Part shown: piece after piece, positions 1 to 64,000 of the stretch
How positions within the stretch are numbered: position 1 is the stretch's first letter
How the letters are laid out: every line of letters starts with the position of its first letter
From: Syncephalis fuscata
Taxonomy: Eukaryota; Zoopagomycota; Zoopagomycetes; Zoopagales; Piptocephalidaceae
Direction: 5' to 3'
Assembly (NCBI GenBank): GCA_025786725.1
Contig: JAHLTZ010000034.1
Span: 124,001-188,000 of the forward strand
DNA length: 64,000 bases
Made by a program: the position numbers and the translations under genes
The notes under the pieces: model-generated
Database searches by the model: none
Told to the model about the DNA's origin: nothing
The model's input: only the letters and a program-made list of their open reading frames with translations

Positions 1-486
1 TTCACCGACATTGGAACCAGTACCGGATGCAGCACAGAAACGTAGTAAAATGGATGATAATGCGCCACAAGACGTTACTCCACTGCCACCGACCACAATG
101 ACATCCAGTCAAGTAGCTGATGTGACAGTAACAGCAACGGCAAAAATACCTGCAGCCTCTTTATTATCGCCACCATCGCCGGAACAGCCCAATCCAACAG
201 CTTCAACGGCATCGCCGCCTGCATCATCTGTATCGCCACAGCAAGCAAGTCATAATACAACAGGTACATCATCACACAATCACCACCTGTATCGACTAGT
301 AACACTACTGCTACTGCATCGATGGCATTGGAGAATAGCCATAAAGACAACGATACTACTAACAGACACAATAACGGCATTACTAACAATGACGATGACG
401 ATGATGCTGAAGATGGTGAAATTGTAGATGATGCACCGTCAACAAGTGCAGAACCATCCGCTACTTCGGTTACACCGCCTTCATAA
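1..486 (+). CDS. 3' end of an unidentified acidic, Ser/Thr/Pro-rich protein (partial)
   Basis: The reading frame runs in from the left edge (frame starting at base 2) with low-complexity Pro/Ser/Thr/Ala sequence. It finishes in another frame with an acidic stretch (DDDDDAEDGEIVDD) and a TAA at 484-486. The frame change happens between about 260 and 340. A 50-nt intron at 289-338 (GT...TAG) would join the frames exactly, but a missing base is also possible. AATAAA-like signals follow near 567. No domain is visible, so no function is offered; the acidic tail resembles disordered nuclear-protein tails only in composition. Confidence 0.5.
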
Positions 487-755
487 GCGCTACTTTAAAA
501 TCATGTAACTTTTTTTTGACATTTTCCTCATTTCAATTATTTGCATGGCTTTCAACAAGTCATTAAAATAAAATTTCGTGATTCATTGCTTTCGCCTATT
601 GTATCCCTTTCATTACAAGTGTATTGTTGTCTATTTAATAATGAACTATAAAATGTACAATTATTACTAATTGCTAAAATGATAATCACACTACTTTAAT
701 TAAAATAATGATTTTAAAAGTTGAAACGAATGGTATTAAAATGATATTGACGTAT

Positions 756-1600
756 TTATCGCCGTCCTTTCTTTCCTTTCTTCTTTTTACTGCTGCTACT
801 ACTGCCTTCGGCTGTTGCTGTTGCTGTTGCTGATGATGAAGCACCTTCTATAGCGGCAGTTTTTGATGAAGAGGCACCACCACTATTACTACCAGCACCG
901 CCAAATGCTTCAGTTAGAGCTGCCCATTCAGGTGGTACATTACTAGGAGCTGGCGGTAAAGTAGGCTGAATATCCGGTAATAAAGCACCCACTTTACGCA
1001 TTAAAGCCTTGCCTATATTAGTATTAGTATTAGTGTTAGTGTTAAAAGCTTTTAATAGCTAATAGAAAGATAGCTTACGATTAGGGACTGCACTATTAGC
1101 TGGTTTGCCATTAATCTTTAATTGAACGCGTACTCGACCCAGCACACCAAAGTTGCGAGGATGCATTTTATGTGGCTATTGCCGAATATTAATAGTCCAA
1201 TATTTGTATTAATAAACTGTAATATTCTATAATCAACGGTGTTATGATATTTACCTCAAATGCTACCATAAGTCGTAGTTTCTTGGCTGCTTCAACAATG
1301 GCGCGTGCATCTGGTTGAGGATAAGCGTAGATTTTGGCTACTTTGCGACCATCTTCCAGTGACCGATCGGCATCAAAGTAGATCGGATAGAGACATACCC
1401 AACTAATGTCACCCGTTAGACAATCTATTAGCTAGCTAGTGCTGCAAGTGCTATATCAGAGTAGCGCTGTAGCTTATAGTCACTTACTCTTTGAATAATT
1501 CATCTGAATTGACATAGCGTACATTGCCGTAACCTTCCACGTGCTGTACCTGTTCCTCTCCCGCTGGTAGCGGGTAATCCATATCATCAATATCATCCAT
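756..1600 (-). CDS. SRP19: Signal recognition particle subunit SRP19
   Basis: SRP19/Sec65 binds SRP RNA in the nucleolus and prepares it for SRP54 loading, so that secretory proteins reach the ER. Four exons (1488-1600, 1255-1402, 1079-1175, 756-1012) join cleanly with GT-AG introns to give 204 aa. The core reads DWVCLYPIYFDADRSLEDG, then an RKVAKIY-type strand, HPRNFGVLGRVRVQL (the RNA-binding part of the fold) and a tail ending KKKKGKKGRR, typical of the family. The N-terminus is short and acidic, starting MDDIDDMDYPL. Exon 2 starts after the ATTAG at 1403-1407, not at the nearer upstream AGs, because only this keeps the conserved WVCLYP frame. A Ser/Ala-rich linker of about 40 residues precedes the basic tail. 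Confidence 0.93.
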
Positions 1601-1886
1601 AATGAATAAAGCAAATAAATAATATGCAATAAAGCGTGTCAACTAAAGATTCACGTTCCAATTGACAGGATACTATGCGTGGAAAGAGTCGTGAGCTATC
1701 ATGGCTATAGCTCTTTTCTATGTCTACTAGTTAGACTTGTGTCAAGTGTTAATTACTAGTTGTTTTGGTACAGATACAATTATTTGATGTGTTATTTACT
1801 GAACAGTAATTGGTAGCACTACACATCATTACCAAAAATTTAATAAAAAATGTAACATTTGTCTTTATTTTACTCAATAATTCAGT

Positions 1887-3562
1887 ATGCGTTTTATACT
1901 GCACTCACAGCAAACAGGGACTTTTCTCCACAAAACAATAACGTTAAAAAAAGTGCCGTTTAAAGCAATATCACAGCTACAATACTGTCGATCCTTATCT
2001 ACAACTAGAACCGATGATTTTAGCCCGAATGTTGATCATACTCCAGTGTTACTTTCAGAGGTATTAGAACGACTAAAACCAAAATCAGATCAATGGTATT
2101 GCGATGCAACATTCGGTGCAGGTGGATATACGCGTGGTATTCTTGGTAAACAAATAGCTTAATTTATATAGTTTAAAATCTAACCAGCTCTATCAGATGC
2201 GGCCAGCTGCAAGGTTGTAGCGATAGATCGAGATATTGAGGGCATCGAAAGAGCAAATCAGCTAGCTACTCAACCAGCATACACGTAAGTATAGATAGTT
2301 ATGTAGCGACTGATCTATACGTGTATTAACTGTCTATAGTGGCCGTTTATTACCTATAATGGGCCAATTTGGCCATTTACGATCATTAGTTGAAGCTAGT
2401 ACACAATTAAAGTAAGTGGAATATAATTAAAATAAGCAACAATCTCACAACTAGTAGAGAGCCATGCTTTGATGGTATAGTATTTGATATCGGTGTTTCT
2501 AGTATGCAGGTACTTTACGATGCATTTTATATTTACAACGCTATATTTATAGGCAAAAATGACAGATTGACAATGCAGAAAGAGGATTTTCCTATCGCTG
2601 GGATGGTCCCTTAGATATGCGTATGGATACGTTGCAGCCTAGTGATACTGCGGCTGATCTAATCAATAGTTTGGACATAGCAGAGTTGGAACGTTTATTT
2701 TTTACGGTAATTAATAAATCTACAATATCTAGTTTATTGAAATGATAAATAACATAACAAAGTATGGCGGAGAACATCATTCACGGCGTATTGCTAGAGC
2801 TATTGGTGTTGCACGTACACAATCGCCTATTTTACGCACAAGTCAACTTACAGAGTTAGTGTTGAAGACAGTGCGTGGTCGAACAGCCGACCCTTACAGA
2901 AGTGTTGCACGTATATTCCAAAGGTAGCTATATATATATATATAGCTGTCTACATACTTATAATTGATATTTATTAACAGTTTACGAATACAAATCAACG
3001 ACGAAGTAAATTATTACAATTAGTATACAATTATTAGCAGTTAACTGACGTAACATTAGATAGGAGAGCTAAAACGTGGATTGCTTGCTGCTGAACGTCT
3101 TCTTCAGCCGGGTGGACGATTAATAGTGGTTAATTTTCATTCATTAGAGGATCAATAACCAAGGATTTCTTGTATCGATGTGCGGGACGTCGTTCGTTGG
3201 AAGGAAAGAGCAAAGGTAAATAGCACTATTGATGGATTAGACAATTAAATGTTGATTAACTATTAATAGATCGCGTTGAGCGTAAACAGAGACGTGCACG
3301 TAAAGAACAGCTAGCGCAAAACGCCGACAATTGGATGCCAACAAATACAGCGTCATTAATAGATTCTGTTCATGAGTCGATTGTTGATGATGAGAAACAA
3401 TTAGCATCATCTATTGATTCATCGCATGAATACGAGTCTGAATATTCGTTCAAGTTGATGGAAAGAAAAGCCATTCGACCAACGACTCAAGAGAAGGAAC
3501 GTAATCCTCGTAGTCAATCAGCAAAATTGCGCTATGCAATACAACTAAAGCACCATCTTTAG
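1887..3562 (+). CDS. METTL15: Mitochondrial rRNA (cytosine-N4) methyltransferase, RsmH/METTL15 family
   Basis: Methylates a cytosine in the decoding region of small-subunit rRNA using SAM; in eukaryotes the family acts in mitochondria. Nine exons: 1887-2145, 2188-2284, 2340-2411, 2458-2509, 2566-2706, 2763-2923, 2981-3005, 3060-3215, 3270-3562, about 418 aa. A presequence-like N-terminus contains RSLSTT. Family motifs follow in order: [25 protein letters not shown] (SAM loop), [68 protein letters not shown] and [10 protein letters not shown]. In exon 8 the frame breaks at about 3155 (GATCAATAACC); one extra A restores [12 protein letters not shown] treat this as a sequence error, not a dead gene. 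Confidence 0.9.
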
Positions 3563-3731
3563 CTCCATATGATTTAAATTGACCAGTCTATTAATAAACA
3601 ATGTAATCCTAAATATTTTTACATATTGCTATTACACAACTGGAATAGAATAACATTAAATGACAATAGACCAGCTTATCATTGTTTGTTAATAGTATAA
3701 TATGCATTTATTAAATAACCGTATACAATAT

Positions 3732-5176
3732 TTATGACATATCCGAAGTCGAGAGAAAAGACTTATCATCGATTGAGGGATTTTTACGTTCAAATTTAAT
3801 GTTACCTTTGACGTAATGGCTAGCACCGCATGAAGACATTATTCTAGCCGGCAGTCCAGGTGAAGCCGAGTGCATGTCACTGGTAGGCAGCCCATTGGCG
3901 GAAAGGCCGCCGGCCGCTGGATTGGCCGTCAAGCGACGAGACCGAGCCAAAATGGCTTCCACCACGTCAAATGCATTCGGCTCATCCTCCTCCGCTGCAA
4001 TGGCTGCTAATGAAGGCCGAGTCTAAAATAATAACAAATACGCAAGTATAAATTATTCTATTGCTGCAGATAAATATCACAAGTCTTACCAGCTGTAGAG
4101 CAGTAAAACGAGTAAAGCTACGGGCATGCTGGTTGATGGCTCTGCTTAGTGTCATTTCACCGACACCGCGTAAATGAGAGTTATTACCTAAAATAAAATA
4201 TTTTAAACATATATACTTGCTATTAATAACAAAAATTGCTTACCATCCGGTGCACCTTGAGATGATGTGTCATTGGTAGACATATCCAACGACCGCCTTA
4301 TATTGTCTCGCTTAATAAGACCTGATTGATCGTCTGACAAATTTCGTTGGTGTTTGTGGTGCTCTTTAATAATGCCCGACAAATCGACGTTAATTTGCGA
4401 CATGTTTAAAGGTGGGCTGTAAAACATATCAACGGTTATATTGTGCCAGTGTAAATGCCTTGCATACTTACGTCCTATACACAATATCACCAAATGTTTG
4501 TCGTAGATTGATGGTCAACTAATTGGTAATAATTTAGCTTAGTCTACATTTGCACATCACCAGTCTTACCACTAATGTTGAATTCATTTTTGAATCTTGT
4601 AATAAATAGCTTCGGCTCTGTCGTGATAATCCCACATACTCTGACAGATTCAGTCGTAGTACGCCAATCCATTCCGTTTCTCCCCCACCTACTAAAACCT
4701 AAACAATGACTGTTGCTCGTGTCATGAATATTACAACATAGTACTATGACCTACATGGCAGATACGTAAACGGAGCGGGCAAGGCAGTAGCATGCCGTCC
4801 TTGCCTATCATAAATGAAAAGGTTCCTTGCACTGCACTTTGCCAGCTTATACAGTGGCCACGAATAGGTGCGCTGTTTGTTGATGCTTGGTATAAGCAGT
4901 AGCAAGTATCGGACGAACAAATACTTACCGCTCAGTCACACCGGCTTCTCGAGAACCTGTTGCGTCGCGTATACGCCATTGTACGTAATACGTACCACTA
5001 ATAAGTGGCACATCTCGTAATTCCTGTATTTCTAAAGACAATTCCGCTTTGACCAGTCGGTCCTTGGGCACAAATAGACGCTGAAAAGAATTCATTGGGA
5101 CAACGGAGTAAATGACAATGATGAAAGGTGTTCCTTGAAATAAACATGTGATTTGTGTTCTATTGTTTTTTGTCAT
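3732..5176 (-). CDS. NT-C2 domain protein, EEIG1/FAM102-like
   Basis: Seven exons (4929-5176, 4755-4872, 4570-4698, 4472-4518, 4244-4416, 4090-4187, 3732-4022) join in frame, 367 aa from the first ATG. An internal ATG at 5093-5095 (MNSFQRLFVPKDR) may be the true start, because the NT-C2 fold begins there. The first 150 residues fit an N-terminal C2 domain: LEIQELRDVPLISGTYYVQW, HCISWQSAVQGTFSF, LRLRICH, GVLRLNLSEYVGLSR and NSTLVLTINLRQTFGDIVY. This matches EEIG1/FAM102 order, where the domain sits at membranes and scaffolds other proteins. The rest is polar, with FDVVEAILARSR near the C-terminus resembling the family's tail helix. Exact role unknown. Confidence 0.75.
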
Positions 5177-5706
5177 TGTATCTGTGCTACAATCATTGCA
5201 ATATCTTTTGTATGGATTAAAACGACAGCTTCTTGACTTTTATTGCCGTTTAATATAGTATTAACTATGTTTAACCGGTCCATACAAATGTTTAGTGATT
5301 ATTAGTATACTAAAACCAACAAGCTGCTATTAAGCTTAAAATATACGCAATGTTATAACCATTACATAGTTGTAATAATTGAATTTATAAAATTGACTTA
5401 AAAATACTTGTTTAATAAAAATAAAATAAAAGTAGCAATCAAAATGACATATCTATTATTTTATAGTCTTCGTTATCTACTATCACCCTCGCATTTCTTG
5501 TATTAAACATATCGTTTAGTAATAAAGAGTGATAATATGTGGTCAGCTTTATAATAAAGTATTACGAGTCAAGTGCTTTTTGTATAAGTATTTGAATTTC
5601 TTTGCCCAAGGTTTTAATACGATTTAAATGAGTTAAATCTATTGCCTTAAATGTTTTGTCGTGCTTAGATTATAAAGAACAATCTTCCCATATATATGAA
5701 AAAAAA
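5177..5706. other. Intergenic, no gene seen
   Basis: AT-rich DNA between the 5' end of the NT-C2 gene and the 3' side of the F-box locus. No ORF with coding character and no repeat longer than short A/T runs was seen. Confidence 0.6.
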
Positions 5707-7046
5707 TTACATCTGTTCTATTACGGGAATAAGTTTAACATTAGCTAAAAGTTTCTTCATTGCTTGTGCTAGTATAGTGCCATCGGTTATGCTGTGAATG
5801 TCCATTCTTTTTAGACCAACAAGAATGCGGTTAGAACCAAATAGTGGTACTGTACTAAAAAAACCGTTATGTGTCCAAATGGGCTTTACATCTTCATGCA
5901 AGTATTTGAGTAGCCGCATTTGTTGAAATCATGGCCAAGGTTATTCCATTCTGTTTGTAACCTTTGAACTCCAAATTGATTAGATTTTCAATCAAAACTC
6001 GATTATCATCCAGTTTTTAATAAAAAATCAAGCATTCTGTATTTGTAAAGCGGATTTCTCCTTGCATTAAACAGCGCGGACCATATCCTAGACGACGATT
6101 TGAAAACTCCCATACATTCCATTTGATTGTGTTAGTGGTGTCTGAGTGATGCATTGATATGCTAAATATAGTTGCTGCTTCTTCAGTAACTCTCAATAAA
6201 AAGACTTCTCCTTGATGCGTTTTAATAGTACCCATGCACATTTGACCGTTAGCCAGATCAAAAACGCGCGTGGTTATTATTCTATTAAATCTATTCGTTT
6301 CTCTGTCTATTATCTCAAATGATTAATCATCATCCAGCGACCACAATGCTTGCATCATCGCATAAACAGGAAAATTGACGCGGCTGCATGATTGAAACTC
6401 GATTTACTGGCCAGATAGAAATAGTGCATGTTTTTCCACAAATAAGATTTGCACTATTTGCTTGTTCACTAATCGCCACCACAAATTTATCTGATATCAA
6501 ACATTGTTTTATCAGCAATATATAGTCTACATCATCGGAAAATAGTCTACACAAGCGCCAAAATCGTTTGTTAGATGCTTCTCCTATGGGTTGACATTGC
6601 TCAACAATAAAGCATTTCTGCGGATCAATATGGTAATGTTCAATTCGCTGCAATACAATAGAACGTGTGTTGTCTGGTTCCTTTTCCACTACATCTTTGA
6701 CTGGATACGGTGTATCCTTAAGCCAATTTGCATCAGTAGCACGTCGGTAGCAAAATGCATAAAACCATTCAATATGCTGGCTATTTAACTGAGCCGTGTT
6801 GACTGTTTTTTTGGCCTGTGGTGCCAATAACTTTGATGCACGCACGGTCTTTACATACCAGGCCAGCCATTTTATTTCATTGCCCTCGGCAAGGTTGTAA
6901 TCAAGCTTATATCGCTGATACCAGAGATTATTATGTTGTCTAACACAATACCGCAACCATTTGCTGCAACATGAAAGCAGAACAAGTGTATCATTGTCGG
7001 CAAATACAGCAACACGTCCAATAACAACTATAGGAATATGATCCAT
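5707..7046 (-). pseudogene. F-box protein with beta-propeller-like remainder, reading frame broken
   Basis: The first ORF (6330-7046, 238 aa) starts with a degenerate F-box (LVLLSCCSKWLRYCVRQHN, then LWYQRYKLDY), the SCF adaptor motif that binds Skp1. Coding-like sequence continues downstream on the same strand in other frames: a stretch with RVFDLANGQMCMG and NVWEFSNRRLGYG (6017-6290), and another at 5707-5919 (LFGSNRILVGLKR). These look like consecutive strands of one propeller or LRR-like substrate domain. I could not join the three parts with canonical introns; an in-frame TAA lies at about 6322-6325 and another near 6018. Single missing bases explain frameshifts elsewhere in this window, but at least two defects are needed here, so a decaying gene is more likely. 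Substrate unknown. Confidence 0.5.
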
Positions 7047-7487
7047 GGTGCATAAGTGAATAAGACAAGAAAAGGATGGTAGCTAGATTGCTAAAAGCTA
7101 TTCATACTATAATACTTTATTAGCGATAGACAATCATAGCGCATATTTATAATCAACATATGCTAGATGCATACTTTGGATTTATATATATCATGCAGAT
7201 TTCAAAGCCCTTGAACCTTTGAACCAACGCTCCATTTACAATACAACCATCATACTCATATCACATATTCTAGTTATCACGATAATGATATATATCATTA
7301 ATAAAATAGATTACTTATTACTAGCTATATTTATTGTAGATATTGGTTCGTTTTAATGTTATACACTCTATAATCTCATCATTAATAGCCACACACCAAA
7401 TCTATTACAAACAGTAGTGCCACTTATCATAGTTGACATTAGGCCATCATTCTATAGTTATATGCTAATATATTTATTTTACAGCGG
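7047..7487. other. Intergenic, no gene seen
   Basis: AT-rich spacer between the start of the F-box locus and the 3' end of the TBL1 gene. It carries the presumed F-box promoter and the TBL1 terminator, but no specific element could be recognised. Confidence 0.6.
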
Positions 7488-10036
7488 TTAATGCAAACTG
7501 TTTGAATCTAACACAACCACCTATAGGGTCAATTGTCACCATAATTAGTCATACTACACTATAGAAATATAAAACCTGCAGGTAATTTACCTTATTGTTT
7601 GAAAAACATGCTGCTAGCCGTGTATTATCGGCATTCCAACCCACTTCAAAAATGCCACCACTACCTTGATAAGACTTTATTAAAGTACCCTCCTAATTAG
7701 CCATAATTAAAAATAGATAGCGTTATCATTCTATTCTACATATATACGCATATATAGTAGCAATTACCTGAACGTCCCATACACCTAGTTGGAAATCAAA
7801 TGACCCACTGGCCAATAGACAGCCATCTCGACTAAAGCCTAACGAGTAGACGTTGGCGGTATGGAAGGTCAACGTATGAAGTAGATCTCCCGTATCGGCA
7901 TTCCATAAACGAACAATGAAATCAAACGACGCCCTAACATTAACGAATAAGCAAACGTTAGAATAATAAAGATAGCGGCAAAGTCAATAGTAATATACTT
8001 ACGTAGCTAGTAAACGCGCCACTCCTTGTCGATCAACCCCCACCGCTTCTTGACCTGATACGAATGGCGATAGAATGGGACGCCATTGCATCGCATAAAT
8101 AGGACCTTTTGCCACTAGTGTATGAATGGCCTGTGCACAATCCATACTCCACGTCTAATCATTTTAATTAAATATTCATTAGTACCATGACACTACACCA
8201 CACTAACAGGTGCATTCATTGACATCTACCTTGGCTGTAGCATCGTCGGCACTAGAGGCAAGTATCTGGCCGGTAGGATCCCATCGTACACAGTTAACCT
8301 CATTCTATTAAATCATATAAGTATAACCTAATAGTCTATTGATTTACTTACTTCGTGACCTTCAAATCGAATAGTAGGTTCCGATGATGTAGTACTAAAA
8401 ATACATATAGTCTTATCAATAGACGATGAAGCAAATGTTGTATCATCCCTCCAATCAAGATCTAGAACTGATTCTATAGCTCATTCTATTAACAAGGGCA
8501 TTATCGTATAAATCTATTGATGGTACCTGCATGAGCACGATAGGTGCGTATTTCTTCACCTCGAATTGTTTCCCATAGAACAATACTATGATCGGCACTG
8601 CCTGATACAAGCATAGTACCTGATTTGTTCCATTTAAGTGCAAATACTGGTCCTGTATGCTGAACCATTAAGAATCGCATAGCCCCTATTATATTATTAA
8701 TTATTAATTATTAATTATAAACCATTAAATTCAGCATCCAACTCACCTTCAAGTGTCCAAATACGCACTTGACCATCAAATGATCCAGTAGCCAAAAGTG
8801 TACCCGTTGGCTAATAGATACCATGATTACTATTAATATTGTTACTATGGTCATATTACTTACATTCCAACAAAGTGTGGTTACTTGATTCTTGCCATCA
8901 GATGGCCATGGAGGATGACTAAGTATACTGGCTGTTGGTGCAGTAGTATTTCCACTAGCTGGTAATTTCCATATCCTTGCGGTACCATCTCCTGATCTAT
9001 AATAATTACGTTTATATATTATATCATAGTATCTCTCTCTTTATTGACCTACCCCGATGCATAAATATCTGACTGTTTAGGATTCCATGCTCCTACATAC
9101 ACCTAATACTTTTATTAATAACTATAAACATTAATGATAATAACTAGTCTACCTCAGCCTCGTGACCCATTAGACTTAATACTTGACTATCAGGAATAAC
9201 TCTTGATTTATCCAGTGCTACTACAGTATCCATCATTATTTGTGTACTTTACCATATCTATTTACTTACCTGGTGTAATATCAACTGACATAGTTGCAGT
9301 GGCCGCCTCTTCATCAGCTTTAATTAAACTTGATGTTTCACGACGACCTCGACGATCTTTACCATTATTACTAGTATTATTAACACCACCTCGTCTTCCA
9401 CCACGTTGACCACTTGAAATACCACGTCGTTCATTCGACTCATTATTCTGATCCATGGATGTTCCATGTTCATTCCCATCTTCATCCATAGGCTGTACAT
9501 TGGCATCAGTATCATCTTTATCCATCCTCATCATCATAGCCGATGAAGAAGATGACGCTGTTATAGATGGTAACGATGTTTGTTGTTGTTGTTGTTGTGT
9601 TGATAATCCCGAATGATCATCATTTTGTTTATCAATAAGCTTTTTACGAGATTTAATTGAACATTCATGTGGTTGTATTAACGAGAATGGTGCATCACAC
9701 TCTATCTCTGTACCATCCTATCATTATCATAAATGAATGAATATGCATGTTATATAATACAAAATACTACTTACTTGATTAACATGTTGTTCTAAGCGCA
9801 TATACTGTAATCCTTTGTGAATAACTCGAATAAGTGCACCCGGCTGAATACTCTCCTCTAGTAGGCCGGTCTCTTCTAGCTGTGATTCGTGATGAAAGGC
9901 AAATGCCGCATGTCGAAATCCTACTCTATATTAACGATACTATATGCCACTGTAACTAGATATGCCTACCCGACTCTTCAAGATAGCGAAACACCAAGGC
10001 ATTCACCTCTTCGCTACGGATGGTCACCGTGGGCAT
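7488..10036 (-). CDS. TBL1: TBL1/SIF2-type LisH-WD40 corepressor subunit
   Basis: Subunit of SMRT/NCoR- or Set3C-like histone deacetylase complexes in the nucleus. Fourteen exons join in frame (9970-10036, 9775-9920, 9270-9717, 9153-9217, 9053-9102, 8864-8996, 8747-8810, 8527-8685, 8352-8473, 8230-8304, 8003-8154, 7768-7933, 7591-7692, 7488-7520), 593 aa. Residues 1-35 form a LisH domain (RSEEVNALVFRYLEESGF). A Gln-run and Arg/Gly-rich linker spans about 95-220. Eight WD40 blades follow, for example SGSGDGTARIWKL, LLATGSFDGQVRIW, HTGPVFALKWNKSGTMLVSG and LASGSFDFQLGVWDV, then the family C-terminal VVVLD. The start is chosen because MPTVTIRSEEVN matches the family N-terminus. All introns are GT-AG. 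Confidence 0.94.
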
Positions 10037-10489
10037 GCTAATAATGCGTGCAACGTCAATGTATAGTGTTGTATGTAAAAGTCGACTACAGAATATTCAT
10101 AATACAATCGTTAGGTAAATCTATGCTATGTACGCCGCCACCATCTGTTTGGCCTACTTTTTATCGGCAGTTAGACGCGTAATTCAAAGCAATCCCTCCA
10201 TTCAAGTATGTTTAATCAAAAAGGAAAAGACTAGACGAATTGTTCAGTGTGAGTGTGAGTGTGCATAATAAGCCTCTCAATAACTAGATCATTAGCCAAT
10301 CAATGACCAGTCTATATTTGTAAATACTGTGCCCAACACTCAATTAGTCCAATGTTATTACTACCATAGCATAGTTGTAATAGTATCGTATTTTATACAT
10401 TGATCTGCTTAATGTAAATGTATTAATTCGTCAATTAATTAATTAATTAAATTTAAAATATGTTATATTTGAAACTAATAAACGATCCC
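10037..10489. other. Intergenic, no gene seen
   Basis: Between the TBL1 start and the OSBP stop. It holds an ATTAATTAATTAATTAAT tract near 10436-10451 and GTGAGTGTGAGTGTG at 10248-10262; no gene seen. Confidence 0.6.
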
Positions 10490-12240
10490 CTACAAATCAA
10501 TCAAATTCCCCTCGGCTGCTTTAGTCGATGGAGTGGGTGATTGGTGAGGAGTGGCAAAAGAGTCACTATCATTTAACGAGGCTGTATCAATCAATGAATG
10601 GCTATTGTTGTTATTACTCTGGCCGTGTTGAGTATTCGATAGGCCATCGCGTGATCTTGAGTCTAATGCCGAATAGGATACACTAGTATCGAATATGAAT
10701 TCCTTTAATATTGTTATAGCTTGTGTATGGTCATTAGGCAGTCTACATTGTTTATAAATTACATTAATATAGATACTATTTATATAGACAGACTACTTAC
10801 GTGGGAATACGACATATCCAGCGTGGATCTTCTTGGTATATCTGTTGTTGGAAGAATCGAGCTTGCCATTCTACGTTTTCTATCTCTCGTTCTTTTGTTG
10901 TTCGGCGTTGTTCATCTTCAATTGCCGTTTTTTCATCGGTGGCCGTATCCATATCATTCTGCTTAATAGCTAAAGTTACTTTATGCCATTTACTGCAGAT
11001 TTAAATAGAATAGATTTAAATATATTAATGTATATATGTATAGTTCGTTATTTGACTTACCGTCTTGATTCAGCATTCTCTTGCTCTTCAATCGGTGCCA
11101 CAATCATAGGGAATGTATGGGAATTGTATGCATCAAAGAATACTACAGGTGGCTGTCCACTATTGACCTATTAATATTACATTTACAATTACATTAGTTA
11201 CATTTATATTGACCCAATAGTTATTGATTTATAGTTTATTTTACTTACTTTTTTGATTAATAGTTTATCGGACCATTTGCCAGTTATTTCATACAACACC
11301 TCGCCTGTTGATTCCCGTTTAATTTTACCTGCAATGGCATTATATGTACCTGTAAAGAATCCCTATTATTCAAATAATACATATATATATATATATATAT
11401 ATCAATATGCCATCTATTACCATTTAATAATATAAATTCATTTACCTTTGTTTTAAACTCAATCTCACAAACTAGATCGGTCTTTTCACAGCGCACCACT
11501 GCTGTATCTCCCAATTCCATAACCATCGTGCCAAATAGAATACCTCGAGCATAGATATTTGGCATACCAATAGTGTATATTTCACGAGGACGATTAGTGA
11601 ACTCTACAGTGGAACCACCATGCATAATTGACGCTACACTATTGCCAAGAAATTTACTCTTTGGATAAATCTGTCCTCGAATCACCAGATTATTCTCGGG
11701 CGACGCGTAGTAATAGGCCGAGACGGGCGGATGATGCGACACTTGCTCCGAAACAAAATAGGCTTGTGTTTTGTCAGGATACTCCCAACGACCACGGAAA
11801 AACTCGCCTAAAACTGGATTATAAGGTTTTTTAACACCCTGATATCCATTAGCGTTAGATAGACGCTATTAAAAGCCATAGGCCATAGAACCATAGTTAC
11901 CTTGGGTTGAATATGCCACCCGGATAGAAAGTATCGAGTAACACTGATAAAGCGTTCAAGCGGGTCCTCTACTTGAGCCACACTATTAAAGACCAGTGTT
12001 TATTAGCTAGTTTAACGCTGATCGCTATTCTAATAGTTACTTGAGAATCAATTCAGGATGGCTCATAAAGTCTGTAACGCGTTCAAGAAAGCTACGTGGC
12101 TCAAGTACAAATGTAGGCAGCGTCACTCGATGTAAATCAACTCCTTTGGACAGCTGTGAGATGATGCCAAGCAAGATGGAGCGCGATTCTTCTGGAATGA
12201 CTTCAGCACATTCAGAATCAACAGCATTGTTACTACTCAT
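10490..12240 (-). CDS. Oxysterol-binding-protein-related protein (ORD only)
   Basis: Lipid-transfer protein moving sterol or phosphatidylserine against PI4P at contact sites. Seven exons (12041-12240, 11901-11982, 11446-11838, 11249-11362, 11061-11167, 10801-10992, 10490-10742), 446 aa, joined with intact phases. The ORP signature EQVSHHPPVSAYYY is present. So are KKPYNPVLGEFFRGRW, the lid-proximal LPTFVLEPRSFLERVTDF and ITGKWSDKL. There is no PH or ankyrin domain, so it is a short Osh4/Osh6-like form; the subclass and ligand cannot be settled by eye. The C-terminal 90 residues are low-complexity Ser/Asn/Asp. The start is the first ATG, 22 codons before the LLGIISQL helix. Confidence 0.9.
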
Positions 12241-13122
12241 GGTGCTTATGGGTGGTTAGTTATCGAAGAGAACGTCCAGTTGATAAACAGCGTAACACAG
12301 TAGCTACAAGAATAATGAATAATGAAAAGGATGCAATGTTAAGCAACAATAGTGCACGCACACGATAGCAAGGAGATGGTAAACACAGTAGTGGTAAAGA
12401 GGAGTGCAAAAAGGAAGAGTAAGTAGAAGGAGTGTGTGTGTTGTTGTTGATAGAAACACTTAGCACAGTCAGAGTTTTAATTGTATTGTCGTTGAGGGAC
12501 TGATAGTAAGAGGATAAGAGAGAGAGAAAGAAAGAACGATGGATGACGAAGATCAAATGATGCGGTTATTGTAGTCATTATAGTTGTTCTGTTAACAGCC
12601 ACCATTAAATCACATCTCTATGAGTATAGATCACATGGCTCATTAGTATCAAAGATGTATATATATATTGTAGGATATATTGTTTTATTTATAAGACATA
12701 GTTAATAAGTAATTAACTAGTAGAAACTATACGGTTGTCAATAGTAGTAAGTGTAGCAATAGTGGCAATTGTCATAATATTGCTAGTTAGATATCAATAT
12801 GGTGTGTGCTTGGCAGTATAGATATGCAATGGATGGTAGAGTCAAGTCGATGGATAAAAACGAACATCGGAAATTGGTGTATTTCTGTATGCCGTTGGGG
12901 CAATTTAGCCAAGATTGCTAAAAGACATTTTATTAATTAAATTATTTGAATCAGATTTAGTTTAAACAACAAAATGGAATGGGTGGATATGTAAATAATA
13001 GTGTGTACACACATGATTAACCTTTATGACAAGCGATCTTTTTGTTTTCTACTATTTGCGTAGAATTCAGCTTTTCTCTTTCTTTCTTTCTTTCTTCTCT
13101 CTTTATTGCAACGGCGGCGGTT
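12241..13122. other. Divergent intergenic region with a CT-rich tract
   Basis: Separates the OSBP start (minus) from the mS33 start (plus), so it should contain both promoters. It holds a GA-rich stretch at 12509-12540 and a (CTTT)n pyrimidine tract at 13077-13102 directly before the mS33 ATG, a common fungal core-promoter or 5'UTR feature. ORFs here are not coding in character. Confidence 0.6.
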
Positions 13123-13543
13123 ATGACGGTAACGGCCGGTGGTGTGATCAAAACACGATTGGGTGCGTTAGCTCAATTAACGGCCCGTGTGTTTGGACAT
13201 GTGTATAATCCAACTGGCGTGCGTACTGGCAACAAGATTCTACGCCAACGATTAATTGGTCCCGCTATTACATCGTATTATCCGGCTAATTTTGGTCGAG
13301 AAATTCGTGTCTTAAAGGATGTAACGCAGAAATTTCCTGAACTGGACCTGGAGAATATGGCTGAAGAGGAGCGATTAGACGAAGTAGAGCGTCGTCGTCG
13401 TCGTGGTAAAGGACCGCCTAAGAAGGGTAAGTAGCCAGTATGGTCTATAACTAAGTAGACAATAACAATTAATTATTAACAATCTATAATTTAATTCAAT
13501 AGGTCAAGGCAAACGGGCAAAACTCGGCAAGAAAAAGAAATAA
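13123..13543 (+). CDS. RSM27: Mitochondrial small ribosomal subunit protein mS33
   Basis: mS33 (MRPS33/Rsm27) belongs to the mitoribosome small-subunit head. Two exons (13123-13426, 13503-13543), 114 aa. Matches to fungal Rsm27 run the whole length: LAQLTARVFGHVYNPTGVRT, GNKILRQRLIGPAITSYY and the basic tail RRRRRGKGPPKKGQGKRAK. An upstream in-frame ATG at 13042 would add 27 residues read from the pyrimidine tract; I prefer 13123 because family alignment begins there. The GT-AG intron (13427-13502) lies within the Lys-rich tail. Confidence 0.93.
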
Positions 13544-13921
13544 ACTTATTCTGATAGTGATAGTAGCAATAGTAATAATTATATACGAAGACTCAATAAA
13601 TAGGACACCATTTACTATTAAACAGATGGGTTTAGATACGGAAAGATAGACGGAGGATGATTTTATATACAAATAGATTGTACAATGTTTATTTAAAGCT
13701 AATTGAAGAACAAATAGTTATAATATAAAATAGTAATTAATAATGAATTAATAAAATACAAAATATTTGTATTAAATAGATTATAAAGTATTAGCAAGTT
13801 ATTTATAAATAATTATACTTTAAACATAGGCGACAGATCTATACAGTGTTTAATATTTTTGAATTCAAATAAATGGTTAAGTAACATCATTTATTTATAT
13901 TTATCTTTCAAATTAAACACC
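13544..13921. other. Intergenic, no gene seen
   Basis: Very AT-rich spacer between two plus-strand genes. It has AATAAA-type signals near 13595 and the upstream region of the ribokinase gene. Confidence 0.6.
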
Positions 13922-15200
13922 ATGTCCCGTGTACTAAGCTTTGGTTCAATTAACATTGATGAATTCTACTTTGTTTCAAAGATTGCCGTGCCAGGTCAGA
14001 CGGTAAAGTCAACACATCGAGCAAGACTTGCTGGCGGTAAAGGTAAGCTAGCTAGTTAGTTAGTTAGTTGTAGTTGTAGTAGTAGTTACCACTATTAGCT
14101 ACTGACAACAATCTTTATAGGTGCTAATCAAGCTGTTGCACTGGCCAAGGTATAACTTGAGTAAACAACTAGTAACCTATTACTAACGGTTAATATTGTC
14201 ATCACTTAACTAGGCTGGTGCCAATGCTTATGCGGCAGGAAAGATAGGCTCTGACGGTGTATGGCTACGAGACGGGATGGAAAGGTTCGGTGTAAATGTT
14301 ACATCCATTCTAGTTGATAATAATATGGCAAGTGTTTATAGTTATGAAGAATAAAATAGTAATTTATTAACAACAAATGAATAGTCAACTGGGCGTGCAA
14401 TAATTCAATCAAGTGTAGAAGACGGTGAAAATGCCATTATTCTATTTGCCGGCACTAATGGAACAGTCGATGCTACAGAAGTTGCCGGTGTGCTTGATGG
14501 TATTATTCCAACTGAAGGTGGTCAGCTATTCAAAGCAGGCGATTGGCTATTGCTCCAGAATGAAATGAGTTCAGCTGGACATGCACTTGCTTTAGCTAAA
14601 CAGCGTGGTAATTATAGTGTTATATTAAAGTGTATTACATTATTTACATTTATAATTAATAGGCATGGTTACCGTATTCAATCCCGCACCCATGTCCGAT
14701 AATGTATTATCGGAATACGATTTGAATTTGGTAGACATTTGTATTGTTAATGAAACGGAAGCTATTCATTTATTACGTTTACTAAATGAAACAACTGCCG
14801 ATTCATTAGCAACATCTCTTTCTCCAGCAGAGTTAGTAAATAAGCTATTAGCTCGTTTTCCTACTTTGGCTGGAGTAATTGTAACGCTAGGATCAGATGG
14901 ACTTGTGGCTAAATTCCATACGACAGCAACGACAGATAATTCATCGATGGATCTTATTCAAGTAGCTGCTTGTCCAATTAGGGATAAAGTGGTCGACACC
15001 ACTGGTGCTGGTGATACGTTTATTGGCTATTTAGTGACGGGTTTGAGCGAGCATGGCTGGCGACCAGATCAACCATTGGCGCGTGAAGTGATGGAATCGG
15101 TACTGCGTCGAGCAAGTATGGCTTCGGATTGGCAATTCAAACACATGGTGCTATGGAAAGTATTCCAACTCGTGAACAAGTTAATAAGGCACTAGGATAA
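13922..15200 (+). CDS. RBK1: Ribokinase
   Basis: PfkB-family kinase making ribose-5-phosphate from ribose and ATP. Exons 13922-14042, 14121-14149, 14214-14327, 14385-14607, 14663-15200 give 341 aa. Motifs: N-terminal GSINIDEF, substrate loop ARLAGGKGANQAVALAK, STGRAIIQ, NPAPM, NETEA, and the ATP/catalytic signature VVDTTGAGDTFIGYL with the general-base Asp. Intron 3 begins GCAAGT (GC-AG). Near 15130 the uncorrected frame drifts into a nonsense tail ending at 15195. Restoring one G (TCGGAT to TCGGGAT) gives the canonical ribokinase C-terminus SIPTREQV and a stop at 15198-15200, which I take as correct. Confidence 0.93.
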
Positions 15201-15254
15201 ATAAACTATTGATTGTTTATTGCTATAATAATAATAATGTAATATAATGTATCA

Positions 15255-17825
15255 TTAAATATCTAGTAAATGATACTGTTTTAACGAGGCTAGTATCTGT
15301 GCAACACATTGTAGTAGTGGTGGATGTTGGCTCGTTTTGACTGTCTCGATTAGCGAGGGAACTGCTTTAGCTTGCACTACTTGTGCAGCCGCTGCTTTAT
15401 CTAACGCTACAATGTTGCGTAGACACTCAGCACCACGATGTTGTAATCCATCGTCAGTTTCAGTGAGTAGTGCTACGAGACGCGTCACACTTTGTTTACC
15501 ATTTAAAATGGCTCGTGCTCCTTGGGGCCAGGCCGAAAGAATAGCCAATGCACCGGCAGCAGCACTTCTAGTCGCCGTATCCTCAGCATCCGCCAATGCT
15601 ACCAATAGCTTAATACGCTCAGTTGATGCCGAATAAAGTTGACCCACGGCCGGATACATCATCAAGTTGCATATAAGTTCGGTGGCCGCTCTTTGTACGA
15701 GTGTAATACGCGAAAACTGTAAAGTACTGGCTGCTTCCACTCCTTGCGTATCCACAATGCGTTGGGCTATTTGACTATCTTCAGATACCGAAGCCAGATT
15801 CGTTAGTGCTAATAAACACTCAAATTGCCGTAATGCCGGCTGTTCCTGATCGGCACATATACGCACAAAGGGCCGTACCAGCTCTTTGGCCAATTCACCG
15901 GGAAATCCAATTCTTGGATCCACTGTAATGGCTAGTTTAGCCAATGCTTGAGTAGCCAGTTCTGCATAAGGAACATAAGGCTGCGATGCTGGATCGGCAT
16001 CATTATTCACGGCCCTACCTGGTATAGGTATACGCTCGGTTGCTAATGATAACAATATACGAACACCACCCCGCTGGATTACAGTGCCGCGATGTGTTTT
16101 ATCGGTTACAATACTTAGTAAACAGCGGGTTGCTGATCCACGTACGGCTTGACTAGTATGTTTGGCCAGTTTCAATATAACCGATAACATATCTTCTTTT
16201 AATAAACGAGCTGTTCGCTGTTCCACCTGTTTATCGTCATCTAGTGGATTATCAACAATCTGTGCTGCTTCCTTGGCCTTTTTAGATGGATTTTTGGTGT
16301 AGACTGTGCCATAGCTCGTAACTTTCTTAATTGCCTCTGCTCTTCCGTTAATTCTGGTCGATAAGACATAACATTTTCTAAGATAGATATAACACCATAG
16401 CTCATACCACTATCCTTAAGCGTTGTATTATTTAATTGATTTGCAGCATTTGGTGTTACTGCTGGTACAATAAGTGTATTTAATCCTTTGAGCAGTGCCG
16501 TATCTTTGCTAATCTGTTCTTTTACCGTTGGATCTAATGAGAAATAAGTTAGGCCTTCAACGGCACGAGCGTTAATTGTTCCATCTTCACTTGGTTGGTG
16601 TAATGCTTGATAAAAAACTTGAACAAGAATAGCGCGATGAGCTGTATCTGTAGTTGACCCGTTATCCGATGGTGCATGAGCTATTTTTGTTAATGCAACG
16701 GCTGCGGCAATCCGCATTGGCACCGAATTAACTTCTCTTAACCGAGCGAGTAAATAAGAACGACATCGAACAGCAATAATAGAACGACATGCTTTATCGT
16801 CACAGGCATACGATAGTGTTTCGGTAAGTGCTAATTGAGCTTCAAATGCTTCGTAGTCGGCCAATTCAGTTGTATCGGCCAATTTCTCAGCGCCCTCCGA
16901 ACCAAGAGCAGCTATAGCCAACGATGAATCAATTTGGAATAGTGCACAAAGAACACGGAAGCCAGCCACCCGAGTAGTAATCTGTTCATGTTCTATCCAA
17001 TGTTCAATTAGCGCTGTACATTGTTTTTCCATTGCTGTACGCAAAGGATTGGCTGGTGAGTTTTTCTGTTGTGCCATTTGACTATTTTCATTTAATTTGG
17101 CCAGTAAAAGTAAAGCCAGACCTCGAACACGATTTTGGGTAGCTTCAGCACTGGCCAGTAATAATTGTTCAAATCCGTTAGACTGTACAAATGCTATAGC
17201 CAATTCAATGTTATTCGTATCTGTATAAGTTAATATTCTTAATACTGCTTGCATCGCTTCTGCCCGTATGCCTTCCGGTAGATCTGGTGCTGTACATGGC
17301 TGCAGTGCAACAAGATACTGAACTGATGTTGCCGTATCCGTGATTGAATCTTGAATAACTGTTAATAGTCGTGTAGCAATGTTCATCGATAATTCAGCCA
17401 GCTGTTGTATTTTGCAATAATTGCGCTGTTTTGATCCTTCTCGCTGCTTTTACACCGACTTATTAGTATTGGTACCGCTTGTAATAGTTGTTTGATCATA
17501 GCCACATCCACTGAAGATGCAATAACCTTTAGTAAATCTTGAATTTCATTATCCGGATTGCCAATCAATATAACTAAACACTTTGCAAACTGTATTCTAT
17601 TATCGACTGTTCCAGCAAGTTGTGCTAATAGTTCGCCACCAACGGCTGCGGTAATTGATGTTGCAATAGCGTTGGCTTGAATTAAATCAATCCGCTTTGT
17701 TTTACTTTCTTGGCCAGTAGCAATGCTAATAAAGCGATTGTAAACTCGCTCGCATCTTTGCCTGATACTGCCGTTTCTTTAAGCAGGTCAATATCACTTT
17801 TCTCCTCGTTAAGGTTGGTGTCCAT
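15255..17825 (-). CDS. SHE4: UNC-45/She4 myosin chaperone
   Basis: Armadillo-repeat chaperone that folds and stabilises myosin heads with Hsp90. The coding strand is continuous without introns but needs three single bases restored (near 17700, 17412 and 16291-16315) to join its four ORF pieces; with them the length is 857 aa. Fungal UNC-45 is about 800 aa, so size fits. Signatures: TEEQRQLRKLRA, NPLDDDKQVE, ARLLKEDMLSVILKLAKH and AAAGALAILSAWPQGARAI. The final ARM repeats match the UCS domain. No N-terminal TPR domain is visible, as in yeast She4. The in-frame ATG at 17871-17873 is an alternative start. Three defects in one gene would normally suggest a pseudogene, but the same error type recurs in other conserved genes here. 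Confidence 0.85.
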
Positions 17826-18161
17826 GTTGTAACTAGTTGAATATCGCTTATAGCTGTCCAAGTATGAAGGCACTTTTGGCGATGTTCAAGTTGAATATAC
17901 ACTACCAGTACGCCTTTATAGCTATTGTGCTTGCTTAATTCAACAAAATAAAAACAATTTACAAGGAATAGCTTGCTATCGACAGTACACGAACAACACA
18001 CTATAGACTAGAGTCAACCAGCTGTATTCTCACGTGATATACGTAATTATATTCAATGGATAATCCAGTTTTATTATTTATTGCAATAAAGCTTATTACT
18101 TGACCTGCATTCCTACGACGTAGCTGACGCCTGTGTAGCTAGTAGTGCTAGTAACGATAGT
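17826..18161. promoter_or_regulatory. Divergent promoter region between UNC-45 and the RT-like gene
   Basis: About 335 bases between two divergently transcribed starts, so both promoters should lie here. No clear TATA box or named site was recognised. Confidence 0.4.
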
Positions 18162-19894
18162 ATGGCTATTCATCATTTTGTAGAATACTCGCGTATTTTT
18201 AAAAAGCATAGCATTCCCTTGGGATTGCGTCCCAGTTCTATGATATGTGGTAATTCTTTGCTTCGTAAGATAAATCAAACTTTATTTGCAGCTAGATCTG
18301 TAGATACGATGATGCAGCGCAAAGTACGCACGCCTGGTTGCGACGGCGTTGGAATCAAAGACATAACAAAAATTATTGTAGGACCGGGTACGCGTGGTGC
18401 AGGCAAACGCTCGATGGAGACGCGAAGACTGGCCAAGACGAGGGAGTTACCGATCTTGCCGGTGCCTCCATTCCAGGGCCGACCGATAAAAGACTTTCAA
18501 GATCTAGTTGAAGGTATGCAAAGTGCGATAAGAACGGGTGAATATAAGGCCGACTTTTTACTGCCTCGGGGCTGGGACCAGCGCTGGTATGCGACAAGAC
18601 AGCGTAAAGCCGCCGCCGCCGCCAACGAAGCGTTTAATAATGAACAACAATTAACACAGCTCGATATTGATGAACACAACATTTTGGATCACGCTTCTGC
18701 ATTACATGAAATACAGAATAGTCAGCTTGATACAGAATTGGATGAAAATGAAATAATTGACTATGATGAACCGGATTATTATCAAAATGAGCCATTAGCT
18801 GCTCAGCATACTGCATTATTGAAAGAAAACGACGATAATAGCAAATTAGTACCAGGTTATGGCGACGAAAGTTATCAATTTAAAACAAAGTCTTGGGAGG
18901 AACGGCCTTATTTAGGTGTATCAACCATGTACGATCGCTGTATGGATCAGTATTGCTTTGATTTGATAATGGCTACACTTCCATTAGACTATTTATACGA
19001 GGCGGGTAATCATAATCTACCATTAAGATCAATACGTACAGCACATATGGCAATTGCCAAACACGTTGAAGGCATGCAAGCAGATCTTCTAGCGACCCAG
19101 TCTTTCACTTCATCTGCAGGTAGTGTAGCCAGTCCACAAATACCCATTCCTGTATTGCTGGAAATTGATATGTTACGCTTACGAGATCATGTGCCACGTG
19201 AAAAGATAATACAACTATTTACAGAATCGTCTACTTCATTTTATGGCACTACACTATCGCACAATTTAATTAATGTAATATCAAGTCTAGTACATCGTCA
19301 AGTAAAGGGCGATGTTCTACCGCGTCGATTGGGTCTGGCACCGAATAACACGCTATCAAATCTATTAAGCAATGTTTATCTTTATCCATTGGATGCGTTT
19401 CTTATTTCACGCGGCTATCGAATTGTACGCTATCTAGATCGTATTGCACTGGTACTACCCAGTATGGAGTCAGCCATACATATTAGCCGCGATATTGTAT
19501 TCTTTGCCGAGGGTGAACTCGGAGTACCGGCTTCATTGCATCGTACTCAACTGGTTGAGCCAGGTCAACGAGGCAATATACTAATGCACGATGTTGAAAT
19601 CAATCCAGCTACTGGCAAATATCATTACTATATTCCAGAACCGCAAGCAAGTCGACTTGATAAACTAGCTAAGCAGCTATTTACACTTTTACATGATGCA
19701 TCCGCTCATAGAGAATCTAAGGAAGTGGATCAATGTGTACGACAGATTCTTGGCTGTATTATTATCTACACAACTGCCGATTCAACCTTTCCATCGGTAT
19801 CACGGATTAGCAAACTTTATCGACAGGGTCGGATGACAAAGATGGCATTATTGACGAAATATTAGCATGGAAGTCAATTCCTGGTACAGGATAA
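18162..19894 (+). CDS. Nuclear group II intron reverse-transcriptase/maturase-like protein, degenerate active site
   Basis: Intronless, 577 aa if one base is restored near 19818 (tail then ends GTG*; uncorrected stop 19863-19865). The order of blocks follows group II intron RTs: TPGCDGVGI (about 58-65), a thumb-side helix LVEGMQSAIRTGEY, RPYLGVSTMYDRCMDQYC (249-265, cf. RPLGIPT..DR), the 'GFRPGRS' region, VLLEIDMLRLRDHVPREKII (331-350, first catalytic Asp kept), LGLAPNNTLSNLLSNVYLYP (390-409, usually G-PQG-SPLLANIYL), and IVRYLDRIALV where YADD is expected, so the second Asp of the pair is Arg. A short X-like stretch follows; no endonuclease domain. An acidic insertion fills about 150-245. 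The basic N-terminus could target mitochondria. Likely a host-domesticated splicing factor like plant nMATs (inference). Confidence 0.75.
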
Positions 19895-19916
19895 GATGTA
19901 ATGCAACAATTTATTG

Positions 19917-21107
19917 TTAAAGTTTTGCATATACCGGTTTGCGTTTCTCAAGACTTGATAGAACACCTTCTTTCAAATCCTAATTAATAATAATATTAGC
20001 ATAATTATCGTTGTAATAAATAGTGAATTAGCTTACATTGGATTGTAGCATAGCAGCGTTCCATGTTACAGTGTAGGCTAGACCCTCATCGACCGTATGA
20101 TCGCGCGAGTAGTTGAGTAGATGTCTAGAAAATTAAATGTGTAAGTATGGTTCTGAAGATCCATTGATCACTTACTTTGTGCCAAGTGTAGCAATAGGCG
20201 ATTTACTAGCGATAGTATTGGCCAATGCAGTAGCATGTTCTAATTATTTGATGGTGAATGTCAGTATTTTAGTCACGAATTAATTAGCTATACAATGAGG
20301 GATGCCTACCCAATAATGTCTCGCGTGTTTCAAATACACGGCTAACCAGCCCATATTTTAGTGCTTCTTCAGAAGGAACAGAACGTGCTGTTAAACAGAT
20401 CTCTCGGCCCAGCTATCGTTGCCGACGACCTTGGGTAGGCGTTGAAGGGTGCCGACATCGGCGGCCATGCCAATATCGACCTCTTTAACGTTGAAATAAG
20501 CATCTTTGCTACAGTAGCGAACATCGCAAGCAGTAGTTAAATCAACGCCGGCACCAATACACGCTCCATGAATAGCAGCAATGACAGGACGATCACATTT
20601 CTCTACTGCAGTAATGGCATTTTGCCAATCCTACATTAATAAATTAACGAATACAAGATGGACAAGAATGAATAGTGTGTCATTGATGAAATAAACAATG
20701 CCTACCGAGATGGCTTTGCGTAGATGAAAGGCGGTACGGGCTGGATCATCATGTTCTGACACTAGACTTATTGCTTCTTGCACTAGCAAATAAAACATTA
20801 ATTAAATACTTGTTAATTTGTATTCAAATAATACGTACAATCTAGACCGGCAGTAAATATTTTACCATTGGCCGATAGAACAACTGCACGCGTATCCACA
20901 TCATGCGCCACAGCGTTGAAACAATCGACAATCTTGCCAAAGTCTAGTGTAATATCGATGGTTATTTCAGGTGCCAATAGCGTAGAAACCATCGACTTAC
21001 TGGCTGTTAAAAGCGTTGAGTCGTTCAGGACGATTTAACTGAACGTGGAGGACGTGGCTGCCAATACGGCTAGCTTTAATGTGTCTCAAACCAGCGTAGA
21101 GTGACAT
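19917..21107 (-). CDS. ECH1: Peroxisomal delta3,5-delta2,4-dienoyl-CoA isomerase (ECH1/DCI1-like)
   Basis: Crotonase-fold enzyme that rearranges 3,5-dienoyl-CoA during beta-oxidation of unsaturated fatty acids. Seven exons: 21001-21107, 20839-20943, 20706-20782, 20310-20630, 20176-20239, 20037-20124, 19917-19979. LNRPERLNAFNS, DVDTRAVVLSANGKIFTAG and HGACIGAGVDLTTACDVRYC are diagnostic. KEVDIGMAADVGTLQRLP carries the Asp/Glu pair that separates ECH1 from plain hydratases. The protein ends AKL, a PTS1 peroxisomal signal. Exon 4 needs one base (C near 20408) to read SWAREICLTARSV. The exon 1-2 junction is one base out of phase, so that border or one base there is wrong. The gene converges on the RT-like gene, 22 bases apart. 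Confidence 0.88.
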
Positions 21108-21733
21108 GGTAGCCGTAGAGATAGATGTTGGTTGATTATTGTGTTGTTAATATTGACAATAGTGTCGGCTGCTAGACGAATAAGCTAAAGACTTGACACT
21201 GGAAAGAAGAAAGAAGTTAAACAAAGTGGTATATAGAATGATAGTAATAAATATGGATAGTAAGTGACGGTACATCCAAAGTACAGCCAGCCAATCATTG
21301 ATGGTAACAGTTGCAAGTAACGGCAAGTTGTGTTTTATTTGCCGTTGAAGCTACGACCAGCTAAATGGTTGTAACTAATGATGGACGCGTGTATAATTAT
21401 AACATGCGACTCCCACGTGCTCTTACAGCTTGGCTGTCACAAGGGCAAGTGAATGAATAATAGAGCGGGAATAATAGACTAATAATAATTGTTTATTTAA
21501 TAATATGGTAACATTCAATACGACGCCGTTTAGTTAGAGATGATAGATGGTCATAAAACGTTAAAGTGTTAAAACTATTTACTAGTAATTGCAAAATTAG
21601 TGGTATTTAAAGATCAGTTCAATTGTATTTATTGGCTGGGCCATGACTTTTGGCGATTATCAAAATCACACTACTCATTCTCCTATTACTACACACACAT
21701 TCATACTACTTGTATTCGCACTGCTTATTTATA
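21108..21733. other. Divergent intergenic region
   Basis: Lies between the ECH1 start (minus) and the SPT small-subunit start (plus), so it should hold both promoters. No recognisable element beyond AT-rich stretches; a short ORF overlapping the 3' part (21650 on) is a different frame of the next gene. Confidence 0.5.
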
Positions 21734-21999
21734 ATGGTAGATACTATTTACAAAAAAGCCTCCCTTCAGTATTACCGATGGGAGTTGACCACGGCAATCT
21801 ATATGCTTGAGCCTTGGGAGAAGATTATCGTCAGTAAGTAGAGGGTGGATAGGCTAGGCGACTATCATCTTACAAGCTACCTTTAGATTCGTTGTTTATT
21901 GCGCTACTTACCTTGGCCATCTACGCGTGTATTACTTATTTGCCAAACTCTATCGTATATACGTTTGAGAGAGTGGCTGCCTATATCCACGAGGCTTGA
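21734..21999 (+). CDS. SPTSSA: Small subunit of serine palmitoyltransferase (SPTSSA-like)
   Basis: Activates the serine palmitoyltransferase heterodimer, the first step of sphingolipid synthesis, in the ER membrane. Two exons (21734-21833, 21887-21999) give 70 aa. The family motif is exact: YYRWELTTAIYMLEPWEKII, then across the intron NSLFIALLTLAIYACITYLP, i.e. the YmLEPWE motif followed by one membrane helix. Length matches animal SPTSSA/B (about 70 aa). Short conventional ORF searches would miss it because the match is split by a 53-nt intron. It resembles the animal/plant ssSPT more than yeast Tsc3. Confidence 0.92.
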
Positions 22000-22646
22000 T
22001 TGCTGGTGTTGGATAATATTATGAACTGATACAGAATGGAGTTGCACTATTTTAATAAATGTTGTTGGGTTGTTTTTTAACATAAAGCTGTATTGAAATA
22101 ATAGGCAGGCAATCTGATAGAATAGACAAAGAAAGTATATAAAATACAGCGCGTATCACTGTGCTAGCCTAACTCATGAACATGACTTATGGCCATTGAT
22201 AAATATACTAATTTATTTGTCAGCTATCACTCTATATATTGCATACTGCGCAATACTGGTGCAATTATTAATGATTATTAGATATATAGATATGTATATA
22301 CAAGAATGATAAAAGACCTCAAGTTAGTTATTATTATTTATAATAATTGGATGTTGTGGGTTTAAAATAATAATTAATAATCGATATAAAAATAATATTA
22401 GCAGGATTTGGTAGCTATTAAACATGAGAAAATTGAACAATATAGCAAAATGTCGCTAATCACCGCCACCTATCTATTTATAAATTAAAACTTCGACATT
22501 TAAATATCCGCGCAGTATTTTGTTAATATATATATCGTTTTATTTAAATCTCTTGATTTCGTTTGTTCGATATAGTGCCTAGTATACTAGTGTCAAATAA
22601 AAACAATATAAAAACGAACACCATAAGAATAATTTTAAACTACAAA
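22000..22646. other. Intergenic, convergent; no gene seen
   Basis: AT-rich DNA between two convergent 3' ends; contains polyadenylation-like AATAAA signals (for example near 22051) and nothing else recognisable. Confidence 0.6.
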
Positions 22647-23519
22647 CTATTCATGGGCAGGTATTATTAGTAAAGCTGCCCAGAAAATTAAAGATAGAAT
22701 AAAGCCAATTGCCGTCATTCGCCATGCAATTTTACGCTGAACTGCCATGATACGTGGCTCCATAATAAGAATAAATGGCCCTTCTTCGTCCAGCCCTTCC
22801 ATGTCCCATTCTGGGCGTTCCGTAACGCCTAACGTGTATCGAATTAAGCATAGTCTGGAAAAGTACGCTGGAAGTAGGAAAAGAGAGCAAGTAATTGGTA
22901 TAAGCGGAATAATACGATACCAACGAGATATCGATATCCAAATAAAGCCACCAGCCATGAGGAGCGACAAGCATAGCGTCACTAATAGTAAAACGACACG
23001 AAGCGTACGTGCACGTGGATGAATATTATAGATCACTTCTTGCGTAAAACGTGCTGCTTCCGGTGTTAGTCGGCGGTAGGCGTCTTCCAGCGCTGGTAGA
23101 AACACATCAGGATGTGTTGTTGATGCTGCGGCTGTTTGCACCGCTTCGACAGCTATATCCGAGAACAGTGCGCCTGTCATATAGTGTGCAACGGCCGAGT
23201 CGACTTCATTTCGATAAGGGTGTTGCGACGAATGTTCTGGATGATAGGCAATGGGAGAAGCTGTTGCGCGCGGTGGATAGGCCGCGTGTAGATCACTTGT
23301 TGGCGCTGGCGACCAAATACGTTCCTCGTCCGGCAAGGTGTTATAGTAGCCGCGGTAGGTATTAAGCCAATCGTAAAAGTTAACAAGCGGGACATGTTCG
23401 TTATATCGGTGGCTAGGTGTTTGATAGCTGAGATACGCTAGAAATTCGCGATGGGATATTGGTGCCTTTGTACGGCCTTCGAGGATAGCCTGGAGGCGGT
23501 CGCGTGCGTTTTCCGCCAT
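22647..23519 (-). CDS. RGS-domain protein with C-terminal membrane segments (RAX1-like)
   Basis: Single exon, 290 aa. Residues about 8-165 look like an RGS fold: REFLAYLSYQTPSHRYNEHV and NFYDWLNTYRGYYNTL at the start, and FLPALEDAYRRLTPEAARFT at the end. Three hydrophobic segments follow (about 173-197, 201-222 and 268-287). This domain order is that of the fungal RAX1/RgsB group, which works in polarity or G-protein signalling at the plasma membrane. Start is the only ATG before the domain. GC content is a little higher than its neighbours. The exact subfamily is inferred from architecture. Confidence 0.65.
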   Translation of the reverse strand: MAENARDRLQAILEGRTKAPISHREFLAYLSYQTPSHRYNEHVPLVNFYDWLNTYRGYYNTLPDEERIWSPAPTSDLHAAYPPRATASPIAYHPEHSSQHPYRNEVDSAVAHYMTGALFSDIAVEAVQTAAASTTHPDVFLPALEDAYRRLTPEAARFTQEVIYNIHPRARTLRVVLLLVTLCLSLLMAGGFIWISISRWYRIIPLIPITCSLFLLPAYFSRLCLIRYTLGVTERPEWDMEGLDEEGPFILIMEPRIMAVQRKIAWRMTAIGFILSLIFWAALLIIPAHE

Positions 23520-26039
23520 AGCTGTCTTGCTATTATTGTGTTGTATATATCGCGCAGGTATAAATAGTGCCGCCAGAGCACCACACGCAAATAGTATGTC
23601 GGCTACTGCGCTAATACTAAGGTGAATATGTTACGAAGCGAGTATTATTATTATTATCAGGAGCTGATAGTTAGGCTGACAAGTTCAAAATTAATAGAAG
23701 GTAGCGTGGTTTTAATAACAGTGACAAGATATGATGGAGTGCAATATGAACGCCTGCGTTTTAAAAGTATTAATAAATAATAATAAGCTGGCTTCTCAAG
23801 CTACGAGTAGGGAGACAAGAAAATGACGGCGGCCAAACCTCGAACGACTTGAAACGTTTTATTCTAAAACAAGTTGAACTTGCGCAACGTTTCACACGGA
23901 TGATGGACAAAAACGTAACGAATTAATATCTATTTACGGCCAACCCATGATTTCTTTACCATAAATTTAGAAAGCAATAACGTTTGATCGCTGTTACTAC
24001 GAATGTACGCTTTTAGGCATCACAGCTGTTGTGATTGATGTTATAATAATTAAGATACAACAAACGTGTTTATGAAAGATCTAGTCTAAAAGAGGCGTGC
24101 TACTTTTATTTTGATTGACATTCAAAAACGCTCTCATACAAAGATTAACGCTCGACGATCTCATCGCTAACGATGATGGCAGGACAATATCAGTCAAGCC
24201 TTGTACATTAACATATAGACAAAAGAGCAAAGACGTTTCTTTGTTAATATACATAGTATTTTTATAATAATGCTTTATTTATAGTATCAAGTAGTTTTAT
24301 TCTTTGTTTTAACTTTATTATATTCAATATTTTACTAGTAATATAATCTATGATAGTAACATTTGATGTTAAATGTCTTTTATTCATTTTTACTACATTT
24401 TTTTGCTTTTAATCTATTTCATAATATGTCAACATGTTGAGTAGATTGCTTTTTATTATTTACACCTAGTCAATTAAACTCCTTTGTTTATAAATATTGA
24501 CTGACAGGGTCCACATCTCACAGTCTACATCATCACATTTCTCTTTCTCTTTCTTCACACTTGACAACATATATCCATTGCATATACTTTTACACTTCAT
24601 ATATGCTACGTAGATAGTGACAGTAGCTGGCTGAGTACTAGTCAAGTACAAATATTCTTTACATTCTTGCATTGCCCTTTTATAATCTCACCTTTTGCTA
24701 GTCATCTTCGCTTCGTATATTGGAATTGGCATCTTTATTGCCATAGTAAGTACATTCATAGCTTTGCTTTATGCTACATTGAATAAGCAGCAAAAAGCCT
24801 GTTATATGCTTTATTTTTGCCTAGTTCGCAATTATAGATTGTGCTATGACAACAATTGTGCAATCTTAACAATAGCAGGAGGCGCACTACATTGGCACTG
24901 AATACTTATTTAGTGGCCACACTGGCAGTACTTTTAATATTGCTACTGTCATATGTATATAATCGCTAGTATAATTGCCATGGTGGCTATGTACACTGTA
25001 TCTTTCCACTGCTTTTCTAGCTTTGCTCTTTTTCACTACCCGAACGATACCATTTATCAGTACTTCTTCTTAAACATCAATGTTTTTATGGCGTTGTATT
25101 TTCCTTTTAATTTTTGCATTACTTGTTTTGAATCGATGTTGTAACCGGCGTCAATGTTTGCAGCTGTTTATTAATTAAGCATTCTTTAAGTATATGTCTA
25201 CCAGCCTATATTTAAACGCGTGTCTTTTCTAAAATTTATAATTAAATACTACTATATTTTATTAAATTTGGCAGGCTATTTGCAAATATAAAAGATATAT
25301 AAATAGACGCGCATGTTTCTATCATTGGTTACTTGAAAATGACACTGACTGTTAGTATTGAATTATTGTTGTGCGCGAGTGGGACTGTCATGCAGTAAGC
25401 TTTCATTCTTTTTGGCTTAAATATTTATTTTTTGTTTAGCCACCGCTCTTTTATAAATATAAATAATTAATATTACTGTTTTTATTTATAGTAACATATT
25501 CTAAATTAAAGAATAAGCTTATTGGGAAAAGATCAGATTTGCTACAAGCCAACAATGTAATTAATAAAAAATGCATTGCTATGGTTTTTTGCAGTTTGTA
25601 CACTTGATTCTGCTAAAGTTTCAATCATCATACAGTTCCCGGTTTTGCTTGGCGCATATGACACTGTCGCCCATCTAGCAACGTCTTGATTAGCTAACTG
25701 CGTGTAAGAATGATTATTATTTTGATACATTGTATGAGGTATCGGAGAAGACTATTTAACTATAACCGGACTTAGTGACACGTAATACCATCATTTAATC
25801 AATAGAAGCTGAAACCAGTACGTAGTATAGGAAATGATAATCAAGGAGACATATAGCACTCCATGCGGAACAAGTTTATAGATTACACAAATTTATGTGG
25901 ATTTGCCTTGTCTGCTATTGGTCGTTTCAAAAAAAAGACAAAAAGGCATAGACAATAAAGAATTAAACATAGAAAACATAACTACTTTATAGAAATATCG
26001 TATACTCAGTACAACATAATTGAAAAATAAAATAATAGC
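23520..26039. other. 2.5-kb intergenic stretch; possible short membrane ORF near 24.7-25.0 kb only
   Basis: No gene with family resemblance was found. A hydrophobic plus-strand ORF (24695-24901) and a second hydrophobic frame ending at about 24969 could belong to a small spliced membrane protein, but no intron joins them convincingly. A 62-codon minus ORF at 25542-25730 has no recognisable features. The rest is AT-rich with A/T runs. Confidence 0.5.
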
Positions 26040-27249
26040 TTATGGAAGCAATGTGCTGAATACACGATCCCATATCTTGCTGGTAATGCCATAGCCAAGG
26101 TTGGCATCTTTGTAGTGATGTGCCAGATGATACGACTTCATAATTCGTATGTGTTCTCCCATTGGCTGGCCATGGTGCAGATAGTAGTGGGTAAGATCGT
26201 AGCCTACATAGCCAAATAGGATTCCAGAAAACACGGCGTTTGTAATGGGAATTGAGGGCATTAGCACTGAAAATAGGTTATACAACGGATAGGCAATGAT
26301 GATGGCTAAAGCAGGTGGCATGACTAGACGCATGCTATATAGACGTAAAGTTAGCATGTACTGATTATATGATAAAAGTAAACATTAACTTACCGATCCA
26401 TGGGCAAAAAGTGATGTATGCCATGAACAGTAAAATGCAAGGTAAGTGCCCAAGTGTGATCAGGCACCCAGTCATCGGCGTGAAAAACGAATCGATGCAG
26501 CACATATTCGACAAGTGTCCATAAAAGTGTGCCTATCGCAAATAGCGCGTAGGCGAGTTGTTGATCAAGTGCTGCCGCACCCCATGTAAATAGATAATAA
26601 ATGACTGGTAACCAGAATATAGGCACGACCCACCACGGTGTAAGCGATAGCGGTTCAAGCAATGAAGAGCCAAATAGACGAGCCGAGTAGGGCAGATAGC
26701 GTGGTTTATGTACTTCACGCATGTACTGTTCCTTTGTAAAATTGGAGGTCCACATTTGGTAGAACAAGGGCGTGTCAAAACTAAGAAATTCATTGTCATC
26801 GTCGGCAATCGTTGCGGGCCGGTTATTATTAAGTGCCCATTATTATTGTTGATGTTGTCGGCCTTTGTTTTGGCCACTGGCTCGTCCGATACAAGCCAGC
26901 CAATACAATACGACTCCAGCATTGCATAGGCGGCATTCGAGTGTAGATGCGTATCAGGATCAGATAATACGCGAGTAATATCTTCGCCGGCAAAAGCAAG
27001 TAATAATTCAGTACCGCCAGGATGATCTGCAGCAAATTCCGTAAGGTCAAAAACGCGCCCTTTAAAAGCTACATAAAGAGAATCGGGAGTCGAGTGCTTA
27101 TTGCGCAACTCTGCCATAGTAAAAGCGTGTGGCGATTGAGTTGCAGTAACCATAAAGGACATTGTTGTTGGTTTTTCGACATTTTGCTTAGCTATTTTGG
27201 AGTTAACCACTGTGGTCGTTGTAGTTTTGGCCTCGGCAATAGGAGACAT
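26040..27249 (-). CDS. SCS7: Sphingolipid fatty-acid 2-hydroxylase (SCS7/FA2H)
   Basis: ER enzyme that alpha-hydroxylates the ceramide acyl chain. Two exons (26394-27249, 26040-26334), 383 aa, the same length as yeast Scs7. Residues 40-115 are a cytochrome b5 domain (VFDLTEFAADHPGG, HPGG haem loop; second ligand in THLHSNAA). The hydroxylase half shows the di-iron His boxes HRFVFH, HGIHHF, HYYLHH and HLAHHY and several membrane helices. The uncorrected frame breaks near 26831; one A restores a continuous linker into FDTPLFYQMW. The acceptor is the TATAG before CATGCG, giving HHFLPMDRMRLVMPP. Confidence 0.95.
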
Positions 27250-29387
27250 GTTGATTTGCTTTAATAACTTGTTCTGTAATCAATAGCGACGATGACGATT
27301 AGTTAAAACAAATAAATTCACATTTATGGTTACACAGCAAGCAAGTGGCAATACAATTCATGCAGCTGATAGGCACTTATTGATAGCAGTTGGTATTCAT
27401 TCTATACTAATGCTTCAACTATAAACTGCGTCTTATGGCCATTATCTATCTTATTAGCAGATGATAAAGTCGGCTTACAACGGCTTTATTTCGATTGAAG
27501 CATTTTGCATTGTTTATATCTTAAAATGAATTGTTTTTAGAAATAGGAGAGTACTACAATTATGTGAAAGTAATCAAATATTCACTCCATTCATTTTAAT
27601 AGCAACAATAGCTTCTCAACCCAATAGATAGCAAATAAGCAGTGATAAACTTACCTGTTAAATTGCTCGATATTGGGTGCCGATAGAGTCAACAAGCTGT
27701 GCTATTGATTTACATTGACTAATACGCGCAACAACTTTAAAGGAAAGATAATGAAAACCAAGAAAGTTCAGAGAGACAAAGAGCAAAAGATAGGTTAGTC
27801 GCAGAGTAAAAGATTCAAAGCTATGAGATATTTTGAATATTTAACGATAAGACTATTTAAGAAAGTGCGTAGGCTAAAAACGTGGTCTCAAAATAGTATG
27901 ATGAAATTCTCTTAAAATTATAAGGCATGTGCGTGATTTCTACACATAGGAATAAATAAATTCTCAGCCTATTTATTTATCTTCAGCTATTTTCTAAAAA
28001 AAGCTCCGCCGGGTTTTTTACAACAGATGTTTCGTCGGAAACCTTGTTCCGCTTTTGCAGTACTGATTCTCATCATTCACTTCCAGAGCAGGTACTTTTG
28101 CTTGCTTTTGTTACTCAGAAAAAAGCTTAGACAATTTGTCGTTATCTCCACCAAAAACTCCATTTAAAAGTTGTCAAGTTGATGGCATTTACTCCGTGCT
28201 ATGACTAAATCTCTTTCGGATAGCGTTGTTATTGGTCGGTAAATCGGATAAATTCCTATTTTTTACTATTTCTATTTTAATAACTCGATACTGGATTTTC
28301 TTTGACTAGTGTTGTTTTACTAGCCATTAGTACCTTTGTGGTAATAGTAGAACAATGCTGGTGAACACAACATACGCAGTAATAGATGTTTTATGCTGTA
28401 AATGCCAATAAAGCTACGAATTGGTGTCCATGCCATATACCTGTATTGTTGGTAAATATAGAAACAGGCATACTAATGGTAACATAAGTTTTTTTTAATT
28501 TCTTGGCATTCAGTATAGCAACCATTTTATTTGTTAGATAGTGGTATTTAATTAAATTTCTTGGCATTCAGTATAGCAACCATCATGTCTATTAAATAGT
28601 GGTATTTGGTTAGCATGCTTGTGTTACTCATTTATTAATAGTACTTCAATTGATTGTCTTTTTCTTGGCAAACATGGATTAAGACTGTGTTTTAGATTTT
28701 GTGGATACCAAACCAGTTCTAAAGACAATAGCTAATTTTAAAGACAATAAAAATAGTAAGCTATAGGACAGTTCTACCATCAATACATACATATATAAAC
28801 GTATACATATATATATATATGTGTGTGTGAGTGGGTGTGTGGTGTAAATTGTAAATTTGAATTTACTAAATATTTTAATAAGGTATTAAATTGATTACAA
28901 TAACTATCTATAATAAATATATAATCACATTGAGCTATATTACCAGTCATTATTATCATTATCAGTATCATTATCATCAAATTCTTGCTCGAGCAACGTG
29001 ATATTTGCGTTAATTTATGCATTTATTCTCGTTATCAGATGCTCAATATTTAAAATCTAATATTAGCAACAAGATTAAAATACATAGAAAATTATGAGCC
29101 AATCAACGCGCACCATCTAATATCACGCCACACCAATAAATACATGACGGATCAGTTGCCTGTTTCAATATCATCGCAAGGCCAGTGGCGTGGTCAACTA
29201 GCGCCAACCAATCCGAGATAGTGCATGATAACGCCAGCCATCTGTAGTTACTCGAAAAGCCTTTAAATATACGCTAGTTCTGTTGTTTCCTCTGTTGCTT
29301 CTTATTGTCCTACGTGCTATTAGTTTATTTTGCCAGCGGTCTAACAATCCCGACACTATATACACCGTCATTCTTAAAGTTTACTAT
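27250..29387. other. 2.1-kb intergenic region with repeats
   Basis: Divergent spacer between FA2H and the first sterol oxidase. No gene was recognised. It contains a tandem 58-bp duplication (listed separately) and a TA/TG microsatellite at about 28787-28845. ORFs across the microsatellite are artefacts. Confidence 0.6.
28495..28610. repeat. Tandem duplication, two copies of a 58-bp unit
   Basis: The sequence TTCTTGGCATTCAGTATAGC occurs at 28500 and again at 28558. It is followed in both copies by AACCAT and, further on, TAGTGGTATTT. The copies differ by a few substitutions and small indels. Confidence 0.85.
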
Positions 29388-30585
29388 ATGTCTTGCAACG
29401 CTACTGCCGGTGCCGTATGTACCGAGGCGTCAAAGTATTACTTCACCTATGAAGGAAAGCCGTACACGCCTAATGTGTGGGAGCAGCTATGGCTGGATAT
29501 GTTCCATGGTCGCGACCCAGCCACTGTGCTTGTTGTGTTTTCGTTTGTTATGCACGAAGCATTTTACTTTGGTCGCTACTTGCCGTTTTATATTCTTGAT
29601 TTCTTTCCATCAATGAACAAATACAAGATTCAACAGGTAAGTTGAAATACAGTGTAAATTTTTTTTATTAATTCACACATTAAATTGTCGTTTCATAGAA
29701 CAAAGAAAATACATCAGAGTTACAATGGAAGTGCATGCGTAAATTAATGTTCAACCATGTATTTATTCAACTGCCTATGATGTTTGGATTTCATTCGGTT
29801 GCCGAATTCTTTGGCATGAAAATCATTGATATCTTTCCAACATGGTAAGTATTTAGTTAATTAATTAACTACTTAATTATAAGGCCACTGTTGTGGTTAT
29901 ACATATTAACACTCAAACGCTCAGGCAATCATTTTTACTACAGCTTGCCTTGTTTTTTGTTTTTGAAGATTTCTATCATTACTGGATGCATCGCCTAATG
30001 CATATACCGCAACTTTACAAATATGTCCACAAAGTGCACCATGAGTTTTCGGACCATTTGGTATTGTAAGTAATTAGCGGCAAAAGAGATGCGCTTTTAT
30101 AGCTTAAATTAACTGCACAATAACTAATCGTACTATTATGCTACTAGACGGCCGAGTATGCGCATCCAATTGAGACTCTTGTGCTCGGTATGGGTACTAT
30201 CGGCGGTCCTTGCCTCTGGGTGATGGCCACGGGCGATCTGCATGTTATGACAATGTTTGCGTGGATTATTCTCCGTTTATTGCAAACTGTCGATGCACAC
30301 AGCGGCTACGATTTTCCCTTTTCCATGCATCGCTGGTGTCCATTTTGGGGAGGTAAGCCCATTAGTCATGTCTAAGGCCATAACGATTAACTGACTAGCA
30401 CAAACTTGTGGGTCAATTGTACAGGCGCCGACCATCACGACTACCACCACATGTCTTTTGTGAATAACTTTTCAAGCAGTTTCCGCTGGTGGGATACTTT
30501 ATTCGGCACCGATCTTAAATACATCGCGTACAAAAAGCAAAAACGCGAGGAGGAGGCCGCTTTAGCCGCGAAAAAGGTGGAATAA
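29388..30585 (+). CDS. ERG25: C4-methylsterol oxidase, paralogue 1
   Basis: ER di-iron oxygenase removing C4-methyl groups in ergosterol synthesis. Exons 29388-29636, 29699-29844, 29925-30065, 30148-30352, 30425-30585; 300 aa as in the family. His boxes: [14 protein letters not shown] and [18 protein letters not shown] and [10 protein letters not shown] are diagnostic of Erg25. At 30058-30061 one G is missing; restoring it gives HLGI before the intron and matches the second paralogue's splice phase. The C-terminus ends AAKKVE, a KKXX ER-retrieval signal. An upstream in-frame start at 29283 is rejected because paralogue 2 begins at the equivalent Met. Confidence 0.93.
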
Positions 30586-31593
30586 GCATTTGTCAAGATT
30601 TAATCTGTATATTGTCTGGCTTTCAACATCAGAAAATACTATTATTGTAGTATTTGTGAACAAATTTATACGTAAAACATTGCAATATATTTTATGTTTT
30701 TGCTCGAAATAGTTTTGTTCCACGTGTGTCAATCGTAATTATTAGCGTGTTGTTTAGCACGTTTTCGTAGGTGTGAGCCGTGCAACATCATGGTTTTCAG
30801 GGTGGACTAAAGGGGCGCAGTAGTACCTGCCTAATAAAATGGTATTGTCTTTAAGGCCTAAAGAATAGACATAAACTATACTGCTATTGATTGTTAAATT
30901 GTGTATTACAAGCATAATAGTACGCAAAGTCAAACGCATAGGGACACAGGCCATCAACAGCAATGTTTGAGATCAACATTCGAGTATTGTTATTGTTTTA
31001 TAGGCGGTAATATTAGACTAATATACGGCAACTAAATATTGCCAACTTCTACGCTACTTATTAGCATTTAGTAAAAGTAATATGGCCAAGCCAGCTGCTA
31101 TAAATGATAGATTGTGGACCTTACAGCTCCCATAGCTCAATAACGAATGCTGTTATCTGACTGGTGTAACAACTTTAGTCTTTGTTCGCTCTAGATGCAC
31201 AAAGACAATGGGGCTAGTGGTTGTCTTTAGGAGAAACATTTGCCTTAGTTTTTATTTTTATTCATGTTTTTCTTGAAACTATTTAGCCCATTGGTTTAAC
31301 GAAATCATCCGCACAACTGATAGTAACTGTATTCGTGCTCCTGCATATATCGTTTGTGAGTTTTATATGCCACGAGCTCAGCGACGGAGTATTTGCGGAC
31401 ATCTCACTCGGCCTTATCGCGATGTTACAACGCTAGCTAACATAATTACAAGGCCAGTTTTACGGTTTAAAAGGAGAATGGTAGTATCACTTTATCGATA
31501 CCATCGCTCTATCCATCAAAAATTTTATTATTTAATTATCAGCGCATATTTGGCAGCAATATTTAATAGGCATAAACGGCAGCTTATTTTAAA
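30586..31593. other. Intergenic between tandem sterol oxidase genes
   Basis: About 1 kb with the promoter of the second gene. No coding or repeat feature recognised; ORFs on either strand lack coding character. Confidence 0.6.
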
Positions 31594-32713
31594 ATGGAAT
31601 GCGATGCTAGTTTAGGAAAAGTCTGCGTAGCCGCAAATAGCACGCTAAAATTCTTTACCGATGAAGGCCTGCCTTACACTCCAAATTTTCTTGAGCAACA
31701 ATGGATTAGCATGTTCAGCGGCCGTGACCCGGCAATTGTGCTTGGTGTTTTCATTTTTATTATAATGGAGTCTATTCATTTTGGTGGTGTGTTATTTTAC
31801 GCATTTCTTAGCCAGTTCTCATTTATGGAAAAATATCAACTCCAGGTAATAGTGTCCGTATTAATTTTATGCTTATTTTACTTATTCATAATATGACAGT
31901 CTAAAACAATGTCTTTTGCCGAACAATGGAAATGTCTTCGTTTAGTGATATTCAACCAGATTGTTGTAACGCTGCCCTCATCTTTTCTATTCTACAGCTC
32001 TGCCGTACAGTTTGGTGTTAAAGTAATTGATGTGTTTCCAACATGGTATGTAGCATAATGGCTCTATAAATACACTGTTGGCTAATGCCTATAATTAGGC
32101 AAACTTTTCTATTTCAAGTTGTATTGTTTTGTGTGTATGGTGATTTCTACCATTACTGGGCTCATCGTTTCCTACATTTGCCATGGATGTACCGTAATTT
32201 CCACAAAACACACCATGAATTCCCAGCACCAGCAGGAATTGTAAGTCATTATTAAATACAATTAATGTTGATCGTACTTACACCAGTATAGGTGGCCGAA
32301 TACACTCACCCGGTCGAGACGCTTATTTATAGTTTTGGCATTACGTTTGGGCCTTTCTTATGGGCTGCCTTTGTCAGCGATGTCCATGCCATCACGATAA
32401 TTACATGGGTGGCTTTATTTATTCTACATTCCACAGACACACATACCGGCTATGAAATGCCATGGTCGCTACACAACATTATTCCATTCTTTGCTGGTAA
32501 GTCTTAGCTACTGGAGTAACCTATCTCTTGTTAACATATCTATGCTATTAAGCTACCGAGCATCACGATTACCACCATGTATCGTTCAGCAATAACTTTT
32601 CAAATATGTTTACATGGTGGGATGTTTTATTTGGCACTGATGGTCGTTTTACCGCCTACAAGGAAAAGCGACGAGCGGCCAAAGCCAAAGCTACTTTGAA
32701 AAAAATCAACTAG
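31594..32713 (+). CDS. ERG25: C4-methylsterol oxidase, paralogue 2
   Basis: Tandem paralogue of the preceding gene with the same five-exon plan (31594-31845, 31900-32045, 32099-32240, 32292-32496, 32553-32713) and identical intron positions and phases; 301 aa. His boxes HYWAHRFLH, HKTHH and EHHDYHH are intact, with VAEYTHPVETL and TWWDVLFGTD. It ends LKKIN, so KKXX ER retrieval is conserved. N-terminal EGLPYTPNFLEQQW aligns with paralogue 1's [14 protein letters not shown]. Sequence divergence is large outside the motifs, so the duplication is old or one copy has changed substrate; which one serves ergosterol synthesis cannot be told. Confidence 0.93.
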
Positions 32714-33099
32714 ATTAGCGTTTTGAACAAGTTAAACGACAAGGGCTATTATTAACACTTTTACTATAAAATCTTATATTATCGATTACTATACCATTAT
32801 TAATAGTAATAAATACACTAAATGAAATCATTTACAAATCATCTGCTCATAGCAAATAGCTATTAGCCAATATACCAATACTATGCGAATGCCTATATTT
32901 ACACGCTATTAATGCAGCAATTCATATTTATTAAAAAGTAAAATTAGAAAACTCGCAAAATCTAAACATTAAAAGTATTGTTACAAGATTATATAGCTGA
33001 TGTGACATCATCACTACTGCCTGTTTCTTTCTTTCTCTGTTTTCTTAATACGTACTCATTCCATCAAGTTGTCATTCTTATTGAATCTATTGATCGGCT
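32714..33099. other. Intergenic, no gene seen
   Basis: Short AT-rich spacer with the terminator of the sterol oxidase and the upstream region of the phosphatase; includes a CTTTCTTTCTCT pyrimidine stretch near 33027, a likely promoter feature. Confidence 0.5.
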
Positions 33100-33771
33100 A
33101 TGACCTCTCAGCACTATATACCGCCTCAGGTACGTCGGCAATGACTTGTATAGCGCTATTACTAACGACTTCTATAGAATTTCGGCTATATTGAAGAGAA
33201 TCTTTATCGTTCTGGCCAGCCCAATGAACTGAACTTTCCCTTCTTGGAAAAACTTGGCTTAAAGACGTTGCTCTGGCTGGCTCCTGAAGAACCTAATGAA
33301 CGATTGTATGTTAAGAGATTATATAAAATACTATGAAACTCACCATTATTGTTAGTATGACATTTATCCAGGATCAAGATATTGATTTTCATCATTTAGG
33401 CGTGGTGACTGCAGCCAGTGCCTGGGATCCCATTACTGAGGAGGTAGTTCTTGATGCGCTGGATTTAATTCTACGAGCAAAACATCATCCAATGATTATT
33501 ATGTGCAATTTGGGACGTCATCGCACGGGTAAGTAGCCAACCATTGAGTGGTTAATTGGTTACGCAACAGTAATAATCATAACTATAATCGATTTGAACA
33601 GGAACGGTAGTTGGATGTTTGCGTAAATTACAACGCTGGAATCTAGCATCTATCTTTGATGAGTATCGACGACATGCTGGTCAAAAAGTACGAGTACATA
33701 ACGAACAATTTATTGAACTATTTGATACGGACCTGGTTAGCAAACCAGAGGATGCACCCTCTTGGCTGTAA
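33100..33771 (+). CDS. SIW14: SIW14-type diphosphoinositol polyphosphate phosphatase
   Basis: Plant/fungal atypical dual-specificity phosphatase; Siw14 removes the 5-beta phosphate of inositol pyrophosphates. Exons 33100-33129, 33178-33305, 33356-33528, 33602-33771 give 166 aa, i.e. the catalytic core only. The P-loop is CNLGRHRTG (C-x5-R), followed by [12 protein letters not shown] as in Siw14/Oca proteins. [20 protein letters not shown] is the family N-terminal motif and EEPNERF lies in the next loop. The His that usually precedes the catalytic Cys is Met here. Exon 3 uses the TTAG before TATGACATTT. Confidence 0.92.
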
Positions 33772-33866
33772 AAACAGATTTATTCAAACATCAATATGAT
33801 ACTATAGTAATTACAATAACATTAATAATAATAAACAAGCTGATTAGTACAATAGTTATAGGCCAT

Positions 33867-36699
33867 TTAGCCATCTAACTTTTTTATTAAATCATCGCGT
33901 TGTTGTTCTCTGCATCGTGTACGCAGTCCACCCAACATTACACCCATGCCATGCATCTGTGGATTGTATTGATACAGTTTCACCGTTTTTACAGCCTTAT
34001 CAAGTTCGCCGTGTCGCATATAAGCCTCTACTAAAGCAGCACCATTATTGCCATTTACTTTTACACCATCTATCTTCGTAGCTATATGCCATATGTTATT
34101 TGTCTCTTTAACAGTAAGTCCTCGACCCGATAGATCCAAGAGTACTGACAGCAATGCATTATCTATTTTTGCTGCAGATTCAGCTGAAGTAGATAGCTCG
34201 GTCCGCATACGTTGCCAAAATGCATATCCTTCTTTATCTTGACCAGCACGGGCATATGCTTGTACCATCGCCGTAATAATATGTGGCGTTATTGGAATCT
34301 GCTTTTCTAGATCTTTCTCGTTCTTTAGAGCTAGCAGCTCATCAAACCATTGTTGGGCCAGTGATAATTCTCGTTGTCGAGCAAAGACCAGTAAAGCAAT
34401 AGCGTAGTTTTGTTCACCTAATAAATAGCCATCACTTTCAAGTTCCTTTCTTACTGTGCATATATCCTCGACAGATAAACGCTGTGCGGCCGCAATCATA
34501 TGTGCCGTCCATGCATCACGCTTAGGCACTGGTAAATGCATTTCTTCACGTGCCCGTTTATAAATACGTCGTACTTGATCTAAATCTCCCTTTTGGGCAT
34601 AGCCTAATGCTAATGCATGGACCACCCGATAGGATAGATCCGGAGACGGTAATGAATGTGACGTTTTTATATAGACGGCTAGCTGTTCTTCTGCTTCATC
34701 TAGACGTCCTTTAGTCGATAGTGCTTGTAATTGTGCGGCTATTACCCATATATCGCTGAAAGCACCGCGATCTAATGCTTCAGTTGCTATCTCTAAGGCT
34801 TTTTCTGGCTTTTGCCATGCCAAATAGACGCGCATCATTGGTGCCACTAAAAATTCATGATAAATACCCCATTGCTTAACCAACTCCATGTATAGCTGTT
34901 CTGCCATACTAAAATAGTGCTTATGACCACGTCGGCCATACGCATCGATCAATGTACCGGCCGTTTGAGCATGAGGCCACAGCGTACATATAACCGTTTT
35001 ATGCCTGTCTCTTTCTTCGTCCTCTTCTTCTTCTTCCATACGTGTATTGTATAACTCAACATCATCTTCATCACGTAAACGTATAGCAACTAGCTCTCCT
35101 TTTGGTCCAGTAATTACCGTATTGGATGTTGATGACGTTGTTTGTTGCTGTTCTTGTCGCCGTAATGTATCGATAAGCATTTCGTCAAGTACCTGCCTTG
35201 CACTAGTCAATTGCTTTCGCACGATGTGAGAATGAATCATTGCCGAATAGATTAAAACTTGCCGTCCATCTGTATGACCATCCTGTCGACATGTATTATA
35301 TACACTTTCGGCTTTAAGATGGTGTCCATGACTGGCCAATCGCTCAATTAACAATCGATTGGCCGCTGCATGTGGTAAACGATTTGTGGCCACCTCTGCC
35401 TCGAATATATTCCATGCCACAAGTACTCGCTTATCTAATGTCCATTGACTAGATTCAGGCTCTGCCACTGCTTGTTGTAGTAATAAATGGAGTAGACGTG
35501 ATACTGAACGACGATTGGGCTGTCCACCAGCCTCGATAGTTTCTGTGTATAGTTTATAGATTACGGAGAGCGAATAGGGTGGGCGTAGTGTACTGCCGGT
35601 TAATAGCTTTTCTCCCAACGAGCCTGGCATAACAAAACCATCTCGCCGGGCTTTGTCTAAAAGACGTGTGGCCATAGGCGGTACACGGAAGGCTGTCCAT
35701 TCAAGTAGTGCACACCAAGCAGAACTTGATAGTCGAATGGATGGTGACAGTGCACCCAATATTAGACGACGTAATGGCGTCATACCACGAGCCGGATGTT
35801 TCATACTTAGTGTTGTTGCCAATTGATCAGTATCATCGCCATCTTCATTTTCTTGGTCTTGCTGTTCATTCTTGTCGTCGTCGTCTTCTTGTTGTTGTTT
35901 GGGCTGCTTCATTAAGCGTGGGTCAATTTGAGCAGCAGCCATAATCGTCTCTTCAATGGCCACACCACGCATAGCAGTCATATTTGACATCATACGGTGA
36001 GAGATACGGCTACTAATAAGAAGAATACGCAGTGGTCGACCTCGCCCTTGTTCTCGTTGCATCCATATGGCTATCAGTTCCCATTAAATAGCTGTACTTT
36101 GTATTTAAATAAAGCGTCAAGAAAGCAATCAAATAATGATCTTTCCGTTACTTCATCTGAGCTATTGAATGTTACATTATGATAAGTCGATGAAGCATTT
36201 AAATGCATTAGTCGGAAAGTTTTTTCCATTAATTTTGTTGGTGTTTTACGTAATTGATAATTTGCCATGAATGGCTGCATTGCCTCCCAAACCATTGAAG
36301 GATCCCGCTCTCTTAGTCCAATTCTCCATGCTCGGTATCTTCTTCTTCTTTCAATCTACCCTCTGGTTTAACGGATAAAATTGATGATAATTGTGTATTA
36401 ATACGTTTTTTTGCAAATTTATGAGTATTCGTATTTTTTGTAGTAACGCTATAGTCAGTTGACGCTGTTTTCTCTATTATATTATTCGTTTTTACGCAGT
36501 TAATCGTCGACGTAGTATTATCAAAGAAGGGTGGCGATTCATGTGTTGAGCGATTATCATAAGCACGAATAGTGGACTGTACTGTGAACTGTCGTTGAAG
36601 ATTACTGCGTCCTACAATAGACGCGCGTGTTTTTGTAAAGTATATTGGTCGCTGAGTTAAGTGACGCGGCTTTGAAGTACATAATATAGATCGGTACAT
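33867..36699 (-). CDS. Pentatricopeptide-repeat protein, probably mitochondrial
   Basis: The main ORF (33867-36062, about 730 aa) is built of tandem PPR-type helical pairs, for example LLIERLASHGHHLKAESVYN, GTLIDAYGRRGHKHYFSMAE and LALGYAQKGDLDQVRRIYKR. Upstream, same-strand pieces continue it: 36074-36330 (RIGLRERDPSMVWEAMQPF) and 36313-36699, whose N-terminus (MYRSILCTSKPRHLTQR) looks like a mitochondrial presequence. One missing A near 36087 would fuse the second and third pieces (VQLF-x-WELIAIW). The first junction, near 36320-36350, needs an intron or another missing base that I could not fix. An internal acidic linker lies around residues 65-80. PPR proteins bind organellar RNA; the target is unknown. 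Confidence 0.8.
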
Positions 36700-38387
36700 T
36701 CCTTAAAGCTAAGAACTACAACGTAGCTCTGACCAACCACTTATACTTTTGTAAAAGAGATTCTAGCAAAATACAATTGTCAAAAAAGTTAAAAACTGAT
36801 TACTATAAAAGTAATAAATCTTAAAAAAGTCGCATTTTTAATATTTAATTAGAATTATTTTACTTTGGCTAAATTTAATGCAAGTATTATCAAATACTAA
36901 CAAGCTTTATTATAGGTCATTCGACTAGTACAACGCTAGTGATGTGTTTATTATTTTACTCCAAGTAGAATAGTAGCATGCTGTCATATATTCTATCTAG
37001 TTTATTAGTTAAATAAAATATTACAGCTAGTTACATTTAATACAGCACATTAACACGCCATTTTAACAATGATATCGCAATTTATTTAGATTATCTTCAA
37101 TTCATTAATATTTTAGAATAGTTTGGGTCAAAAGAGTATGAATAATTGAAATACAAATGAAAGAGTTGCTCAAGTAGTGGAACAAAATAAAGAGTAAAAC
37201 TAATTGTATAAATAAATACAACTATAGAATAGTGTCAACAGTAGAGTACTGTACATAATAAAGAAAATAGACAACATGCAGTATAGATAAGCATATTTAT
37301 AGAACATGTTAACAGTAAAACAACAATAGCAGAAACAAAAAGATATTCTAAATGAATTACTATATAAAAACTATCGCCGCATAACACTAACACCTTACTA
37401 ATATAAATTAATTACACATTCATCTATAAATATGTAATGTGCTGTTACACGATTTAGCCATAGGGTGTCTATTAATCTATTGGTTCTATAGAAACTGTGA
37501 TGCTGCATCATTCGAATTTTATCACTGTTTTCATCGACAATTGCCATCCTCAATATCTGCATGCACATAGGGTGCTCAACTCTGATGCAACAGTAACGTT
37601 AATGCATTGAATCTGTACTTTTACTCAAATGTTTACTGCTATGCATAAACCAGATATAATGCCTCAAGTCGTAGAGCTATATCAATTTACTCATCCATAC
37701 ATCCTATTGACACTACAGGCTATCTACAATAATAAATAGGGTGTTTTAGCGTCATACTAACAGTCATTGATACAAATACCATTGCTAACCATTTATTACC
37801 GGTGTTAACTGTTGACTCTTGTATAGCAATAATTTGACAATGACATCCTATAGCTATAATACTGTTACATAGTGCAAAACTACTAATGAAACAAATGTTT
37901 ACAAACTGATGCATTTGAAAACTTCGTTTGATTATACTAATAATGGCTTATTGTCGATATACACACCGTATAAATAAACTGAAACATATTGAGACTTGGA
38001 CATATGACAGAATTAAATTCAAAGACATTTTTGCAGTTTATGGACAAGTAGTACCACCAAGGCCATTCATCCATTGTACTCATTATCCTTAATTGCTTCT
38101 AACATGCAAATTCCTGGTAGGCCATTTAAAAGTACTCAATATTACTTTGACTACTAAAAAAACCTGTATCATCCCGGCTGTGGTGATTATCCCCCCACGT
38201 CTCTACTATTCATTATTTAAACCAGATTAGCCGTTTCAATATAGCACACGCTCTCCACTTCTTCCGCTTTTATAATCGCACATAACAACGAGCAGACGTT
38301 ATTTTATAAAGACACTTGGTATATCTATTCCAGAAATAACTCCGTTTTATTTTTCTTCTTTTTCTTTTGTACTGGTTGCTTATCAAT
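36700..38387. other. 1.7-kb intergenic region, no gene seen
   Basis: Divergent spacer between the PPR gene and VIP1. It contains a 50-codon ORF from about 37943 with some charged residues, too short to support, and pyrimidine-rich DNA (TTTTTCTTCTTTTTCTTTTG) just before the VIP1 ATG, a likely core-promoter feature. Confidence 0.5.
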
Positions 38388-40017
38388 ATGGAAGAAGCAT
38401 TACTGTCCAGGAATGGCATGGTAGTGGCTGCTACCACCTCTCATGGCCATTACCACAGTAGCCATCACAGCGCTTTGCATGGCAGTAGCAATGGCATTAA
38501 CAAAGATAGTGACGACGCATCTGTGCCATCTACCGCAGCTGCCAGTTCTCATTCCTTCACTGCCCAGCAACCACAAGAATATGTACTATCACCAACATCC
38601 ATGACATTTAATACGCCCAAGTGTAGGTCGCTAGTGTTACATTGAAACAAATGAATAGCCATAACAATACGGTGATTATTTAGATACTATCGGTGTATGT
38701 GCCATGCATAAAAAAGCCCGGTCCAAACCGATGCAGAGTATTCTAACTCGATTATGTAATAGTGGACATTTTGATGTTGTTTATTTCGACGAGACAGCAA
38801 TTCTAAACGATGGTAAATAGCCGTGCCACTTTACAGTGATGGGATCACTATTACTATTATGCTATAGCTTACTTTATTCAATAGAGGTGGATACTTGGCC
38901 CAGATGTGATTTTCTTATTGCATTCTACTCGGAAGGATTTCCGCTGGAGAAAGCAATTACCTACGCAGAGAGATATCAGCCGTACTGTGTCAATGATCTG
39001 CGATTACAGCAAGCGCTATTTGATCGTCGACTTGTGATGCGTATCCTCGATGCCAATGGTATTCCTACTCCACCGCGCATTATTGTGGTTCGTGACCAGG
39101 GACCGGTAGCAACGAAAGAACTGGCCGATAGACTTCGACGTCGTTATGGCGTTGAACTATGTGGGAAAAGAGCGGCACTCCCACAATATGTTGTTACAGC
39201 GCCCCATTCTGAAGAAGGCGACAAAGAAGCAGCCTCGGGGGTAGAGACTGATGCAAATACGCAATCTACAGATGATGTTAGTGGATTTGCTCAACTAGAT
39301 GAGGATACCATTCGATGGGATGGTCAAATCATGCGCAAACCATTTGTAGAAAAACCGGTAGATGGTGATAATCACAATGTGCGTATCTACTATTCAAGTA
39401 AAGATGGTGGCGGTGCTCGTTGCTTGTTTCGTAAAATAGCCAATAAATCAAGCGAGTTTAGACCGGAAATCAGCCAAGTACGCACCGATGACTCTTATAT
39501 ATACGAGGTAACAACAATCATTTATTCATTAATAGTATTATTAATAACGGCAATTGAATAGAAATTTATGCAAGTAAATAAAGCAGAGGATGTTAAAGTA
39601 TATACCGCCGGTGCAAGCTATGCTCATGCCGAGACACGCAAGTAAGTATCCAGTATAGTATCTGTCTCACTATAGCTACTAAGCATGCAACTATACAGAT
39701 CCCCTGTAGTAGATGGCACTGTAGTAAGGAATCCAGATGGTAAAGAAATACGCCATACCACACCACTTACGCCAACGGAAAAGGAAATCGCCCGTAAAGT
39801 ATGTAGGGCATTTGGTCAAACCATTTGTGGATTTGATATGCTCCGTGTGGGCGATCAGTCATTTGTTATTGATGTTAATGGCTGGTCATTTGTTAAGGGA
39901 AATGAGGCATATTATGATCGATGTGCATCTATTCTACAACAAATGTTTTTACGTGCTGCACATCAACGCCGTTACTCTCTTTCATTGCCCAAGGGAACCG
40001 GTCTTGACAATCTTTAG
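38388..40017 (+). CDS. VIP1: PPIP5K/VIP1-type inositol pyrophosphate kinase, kinase domain only
   Basis: Makes 1-diphosphoinositol phosphates (1-IP7, IP8). Exons 38388-38622, 38684-38812, 38885-39507, 39562-39641, 39699-40017; 461 aa, all phases intact. After a low-complexity N-terminus (His/Ser-rich) come [17 protein letters not shown] and FDVVYFDE of the pre-ATP-grasp region, then [77 protein letters not shown] and [19 protein letters not shown] with the metal-binding Asp and Asn. The histidine-acid-phosphatase half found in typical VIP1/PPIP5K (over 1,000 aa) is absent: a stop at 40015-40017 is followed by AT-rich DNA and the convergent APC4 gene. Confidence 0.92.
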
Positions 40018-40106
40018 CTTTACTGTTTATTTAACCTTAATTTTACATCTTAGTGCATAATAAATTGTGACTAATTATCAATCAATATAAATTAAATGAT
40101 GGTTTA

Positions 40107-43100
40107 TTACATATTTTCATTATTTTCGTTTTCATTATTGTTATCATTCTCATCGTTATTGCTATCATAAGATGTATCCATATCATGATCAGTGGGATTT
40201 GCTGTGTTGTCGTCATCTACATCCATGGCATAGATACGAACTCGTCGTCCATCATCGTTAATGGAGGCAATAACACGTCTTCCCTCGTGTCCATTAACGG
40301 CTAATCGACTAGTACTGGCTATTGGTTGATCGTTAGTGGTAGAGGTGGACGTGTTCACTACAGGTCCTGTCTGTCTATCTATAAATCTGGCTCGATCAAA
40401 TCGACAAATTTGTCGGTCAAATGACTAGTTGCGTCGATTCATTAGAACGAACAAATATCCACCATCTATAACTACTTACTACAGTATCTAATGCACTAGA
40501 TAGAATATTGTGAGGCCATTGTTTAACTGGTAGATCAGCCACTGAGACTGAGTAATAGTTCAAATCTAGAAAATAGCTTGTAACTAAATAGCGTTCTATA
40601 ATCAATACATTAATTAGTATTTACACATTATATTTATATGTCTCTATTTACCTTGATAATTCTCTTTTAGTAGTTCAACTCGTAAACAAAGTGTCTCATC
40701 ATCAAAGAACTGCATGTCCAGTACTCTTATTCGTGGTTGTTTATCAGTTACTATGGTTGCTGTATCTGATACACATGCTGATAAAGGAATTCGCGCTACT
40801 TGAATAGATGTTGTAGTATTCAATATATCTTCTATAATTAAATCAGAAGCAAATGCATCTAAGATAGAATTTGATGTTGTAGTTTTAACTCCTGGACATA
40901 GTTTATGAGCACAAGGTATTTTGATAATCCATACTAATTAATAGTTATTGTAATTAGCTAATATATTGTATTATATTCATTATACTTGCCTGCATCATCT
41001 ATAGTTGAAGCATGATGACGATTAAACACAGTAGTTGTTGGTGAATTGTTATAATAAGCAACAAAACAAGCATAATCCTCTTTAACTGTCTAATGATCAA
41101 TATACATCAATAATAATTAACATTATTAATATATATATATATATATGCTTTAATAGGTTACCTGATCCTTAATGACTCGTAATGTACATAGTGAATTAGA
41201 TTTAATATCTTGTTGAGCAATAACCAGTGTAGATGTTAATTGAATACTACTATTAATAGCATCTGAACATAGATTAAATATTTCCGTCATATGTCGTGTT
41301 ACTTTATCAAATCCACTGGTTAATTTCGCATTATTATTCTCGTCTATTTTATGAAAGAATACATAAAGTTGATCAGTACCACGTCGTATTTCTCTAAATG
41401 GATCATCATCTTCATCCATATCAGTGCCACTTTCTTTAGTATATTGTTCTCCTGCTAGTGATTCTTTTAAAAATGTTTGTACTAGTGCTTGTTTAACTCT
41501 AATTGGTCGTTGTTCTTTATGTTGCTTTTCCATATTCATAATGGTAGAGGCTATTAATGTTAGATTAATATTAGTATTAGATATGGTATACTACAAATGA
41601 CTTGCCATATTCAATCCATGTCATAAACTCATTAAAACAATCCAATTCTTTATCTACATTTTCTACTAGTTGCTTTACTTGATCCATAAACTCTTCTATT
41701 GCTTTAAGACTGCGTTCAATCTCTGCTGCACTAAGGCCAAGTGGGCCATATCGCTCATTCCTAATTAATAATACATTGATTAACACATAAACACACACAC
41801 ATATATATACATATATACATCTATATATAATAAATGGTTATTACCATAGTGCAAATGTTTCTAATCGTCGTGCTGTTATCTTAAGTCGATCAACCATTGT
41901 TATCAACTTCTGCTTAATAAGTGTTTGCATTGTTTCAAGTGATTTTTGTCCAGTTGATCGCCACCGTTTAAGGCTCTATTATATAAATCATTTATAAATA
42001 TACTTTTATTATTTACAATAGCCAGTAACTTACATGTTCGGTTAGATTCTGTTCAAAGAATTGTTCAAATGCATCACTGAATGAGAAAGATGCCATAAAA
42101 TATAGAAATGCTCTCTTGGTGTATATTCATCTATTATATATGAATATGTATATATATTTATATAGTTATTATTACATTCATTATTATATAAATACTAGCT
42201 ATATAGTATATTAAATACCTCCATGTCTCCAAAGTAAACTAGCCAATACTCGAACTTGTTCATCAATAGATCGTCGATACGTATGATATGCATCCTTTAA
42301 TGACCGACAAATATTCTTAACTTCATTTAGTGTGGTATCTGTACACGTAAACATTGCCTCAATCATGGCCAGTTCATTGGCATATTTACCAATACAATCA
42401 AGTGAAAACCGTTGTAATTCAATACTTCGTGTAGATTCAGTGACTTGAGTAGTCAGTAGTAATAAATATGAAAGTGCCTCATTATCCATATAAACACCTA
42501 ATACACTCTATTATTTCATTATAATTATTATTGATACAGTATAATACATTTTGATATTGAATTTACCTGAATTCGTTGATGCCCAATAGCGCCAATATCC
42601 ATTAATCCATTAATACTATTACGTTAATATTAAGATTAGTCCTATTAGCAATTATATAATATAATATATCGCATTTATACATACTTTAATCGTGTCCATC
42701 CACCAGCATCAACAATGGCCAGTAAACTGTAAGGTTGCGGTGTATAAGCATCCAAATCCGATGGTAAAGTTGTCCATCCAAAATAAGCGGCCATATCATT
42801 TCTTTTAGCCTTTTTAGCCAAATCTCTAATATAATAATCAATAGTAATTATTATTATATTTACTATATCGACATCTAATCCTACTTTATGATTTCTGAAC
42901 GATCTGACGGCCAATCTGATACCAGTGATTGAGTACGTAATATATCTAACATTTCCAATTTATTTCGATTTACTTTAAATTTCTAAATAATTTATGAGTA
43001 CTACTATGGCTAGTATAAACGGTATTAATCTAACTTACTGGAACTGCTTTAACTGCCCAGTAGACACCAATAACACTCGAGGTAGATGGTCGATTAGAGT

Positions 43101-43791
43101 GGGGTTTAGACGATGAACGATATGTATCAAGTGTTGTAGCTACTGTTGTAGTTGTTGCTTCATCAAGTGGCCTTAATTCACGAATAAGTTTACCATTATG
43201 GATAGTAAATAACTTTATTGTGCCATCAGTATAACCAGCCACCAATATCTGACCTAGTTAGATGTGTATCAATCAAATCGTTACTATATTAACGGCATTA
43301 AATAAGACTTGGTAAAGTAACTAACCATCTGGACGCCAATTAATACAAGCAATCTGAACCTTATCCGATTCAGAAGGCAGTGACCAAACACGCGACCATG
43401 AAATGCGTGACACCACTAAATCGCCACGTGTATGCACCATAGCCAATACATCAAGTGTAGGACACCAACTAGCCATAAGAATAGGATCCGATAGTGACCG
43501 TTCCGAATACAAATGGAAATGCCGAGCAGTATCTGGATTAGCCGCTTTTAATAGCATTCTACCACTTGTATCCACTGCTGTAGATAATAAGGATGTATTT
43601 GTTGGTGGTGGTAGTTTAACTGAACGCGACATTCCTTTAGTTGTACGAAGCCGTTTAACTTTTCTACCTTCTTCATCGTTACCAATAACACCAAGTGTAT
43701 CGTTAATAGACTCATAGCCTACTTCTGTATCGCTATCGATATCTGGTGGGGGAGAACCCACAAGAAATACCACGTCGTCTGTTCTATCCAT
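40107..43791 (-). CDS. APC4: Anaphase-promoting complex subunit 4
   Basis: Scaffold subunit of the APC/C ubiquitin ligase. Fourteen exons (43326-43791, 43039-43253, 42885-42982, 42685-42825, 42567-42615, 42219-42507, 42034-42130, 41845-41975, 41606-41760, 41162-41550, 40990-41089, 40652-40933, 40480-40595, 40107-40424), about 948 aa. The N-terminal WD40-like part includes ACINWRPDGQILVAGYTDG. The helical APC4 domain includes ASFSFSDAFEQFFEQNL and TARRLETFALWNERYGP. A C-terminal WD-like return and an acidic Asn-rich tail follow. Introns after exons 9 and 11 are GC-AG (GCAAGT). Exon 7 lacks one T near 42096, without which FYIFMASFSF breaks. The N-terminal 100 residues are disordered. Confidence 0.88.
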
Positions 43792-44305
43792 TGAAAATAG
43801 TAGAAAAAGGTTAAAATAATAAACAATGAATTGACATAAAAGATACATCACACACAATACACACACACACAAATGAAGGCCCAGCCTTATTTATTCATAT
43901 ACTTTCACTTTACTTATCACTCTCCACTCACTCAACCTCTTATATATTCTTTATTGTTTCGTGGCTGTTCTATTTGTCTTTGTCTTTATTCGACGTACTC
44001 TTCGTCATTCTATTGATAAATACCGTGATTCTATAAGCTATTGGGTGACTGTTATTGTCAAAGTACTTGGTTAATTAACCTCTTCCAGTAAACAGTACGT
44101 ATTACTTGGCAGCATTCATCTTTATTATGGCTTTATTCTGTGCCTAGCTTGTTCAATCGTGAATTCCCTTCTCTATCGTTACTAATAGTGTTTCTCATCT
44201 GTATTAGCCGCTCTATCTAGGCATCTACAACGCTGTTATTACCTACGTTTGTTTGGGTTGCCTTAAACGAGCGTGTGATTGCCAACGTGGCTGAGGCTAG
44301 ACAGC
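43792..44305. promoter_or_regulatory. Divergent promoter region between APC4 and the HECT gene
   Basis: About 510 bases between two divergent starts. It includes a CA repeat (43853-43872) at the APC4 side. No specific site was recognised. Confidence 0.4.
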
Positions 44306-47300
44306 ATGGAGCAGCCGTCCGGTTCTGCTCCTACCTCTAATGCGGCCACACCGTCGAGTGCATCTCCACCGGCTCAGGAGAGCATAGCAGAGCGGCTAGC
44401 AAATAGGCTTGGTAATCTTTCTTTGACAAAGCACAAGTCGAAATCCAAAGTGACTGAAGAATCAGCCAGTGAGAGTGAGTCTTCTGCAGTTGGTACGGCT
44501 AGCGCGTCTCCGACGTTAAAAAATCATCAAAGATCACAGGATCTATTTAGTGAATTGCCTCCTCTGCCGTTTGAACGTGAATTACCGGCACCGCCACCAG
44601 CTGTAGCGGCCGCGCCTTATCCATCCGATTATGCGGCTGCAGTAATGCGATCTACTTCATCGGCAAACAATTTACGGGCCGATGCACCTAGTGCTGGATT
44701 TACATTTGCACAAGCATCGGCCAGTACTAGTGAAGTTAATAACAATGAAGCTAGTACATCTACTGGCGATAGACATGTTGATATGCCGTATTTGCAACAA
44801 CCACAACAAACTACGATAGAGGATGCACCGTTGCCATCATTACCACCACGACCTAACACAATAGGCAGTAATAGCAGTAGTGGTAGTAACAACAACAATA
44901 ACAACAACAATAACAATACGCGACTGGATGTAAATGTTGCCAATGTAATGTCCACATCTAATCGTTCTAATGGCTTCTATTATCCATCTTCTACTATATC
45001 AACGCCTACAACGGCAGCAGCCACTGTACATGCACATGCACAAGGTAGTGGATTAGCGCGTGTCCATTCAGTGTCACCGCCTAATAATCGGGCTCAATTA
45101 ATACCGCCAACATCTGGATCACCTTTATTACAGACACCACAACATCAACAAGTACTACGAACAAGGCCTGCATCATCCGTTGGTCTAACCAATGTGTCAT
45201 CTCTGCCAAACCCACCTCATTCGGCCCCTGCCTTTTCAGATCATTCAAGTACGCCACCACCACTTCAAGTGGCACCCACACCACGTCCTATGTCCTATAC
45301 TGCATCCAATACCACAGCATCCATGGGCAATACATTCCTGCCCGAGGGATCATCTGGATCGACTGAGCCACAAATGGTGATTATTAATATATTATCCATA
45401 AATTATAATACTTATATTGATATGAATGGATTAGGTATTTTGTCGCTGTGCTTTTTGTTACACGTACGTTTATTGACTATTAATTAATGTATAAAAACTA
45501 ATAGAATATTTAGAGAGCTCAAGTACTATGACGTTAATCGATGCTTTTCTTGTACTGTATGTGATACCGTTAATGATTTAGATGTTCACATTTCTAGTCG
45601 AAATCAATGTTAGTAACAAACGAGTATTTATATCGATATTAGGTCCTAATAACATAATGTAACTATAATAATATAGCTATTCGACAACAAACATCGCCTC
45701 TAGAATTGGATTGGTTGCAGGCAGGGCCTGGTGATGATGAGGCTGGTTATGCTAGACGCATCTATCTAGCATTCTCCAATTGGGATATTCTTAATGCTTC
45801 ATTTAGTAATGTAATACACAATAGATGAATTGGCTATGTAAAGCTAATGAACTAACCGATTAATAAATAAATAAATGTAGGGGCGAGAAAGTAGTGTAGT
45901 TGATACAGGACTGTTAATGAATGATCTACGTCAAGGTTATCGTATTATTATGTCACAGGTAGGTCTTTATATATGTTAGTAGTCATATTAATTAGTAATT
46001 AACAATTAATATTGAATTAGCCACGAGCTGTTATACGTGCTATGATGAGTGGTATTGATAAATTACTACGACGTATTGGTCGGTAAGTATTTGTATTTGT
46101 ATCTGTATTAATGAAGTAGTTCTAATTATGTATTAGACCTATTCGGACGACTCAAGAATTAAAATTTATTATGATTTTGCTTGAAGTAAGTAGTAATGCA
46201 TAATAGAATTTAATTAATTGTAATGTCTAATAGAATCCGGTATTGAATGCGAGTGGGCATCAACCAAAAGAGGCTGAACAACGACATGCCGTTCATCGTC
46301 GGTTATTTGGTCTAATTGGATTTCTGGCTAATGATTTACACCATTGTCTTGTAAGCTGGTTTAGTCAGTAAGTATCTATTGGTGTTGTTGTACTGGTATC
46401 AATAGAATATTTAACATAAATTATTTAGATTACCTAAAGACGTGTTTTTAGAACGAGTGGAAATGATTAATCGATTTATTACATTTCGACTACAAAATCA
46501 ACATCGATATCAATTAGATCCAAAGAATTTTTCACTTTATGACTCGGATTGGCCAACTTCTGCTGGTGCACGAGTAATGGCGCTATTCTGTATCCTTTTA
46601 CCACTTAATATACTAATACGTGTGGGTGTATGTGTGTTATAGTGACTTAACTTATTATATCTAGTTTCGGCCAACAAACAACGAACAAAAATTGAATTAC
46701 ACGATTTCTACAATACGCTGGCTGATTATATAGATTTACAACGAGATTTTGATTTATGGCGACGAACGACAAAGTAAGTGCTCTATTTACTGTGTAGTAC
46801 GAGTAGTAACTTTTGGTGTATTAGGCGGTTCTGTTTCTGCCAGTATCCGTTCCTATTAAGTATTGGTGCGCGTATGCGTATTATGGAAGTAGAAGCACAG
46901 CGCCAAATGCAACATCTAGCCGATGTAAGTTATTTATTTATATATTTAATGCATATGAATTAATTGTTAATTAATTAAATGTGTTTATGTGTATGTATAT
47001 ACATAGAGTGCGGTGTATAATACACTTTGTGGGCATCAGCCTACTGTACCTTATCTTGTTTTAAGAGTGCGTCGTGAATATTTAATTGAAGATTCATTAA
47101 ATCAGGTGTGTGTGTGTAATGACAATAAAAGTGTATTGTATTAACTTGATTCTTTCTAGTTGGCACAACTTCGACGTGACTTTAAAAAGAAATTACGTAT
47201 AGAATTTGTTGGCGAATTGGGCATCGATGCCGGTGGATTGACCAAAGAGTGGTTCTTATTGTTAGTTCGCGAGTTATTTAGTCCAGATTATGGTATGCAG

Positions 47301-48574
47301 TTTAATTGGATACTATATATTTGTGTTAATAATGTTATTTAGGCATGTTTACCTGTGATGAAGATTCGGGCCTTATTTGGTTTAATCCGGCTAGTTTTGA
47401 ATCATCCGATCAATATTATTTAGTTGGAGTGGTAAGCAGCATCATTATTGTATTATTAAAGGATTAGCATCTGATTTATACATTGTTGATTAATTTAGAT
47501 TATTGGACTAGCCATCTATAATTCGACTATTTTAGATATTCGTCTACCATTGGCTTGTTATAAAAAACTACTAGGTGTTAATGTGGGCTTAAGTGATTTG
47601 GCCCAGTTCAGACCTGTAGGTTATATGATTTAGTCTTTACATTTAATTAATAGCTTTATATGGCTGTTGTAGGCATTTGCTCATGGTCTTCGCCAGCTAC
47701 TTGAATATAAGGGAGATGATGTAGAAGAAGTATTTGGGCTAGATTTTGTTGCTCAATATGAAGCATTTGGTGAGATTCAACTTAAGCCACTAGTACCAGA
47801 TGGTGAAGGTAAACCGGTAACTCGAAGAACTCGACGCGGTATGTCACATCCTATAGAATAGCTATTATATACTGACATATAAATATAAATACATGTAGAA
47901 TACGTTGAACGATATATCGATTTTATTCTAAATACTTCAATGAATGATCAATTTGTGGCATTTAAACGAGGATTCGACGAAGTATGCGATGGTGCTACCA
48001 TTAAAGTACGTAGTAGTACACTCAAGTAGATAGACCTATTTACTTACTCAATAATCATCTAGTTATTCCGTCCAGAAGAAATCGAATTGGTTGTACGTGG
48101 TAGTGCTGATAGTCTACAATTGACCGAATTACGGGCAGTTACCGTCTATGATGGATTTAGAGATGACGAACAGATTATAAAGTAAGCTGGATTATGGAGT
48201 AATAGTAATTCAGTATATTGATATATATATTTATATACAATTAGCAATTTCTGGAATATTTTCATGTCAGCCGATCCAACAATGCAACGCCGTATTTTAT
48301 TCTTTATTACAGGCAGTGATCGTGTACCCGCTACAGGAATGAGCAATATGGTGTTTAAAATTACGTGTATAGGTAGTGATTGTGAACGGTAAGTTAAAAA
48401 TACTATAGTATCGATCATGGTTAATTAATAATAACTGGTGTTTATTAATCTAGTTATCCTCAAGCACACACTTGTTTCAATCAACTTTGTCTGTATCGCT
48501 ATAGAAACCGACAAAAGTTATACGACAAGCTAATTACTGCTGTTATGGAAAGCGAAGGTTACGGCCTTAAATAA
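44306..48574 (+). CDS. HUL4: HECT-type E3 ubiquitin ligase, HUL4/HECTD2 group
   Basis: Twenty exons join in frame with no defect, 1,038 aa: 44306-45376, 45435-45463, 45514-45608, 45677-45810, 45881-45958, 46021-46082, 46137-46185, 46234-46367, 46429-46589, 46665-46773, 46825-46924, 47007-47105, 47160-47292, 47343-47431, 47499-47615, 47673-47838, 47899-48005, 48063-48181, 48245-48388, 48454-48574. The N-terminal 357 residues are low complexity with a poly-Asn run. Next is a Cys-rich module ([11 protein letters not shown] ... CFSCTVCDT), assembled only if the 29-nt exon 2 is included. Then helices with [13 protein letters not shown] and the HECT domain: [46 protein letters not shown], and catalytic Cys in AHTCFNQL. 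Confidence 0.93.
44881..44917 (+). repeat. AAC/AAT trinucleotide run encoding poly-Asn
   Basis: A run of AAC and AAT codons within exon 1 of the HECT gene encodes ten consecutive Asn between a Ser/Gly segment and TRLDVN. A likely length-variable site. Confidence 0.8.
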
Positions 48575-48683
48575 TAATGATGATGCTGTTATTCATGCGT
48601 GCACTTATACACATACATATACACAATTTATAAACAAACTTATTTTTGTACATATGACTATCTTGACTATTAAATACAACTCA

Positions 48684-49277
48684 TTATTTCTTTATTGTTC
48701 CTGTGAACCAATGACTTGTTTTACGTGCACCATTTAATACAGGAGTGACAGCAACACGGGCAAACCATGGGGTAAGTGCCACACAAGCGGCAATACGGAC
48801 TGGCATAAGTGCCTTGACAACTGCATAGGCAATGGCTAAATTGACAAATACTTTACTAGTGGCGCCTACCACACTATGATCTGATTCAACTGTATTAGTA
48901 TCTGTCGATGAACTCATATCAGCTGTTGTTGTTGCTTCTATATCTATATCTTCAGGTGCAGTACCCCAGCCATAACGTGCTACAAGCCGTCGAGCAAAGC
49001 GTTCTCCTTCGTGTAGTGCACTATCTGGTACCGGCAATTTTATATCGGCTGTATCAAGAGCATAATAAATAATTGGAATTGGTACAATAGCCGTAATTTC
49101 ATGAAGTATAGCAAAACTAGTAATATGTGTTGCTGGTGCATTTCGAAACTGATTAGTATAACGTCGCCAACCACGAGCTGTTGAGGCCGTTGTTGTTGTT
49201 GAGTATTTTGAAATCGAACCCGCCATCGGCCTTCGATTAAAGAGCATTACAAGGCGAAGACGACCCATCACGTACAA
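48684..49277 (-). CDS. MRX11-like (YPL041C family) mitochondrial membrane protein
   Basis: Single exon, 197 aa. The N-terminus is basic and Ser/Thr-rich (presequence-like). The core FAILHEITAIVPIPIIYYAL matches the conserved HELTAIVPL motif of yeast Mrx11 and fungal relatives, followed by HEGERFARRLVARYGWG. A polar Thr/Ser linker and a second hydrophobic segment (FVNLAIAYAVVKALMPVRIA) end the protein. Yeast Mrx11 is a MIOREX-associated inner-membrane protein of unknown biochemical role. ATG 49266-49268 (MGRLRLVMLF) is an alternative start three codons in. Confidence 0.65.
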   Translation of the reverse strand: MYVMGRLRLVMLFNRRPMAGSISKYSTTTTASTARGWRRYTNQFRNAPATHITSFAILHEITAIVPIPIIYYALDTADIKLPVPDSALHEGERFARRLVARYGWGTAPEDIDIEATTTADMSSSTDTNTVESDHSVVGATSKVFVNLAIAYAVVKALMPVRIAACVALTPWFARVAVTPVLNGARKTSHWFTGTIKK

Positions 49278-49660
49278 AGGTAAACAATAGCTCTAGCCAA
49301 GAAATAGACAAATAGACAGATAAGAAGGATTGTTAACAAATAGGAACAGTATGATATTACTAGTAATATAGGTCGTTTGATCATGTGTCTGTGTATTTCA
49401 TTGGATTAAGGCTGCATAAAACAGTTTTCAAGGCAGTTGATTAATATCTACTTTAACCCCCAAAGCAGCAAACCATTTTACGCAATTGATTGTAGTGATT
49501 TAAATAGTTGATGGGTTGATTGGATTAATTTGTGTTTGAATGATAATTCATAATAAACATTATGTAGTGTAATAATATTATCATTTTCATAAAATTAATT
49601 AAATGTAACAGAGCATTGTATTAATAATAATTTAAATATTTTAATAAAAACATTAAATAT
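49278..49660. other. Intergenic, no gene seen
   Basis: AT-rich spacer at the left border of the Fanzor island; no terminal repeat or target-site duplication could be identified by eye. Confidence 0.5.
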
Positions 49661-49927
49661 CTAAAAAGTCTCATTGAGACGAACCCGCATTCTCTGCGGT
49701 GCTTGTGTTGGTTTGAGATGGTCTGGCAAACTCAGCTGGTCTGCCATTTCCATCCCAGATTGATTCGATGATATAAAAATATTTTTGCTTGCCATGACAT
49801 TCCAATTCCACACCACCTGGCAGTTTTGGCAGACTAAGGTGGTGTGGTGGGTATGATTATTTACAGCAATCTTTTCTATTAGACTTCTTTCCTTACAGAC
49901 ATGACAACTATCGTTTTTATAAATCAA
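49661..49927 (-). pseudogene. Fanzor (TnpB-like nuclease) C-terminal fragment with mutated RD motif
   Basis: 88-codon ORF carrying the C-terminal zinc ribbon and RuvC-III region of a Mucoromycota-type Fanzor: CHVC, then CQNCQVVWNWNVMASKNIFI, where intact relatives have C-x2-C ... C-x2-CG-x-WNRDVMASKNI. The Asp of the RuvC-III 'RD' pair is Asn here and Arg is Trp, so it cannot be an active nuclease. An acceptor-like GATAG lies just before TTGTCATGTCTG, and splicing from the donor at 50939 would keep frame (IDEYLL-SCHVCKE), with an intron of about 1 kb containing the secreted-peptide gene. It may equally be an isolated fragment. The last 35 residues resemble nothing specific. Confidence 0.6.
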
Positions 49928-50254
49928 GCAATATACTTGTTTTTACCAAATAGTTAAATCGTGTAACAGAAAATACAGGCCAATATGCCTATTTCTATCG
50001 CATATGTACTGGATTATTATCATTACTATGTTGCTATTTGTTCAAATGACTGGCAGATTGGAGTAAAGACCGTGCAAGTTAAAATCAAGACTGGTCAGGT
50101 TGAAATCAAAACTAAGAAGCATCCTATCACACCATGAATCTATTGGTACATGTGCACCTCAAACCATCGTTTGGATTGTTTTATTGGTTCATATTACACA
50201 TCAATGGTATATCTCGTATACTGCAGTATATTAGTATCTCAGCATAGCCATAAG

Positions 50255-50262
50255 TATAAATA
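50255..50262 (+). promoter_or_regulatory. TATA box of the Cys-rich peptide gene
   Basis: TATAAATA lies 137 bases before the ATG at 50399. The stretch between reads as a typical CA/T-rich 5' UTR ending in AATATCACCATG. Confidence 0.55.
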
Positions 50263-50398
50263 GCCCACAAAATATACACAACCAACTGCAATATCATCAT
50301 CAAGCTCTACTTCTTGCTATACACACACTAATATACACTTTATATCAACCACACACTACTATTTTTTTATTTGTTTGTTTTAACAAATCAATATCACC

Positions 50399-50602
50399 AT
50401 GAAGCTTTCCATTGCCGTCGTTTGCACCATTGTCGTTGCGCTTGTGGCCGCTACAGCCATGGTGGATGCTAACCCAGCCTTAGTTCGTCGTCTTGATGCT
50501 AAGGCCTGCCAGGATTGCAGCAATGGATGCGCTTTGTCCTCCTCTGGAAACCCTTTGGCTGCCTGGCTTTGCTCTAGAAACTGCAAAAAGTTTTGTGAAT
50601 AA
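50399..50602 (+). CDS. Small secreted cysteine-rich peptide
   Basis: Single exon, 67 aa. Residues 1-24 form a classic signal peptide (hydrophobic VVCTIVVALVAATAM, AxA-like cleavage after VDA). The mature part begins NPALVRRLDAK and may be trimmed at the RR. Six cysteines are arranged CQDC-x3-C ... C-x3-C-x3-C (CSRNCKKFC near the end), consistent with three disulfides. Codons are G/C-richer than the neighbours, with a good Kozak-like CACCATG and a TATA box, suggesting high expression. I do not recognise the family; the pattern is that of defensin-like or effector-type peptides, but no activity is claimed. It sits between Fanzor fragments. Confidence 0.75.
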   Translation: MKLSIAVVCTIVVALVAATAMVDANPALVRRLDAKACQDCSNGCALSSSGNPLAAWLCSRNCKKFCE

Positions 50603-50939
50603 TCGATGGTTTTAAGACATCAGCATTGGTAGTGCAATTGAACCACTATTCCAATACAATTTAGGTATATATTCGGTGAAAAGCAAGACCATTTGACAAC
50701 TACGCCGTCCAGTCTATTTATATATCAAGTTTTGGCCAATGCTCTGGTTTATCCAGTTTTTAATCAATGGTATCATTATTTCACCAACAAGTTTGCATCT
50801 AGTCGTCCTTATTCAACTGTGCAAGCCTATTGTAATAAACTTATGCTTTTATCTTTTAAAAATTACAAACATGACAAATCTATTAAATTGTTAAATTGTT
50901 ACATTGTTAAATAAAATAATGATTACATTAAATACTTAC
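50603..50939. other. Spacer with a decayed exon-like copy
   Basis: 3' flank of the peptide gene. On the minus strand, GATTTGTCATGTTTGTAA at about 50856-50873 follows an acceptor-like TTTAATAG 60-70 bases past the donor at 50939. It resembles the CHVC exon start at 49918 but quickly hits a stop, so it looks like the decayed next exon of the 50940-51155 fragment. Confidence 0.4.
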
Positions 50940-51155
50940 CTGAGAAGAAAGATATTCATCAATTTTAATGGCAACAAGATCTCCACGACGCTCTCGTCGT
51001 TTCAACATTTGCCAGCACCTGTTTACAACAGCAGATCGATGGCCCTTGTATACATTGCTCTGCTTGCCAAACATTGCATTGCCGAATACAATAAGTGGCA
51101 TTTTGTTAGTTGTTTGTAACCTTGCTGGACGCCATCCTTCTTTCTTCTTGGTGGA
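50940..51155 (-). pseudogene. Fanzor fragment, RuvC-II region exon
   Basis: Minus-strand reading gives TNKMPLIVFGNAMFGKQSN, then a YKGHRSAV stretch and LKRRERRGDLVAIKIDEYLL, ending at a GTAAGT donor (50939). This matches the block of Mucoromycota Fanzor proteins just before the zinc ribbon (MPIIVFGDGL ... LKAREKAGELLLLDINEF), including the RuvC-II Glu in IDEY. The Thr-Ser that normally follows the Glu is lost. No upstream RuvC-I part is found, so the copy is truncated. Confidence 0.7.
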
Positions 51156-51585
51156 TCACTATTTAATTACAAATACAAAGGCGTAGTTTAGAGTAGATGT
51201 GTTTACAAGTATTTTATTTAACATTCAATAAACACTGTTGCTTATACACTGAATCTAATGCTTAAAAGTCTAGTTGTCAATTATAATATCATGTTTTATA
51301 ATAATGACATTTGTCTATGCATTGATATTCATTCTTCTTATTTACTGATAACATATTCTATTAATATATTTGCTTTTATGCTATTAATTTTTATTCTTTC
51401 TTTTATTCTACCACTTAAGCAATTCCCCCATCTATATTTCAATTGGTTCAGTCTTTTTATTTACAATGTGATTCAATTTATGGATTGTATATATTAAATT
51501 ATTTATTAATTAAATAAAGATAATCTTTTTGCATTAAACAGTTTATTAGTCATTTAATGTTTATTTGGCGTAAATAACTACATTT
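51156..51585. other. AT-rich spacer, no gene seen
   Basis: Between a Fanzor fragment and the left inverted repeat. Hydrophobic ORFs here come from T-rich sequence only. Confidence 0.5.
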
Positions 51586-52377
51586 AATAACATCCAGTCT
51601 ATTGAACATGATGATGGGTGGTGAGTGACGTTAATCATCAAATACTCATCATCATAGATTCATTATCCAGTATGCGTATATCCACCATTTACCTATATCA
51701 TTCCCATTCTATTCTACATTACTATATATTGTTCTACGATATACTAGATACATCTATCATCTGTTTGTCTCAATACACTTTTCTCTCTCCACTCATTGCG
51801 CTATATACACTATAGCTTTGGTGTCGTTTTACATGCTTTCTTACCGTACATTTAGCATTCTATACAGCACTATATACTCGTATAGCCTTGCTCTATCCAA
51901 AAATATGTTATTTTTGTTCTAGCTTTATTATTTATAAATGTCGACTAATGTCGGCCATCTGCTCATGCATATATGCTCCATAACTTGAATATTGCTAATC
52001 TGTTTAATATTGCATATTCATTATAATGTTTATCATTTTATTATATATTGAACATAGCGGTCTATGCCGTTGTTGATATGGTGCAGCTTTTTTATTATAA
52101 AATTAACTTATTACATTCAGTTTACTCACTGAGCCATATTGGTAGAACAAATGATATGAATATGAATGGAGTTATGGTTTATTATGATTATTTATAAATA
52201 AACCAGATCATGTCATTAGCTATGTTTTAATGTTAATCAAGCAAATGACGGGTAACATAGTAATAACACTACTGTGATGATATATGCATACTGGATAATG
52301 AATCTACAATGATGAGTATGTGATGATTGATGTCAATTACCACTCATCATCATGTTCAATAGATTGGATGTTATTAA
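51586..52377. mobile_element. 792-bp element bounded by ~97-bp inverted repeats, non-autonomous
   Basis: 51586-51681 and 52279-52377 are inverted copies of each other at roughly 85-90% identity by eye; shared words include CATACTGGATAATGAATCTA and CATCATCATGTTCAATAGA. Weaker similarity extends 25-30 bases outward on both sides. The interior has no ORF with coding character. The structure is that of a MITE-like or foldback element. Its class cannot be assigned; a possible link to the adjacent Fanzor fragments is inference. Confidence 0.65.
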
Positions 52378-52528
52378 AAATAATATTTGGCATCAAATAT
52401 ACTATAATAATTAATAAATTCAATTTATTGTATATAATGTTAAATGACACACAATATTTTATATGATAATGCAGTTTATTTAACTCAATTAACAAGTACT
52501 AAAGTTAAAAGCTAAAATGGAATAATAC

Positions 52529-52690
52529 ATAGCATGTATATATTAATGCAACAACAACAATTGCGGAATGATATGGGATCAATCATATGGCCTCTATTAA
52601 TATTCAATTAACCTTCCTACACAGCCAACAATGATTGGTCTTAAATGTTCCAAAAACCAAATAATGTTACATTATTTATTTAAAGATTAT
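52529..52690 (+). pseudogene. Fanzor C-terminal fragment, plus-strand copy
   Basis: Plus-strand sequence homologous to the minus-strand fragment at 52743-53140. It reads TGCAACAACAACAATTGCGG and on into a GMIWDH segment with a 2-base deletion before the ATGGCCTCTATTAATATTCA part. It lacks the upstream half of the zinc ribbon. With the minus copy it forms an inverted duplication around a spacer of about 100 bp. Confidence 0.6.
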
Positions 52691-52742
52691 GGTTGCATTT
52701 TACTTTGCTCTCACATTTGTCCCAAAGCACAATTCGTTTCAA

Positions 52743-53140
52743 TCAGAGGCATGCCGTTATGCACAACATAGTTATATTATTTTTATTAAATATTGTTAAT
52801 AATTGATTTAAATAAACAATATAACATATTATCTCATTTCTTTGAAACATTTGAGGTCGATTATTGTTCTTGTTGGCCATGTGTAGAAAAATTGATCGAA
52901 TATCAATAGAAGCCATATGATTGTGATTCCATATCATTCCGCATTTGTTGTTATTGCATCTATGTACAACATGGATTCTTGCATCTAAATGGTTTCTTCT
53001 GTGTTTTAATATTCTACTATTGCATTTTGGGCATATTTGTGATGTAAGATCAGGATTATTATAATTATTATAAATGTCGTTTATTAAACAGCCACTTTCC
53101 CTATAGCCAATCTGACTAAATAAATGACAATATATATATT
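52743..53140 (-). pseudogene. Fanzor C-terminal fragment, zinc ribbon and RuvC-III region
   Basis: Open minus frame with CPKCNSRILKHRRNHLDARI, HRCNNNKCGMIWNHNHMASI and NNRPQMFQRNE. This is the C-x2-C / C-x4-C ribbon, the WNRDVMASKNI-like motif and the RP-x-x-F-x-R tail of Mucoromycota Fanzors. In place of the RuvC-III RD there is HN, so the catalytic Asp is lost, as in the 49.7-kb copy. The frame starts after an acceptor-like TTATTTAG at about 53125 and runs past the usual C-terminus to a stop at 52743. No RuvC-I/II parts are attached. Confidence 0.65.
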
Positions 53141-53462
53141 AAAGTAATAATAAAGATAACTAATTAACTACATTATTGTATTAATAGTTACAAATGAGTT
53201 AATTAATATTGGATGCAGTATTATACATAAAATAGTGATGAATGAGTGTTTAATTGTATTTAAAGTGCCAAGGGGTGAAATGGATAAATAAAAAATGCGG
53301 GTCAAGTACAGTAGCTCCATCAATCTAATAGATTGATAATGAAAATTAATATAAAATATAGTGCAAAAATCAACCGATAGCAACTTTTGATAAACTATTT
53401 CATTTTATGTTCAAGGAGCCTTCCTTACTTTCCCTACTTACCGTTACTCCTTCATCTCTATC
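53141..53462. other. Intergenic, right border of the Fanzor island
   Basis: AT-rich spacer with the promoter of the nicotinamide riboside kinase gene; no recognisable site. Confidence 0.5.
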
Positions 53463-54518
53463 ATGTCCGTTGTTATTGGTATAAGGTAGCGTGTATAAGC
53501 GTAATTATAGTTTATGGTGTTCCATACTTAACACTGCCTCTTTATTGGCACTGTATTATGTTATTACTATGGTTATGATTATGGTTGGTTAGCGGACCGT
53601 CGTGTTCTGGAAAAACGGCAAGTATTCTATTAGTAATATACGACTTTAACTGATAACCTTGTTGTTATAATATACTAGACTCTTGGACGTGCGCTCAATC
53701 GTATTCTTCCTAACTGCCGTCTCATTAACCAAGATAATTTCTACAAGGTAAGTATTTCTACAGGTATATATGCATATATACTATAAGCTTTTTTTAACTA
53801 TTTATTTTTTCTATGCTGCATTTTGCCCTTAGCCCGACTCTGAAATTCCCATTGATCCTATTACCGGGCTAGATAATTGGGATACACCCGATGCCATAGA
53901 TTTCCCTCGCTTTACTACTGCTATCGATGTTAGTGTTAAGGAAGATTGTAATTCATTGTTATCATCGAGAACCCATACTAGTCTTGCCCATCTACCTACA
54001 CCACCAACTGAGCAATTGATGCAAGGCGCTATGGTAGAAGATGACGCGGTAGATGATCGACTAATTAACGAGTTACGAGAAAAGTTTGCTAGTCAATTGG
54101 CTGGCCATCGATTTATTGTAGTGGATGGATTTCTACTGTTCACGCATCCAGAAATTGTATCACGACTTAACGTAAGAGTATTTGTTACGGCCAGTAAGGA
54201 AGCATTAAGACGGCGACGAGAAGCACGTGTTGGTTATGTTACGGTAGAAGGTATAGTAGTATATATTTAGTCTATTCGTTCATTATTAATAATACGATAG
54301 GATTCTGGCAAGATCCGCCTGGTTATTTTGACACTATTGTATGGCCAAATTACATTTTACATCATCAAGCATTATTAGAACAAATCAATGCTGAAGAAAC
54401 TAGTTTGGATGCATCGCCGTTTATTGACCGCTTAATGGTCTTGAATTCGGAGCATGAAGATGCTGCAACCTCATTACGCCATTTATTAGCGCATGTAATT
54501 CACACGATTGAACATTGA
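53463..54518 (+). CDS. NRK1: Nicotinamide riboside kinase
   Basis: Phosphorylates nicotinamide riboside to NMN for NAD+ salvage. Five exons (53463-53485, 53593-53617, 53679-53747, 53833-54250, 54301-54518), 250 aa. Walker A is ISGPSCSGKT, split by two introns; NQDNFYKPDSEIPIDPITGL carries the substrate-binding Asp; IVVDGFLLF is Walker B-like; RRRREARVGY and DPPGYFDTIVWPNY are the family lid and substrate motifs. The tiny first exon (ATGTCCGTTGTTATTGGTAT...) is the only one giving the correct phase and N-terminus MSVVIGISG. Intron 2 is GC-AG (GCAAGT). Confidence 0.94.
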
Positions 54519-54584
54519 GCATTCTAGGCACCTTCATTATCATCTAGACATCTATATTCTATTCTCCATTTATTACCATTATCA

Positions 54585-56393
54585 TTATTGTTCCTTCTGA
54601 AGTGCAATAGAAGATGCGACCAAATGACTTATTAATGCGGCAACCACCTTGACATTCAGGCTATTGCCCAAGGCACGGTATCGTTGTCGCCTGGTGACAC
54701 TCTCTGGAAAGGCAAATGTTTCGGGGAATCCCATGAGTCGTGCAATTTCTCTTTCAGTAAAGTATCTTAAACCAAGACTTTCTATTAATGAAATATTGAC
54801 CGTTGATTCAGTCTCATTTGTACTTTCATTATCATTATTATGGCCACTGGTGCCAGATGGTGCCCATGCTTGATTAAATGTGTCGGTGGTCTATTAAAGC
54901 GATTAATAAATCAATTAATATTAACAATAGCTTACATCAGCCTGTTGGTTGGTTTGTAGGATGGATCCAGTGCCACGGACATGGTGTCCATAGCCTATAT
55001 ACTAATAAATATTAATTAGATGACTGGCCGTTGTAGATTACCTTTGGTGAAGCAGCAAGATCGACGAGAATCAAGTTTTATAATATCTAATAACAAACTA
55101 TTAGATTATAACTTTAAATGATGATTAATATTACCGAATTGTCGTCCATGTTTAAGCAGCAACTATTGATAAATAGCACATTATTGATACAATGATATAA
55201 ATGACACATTTAAATAACTTACACTATTTGGTATAGCATAGGATGAAGTAATAGAGGCATCAGACTCTATAATTTCTTCTATAGCACGTACACCTTCTAA
55301 TGAATGAGCTTCAGCCATATCCATCTGGCTTAAATGACGACTATCTATTTGAGAGATGGCACCTAGATTGAAGATAAGTTATGGTAAATAGCTATGCAAT
55401 GAATGGTATACCTAGAAGTGTATATTTAATAGGACTATAGCCATCGGTATTTGAGGCATCATTAGTATATCCAATAAATGATAATGGTTTTCTTTTAGCC
55501 TATTAATAAATGATAAGAATATATATATGATAAATAATAAATAGCAAATGATAACAACTTACTAATAAATAATAGCGTAAACGAGCATTGGGAATACCAA
55601 ACTGAAGTGGCGTCAGTAGATATTCTTCAAATACATAGCCGAGTTTATCCAACTGATCAACCAATACTTGACGTGTCTCTGATGTCTTGTATATCAATAG
55701 GTGGTTAATAGGATTAGTAGTATTAATGATACGCATACTGCTTACTTCGAATCCTTTGACGTTTTCAACTAGTAGATACTGCGGCGGATGTTGCATCTCT
55801 CCTAACATATCAATGATGTTTAGAAAGCTTTTTGCTCTATTGTCCTCTGATCCAAGCTGCTTGCCAGTTCGTGTGTACTATTGAAATCAATCAATAAGAG
55901 TTACAAACTATTGCTATAGCTTCCTCATAGTTATACACTTACTGGCTGGCATGGAGGGGACATTAGATACATATCGGCCTTTAATGAATCGTATTCCTTG
56001 ACTGAAATTGACTCTACCAATTTCTAAACAATTTAACGTTATTTTACATGTTATTTAAGATGGCTGATTTGATAGACACTCGTAACACTTACCGCACTCA
56101 TTTTAACATTAGGATAATTGTATCCATAGATGGTGCGTGTTACATCGTTTACATCCAATGCAAGCACTACTTCCGCATCAATATTGGCCTCATTTAACGA
56201 GGCATGCTATATTTTGATATTAATAACCGCAAGTGCTATACTTTATGTTACTTACCATGCCTCCTATATATATATTAGTACAAATAAAACACATTTGTCA
56301 GTCTTTTTTGTCTACTAAGATGACACTTCATTATTTGCTCTTACCGATACCAGCGTAGAATTCCACAACGCGTATTGGCTGTAAGTGTGTCAT
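54585..56393 (-). CDS. TRDMT1: tRNA (cytosine-38-C5) methyltransferase Dnmt2/TRDMT1
   Basis: Twelve exons: 56345-56393, 56256-56263, 56093-56206, 55943-56023, 55746-55877, 55563-55685, 55412-55499, 55223-55362, 55135-55162, 55042-55086, 54936-54994, 54585-54890; 390 aa, as the family. Motif I EFYAGIGGMHASLNEA, the catalytic PPCQP (motif IV), ENVKGFE (VI), GIPNARLRYYLL (VIII), SRRSCCFTKGYG and the C-terminal RRQRYRALGNSLNVKVVA (X) are all present. Dnmt2 methylates tRNA-Asp C38 with SAM. Exon 2 is only 8 nt yet is needed to complete GIGGM. Intron 5 (55686-55745) is in frame and could be misread as coding. Confidence 0.95.
56256..56263 (-). other. TRDMT1: 8-nt microexon of the Dnmt2 gene
   Basis: GAGGCATG on the minus strand, flanked by an AG acceptor (TATATAG) and a GTAAGT donor. 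It supplies the last two bases of a Gly codon, a Gly and a Met; without it motif I is broken and the phase is lost. Confidence 0.8.
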
Positions 56394-56547
56394 GTTGTTA
56401 ACAAGTAAAAATAAAATATATAGCGTAAAACATAAAATGTAAAGATACTGTATTTCATAATAAAAATTAAGAAAAATATTAACGATTTTTATCTAAAATA
56501 GCAACGTTAATTTTAACTTTTTCATAAGTCTATTCTTTATTAATGTT

Positions 56548-57551
56548 ATGGCGTACTCTACGTCAGGAAAACTAGATGCTCTTGCCAGAGAGCATGAAGC
56601 ATTAGCGAAATGTCTGCAAGATAGCTATAGTAGTTTTATTGAATGTGCGTATGACTTGGAGGAAATAGATGCCAGCGAAGAAGTATGTATAATTGGCAGG
56701 TTTGCATTATACTAAAGCTTTATTAGTTGAAAACAGTGGATAAAACGTTTAAAGAGCTTTTGAAAGAAGAACAGAAGCTACGTGCCAATGCGAATGCCCT
56801 TCAGCAAATCTCTGTTAACAGTATAGATAACAATGAACACGAAGTAAGCTGTTGTTTATACGTGTCACCCATATCATCTATTTACTAGCAATCTATTAGG
56901 TGATTAGTACCGAGAATTACGATACACAGCGTGGTGTACTTTTGGAAAGATATCTTAGACAATATGGCTTGGAATTTTCACGCCACAATCAATATAAAGA
57001 GTTTCGACAAAAGATATGGGTAATTAGTGTATTGTATTGATAGTCTAGTTGTTGAATATGTACTTAGGAAGTAAAACATCCTACTGAAAGCATGCCTCCA
57101 CTCCATGCAGATAGTGATGTTGATGAAGATGACGATATCATTCAAGTGAGCCAGCAAATCTCACTTATTTGCCCGTTGACCACCATGATTATGGAAAATC
57201 CCGTAACAAAGTAAATAGCAATCCACCAACAATAGCCACTTTAACATTTACTTACATTCATATTGAATATAGCACCACTTGTAATCATAGTTTCTCGGAA
57301 ACTGCCATTATGGATTACATTAGACAACAAAGTAGAGGAACAGGAGTGGTTAATTGCCCTGTAGCCGGTAACTTGACACTCGCTATGCTGTATCATTATA
57401 AAACTAATATATATATATAGGTTGCAGTCAAACGGTTCGTGCAAATACACTAAAGGCTAACCGTATGCTGGAACGAAGAATTCAGCGTGAGACTGAAATA
57501 AAGGAAAGCCAACAACGGCCAGACAGTGAGGTAAATTACAAGTTAAACTAA
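56548..57551 (+). CDS. MMS21: SUMO E3 ligase NSE2/MMS21 of the SMC5/6 complex
   Basis: Six exons (56548-56682, 56727-56843, 56900-57019, 57068-57210, 57273-57367, 57421-57551), 246 aa. The N-terminal half is helical coiled coil (SMC5-binding in the family). The C-terminal half is an SP-RING: ISLICPLTTMIMENPVT, TCNHSFSETAIMDYI, CPVAGCSQTV with the Cys/His zinc ligands, then LKANRMLERRIQ. It promotes SUMOylation in DNA repair. The last exon may end at VNYKLN as given or splice at GAG|GTAAAT; I see no convincing further exon before the ABC gene. Confidence 0.88.
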
Positions 57552-57676
57552 TGTTAAACTATCGTGGCTTTATTAATGATATATGTATTATATGTTGGTC
57601 TGCATTATTTAAACTTAGTATACGGATATTGTTTAAAATATATAGTATAATATCTAGCGCCAAGCGTTCCTACCGC

Positions 57677-60600
57677 TTATAATTCTGCGTTGGCATCAGC
57701 ATCTATGTTATAAATTGGAATTAATAAAACATTTTACAAAAAACAACAACAGCTTATTTACCTTGAACAATTCTCAAAAACACTTCTTCCAAACTAGTAA
57801 ATGCATGATGTATAAGTATTTTTACCAGAATATAATGTTAAATACGCTACCTTGTTTGTGAGATACCCCAGTCATCGAGTCCTAGATCTGTTTTATGCTT
57901 TTCAAGCTGTTCAAACAGCGTGGAAAGTGTAGTGGCTGTAGGCCTGAATTCATAGGATGCATGATTGGCAAAATTATCAATACATTGCCAGCCCTCGGGA
58001 AGGAATTGTTCAACATAACTATAAACGCGTATTAGTAAATGATTGTCCAGATAAGTTATCTGATCAATTAAATGATAATTACCTGCGAGCAGCTGGCATG
58101 CATTGTGGTGAACCAGCCAATGAAAGGCGGAAGCCTTTACCGTAAATATCCTTCAAGTGGAATATAGAACCGATACAGCGTAATAATCCTTTAGCCATAA
58201 TACCAACATTACGGCACAGTACTTCAGCCTCTTCCATAGAATGTGTTGTCTATAGTTAATTAGTCGTTTGAATTCATGAAATGTATCAAGGGGATGTTAA
58301 TAAAACACTTACCAAAACAATAGATCTTCCTTCCTTGGATCGATTAATAATATCCCAAATAACACGTCTTACTTCTGGATCCAATCCCGTCTATTATAGC
58401 AATAGTTAATGTTATTATTGTTCATAATTGTGTCTTTAACCACTTACTGTTGGTTCATCCATGAATACAACACCAGAACTGCCGATAAGTGATATGGCAA
58501 TAGAAAGTCGTCGTTTTTCACCTCCACTTAATCCCTTTGATAGGCGTTCTCTAAAGTCTTGTAGTGCCACGTTTTCAATAGCTTTATCTACAGCAGCCTT
58601 CTCTTCAGTTGGATGAACGCCCTTAAGACGAGCATAAAAGTATAGATGCTCTTCGACTGACAAATCATCCCAGAGAATATCGTGCTAGTTAAATAGTCTT
58701 AGCTTTGTTTATTGCCTATAGTAGCAGTAGTGCTCACCTGTGGACATATGCCCATTGTTTGGTACACATCCTTCATTTGTGTGGCAATGTTGTAGCCATT
58801 AAGCCAGGCTTCACCTATTACCGCATGTTAATACATATATAAAACAGTAGACAACAAAATAATTTACCTGAGGTTGGAGGATAAAGTCCAGTCAGCATAT
58901 GAATGAGAGATGTTTTACCGGCACCGTTGGGGCCTAGTAGACCAAATACAAGATTGGGCTAAATATGCGTATTGGTAAGTGATAAAAAATAGTACCTATT
59001 ATGTTTAATTACCTCAATGGCCAGTGTAACATCCTTGACTGCAACCTTGCCGTTACCGTAAACTTTACGGATATGCTTTGTAACTAAAGGCGATGCTGCG
59101 GGATGTCGGTTGTTTAAGACACGATCGCGTTCAGCTCGGACATCATCATCTTCCTCCTAAAGTAATGTTATAAATAAATAAGCTTGTAAATAAATTAATT
59201 CGTAAATACATACAACATATTCCAAATAATCCTCATCGTCATCACCATTCCTAGTTATTTGTGTCTAATGCAATGTTAGTGTTAATAGTTATTAGTAATC
59301 AATATTATAACTTACCGTGCTACCATCCTCAAGTATTGCTTTATTTTTAGGTGGATTCATCTTGTTGCGCAGCCATTTAAATGGCTCGGTAAATATGAAA
59401 TACCACGGCTTATTCACACCGTATTCGCTGGGTACGACAAGATTCAAATAGCTATTTGTTTTAACGTTAATGTTTGTTGATATGACAGCTTATAGTGTTA
59501 CTAACGCAGTAAGTAGTATAAGAACTACAATTTCTCCAATTAAAAACAGCATAGCTTCAAGGACTTGATTATTTTCGGACAAGGTGGACCATTCATATGG
59601 CTGAAATACAAAGGTTAGCTATTATGATATGTTAGTCTAATAAGCAGTCTTACCACTTGATTGTTACTACCAATACTGGCCATGTTGATTAGAGATAAAG
59701 CACGGTAAAATGCAAATGGAGGCCATATGAAATAAGCCAATGAAATATTTCCCGGTACAAGTTGTTCTATTGATTGATTGATATTTTGTATTAGACTATA
59801 ATAAGTATGCATGTTACTACAAGCACTTACCAACAACTGTGTTGATTATAACACCGGTCAACACCAACACAAATACAGAAACTATATAAACAATGATAAG
59901 TATCTATCACTTGTAGCGACAATCCCAGTCACTTACTTAGCGATGTTTGGCTTTTGGAGAATAGACAGCTAAGGAAGAATGACATTAATGTCAGCACGAC
60001 AGTCCAAATAATTAATAGAATAATATAGATGCCAGGATTGGTTCGAGTGAAGAATGGCATGGAAAAGCCCACTCCGGTCAGTACAAATATAATAGTGGCA
60101 ATGAATTGCATAATAAAGAACTGCAGAAAACGGACAAAGTAATAGTTGCGGGCCTTTAGTCCATTCTAAATATAACAGTGAATAAACGCGACTGTAATTA
60201 TGTCAAGTGTTACTTACTATACGCATCATAATTAATATACGGTCTTCCTTTTCTTTTACCAAAGTAATCACAAAGATAGGAAGTAAAAAGGAGATGCCTG
60301 TAATAAATGATATATTAAATTGACTGGTTGGTGAGGTATTTGTGTAGATGACTCACCAAATGGAAATAGAATACGGCCTACATACGATGCAATTGGAATA
60401 TCGGCGGTGGCGCGTTGCAAGACTGGGTACATCTGTATTAAGTGATTAATAAAATATATTTGCTGATGATACCTATTCCATACCCTTAAGCCGTGTGTAA
60501 TAGTTATGTCGTTTCTGTTATTGCCAGCTGTTCTTGCTGTAATATCCAAATTAGATACTAGTGTAATTGAAAACAATTTGCCAGACTTACCCATGGCATT

Positions 60601-62098
60601 ACCAAGCATTGCTTGAAGAGCAATCTTTCTAAGACCTGAACTTGGCATATAACCAGTAGATATGAGTCTTTTATCCGATCCAACTTGCATTGTGTATTTC
60701 CATTGCTTGTTGGCGGCGTTTACGCTGTCAAATGTGATGGCTATACAATTTAAAGATTATTATTATTCTTATTGCTACTAATACTATTACAACTCTGATT
60801 AACACACTTACCACCCCATGGCATATCTAACAAGGCTTTTCTTATTTGGAAATAACTATTTATGTTAAGTGAACAGGTTAGTTATAAAAAATCATTTTAT
60901 AGTTGTACTTGCCTATCTACTCTTACATCGGATGATTTGTATTCTCTTAAAGCGGCAATCCGACCCGTGATGCTGTTTAAACAATTAGCATTATACCATT
61001 CATTGCAAGCATGCTCTACCTACCTTTGGATTTTGTCAATGAGCAGGTTATCCATATCCACATCAGATTTTGCATTTGTTTTGTCGAAAAAAGGGACGGG
61101 CTGCATTCCATTAACACTTGGTTGTGGATTTGTACTATTAGGCAGGTTGATATCTACGAAAAGATTTGTGTCGATAGCACCAAGTAATCCTATTTTTGTG
61201 TGTAAATTACTTTGCATCAATAAACTATATGTCACTGTACCTGAATCGCCAGCAGTGCCATTAATTGCACTCAGTGCCTGACTAAGACTATTTAGCACTG
61301 GCTGCTTATTCTTGACACCCGAGTTTACACCTGATGCATCACGTACAATTGCCCAGGGAAATTGCTGTGCACGGTCTAATCTGTAAGCATTTGTACTATT
61401 GTTGGAATTAAGCCATCCACCAGATGGGTCGGGTAGAAACGTTCTAATTTTGGATATTAATTTAAAAAGTAATACTAATGCTAGCTGTAGCTTACGTGTC
61501 ACGTCTTGGTATTAAACCACTGTTGTTATAAAGCTCATATGGAGCACTTGACGGGTAGTCATGTTCAAACCAATTGATGCATGCGTAATAGGAGTATGAA
61601 AAATCGGAATCCGTCGTCTTGCTATAGTCCATGCCACTGCTAAAAAAAAAACTAGGAGTCGAAACTAAACTAACTTTATCGAGTGTAGCACGTGGGATTG
61701 TGGTTCCGGGCACCAGGCCCGTAGCATTAGCGCAATACACAGTTTCTTGACAAATAGATCAGACTACAGAAATTGAAATATAACAATGAAACTTACCTGT
61801 AGTGCCCATAGATTTTTTTAATAGATTAGTTACTACAATGCCAAGGATACCGGCAATTGCCACCATTAGCAATGGACATAGTCTATCATTGTTGATTGAT
61901 TAGTAGTTGTTTGCGTACGATTGTAATTTATTAATGTGCTTTTATACGTACGCAATACAGCAAATGTTTGCAAATTTCTGTCGCTTCTGATACGACAACG
62001 TGCTACGTGTCTATAAATATAAATTAAAACAATGAATTGGCCACACTGGTTATTATACTTGCCAATGCACGCCATTGATAATCTGGCCGTTTTTCCAT
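57677..62098 (-). CDS. ABCA-family half-size ABC transporter
   Basis: Twenty-five exons from 62059-62098 to 57677-57702 join in frame, 1,019 aa. Order: basic N-terminus, TM1 ([18 protein letters not shown]), a Ser/Asn-rich extracellular loop of about 280 residues, five more TM segments (e.g. [30 protein letters not shown]), then one nucleotide-binding domain: [11 protein letters not shown] (Walker A), [17 protein letters not shown] (signature), [17 protein letters not shown] (Walker B), [12 protein letters not shown] (H-loop) and the ABCA-type [16 protein letters not shown]. It probably dimerises and moves lipids. Intron 6 (60856-60912) is GC-AG. A 33-nt in-frame GT-AG segment in exon 8 (60569-60601) might be a tiny intron. 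Confidence 0.9.
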
Positions 62099-62861
62099 AA
62101 ATAGTGTTTTTGAAAGAATTATTATGCTTTATAACTGTTTTTTAGTAATAGCAGCACTTCATAAAGTTATTCCGGAGGTAAGTGGTGGTGCAATGAGGCG
62201 AAAGTAATGGGTGTTGGTGTAGTAAAAAATGAATGAGAAATAAATTGACGAACAGACAGATAAATGTAATGCCGCAAGAGTAGGTGTTTAAAAGTAGATG
62301 TAAAGTAGCACAACCAGGCTGTAATTTCAGGGAGTTTCTATGAGACATTAATCTTTTTAACAACTAAGATTTGAAGTCCGATATAGCTGGTGGCAAGTCT
62401 GGGCATTTGCCAAGAAATCGCCTGAGGTATTTTTTATGCAACACAAACAGAAAATATACTGGTTTGTAAACTAGTGTACAAAAATAGAAAATACTGTTTT
62501 ATTAAACAGCTAAGGCAACCAATCTTTATGTTTAAATGCTACAGCCTGCTAATGGCTAATCAGTTGAAATTAGCGTTTTATAGGTGTTTACAATGTTTGT
62601 TAAAGTTGATGAGTTTATATTGCCAAGACAGCTACTAGCGCGTTTTTAGTATAATCAGTGGCCTTGCGTAAAGATAAAATTAATTTGGATAAAGATTTAT
62701 CCAAAAGTAAAGGTCCTTCATAACTACCAAGATCTGGCTGCAATATATCTTTGAACGTGTATCTTAATTTTTGATATTCCTTAAATAAGATGTGGATTTT
62801 TATTAATAGATACGAGTACGGAATCTAGTGTAATAAAAAAATTCTTGTTTTAAAACCATTT
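62099..62861. other. Intergenic, no gene seen
   Basis: Upstream region of the ABC gene plus AT-rich DNA; a minus ORF at 62142-62363 lacks coding character. Confidence 0.5.
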
Positions 62862-63149
62862 TTAATTGTTGATAGTGTTTTTAGCTGAGGCTTCGATGCT
62901 TGATTTTGCCAAGAAGCGACGAGAGAGGCGAGCACAGTTCAAACAAATGTGTTGCAATCTATCTTTTGATAAAACTTCACGTGTCTCTATAGGTGGTAGA
63001 GAAGTAAATTTTGCAATGGTGCAGAGTCCTAAATCTTGAACTAGCTCATTTGCTGCTATTGGACTTGCCATGGCGTTGAATAAAGGTAGTAATAATTGGA
63101 AAGTCAGATGACCAGTAAATAATTTAACTAAATAATAACTAATGATCAT
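62862..63149 (-). CDS. Unidentified short ORF, possibly a gene fragment
   Basis: 95-codon minus ORF. From an internal Met (about 63072) it reads MASPIAANELVQDLGLC and on to CLNCARLSRRFLAKSSIEAS, more coding-like in composition than the surrounding DNA and with alternating hydrophobic/charged residues suggestive of helical repeats. No family was recognised, and no exon before or after could be joined. It may be a decayed fragment or chance. Confidence 0.25.
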   Translation of the reverse strand: MIISYYLVKLFTGHLTFQLLLPLFNAMASPIAANELVQDLGLCTIAKFTSLPPIETREVLSKDRLQHICLNCARLSRRFLAKSSIEASAKNTINN

Positions 63150-63888
63150 GTTGGGTTGATAGATGCCAAGTCAGCCAATGTTTCAAAAATAAATAACTAA
63201 GCATATTGTTTGAATAGCGGTTTAGAAATGCTAACAATGACTTGGGAGACAAGGATAACAAAGAAACAATCAAAATACCTAGAAAAGCTAAGAGCAGACT
63301 GTGTTTTATTGTCTAAAGCAACGTATGCGTATGTATTATCCGCAAACGTTTCAAATTTTATGCAGAAACTACAAATTTGTTTAAACTTTCTGATTGTCTT
63401 TGACTATTTGCCTTATCAGTAGCAATCCACCGCACAAGTGTAAGCAATTCTAGAAATCTTTTATAACAATATCATTTGGGTATATAAATAAGCTATACAA
63501 ATTGCTGAATATACTATATCGTGTTTAGTACACGATAGAATACTACATTCAATACTTATTGAGTCATCTGAATTGATTGGTCAAGTATTTGCTAATTCAG
63601 CTTTTAATATCAGCTTTAAAAACAAGATAAAAATAAATAAATAAATAATCATTAGGCGACTAATAAAGTAACAATATCTTGCCTAAGTGGTTATCAATTA
63701 TTAGGAACATTTAGACTATTCTTGTTTAATGTACTATTGGATAGCAAAACAATTATTCATTTTACTTGTACCTTTAAAAGACTAATATTAAACATTTGAT
63801 AATTATTTATTTGTATGATTATGTATGTTGTTTAGCTAAAAGACAATCGTGTTTTGTTGCTATTTTCAATAGTTTATAAGCCTTGCTA
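63150..63888. other. Intergenic, no gene seen
   Basis: AT-rich DNA with (AAAT)n near 63630-63648; a 70-codon plus ORF at 63210 is not supported. Confidence 0.5.
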
Positions 63889-64000
63889 TTAGTATATGAT
63901 TGTTGAATAATCATCAATCTCTTTAAACAGTCTTTCAAAACCACCACTAGAACCAGCTGTATCTTCGGGAACCTTTCTCCAAGCAACGTTTTTTTCTACA
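63889..64000 (-). CDS. 3' end of an unidentified gene (partial)
   Basis: Open minus frame entering from the right edge, ending GGFERLFKEIDDYSTIIY and TAA at 63889-63891. The charged, amphipathic composition looks coding (NVAWRKVPEDTAGSSGG precedes). The family cannot be named from about 36 residues. Confidence 0.45.
   Translation of the reverse strand, partial: VEKNVAWRKVPEDTAGSSGGFERLFKEIDDYSTIIY

Follow-up and report, generated by a model that had tools for sequence, protein, structure and literature searches.

The spliceosomal protein Prp8 is a very large protein that contains a reverse transcriptase (RT)-like domain. In the accessible portion of a 2021 review, the RT-derived splicing factors are Prp8, nMATs, MatR and MatK, with no fungal nuclear representative (PMC8393795). 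As described in parts of two papers on plant nMATs, these proteins keep domain X, deviate in the RT domains and have a mitochondrial destination (PMC3927076, PMC10887915). Sections of a further article describe how bacterial maturases dock on the intron through the RT domain and touch the core with domain X, and present MatK as a maturase relative that was kept although its RT domain is degenerate (PMC13172542). The accessible text of a rust mitogenome paper uses the term 'nuclear-encoded maturase' only in reference to Arabidopsis (PMC7951889), and a 2021 survey, in an excerpt of it, puts the number of Zoopagomycota mitogenomes at three (PMC8672057). In agreement with the initial annotation of the locus analyzed here, which knew of no described fungal nuclear maturase of this kind, no description was recognized in the literature searched, as judged by titles and the beginnings of abstracts.

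The window, a 64-kb stretch of the genome of the Zoopagales fungus Syncephalis fuscata, contains a gene for a group II-type RT-derived protein (Table 1). The frame starts with the ATG at 18162 and is open for 567 codons or, counted from stop to stop, for 591 codons; in 40 sequences of 64 kb simulated with a Markov model, the longest open frame had 174 codons. As originally annotated, the gene lies between ordinary nuclear genes, here identified as those for an UNC45-like protein and an enoyl-CoA hydratase, and frames matching cytochrome b5, PPR and PPIP5K are found further along the window. These nuclear neighbors rule out bacterial contamination. The gene is present in a single copy in the 28.95-Mb assembly, compared with 74 RVT_1 matches in the same assembly, which rules out a transposon copy. 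No Rfam families or tRNAs were found in the window, and, with 57 of 828 candidates scored, no match to the group II intron family RF00029 was detected in the genome at E up to 1; the gene thus shows no setting inside a group II intron RNA. A scan of viral contigs contained no relative of the protein. Among the neighbors, the UNC45-like gene (15258-17449, minus strand) is split between two frames that overlap and seems to slip from one to the other near 16.3 kb, where inspection by eye showed no intron. The PPR match is a 738-codon frame (33870-36083, minus strand; Pfam PPR 5e-15) that possibly encodes another organellar RNA-binding protein.

Table 1. Features of the RT-derived gene and its neighbors (window coordinates)
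Feature	Coordinates	Strand	Basis or remark
Group II-type RT-derived protein, 567 codons plus stop	18162..19865	+	frame, profile match
N-terminal extension, residues 1-40, basic	18162..18281	+	alignment, charge count
RT0/start of fingers, residues 41-143, with GxDG and GxY	18282..18590	+	kept in S. plumigaleata; weak profile score
Acidic insert in fingers, residues 144-243	18591..18890	+	alignment
RT2 box RPYLGVSTMYDR, residues 248-259	18903..18938	+	alignment
Palm, residues 326-480: D336 kept, GLAPN for GxPQG, RYLDR for RYADD	19137..19601	+	profile, alignment
YLDR, residues 424-427: Arg in place of second Asp of YxDD	19431..19442	+	alignment
Thumb/would-be domain X, residues 481-567	19602..19862	+	kept in S. 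plumigaleata; without domain X profile match
C-terminal tail read in a different frame, DGIIDEILAWKSIPGTG with its stop	19841..19894	+	resembles C-terminus of the S. plumigaleata relative
Part of UNC45-like gene (nuclear)	16244..17449	-	neighbor
Enoyl-CoA hydratase exon	20394..20630	-	neighbor

Alignment with group II RTs places the RT blocks in the expected order, as proposed in the initial annotation, with only the palm beyond doubt by profile. The GxDG and GxY motifs correspond to residues 59-62 and 126-128, the R of 'GFR' to residue 289, the first catalytic Asp to Asp336, GLAPN to residues 391-395, the segment from SxxLSN to LD to residues 399-411, and RYLDR to residues 423-427. The acidic insertion of about 100 residues that had been noticed in the fingers is present as well, with 22 acidic and 7 basic residues. 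Neither the YxDD nor the PQG box is intact, and the previously proposed changes of YADD to YLDR and of G-PQG to GLAPN are confirmed: residue 427 is R compared with D in 31 of 31 reference RTs, residues 394-395 are PN compared with QG (31/31), and residue 341 is Arg compared with F (31/31), the references being 23 group II RTs and 8 plasmid RTs that are interrelated rather than independent. The 23 group II RTs had been retrieved for their similarity to a single plasmid RT and come from 80 loci, 26 of which were tested, with L055, L062 and L087 dropped for an internal stop. Two aspartates are retained, D336 as the first catalytic Asp and D426 as the first of YxDD, whereas all 31 references carry both aspartates of YxDD. 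The second Asp of YxDD is needed for metal binding in RTs. From these substitutions, we infer that the protein has lost polymerase activity.

The RT palm is homologous to the LtrA-type group II RT/maturase profile TIGR04416, the sole NCBIfam family matched at E up to 10 (E 1e-9, residues 332-542), although the 38 bits are far under the curated cut-off of 300; no Pfam profile matched at E up to 10. By TIGR04416 alone, the query cannot be told apart from other RT frames found in this genome, which score up to 34.9 bits. With an HMM built from 20 group II RTs, the query scores 53.5 bits, the other RT frames tested (at least 200 codons, up to three per locus) score at most 33.8 bits, and the best of 200 shuffles scores 2.4 bits. 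When segments were scored separately (300 shuffles made per segment, with counts referring to those scored by hmmsearch), the palm reached 50.6 bits, a score attained by none of the 237 scored shuffles, and the fingers a weak 6.1 bits (0/179); an hhalign comparison of the two-sequence N-terminal alignment with the fingers was in register and insignificant (E 0.088). The best of the 11 PDB sequence matches is a group II RT/maturase (E 1.3e-5), and no LINE, telomerase or Prp8 chain is among the 11. A tblastn search of plasmids yielded 535 records with E no higher than 10, the best at E 2e-7, and among the best 40 rows every one that names a gene names ltrA, the others being marked 'none' or unannotated; a phage search matched 10 records (best E 2e-4). 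Generic RT and DRT models of PADLOC also match (3.6e-8 and weaker), so that the assignment to group II as opposed to another prokaryotic-type RT rests on best scores, and one PHROG RT family matches at 0.0029. AlphaFold2 modeling with only the S. plumigaleata relative described below was uninformative (mean pLDDT 32); when the alignment included 23 bacterial group II RTs, the mean pLDDT was 49, with palm blocks up to 82, and the Foldseek and VIA matches of this model to RTs are partly circular, given that those RTs are in the alignment, and carry little weight. Three copies of an RT element of the same genome (L026, L027 and L028), with open frames of 692, 692 and 479 codons, score 33.5-33.8 bits with the group II RT HMM and look like an LTR or DIRS-type element, which is an impression only.

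The only relative found, in a search that covered the 7995 candidates sharing the most words and depends on shared 5-residue words, is the 332-aa protein BDF22DRAFT_698512 of Syncephalis plumigaleata (hereinafter P0001), which is encoded on a 506-kb contig and thus by a nuclear gene. Between the two proteins, identity is 56% across 89% of query residues 1-160 and includes 21 of the first 24 residues, and the C-terminal part of P0001 shows 38% identity over 122 columns. The search for orthologues suggested by the initial annotation thus yielded this one relative and no further ones: P0001 stands alone among 200 candidates in the search with the N-terminus, and none of 2179 candidates matched the RT core at E up to 10. 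The annotated P0001 model is devoid of the RT core, YxDD region included. A frame-shifted scan of P0001 gave a best score of 41.6 in the RT2 region, whereas 20 shuffled queries reached at most 18.3, and the shifted frame is compatible with EERPYLG-STMYDRCMDQ. At least RT2 is thus very likely encoded in the S. plumigaleata DNA, and the public P0001 model is probably read in the wrong frame over this region. P0001 is the probable orthologue of the window gene. A relative in a second species rules out a recent insertion, and the probable orthologue speaks against the recent decaying insertion that would have contradicted the original interpretation.

The region downstream of the palm, where domain X would be expected, scores 3.0 bits on the domain X profile, and 8 of 282 scored shuffles do as well; for the C-terminus of P0001, the score is 0.8 bits (13 of 253); the domain X profile GIIM was not found in the genome. 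A short in-register match of the two-sequence C-terminal alignment to domain X (LG...Y...AD) is insignificant (hhalign E 0.39), and comparison with the complete group II alignment placed the C-terminus wrongly, on a finger region (E 0.44). The initial annotation had ended the gene at 19894, with a protein of 577 aa. This end requires a frame change, given that the continuous frame stops at 19865; the tail DGIIDEILAWKSIPGTG, read in a different frame with its stop ending at 19894, resembles the P0001 C-terminus. Frame breaks are present in both known copies, near the end of the window gene and at RT2 in the S. plumigaleata model, and similarity runs on past each of them. The apparent frame slip in the UNC45-like neighbor makes assembly error a reasonable explanation of these breaks, with true frame breaks as a further possibility.

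Compared with the LtrA-type group II RT/maturases, the window protein shares the order of the RT blocks, the palm sequence and the two retained aspartates, D336 and D426, but differs in having YLDR, GLAPN, the acidic insert and no recognizable domain X; its frame stops before a D/En domain could follow, and no intron RNA was found nearby. It resembles the type I plant proteins nMAT1 and nMAT2 in being encoded by a stand-alone nuclear gene with a degenerate RT and no D/En, the plant traits being those given in parts of the nMAT papers (PMC3927076, PMC10887915), but is fungal and has no detectable domain X. With MatK it shares the status of a retained relative of maturases, whereas MatK is plastid-encoded, keeps domain X and has lost the N-terminal RT motifs, the opposite of the window protein. 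Unlike Prp8, it is a stand-alone protein of 567 residues rather than a domain of a very large one.

For the window gene and its one relative, it is well supported that the fungal nucleus carries a conserved gene for a polymerase-dead RT of group II type, and that this is a conserved dead RT we consider likely. An origin from another RT lineage (LINE, telomerase or DRT-like) is very improbable: the group II HMM sets the query apart from the other RT frames tested, the RPxLGxxTxxDR box is present, and the PDB sequence matches argue against LINE and telomerase. A decaying, functionless copy in the nucleus, derived from a group II RT that was either mitochondrial or acquired horizontally, could account for the lost catalytic boxes and for the frame change at the C-terminus, which the S. 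plumigaleata model seems to parallel. This explanation is nevertheless improbable in view of the 567 open codons, the level of identity retained between the species over the N-terminal 160 residues, and the continuation of similarity past each frame break, together with the slip in the UNC45-like gene that suggests assembly errors.

The protein is probably a domesticated RNA-binding host protein, and the alternatives that then have to be weighed concern its RNA. The proposed basic, mitochondria-compatible N-terminus is indeed basic (net charge +5 over the first 40 residues) but, being nearly invariant between the two species, is not presequence-like. Strong N-terminal conservation is unusual for a cleaved presequence. 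COX1, the only gene used to search for mtDNA, was not found in the assembly, which apparently contains no mtDNA. With domain X not recognizable, it is uncertain whether the nMAT model applies directly, and a role in mitochondrial intron splicing can be put forward only tentatively, somewhat short of even odds. The undetectable domain X, the conserved N-terminus and the missing COX1 all speak against a maturase role, which is no more than plausible. It is possible, if doubtful, that the protein is an independent fungal nuclear maturase, that is, a polymerase-dead group II-type RT that moved to the Zoopagales nucleus and acts in trans on mitochondrial introns, with the standard domain X replaced by the fingers, the palm and N- and C-terminal parts particular to the lineage. 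Equally doubtful is a domesticated dead RT with a different job, such as a mitoribosomal or mRNA-binding factor or a part of a nuclear RNP. Such a job would fit the conserved N-terminus that does not resemble a presequence and the recognizable palm combined with an unrecognizable domain X, the reverse of the plant pattern as given in part of the nMAT literature (PMC3927076).

Under the preferred scenario of a dead RT retained by the host, a group II-type RT gene might have entered the nucleus in an ancestor of Syncephalis-like Zoopagales fungi, after which the intron RNA and DNA polymerisation would have been lost and the gene kept by the host. The RT-shaped palm and fingers, along with the conserved N- and C-terminal parts, could bind structured RNA and aid its folding without copying it. 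The likeliest partner would be a mitochondrial intron or another mitochondrial transcript, as with plant nMATs, although a non-mitochondrial RNA might be bound instead. For this account as a whole, from nuclear entry through the loss of intron RNA and polymerisation to retention as an RNA-binding host gene most likely acting on mitochondrial RNA, the chances appear evenly balanced.

The available part of the 2021 review describes relatives of group II RTs that hosts have retained for splicing from plants (nMATs, MatR and MatK) and as Prp8 (PMC8393795). A fungal nuclear case would represent a separate origin and, because the palm stays recognizable here while domain X does not, would test which parts of an RT suffice for RNA chaperoning.
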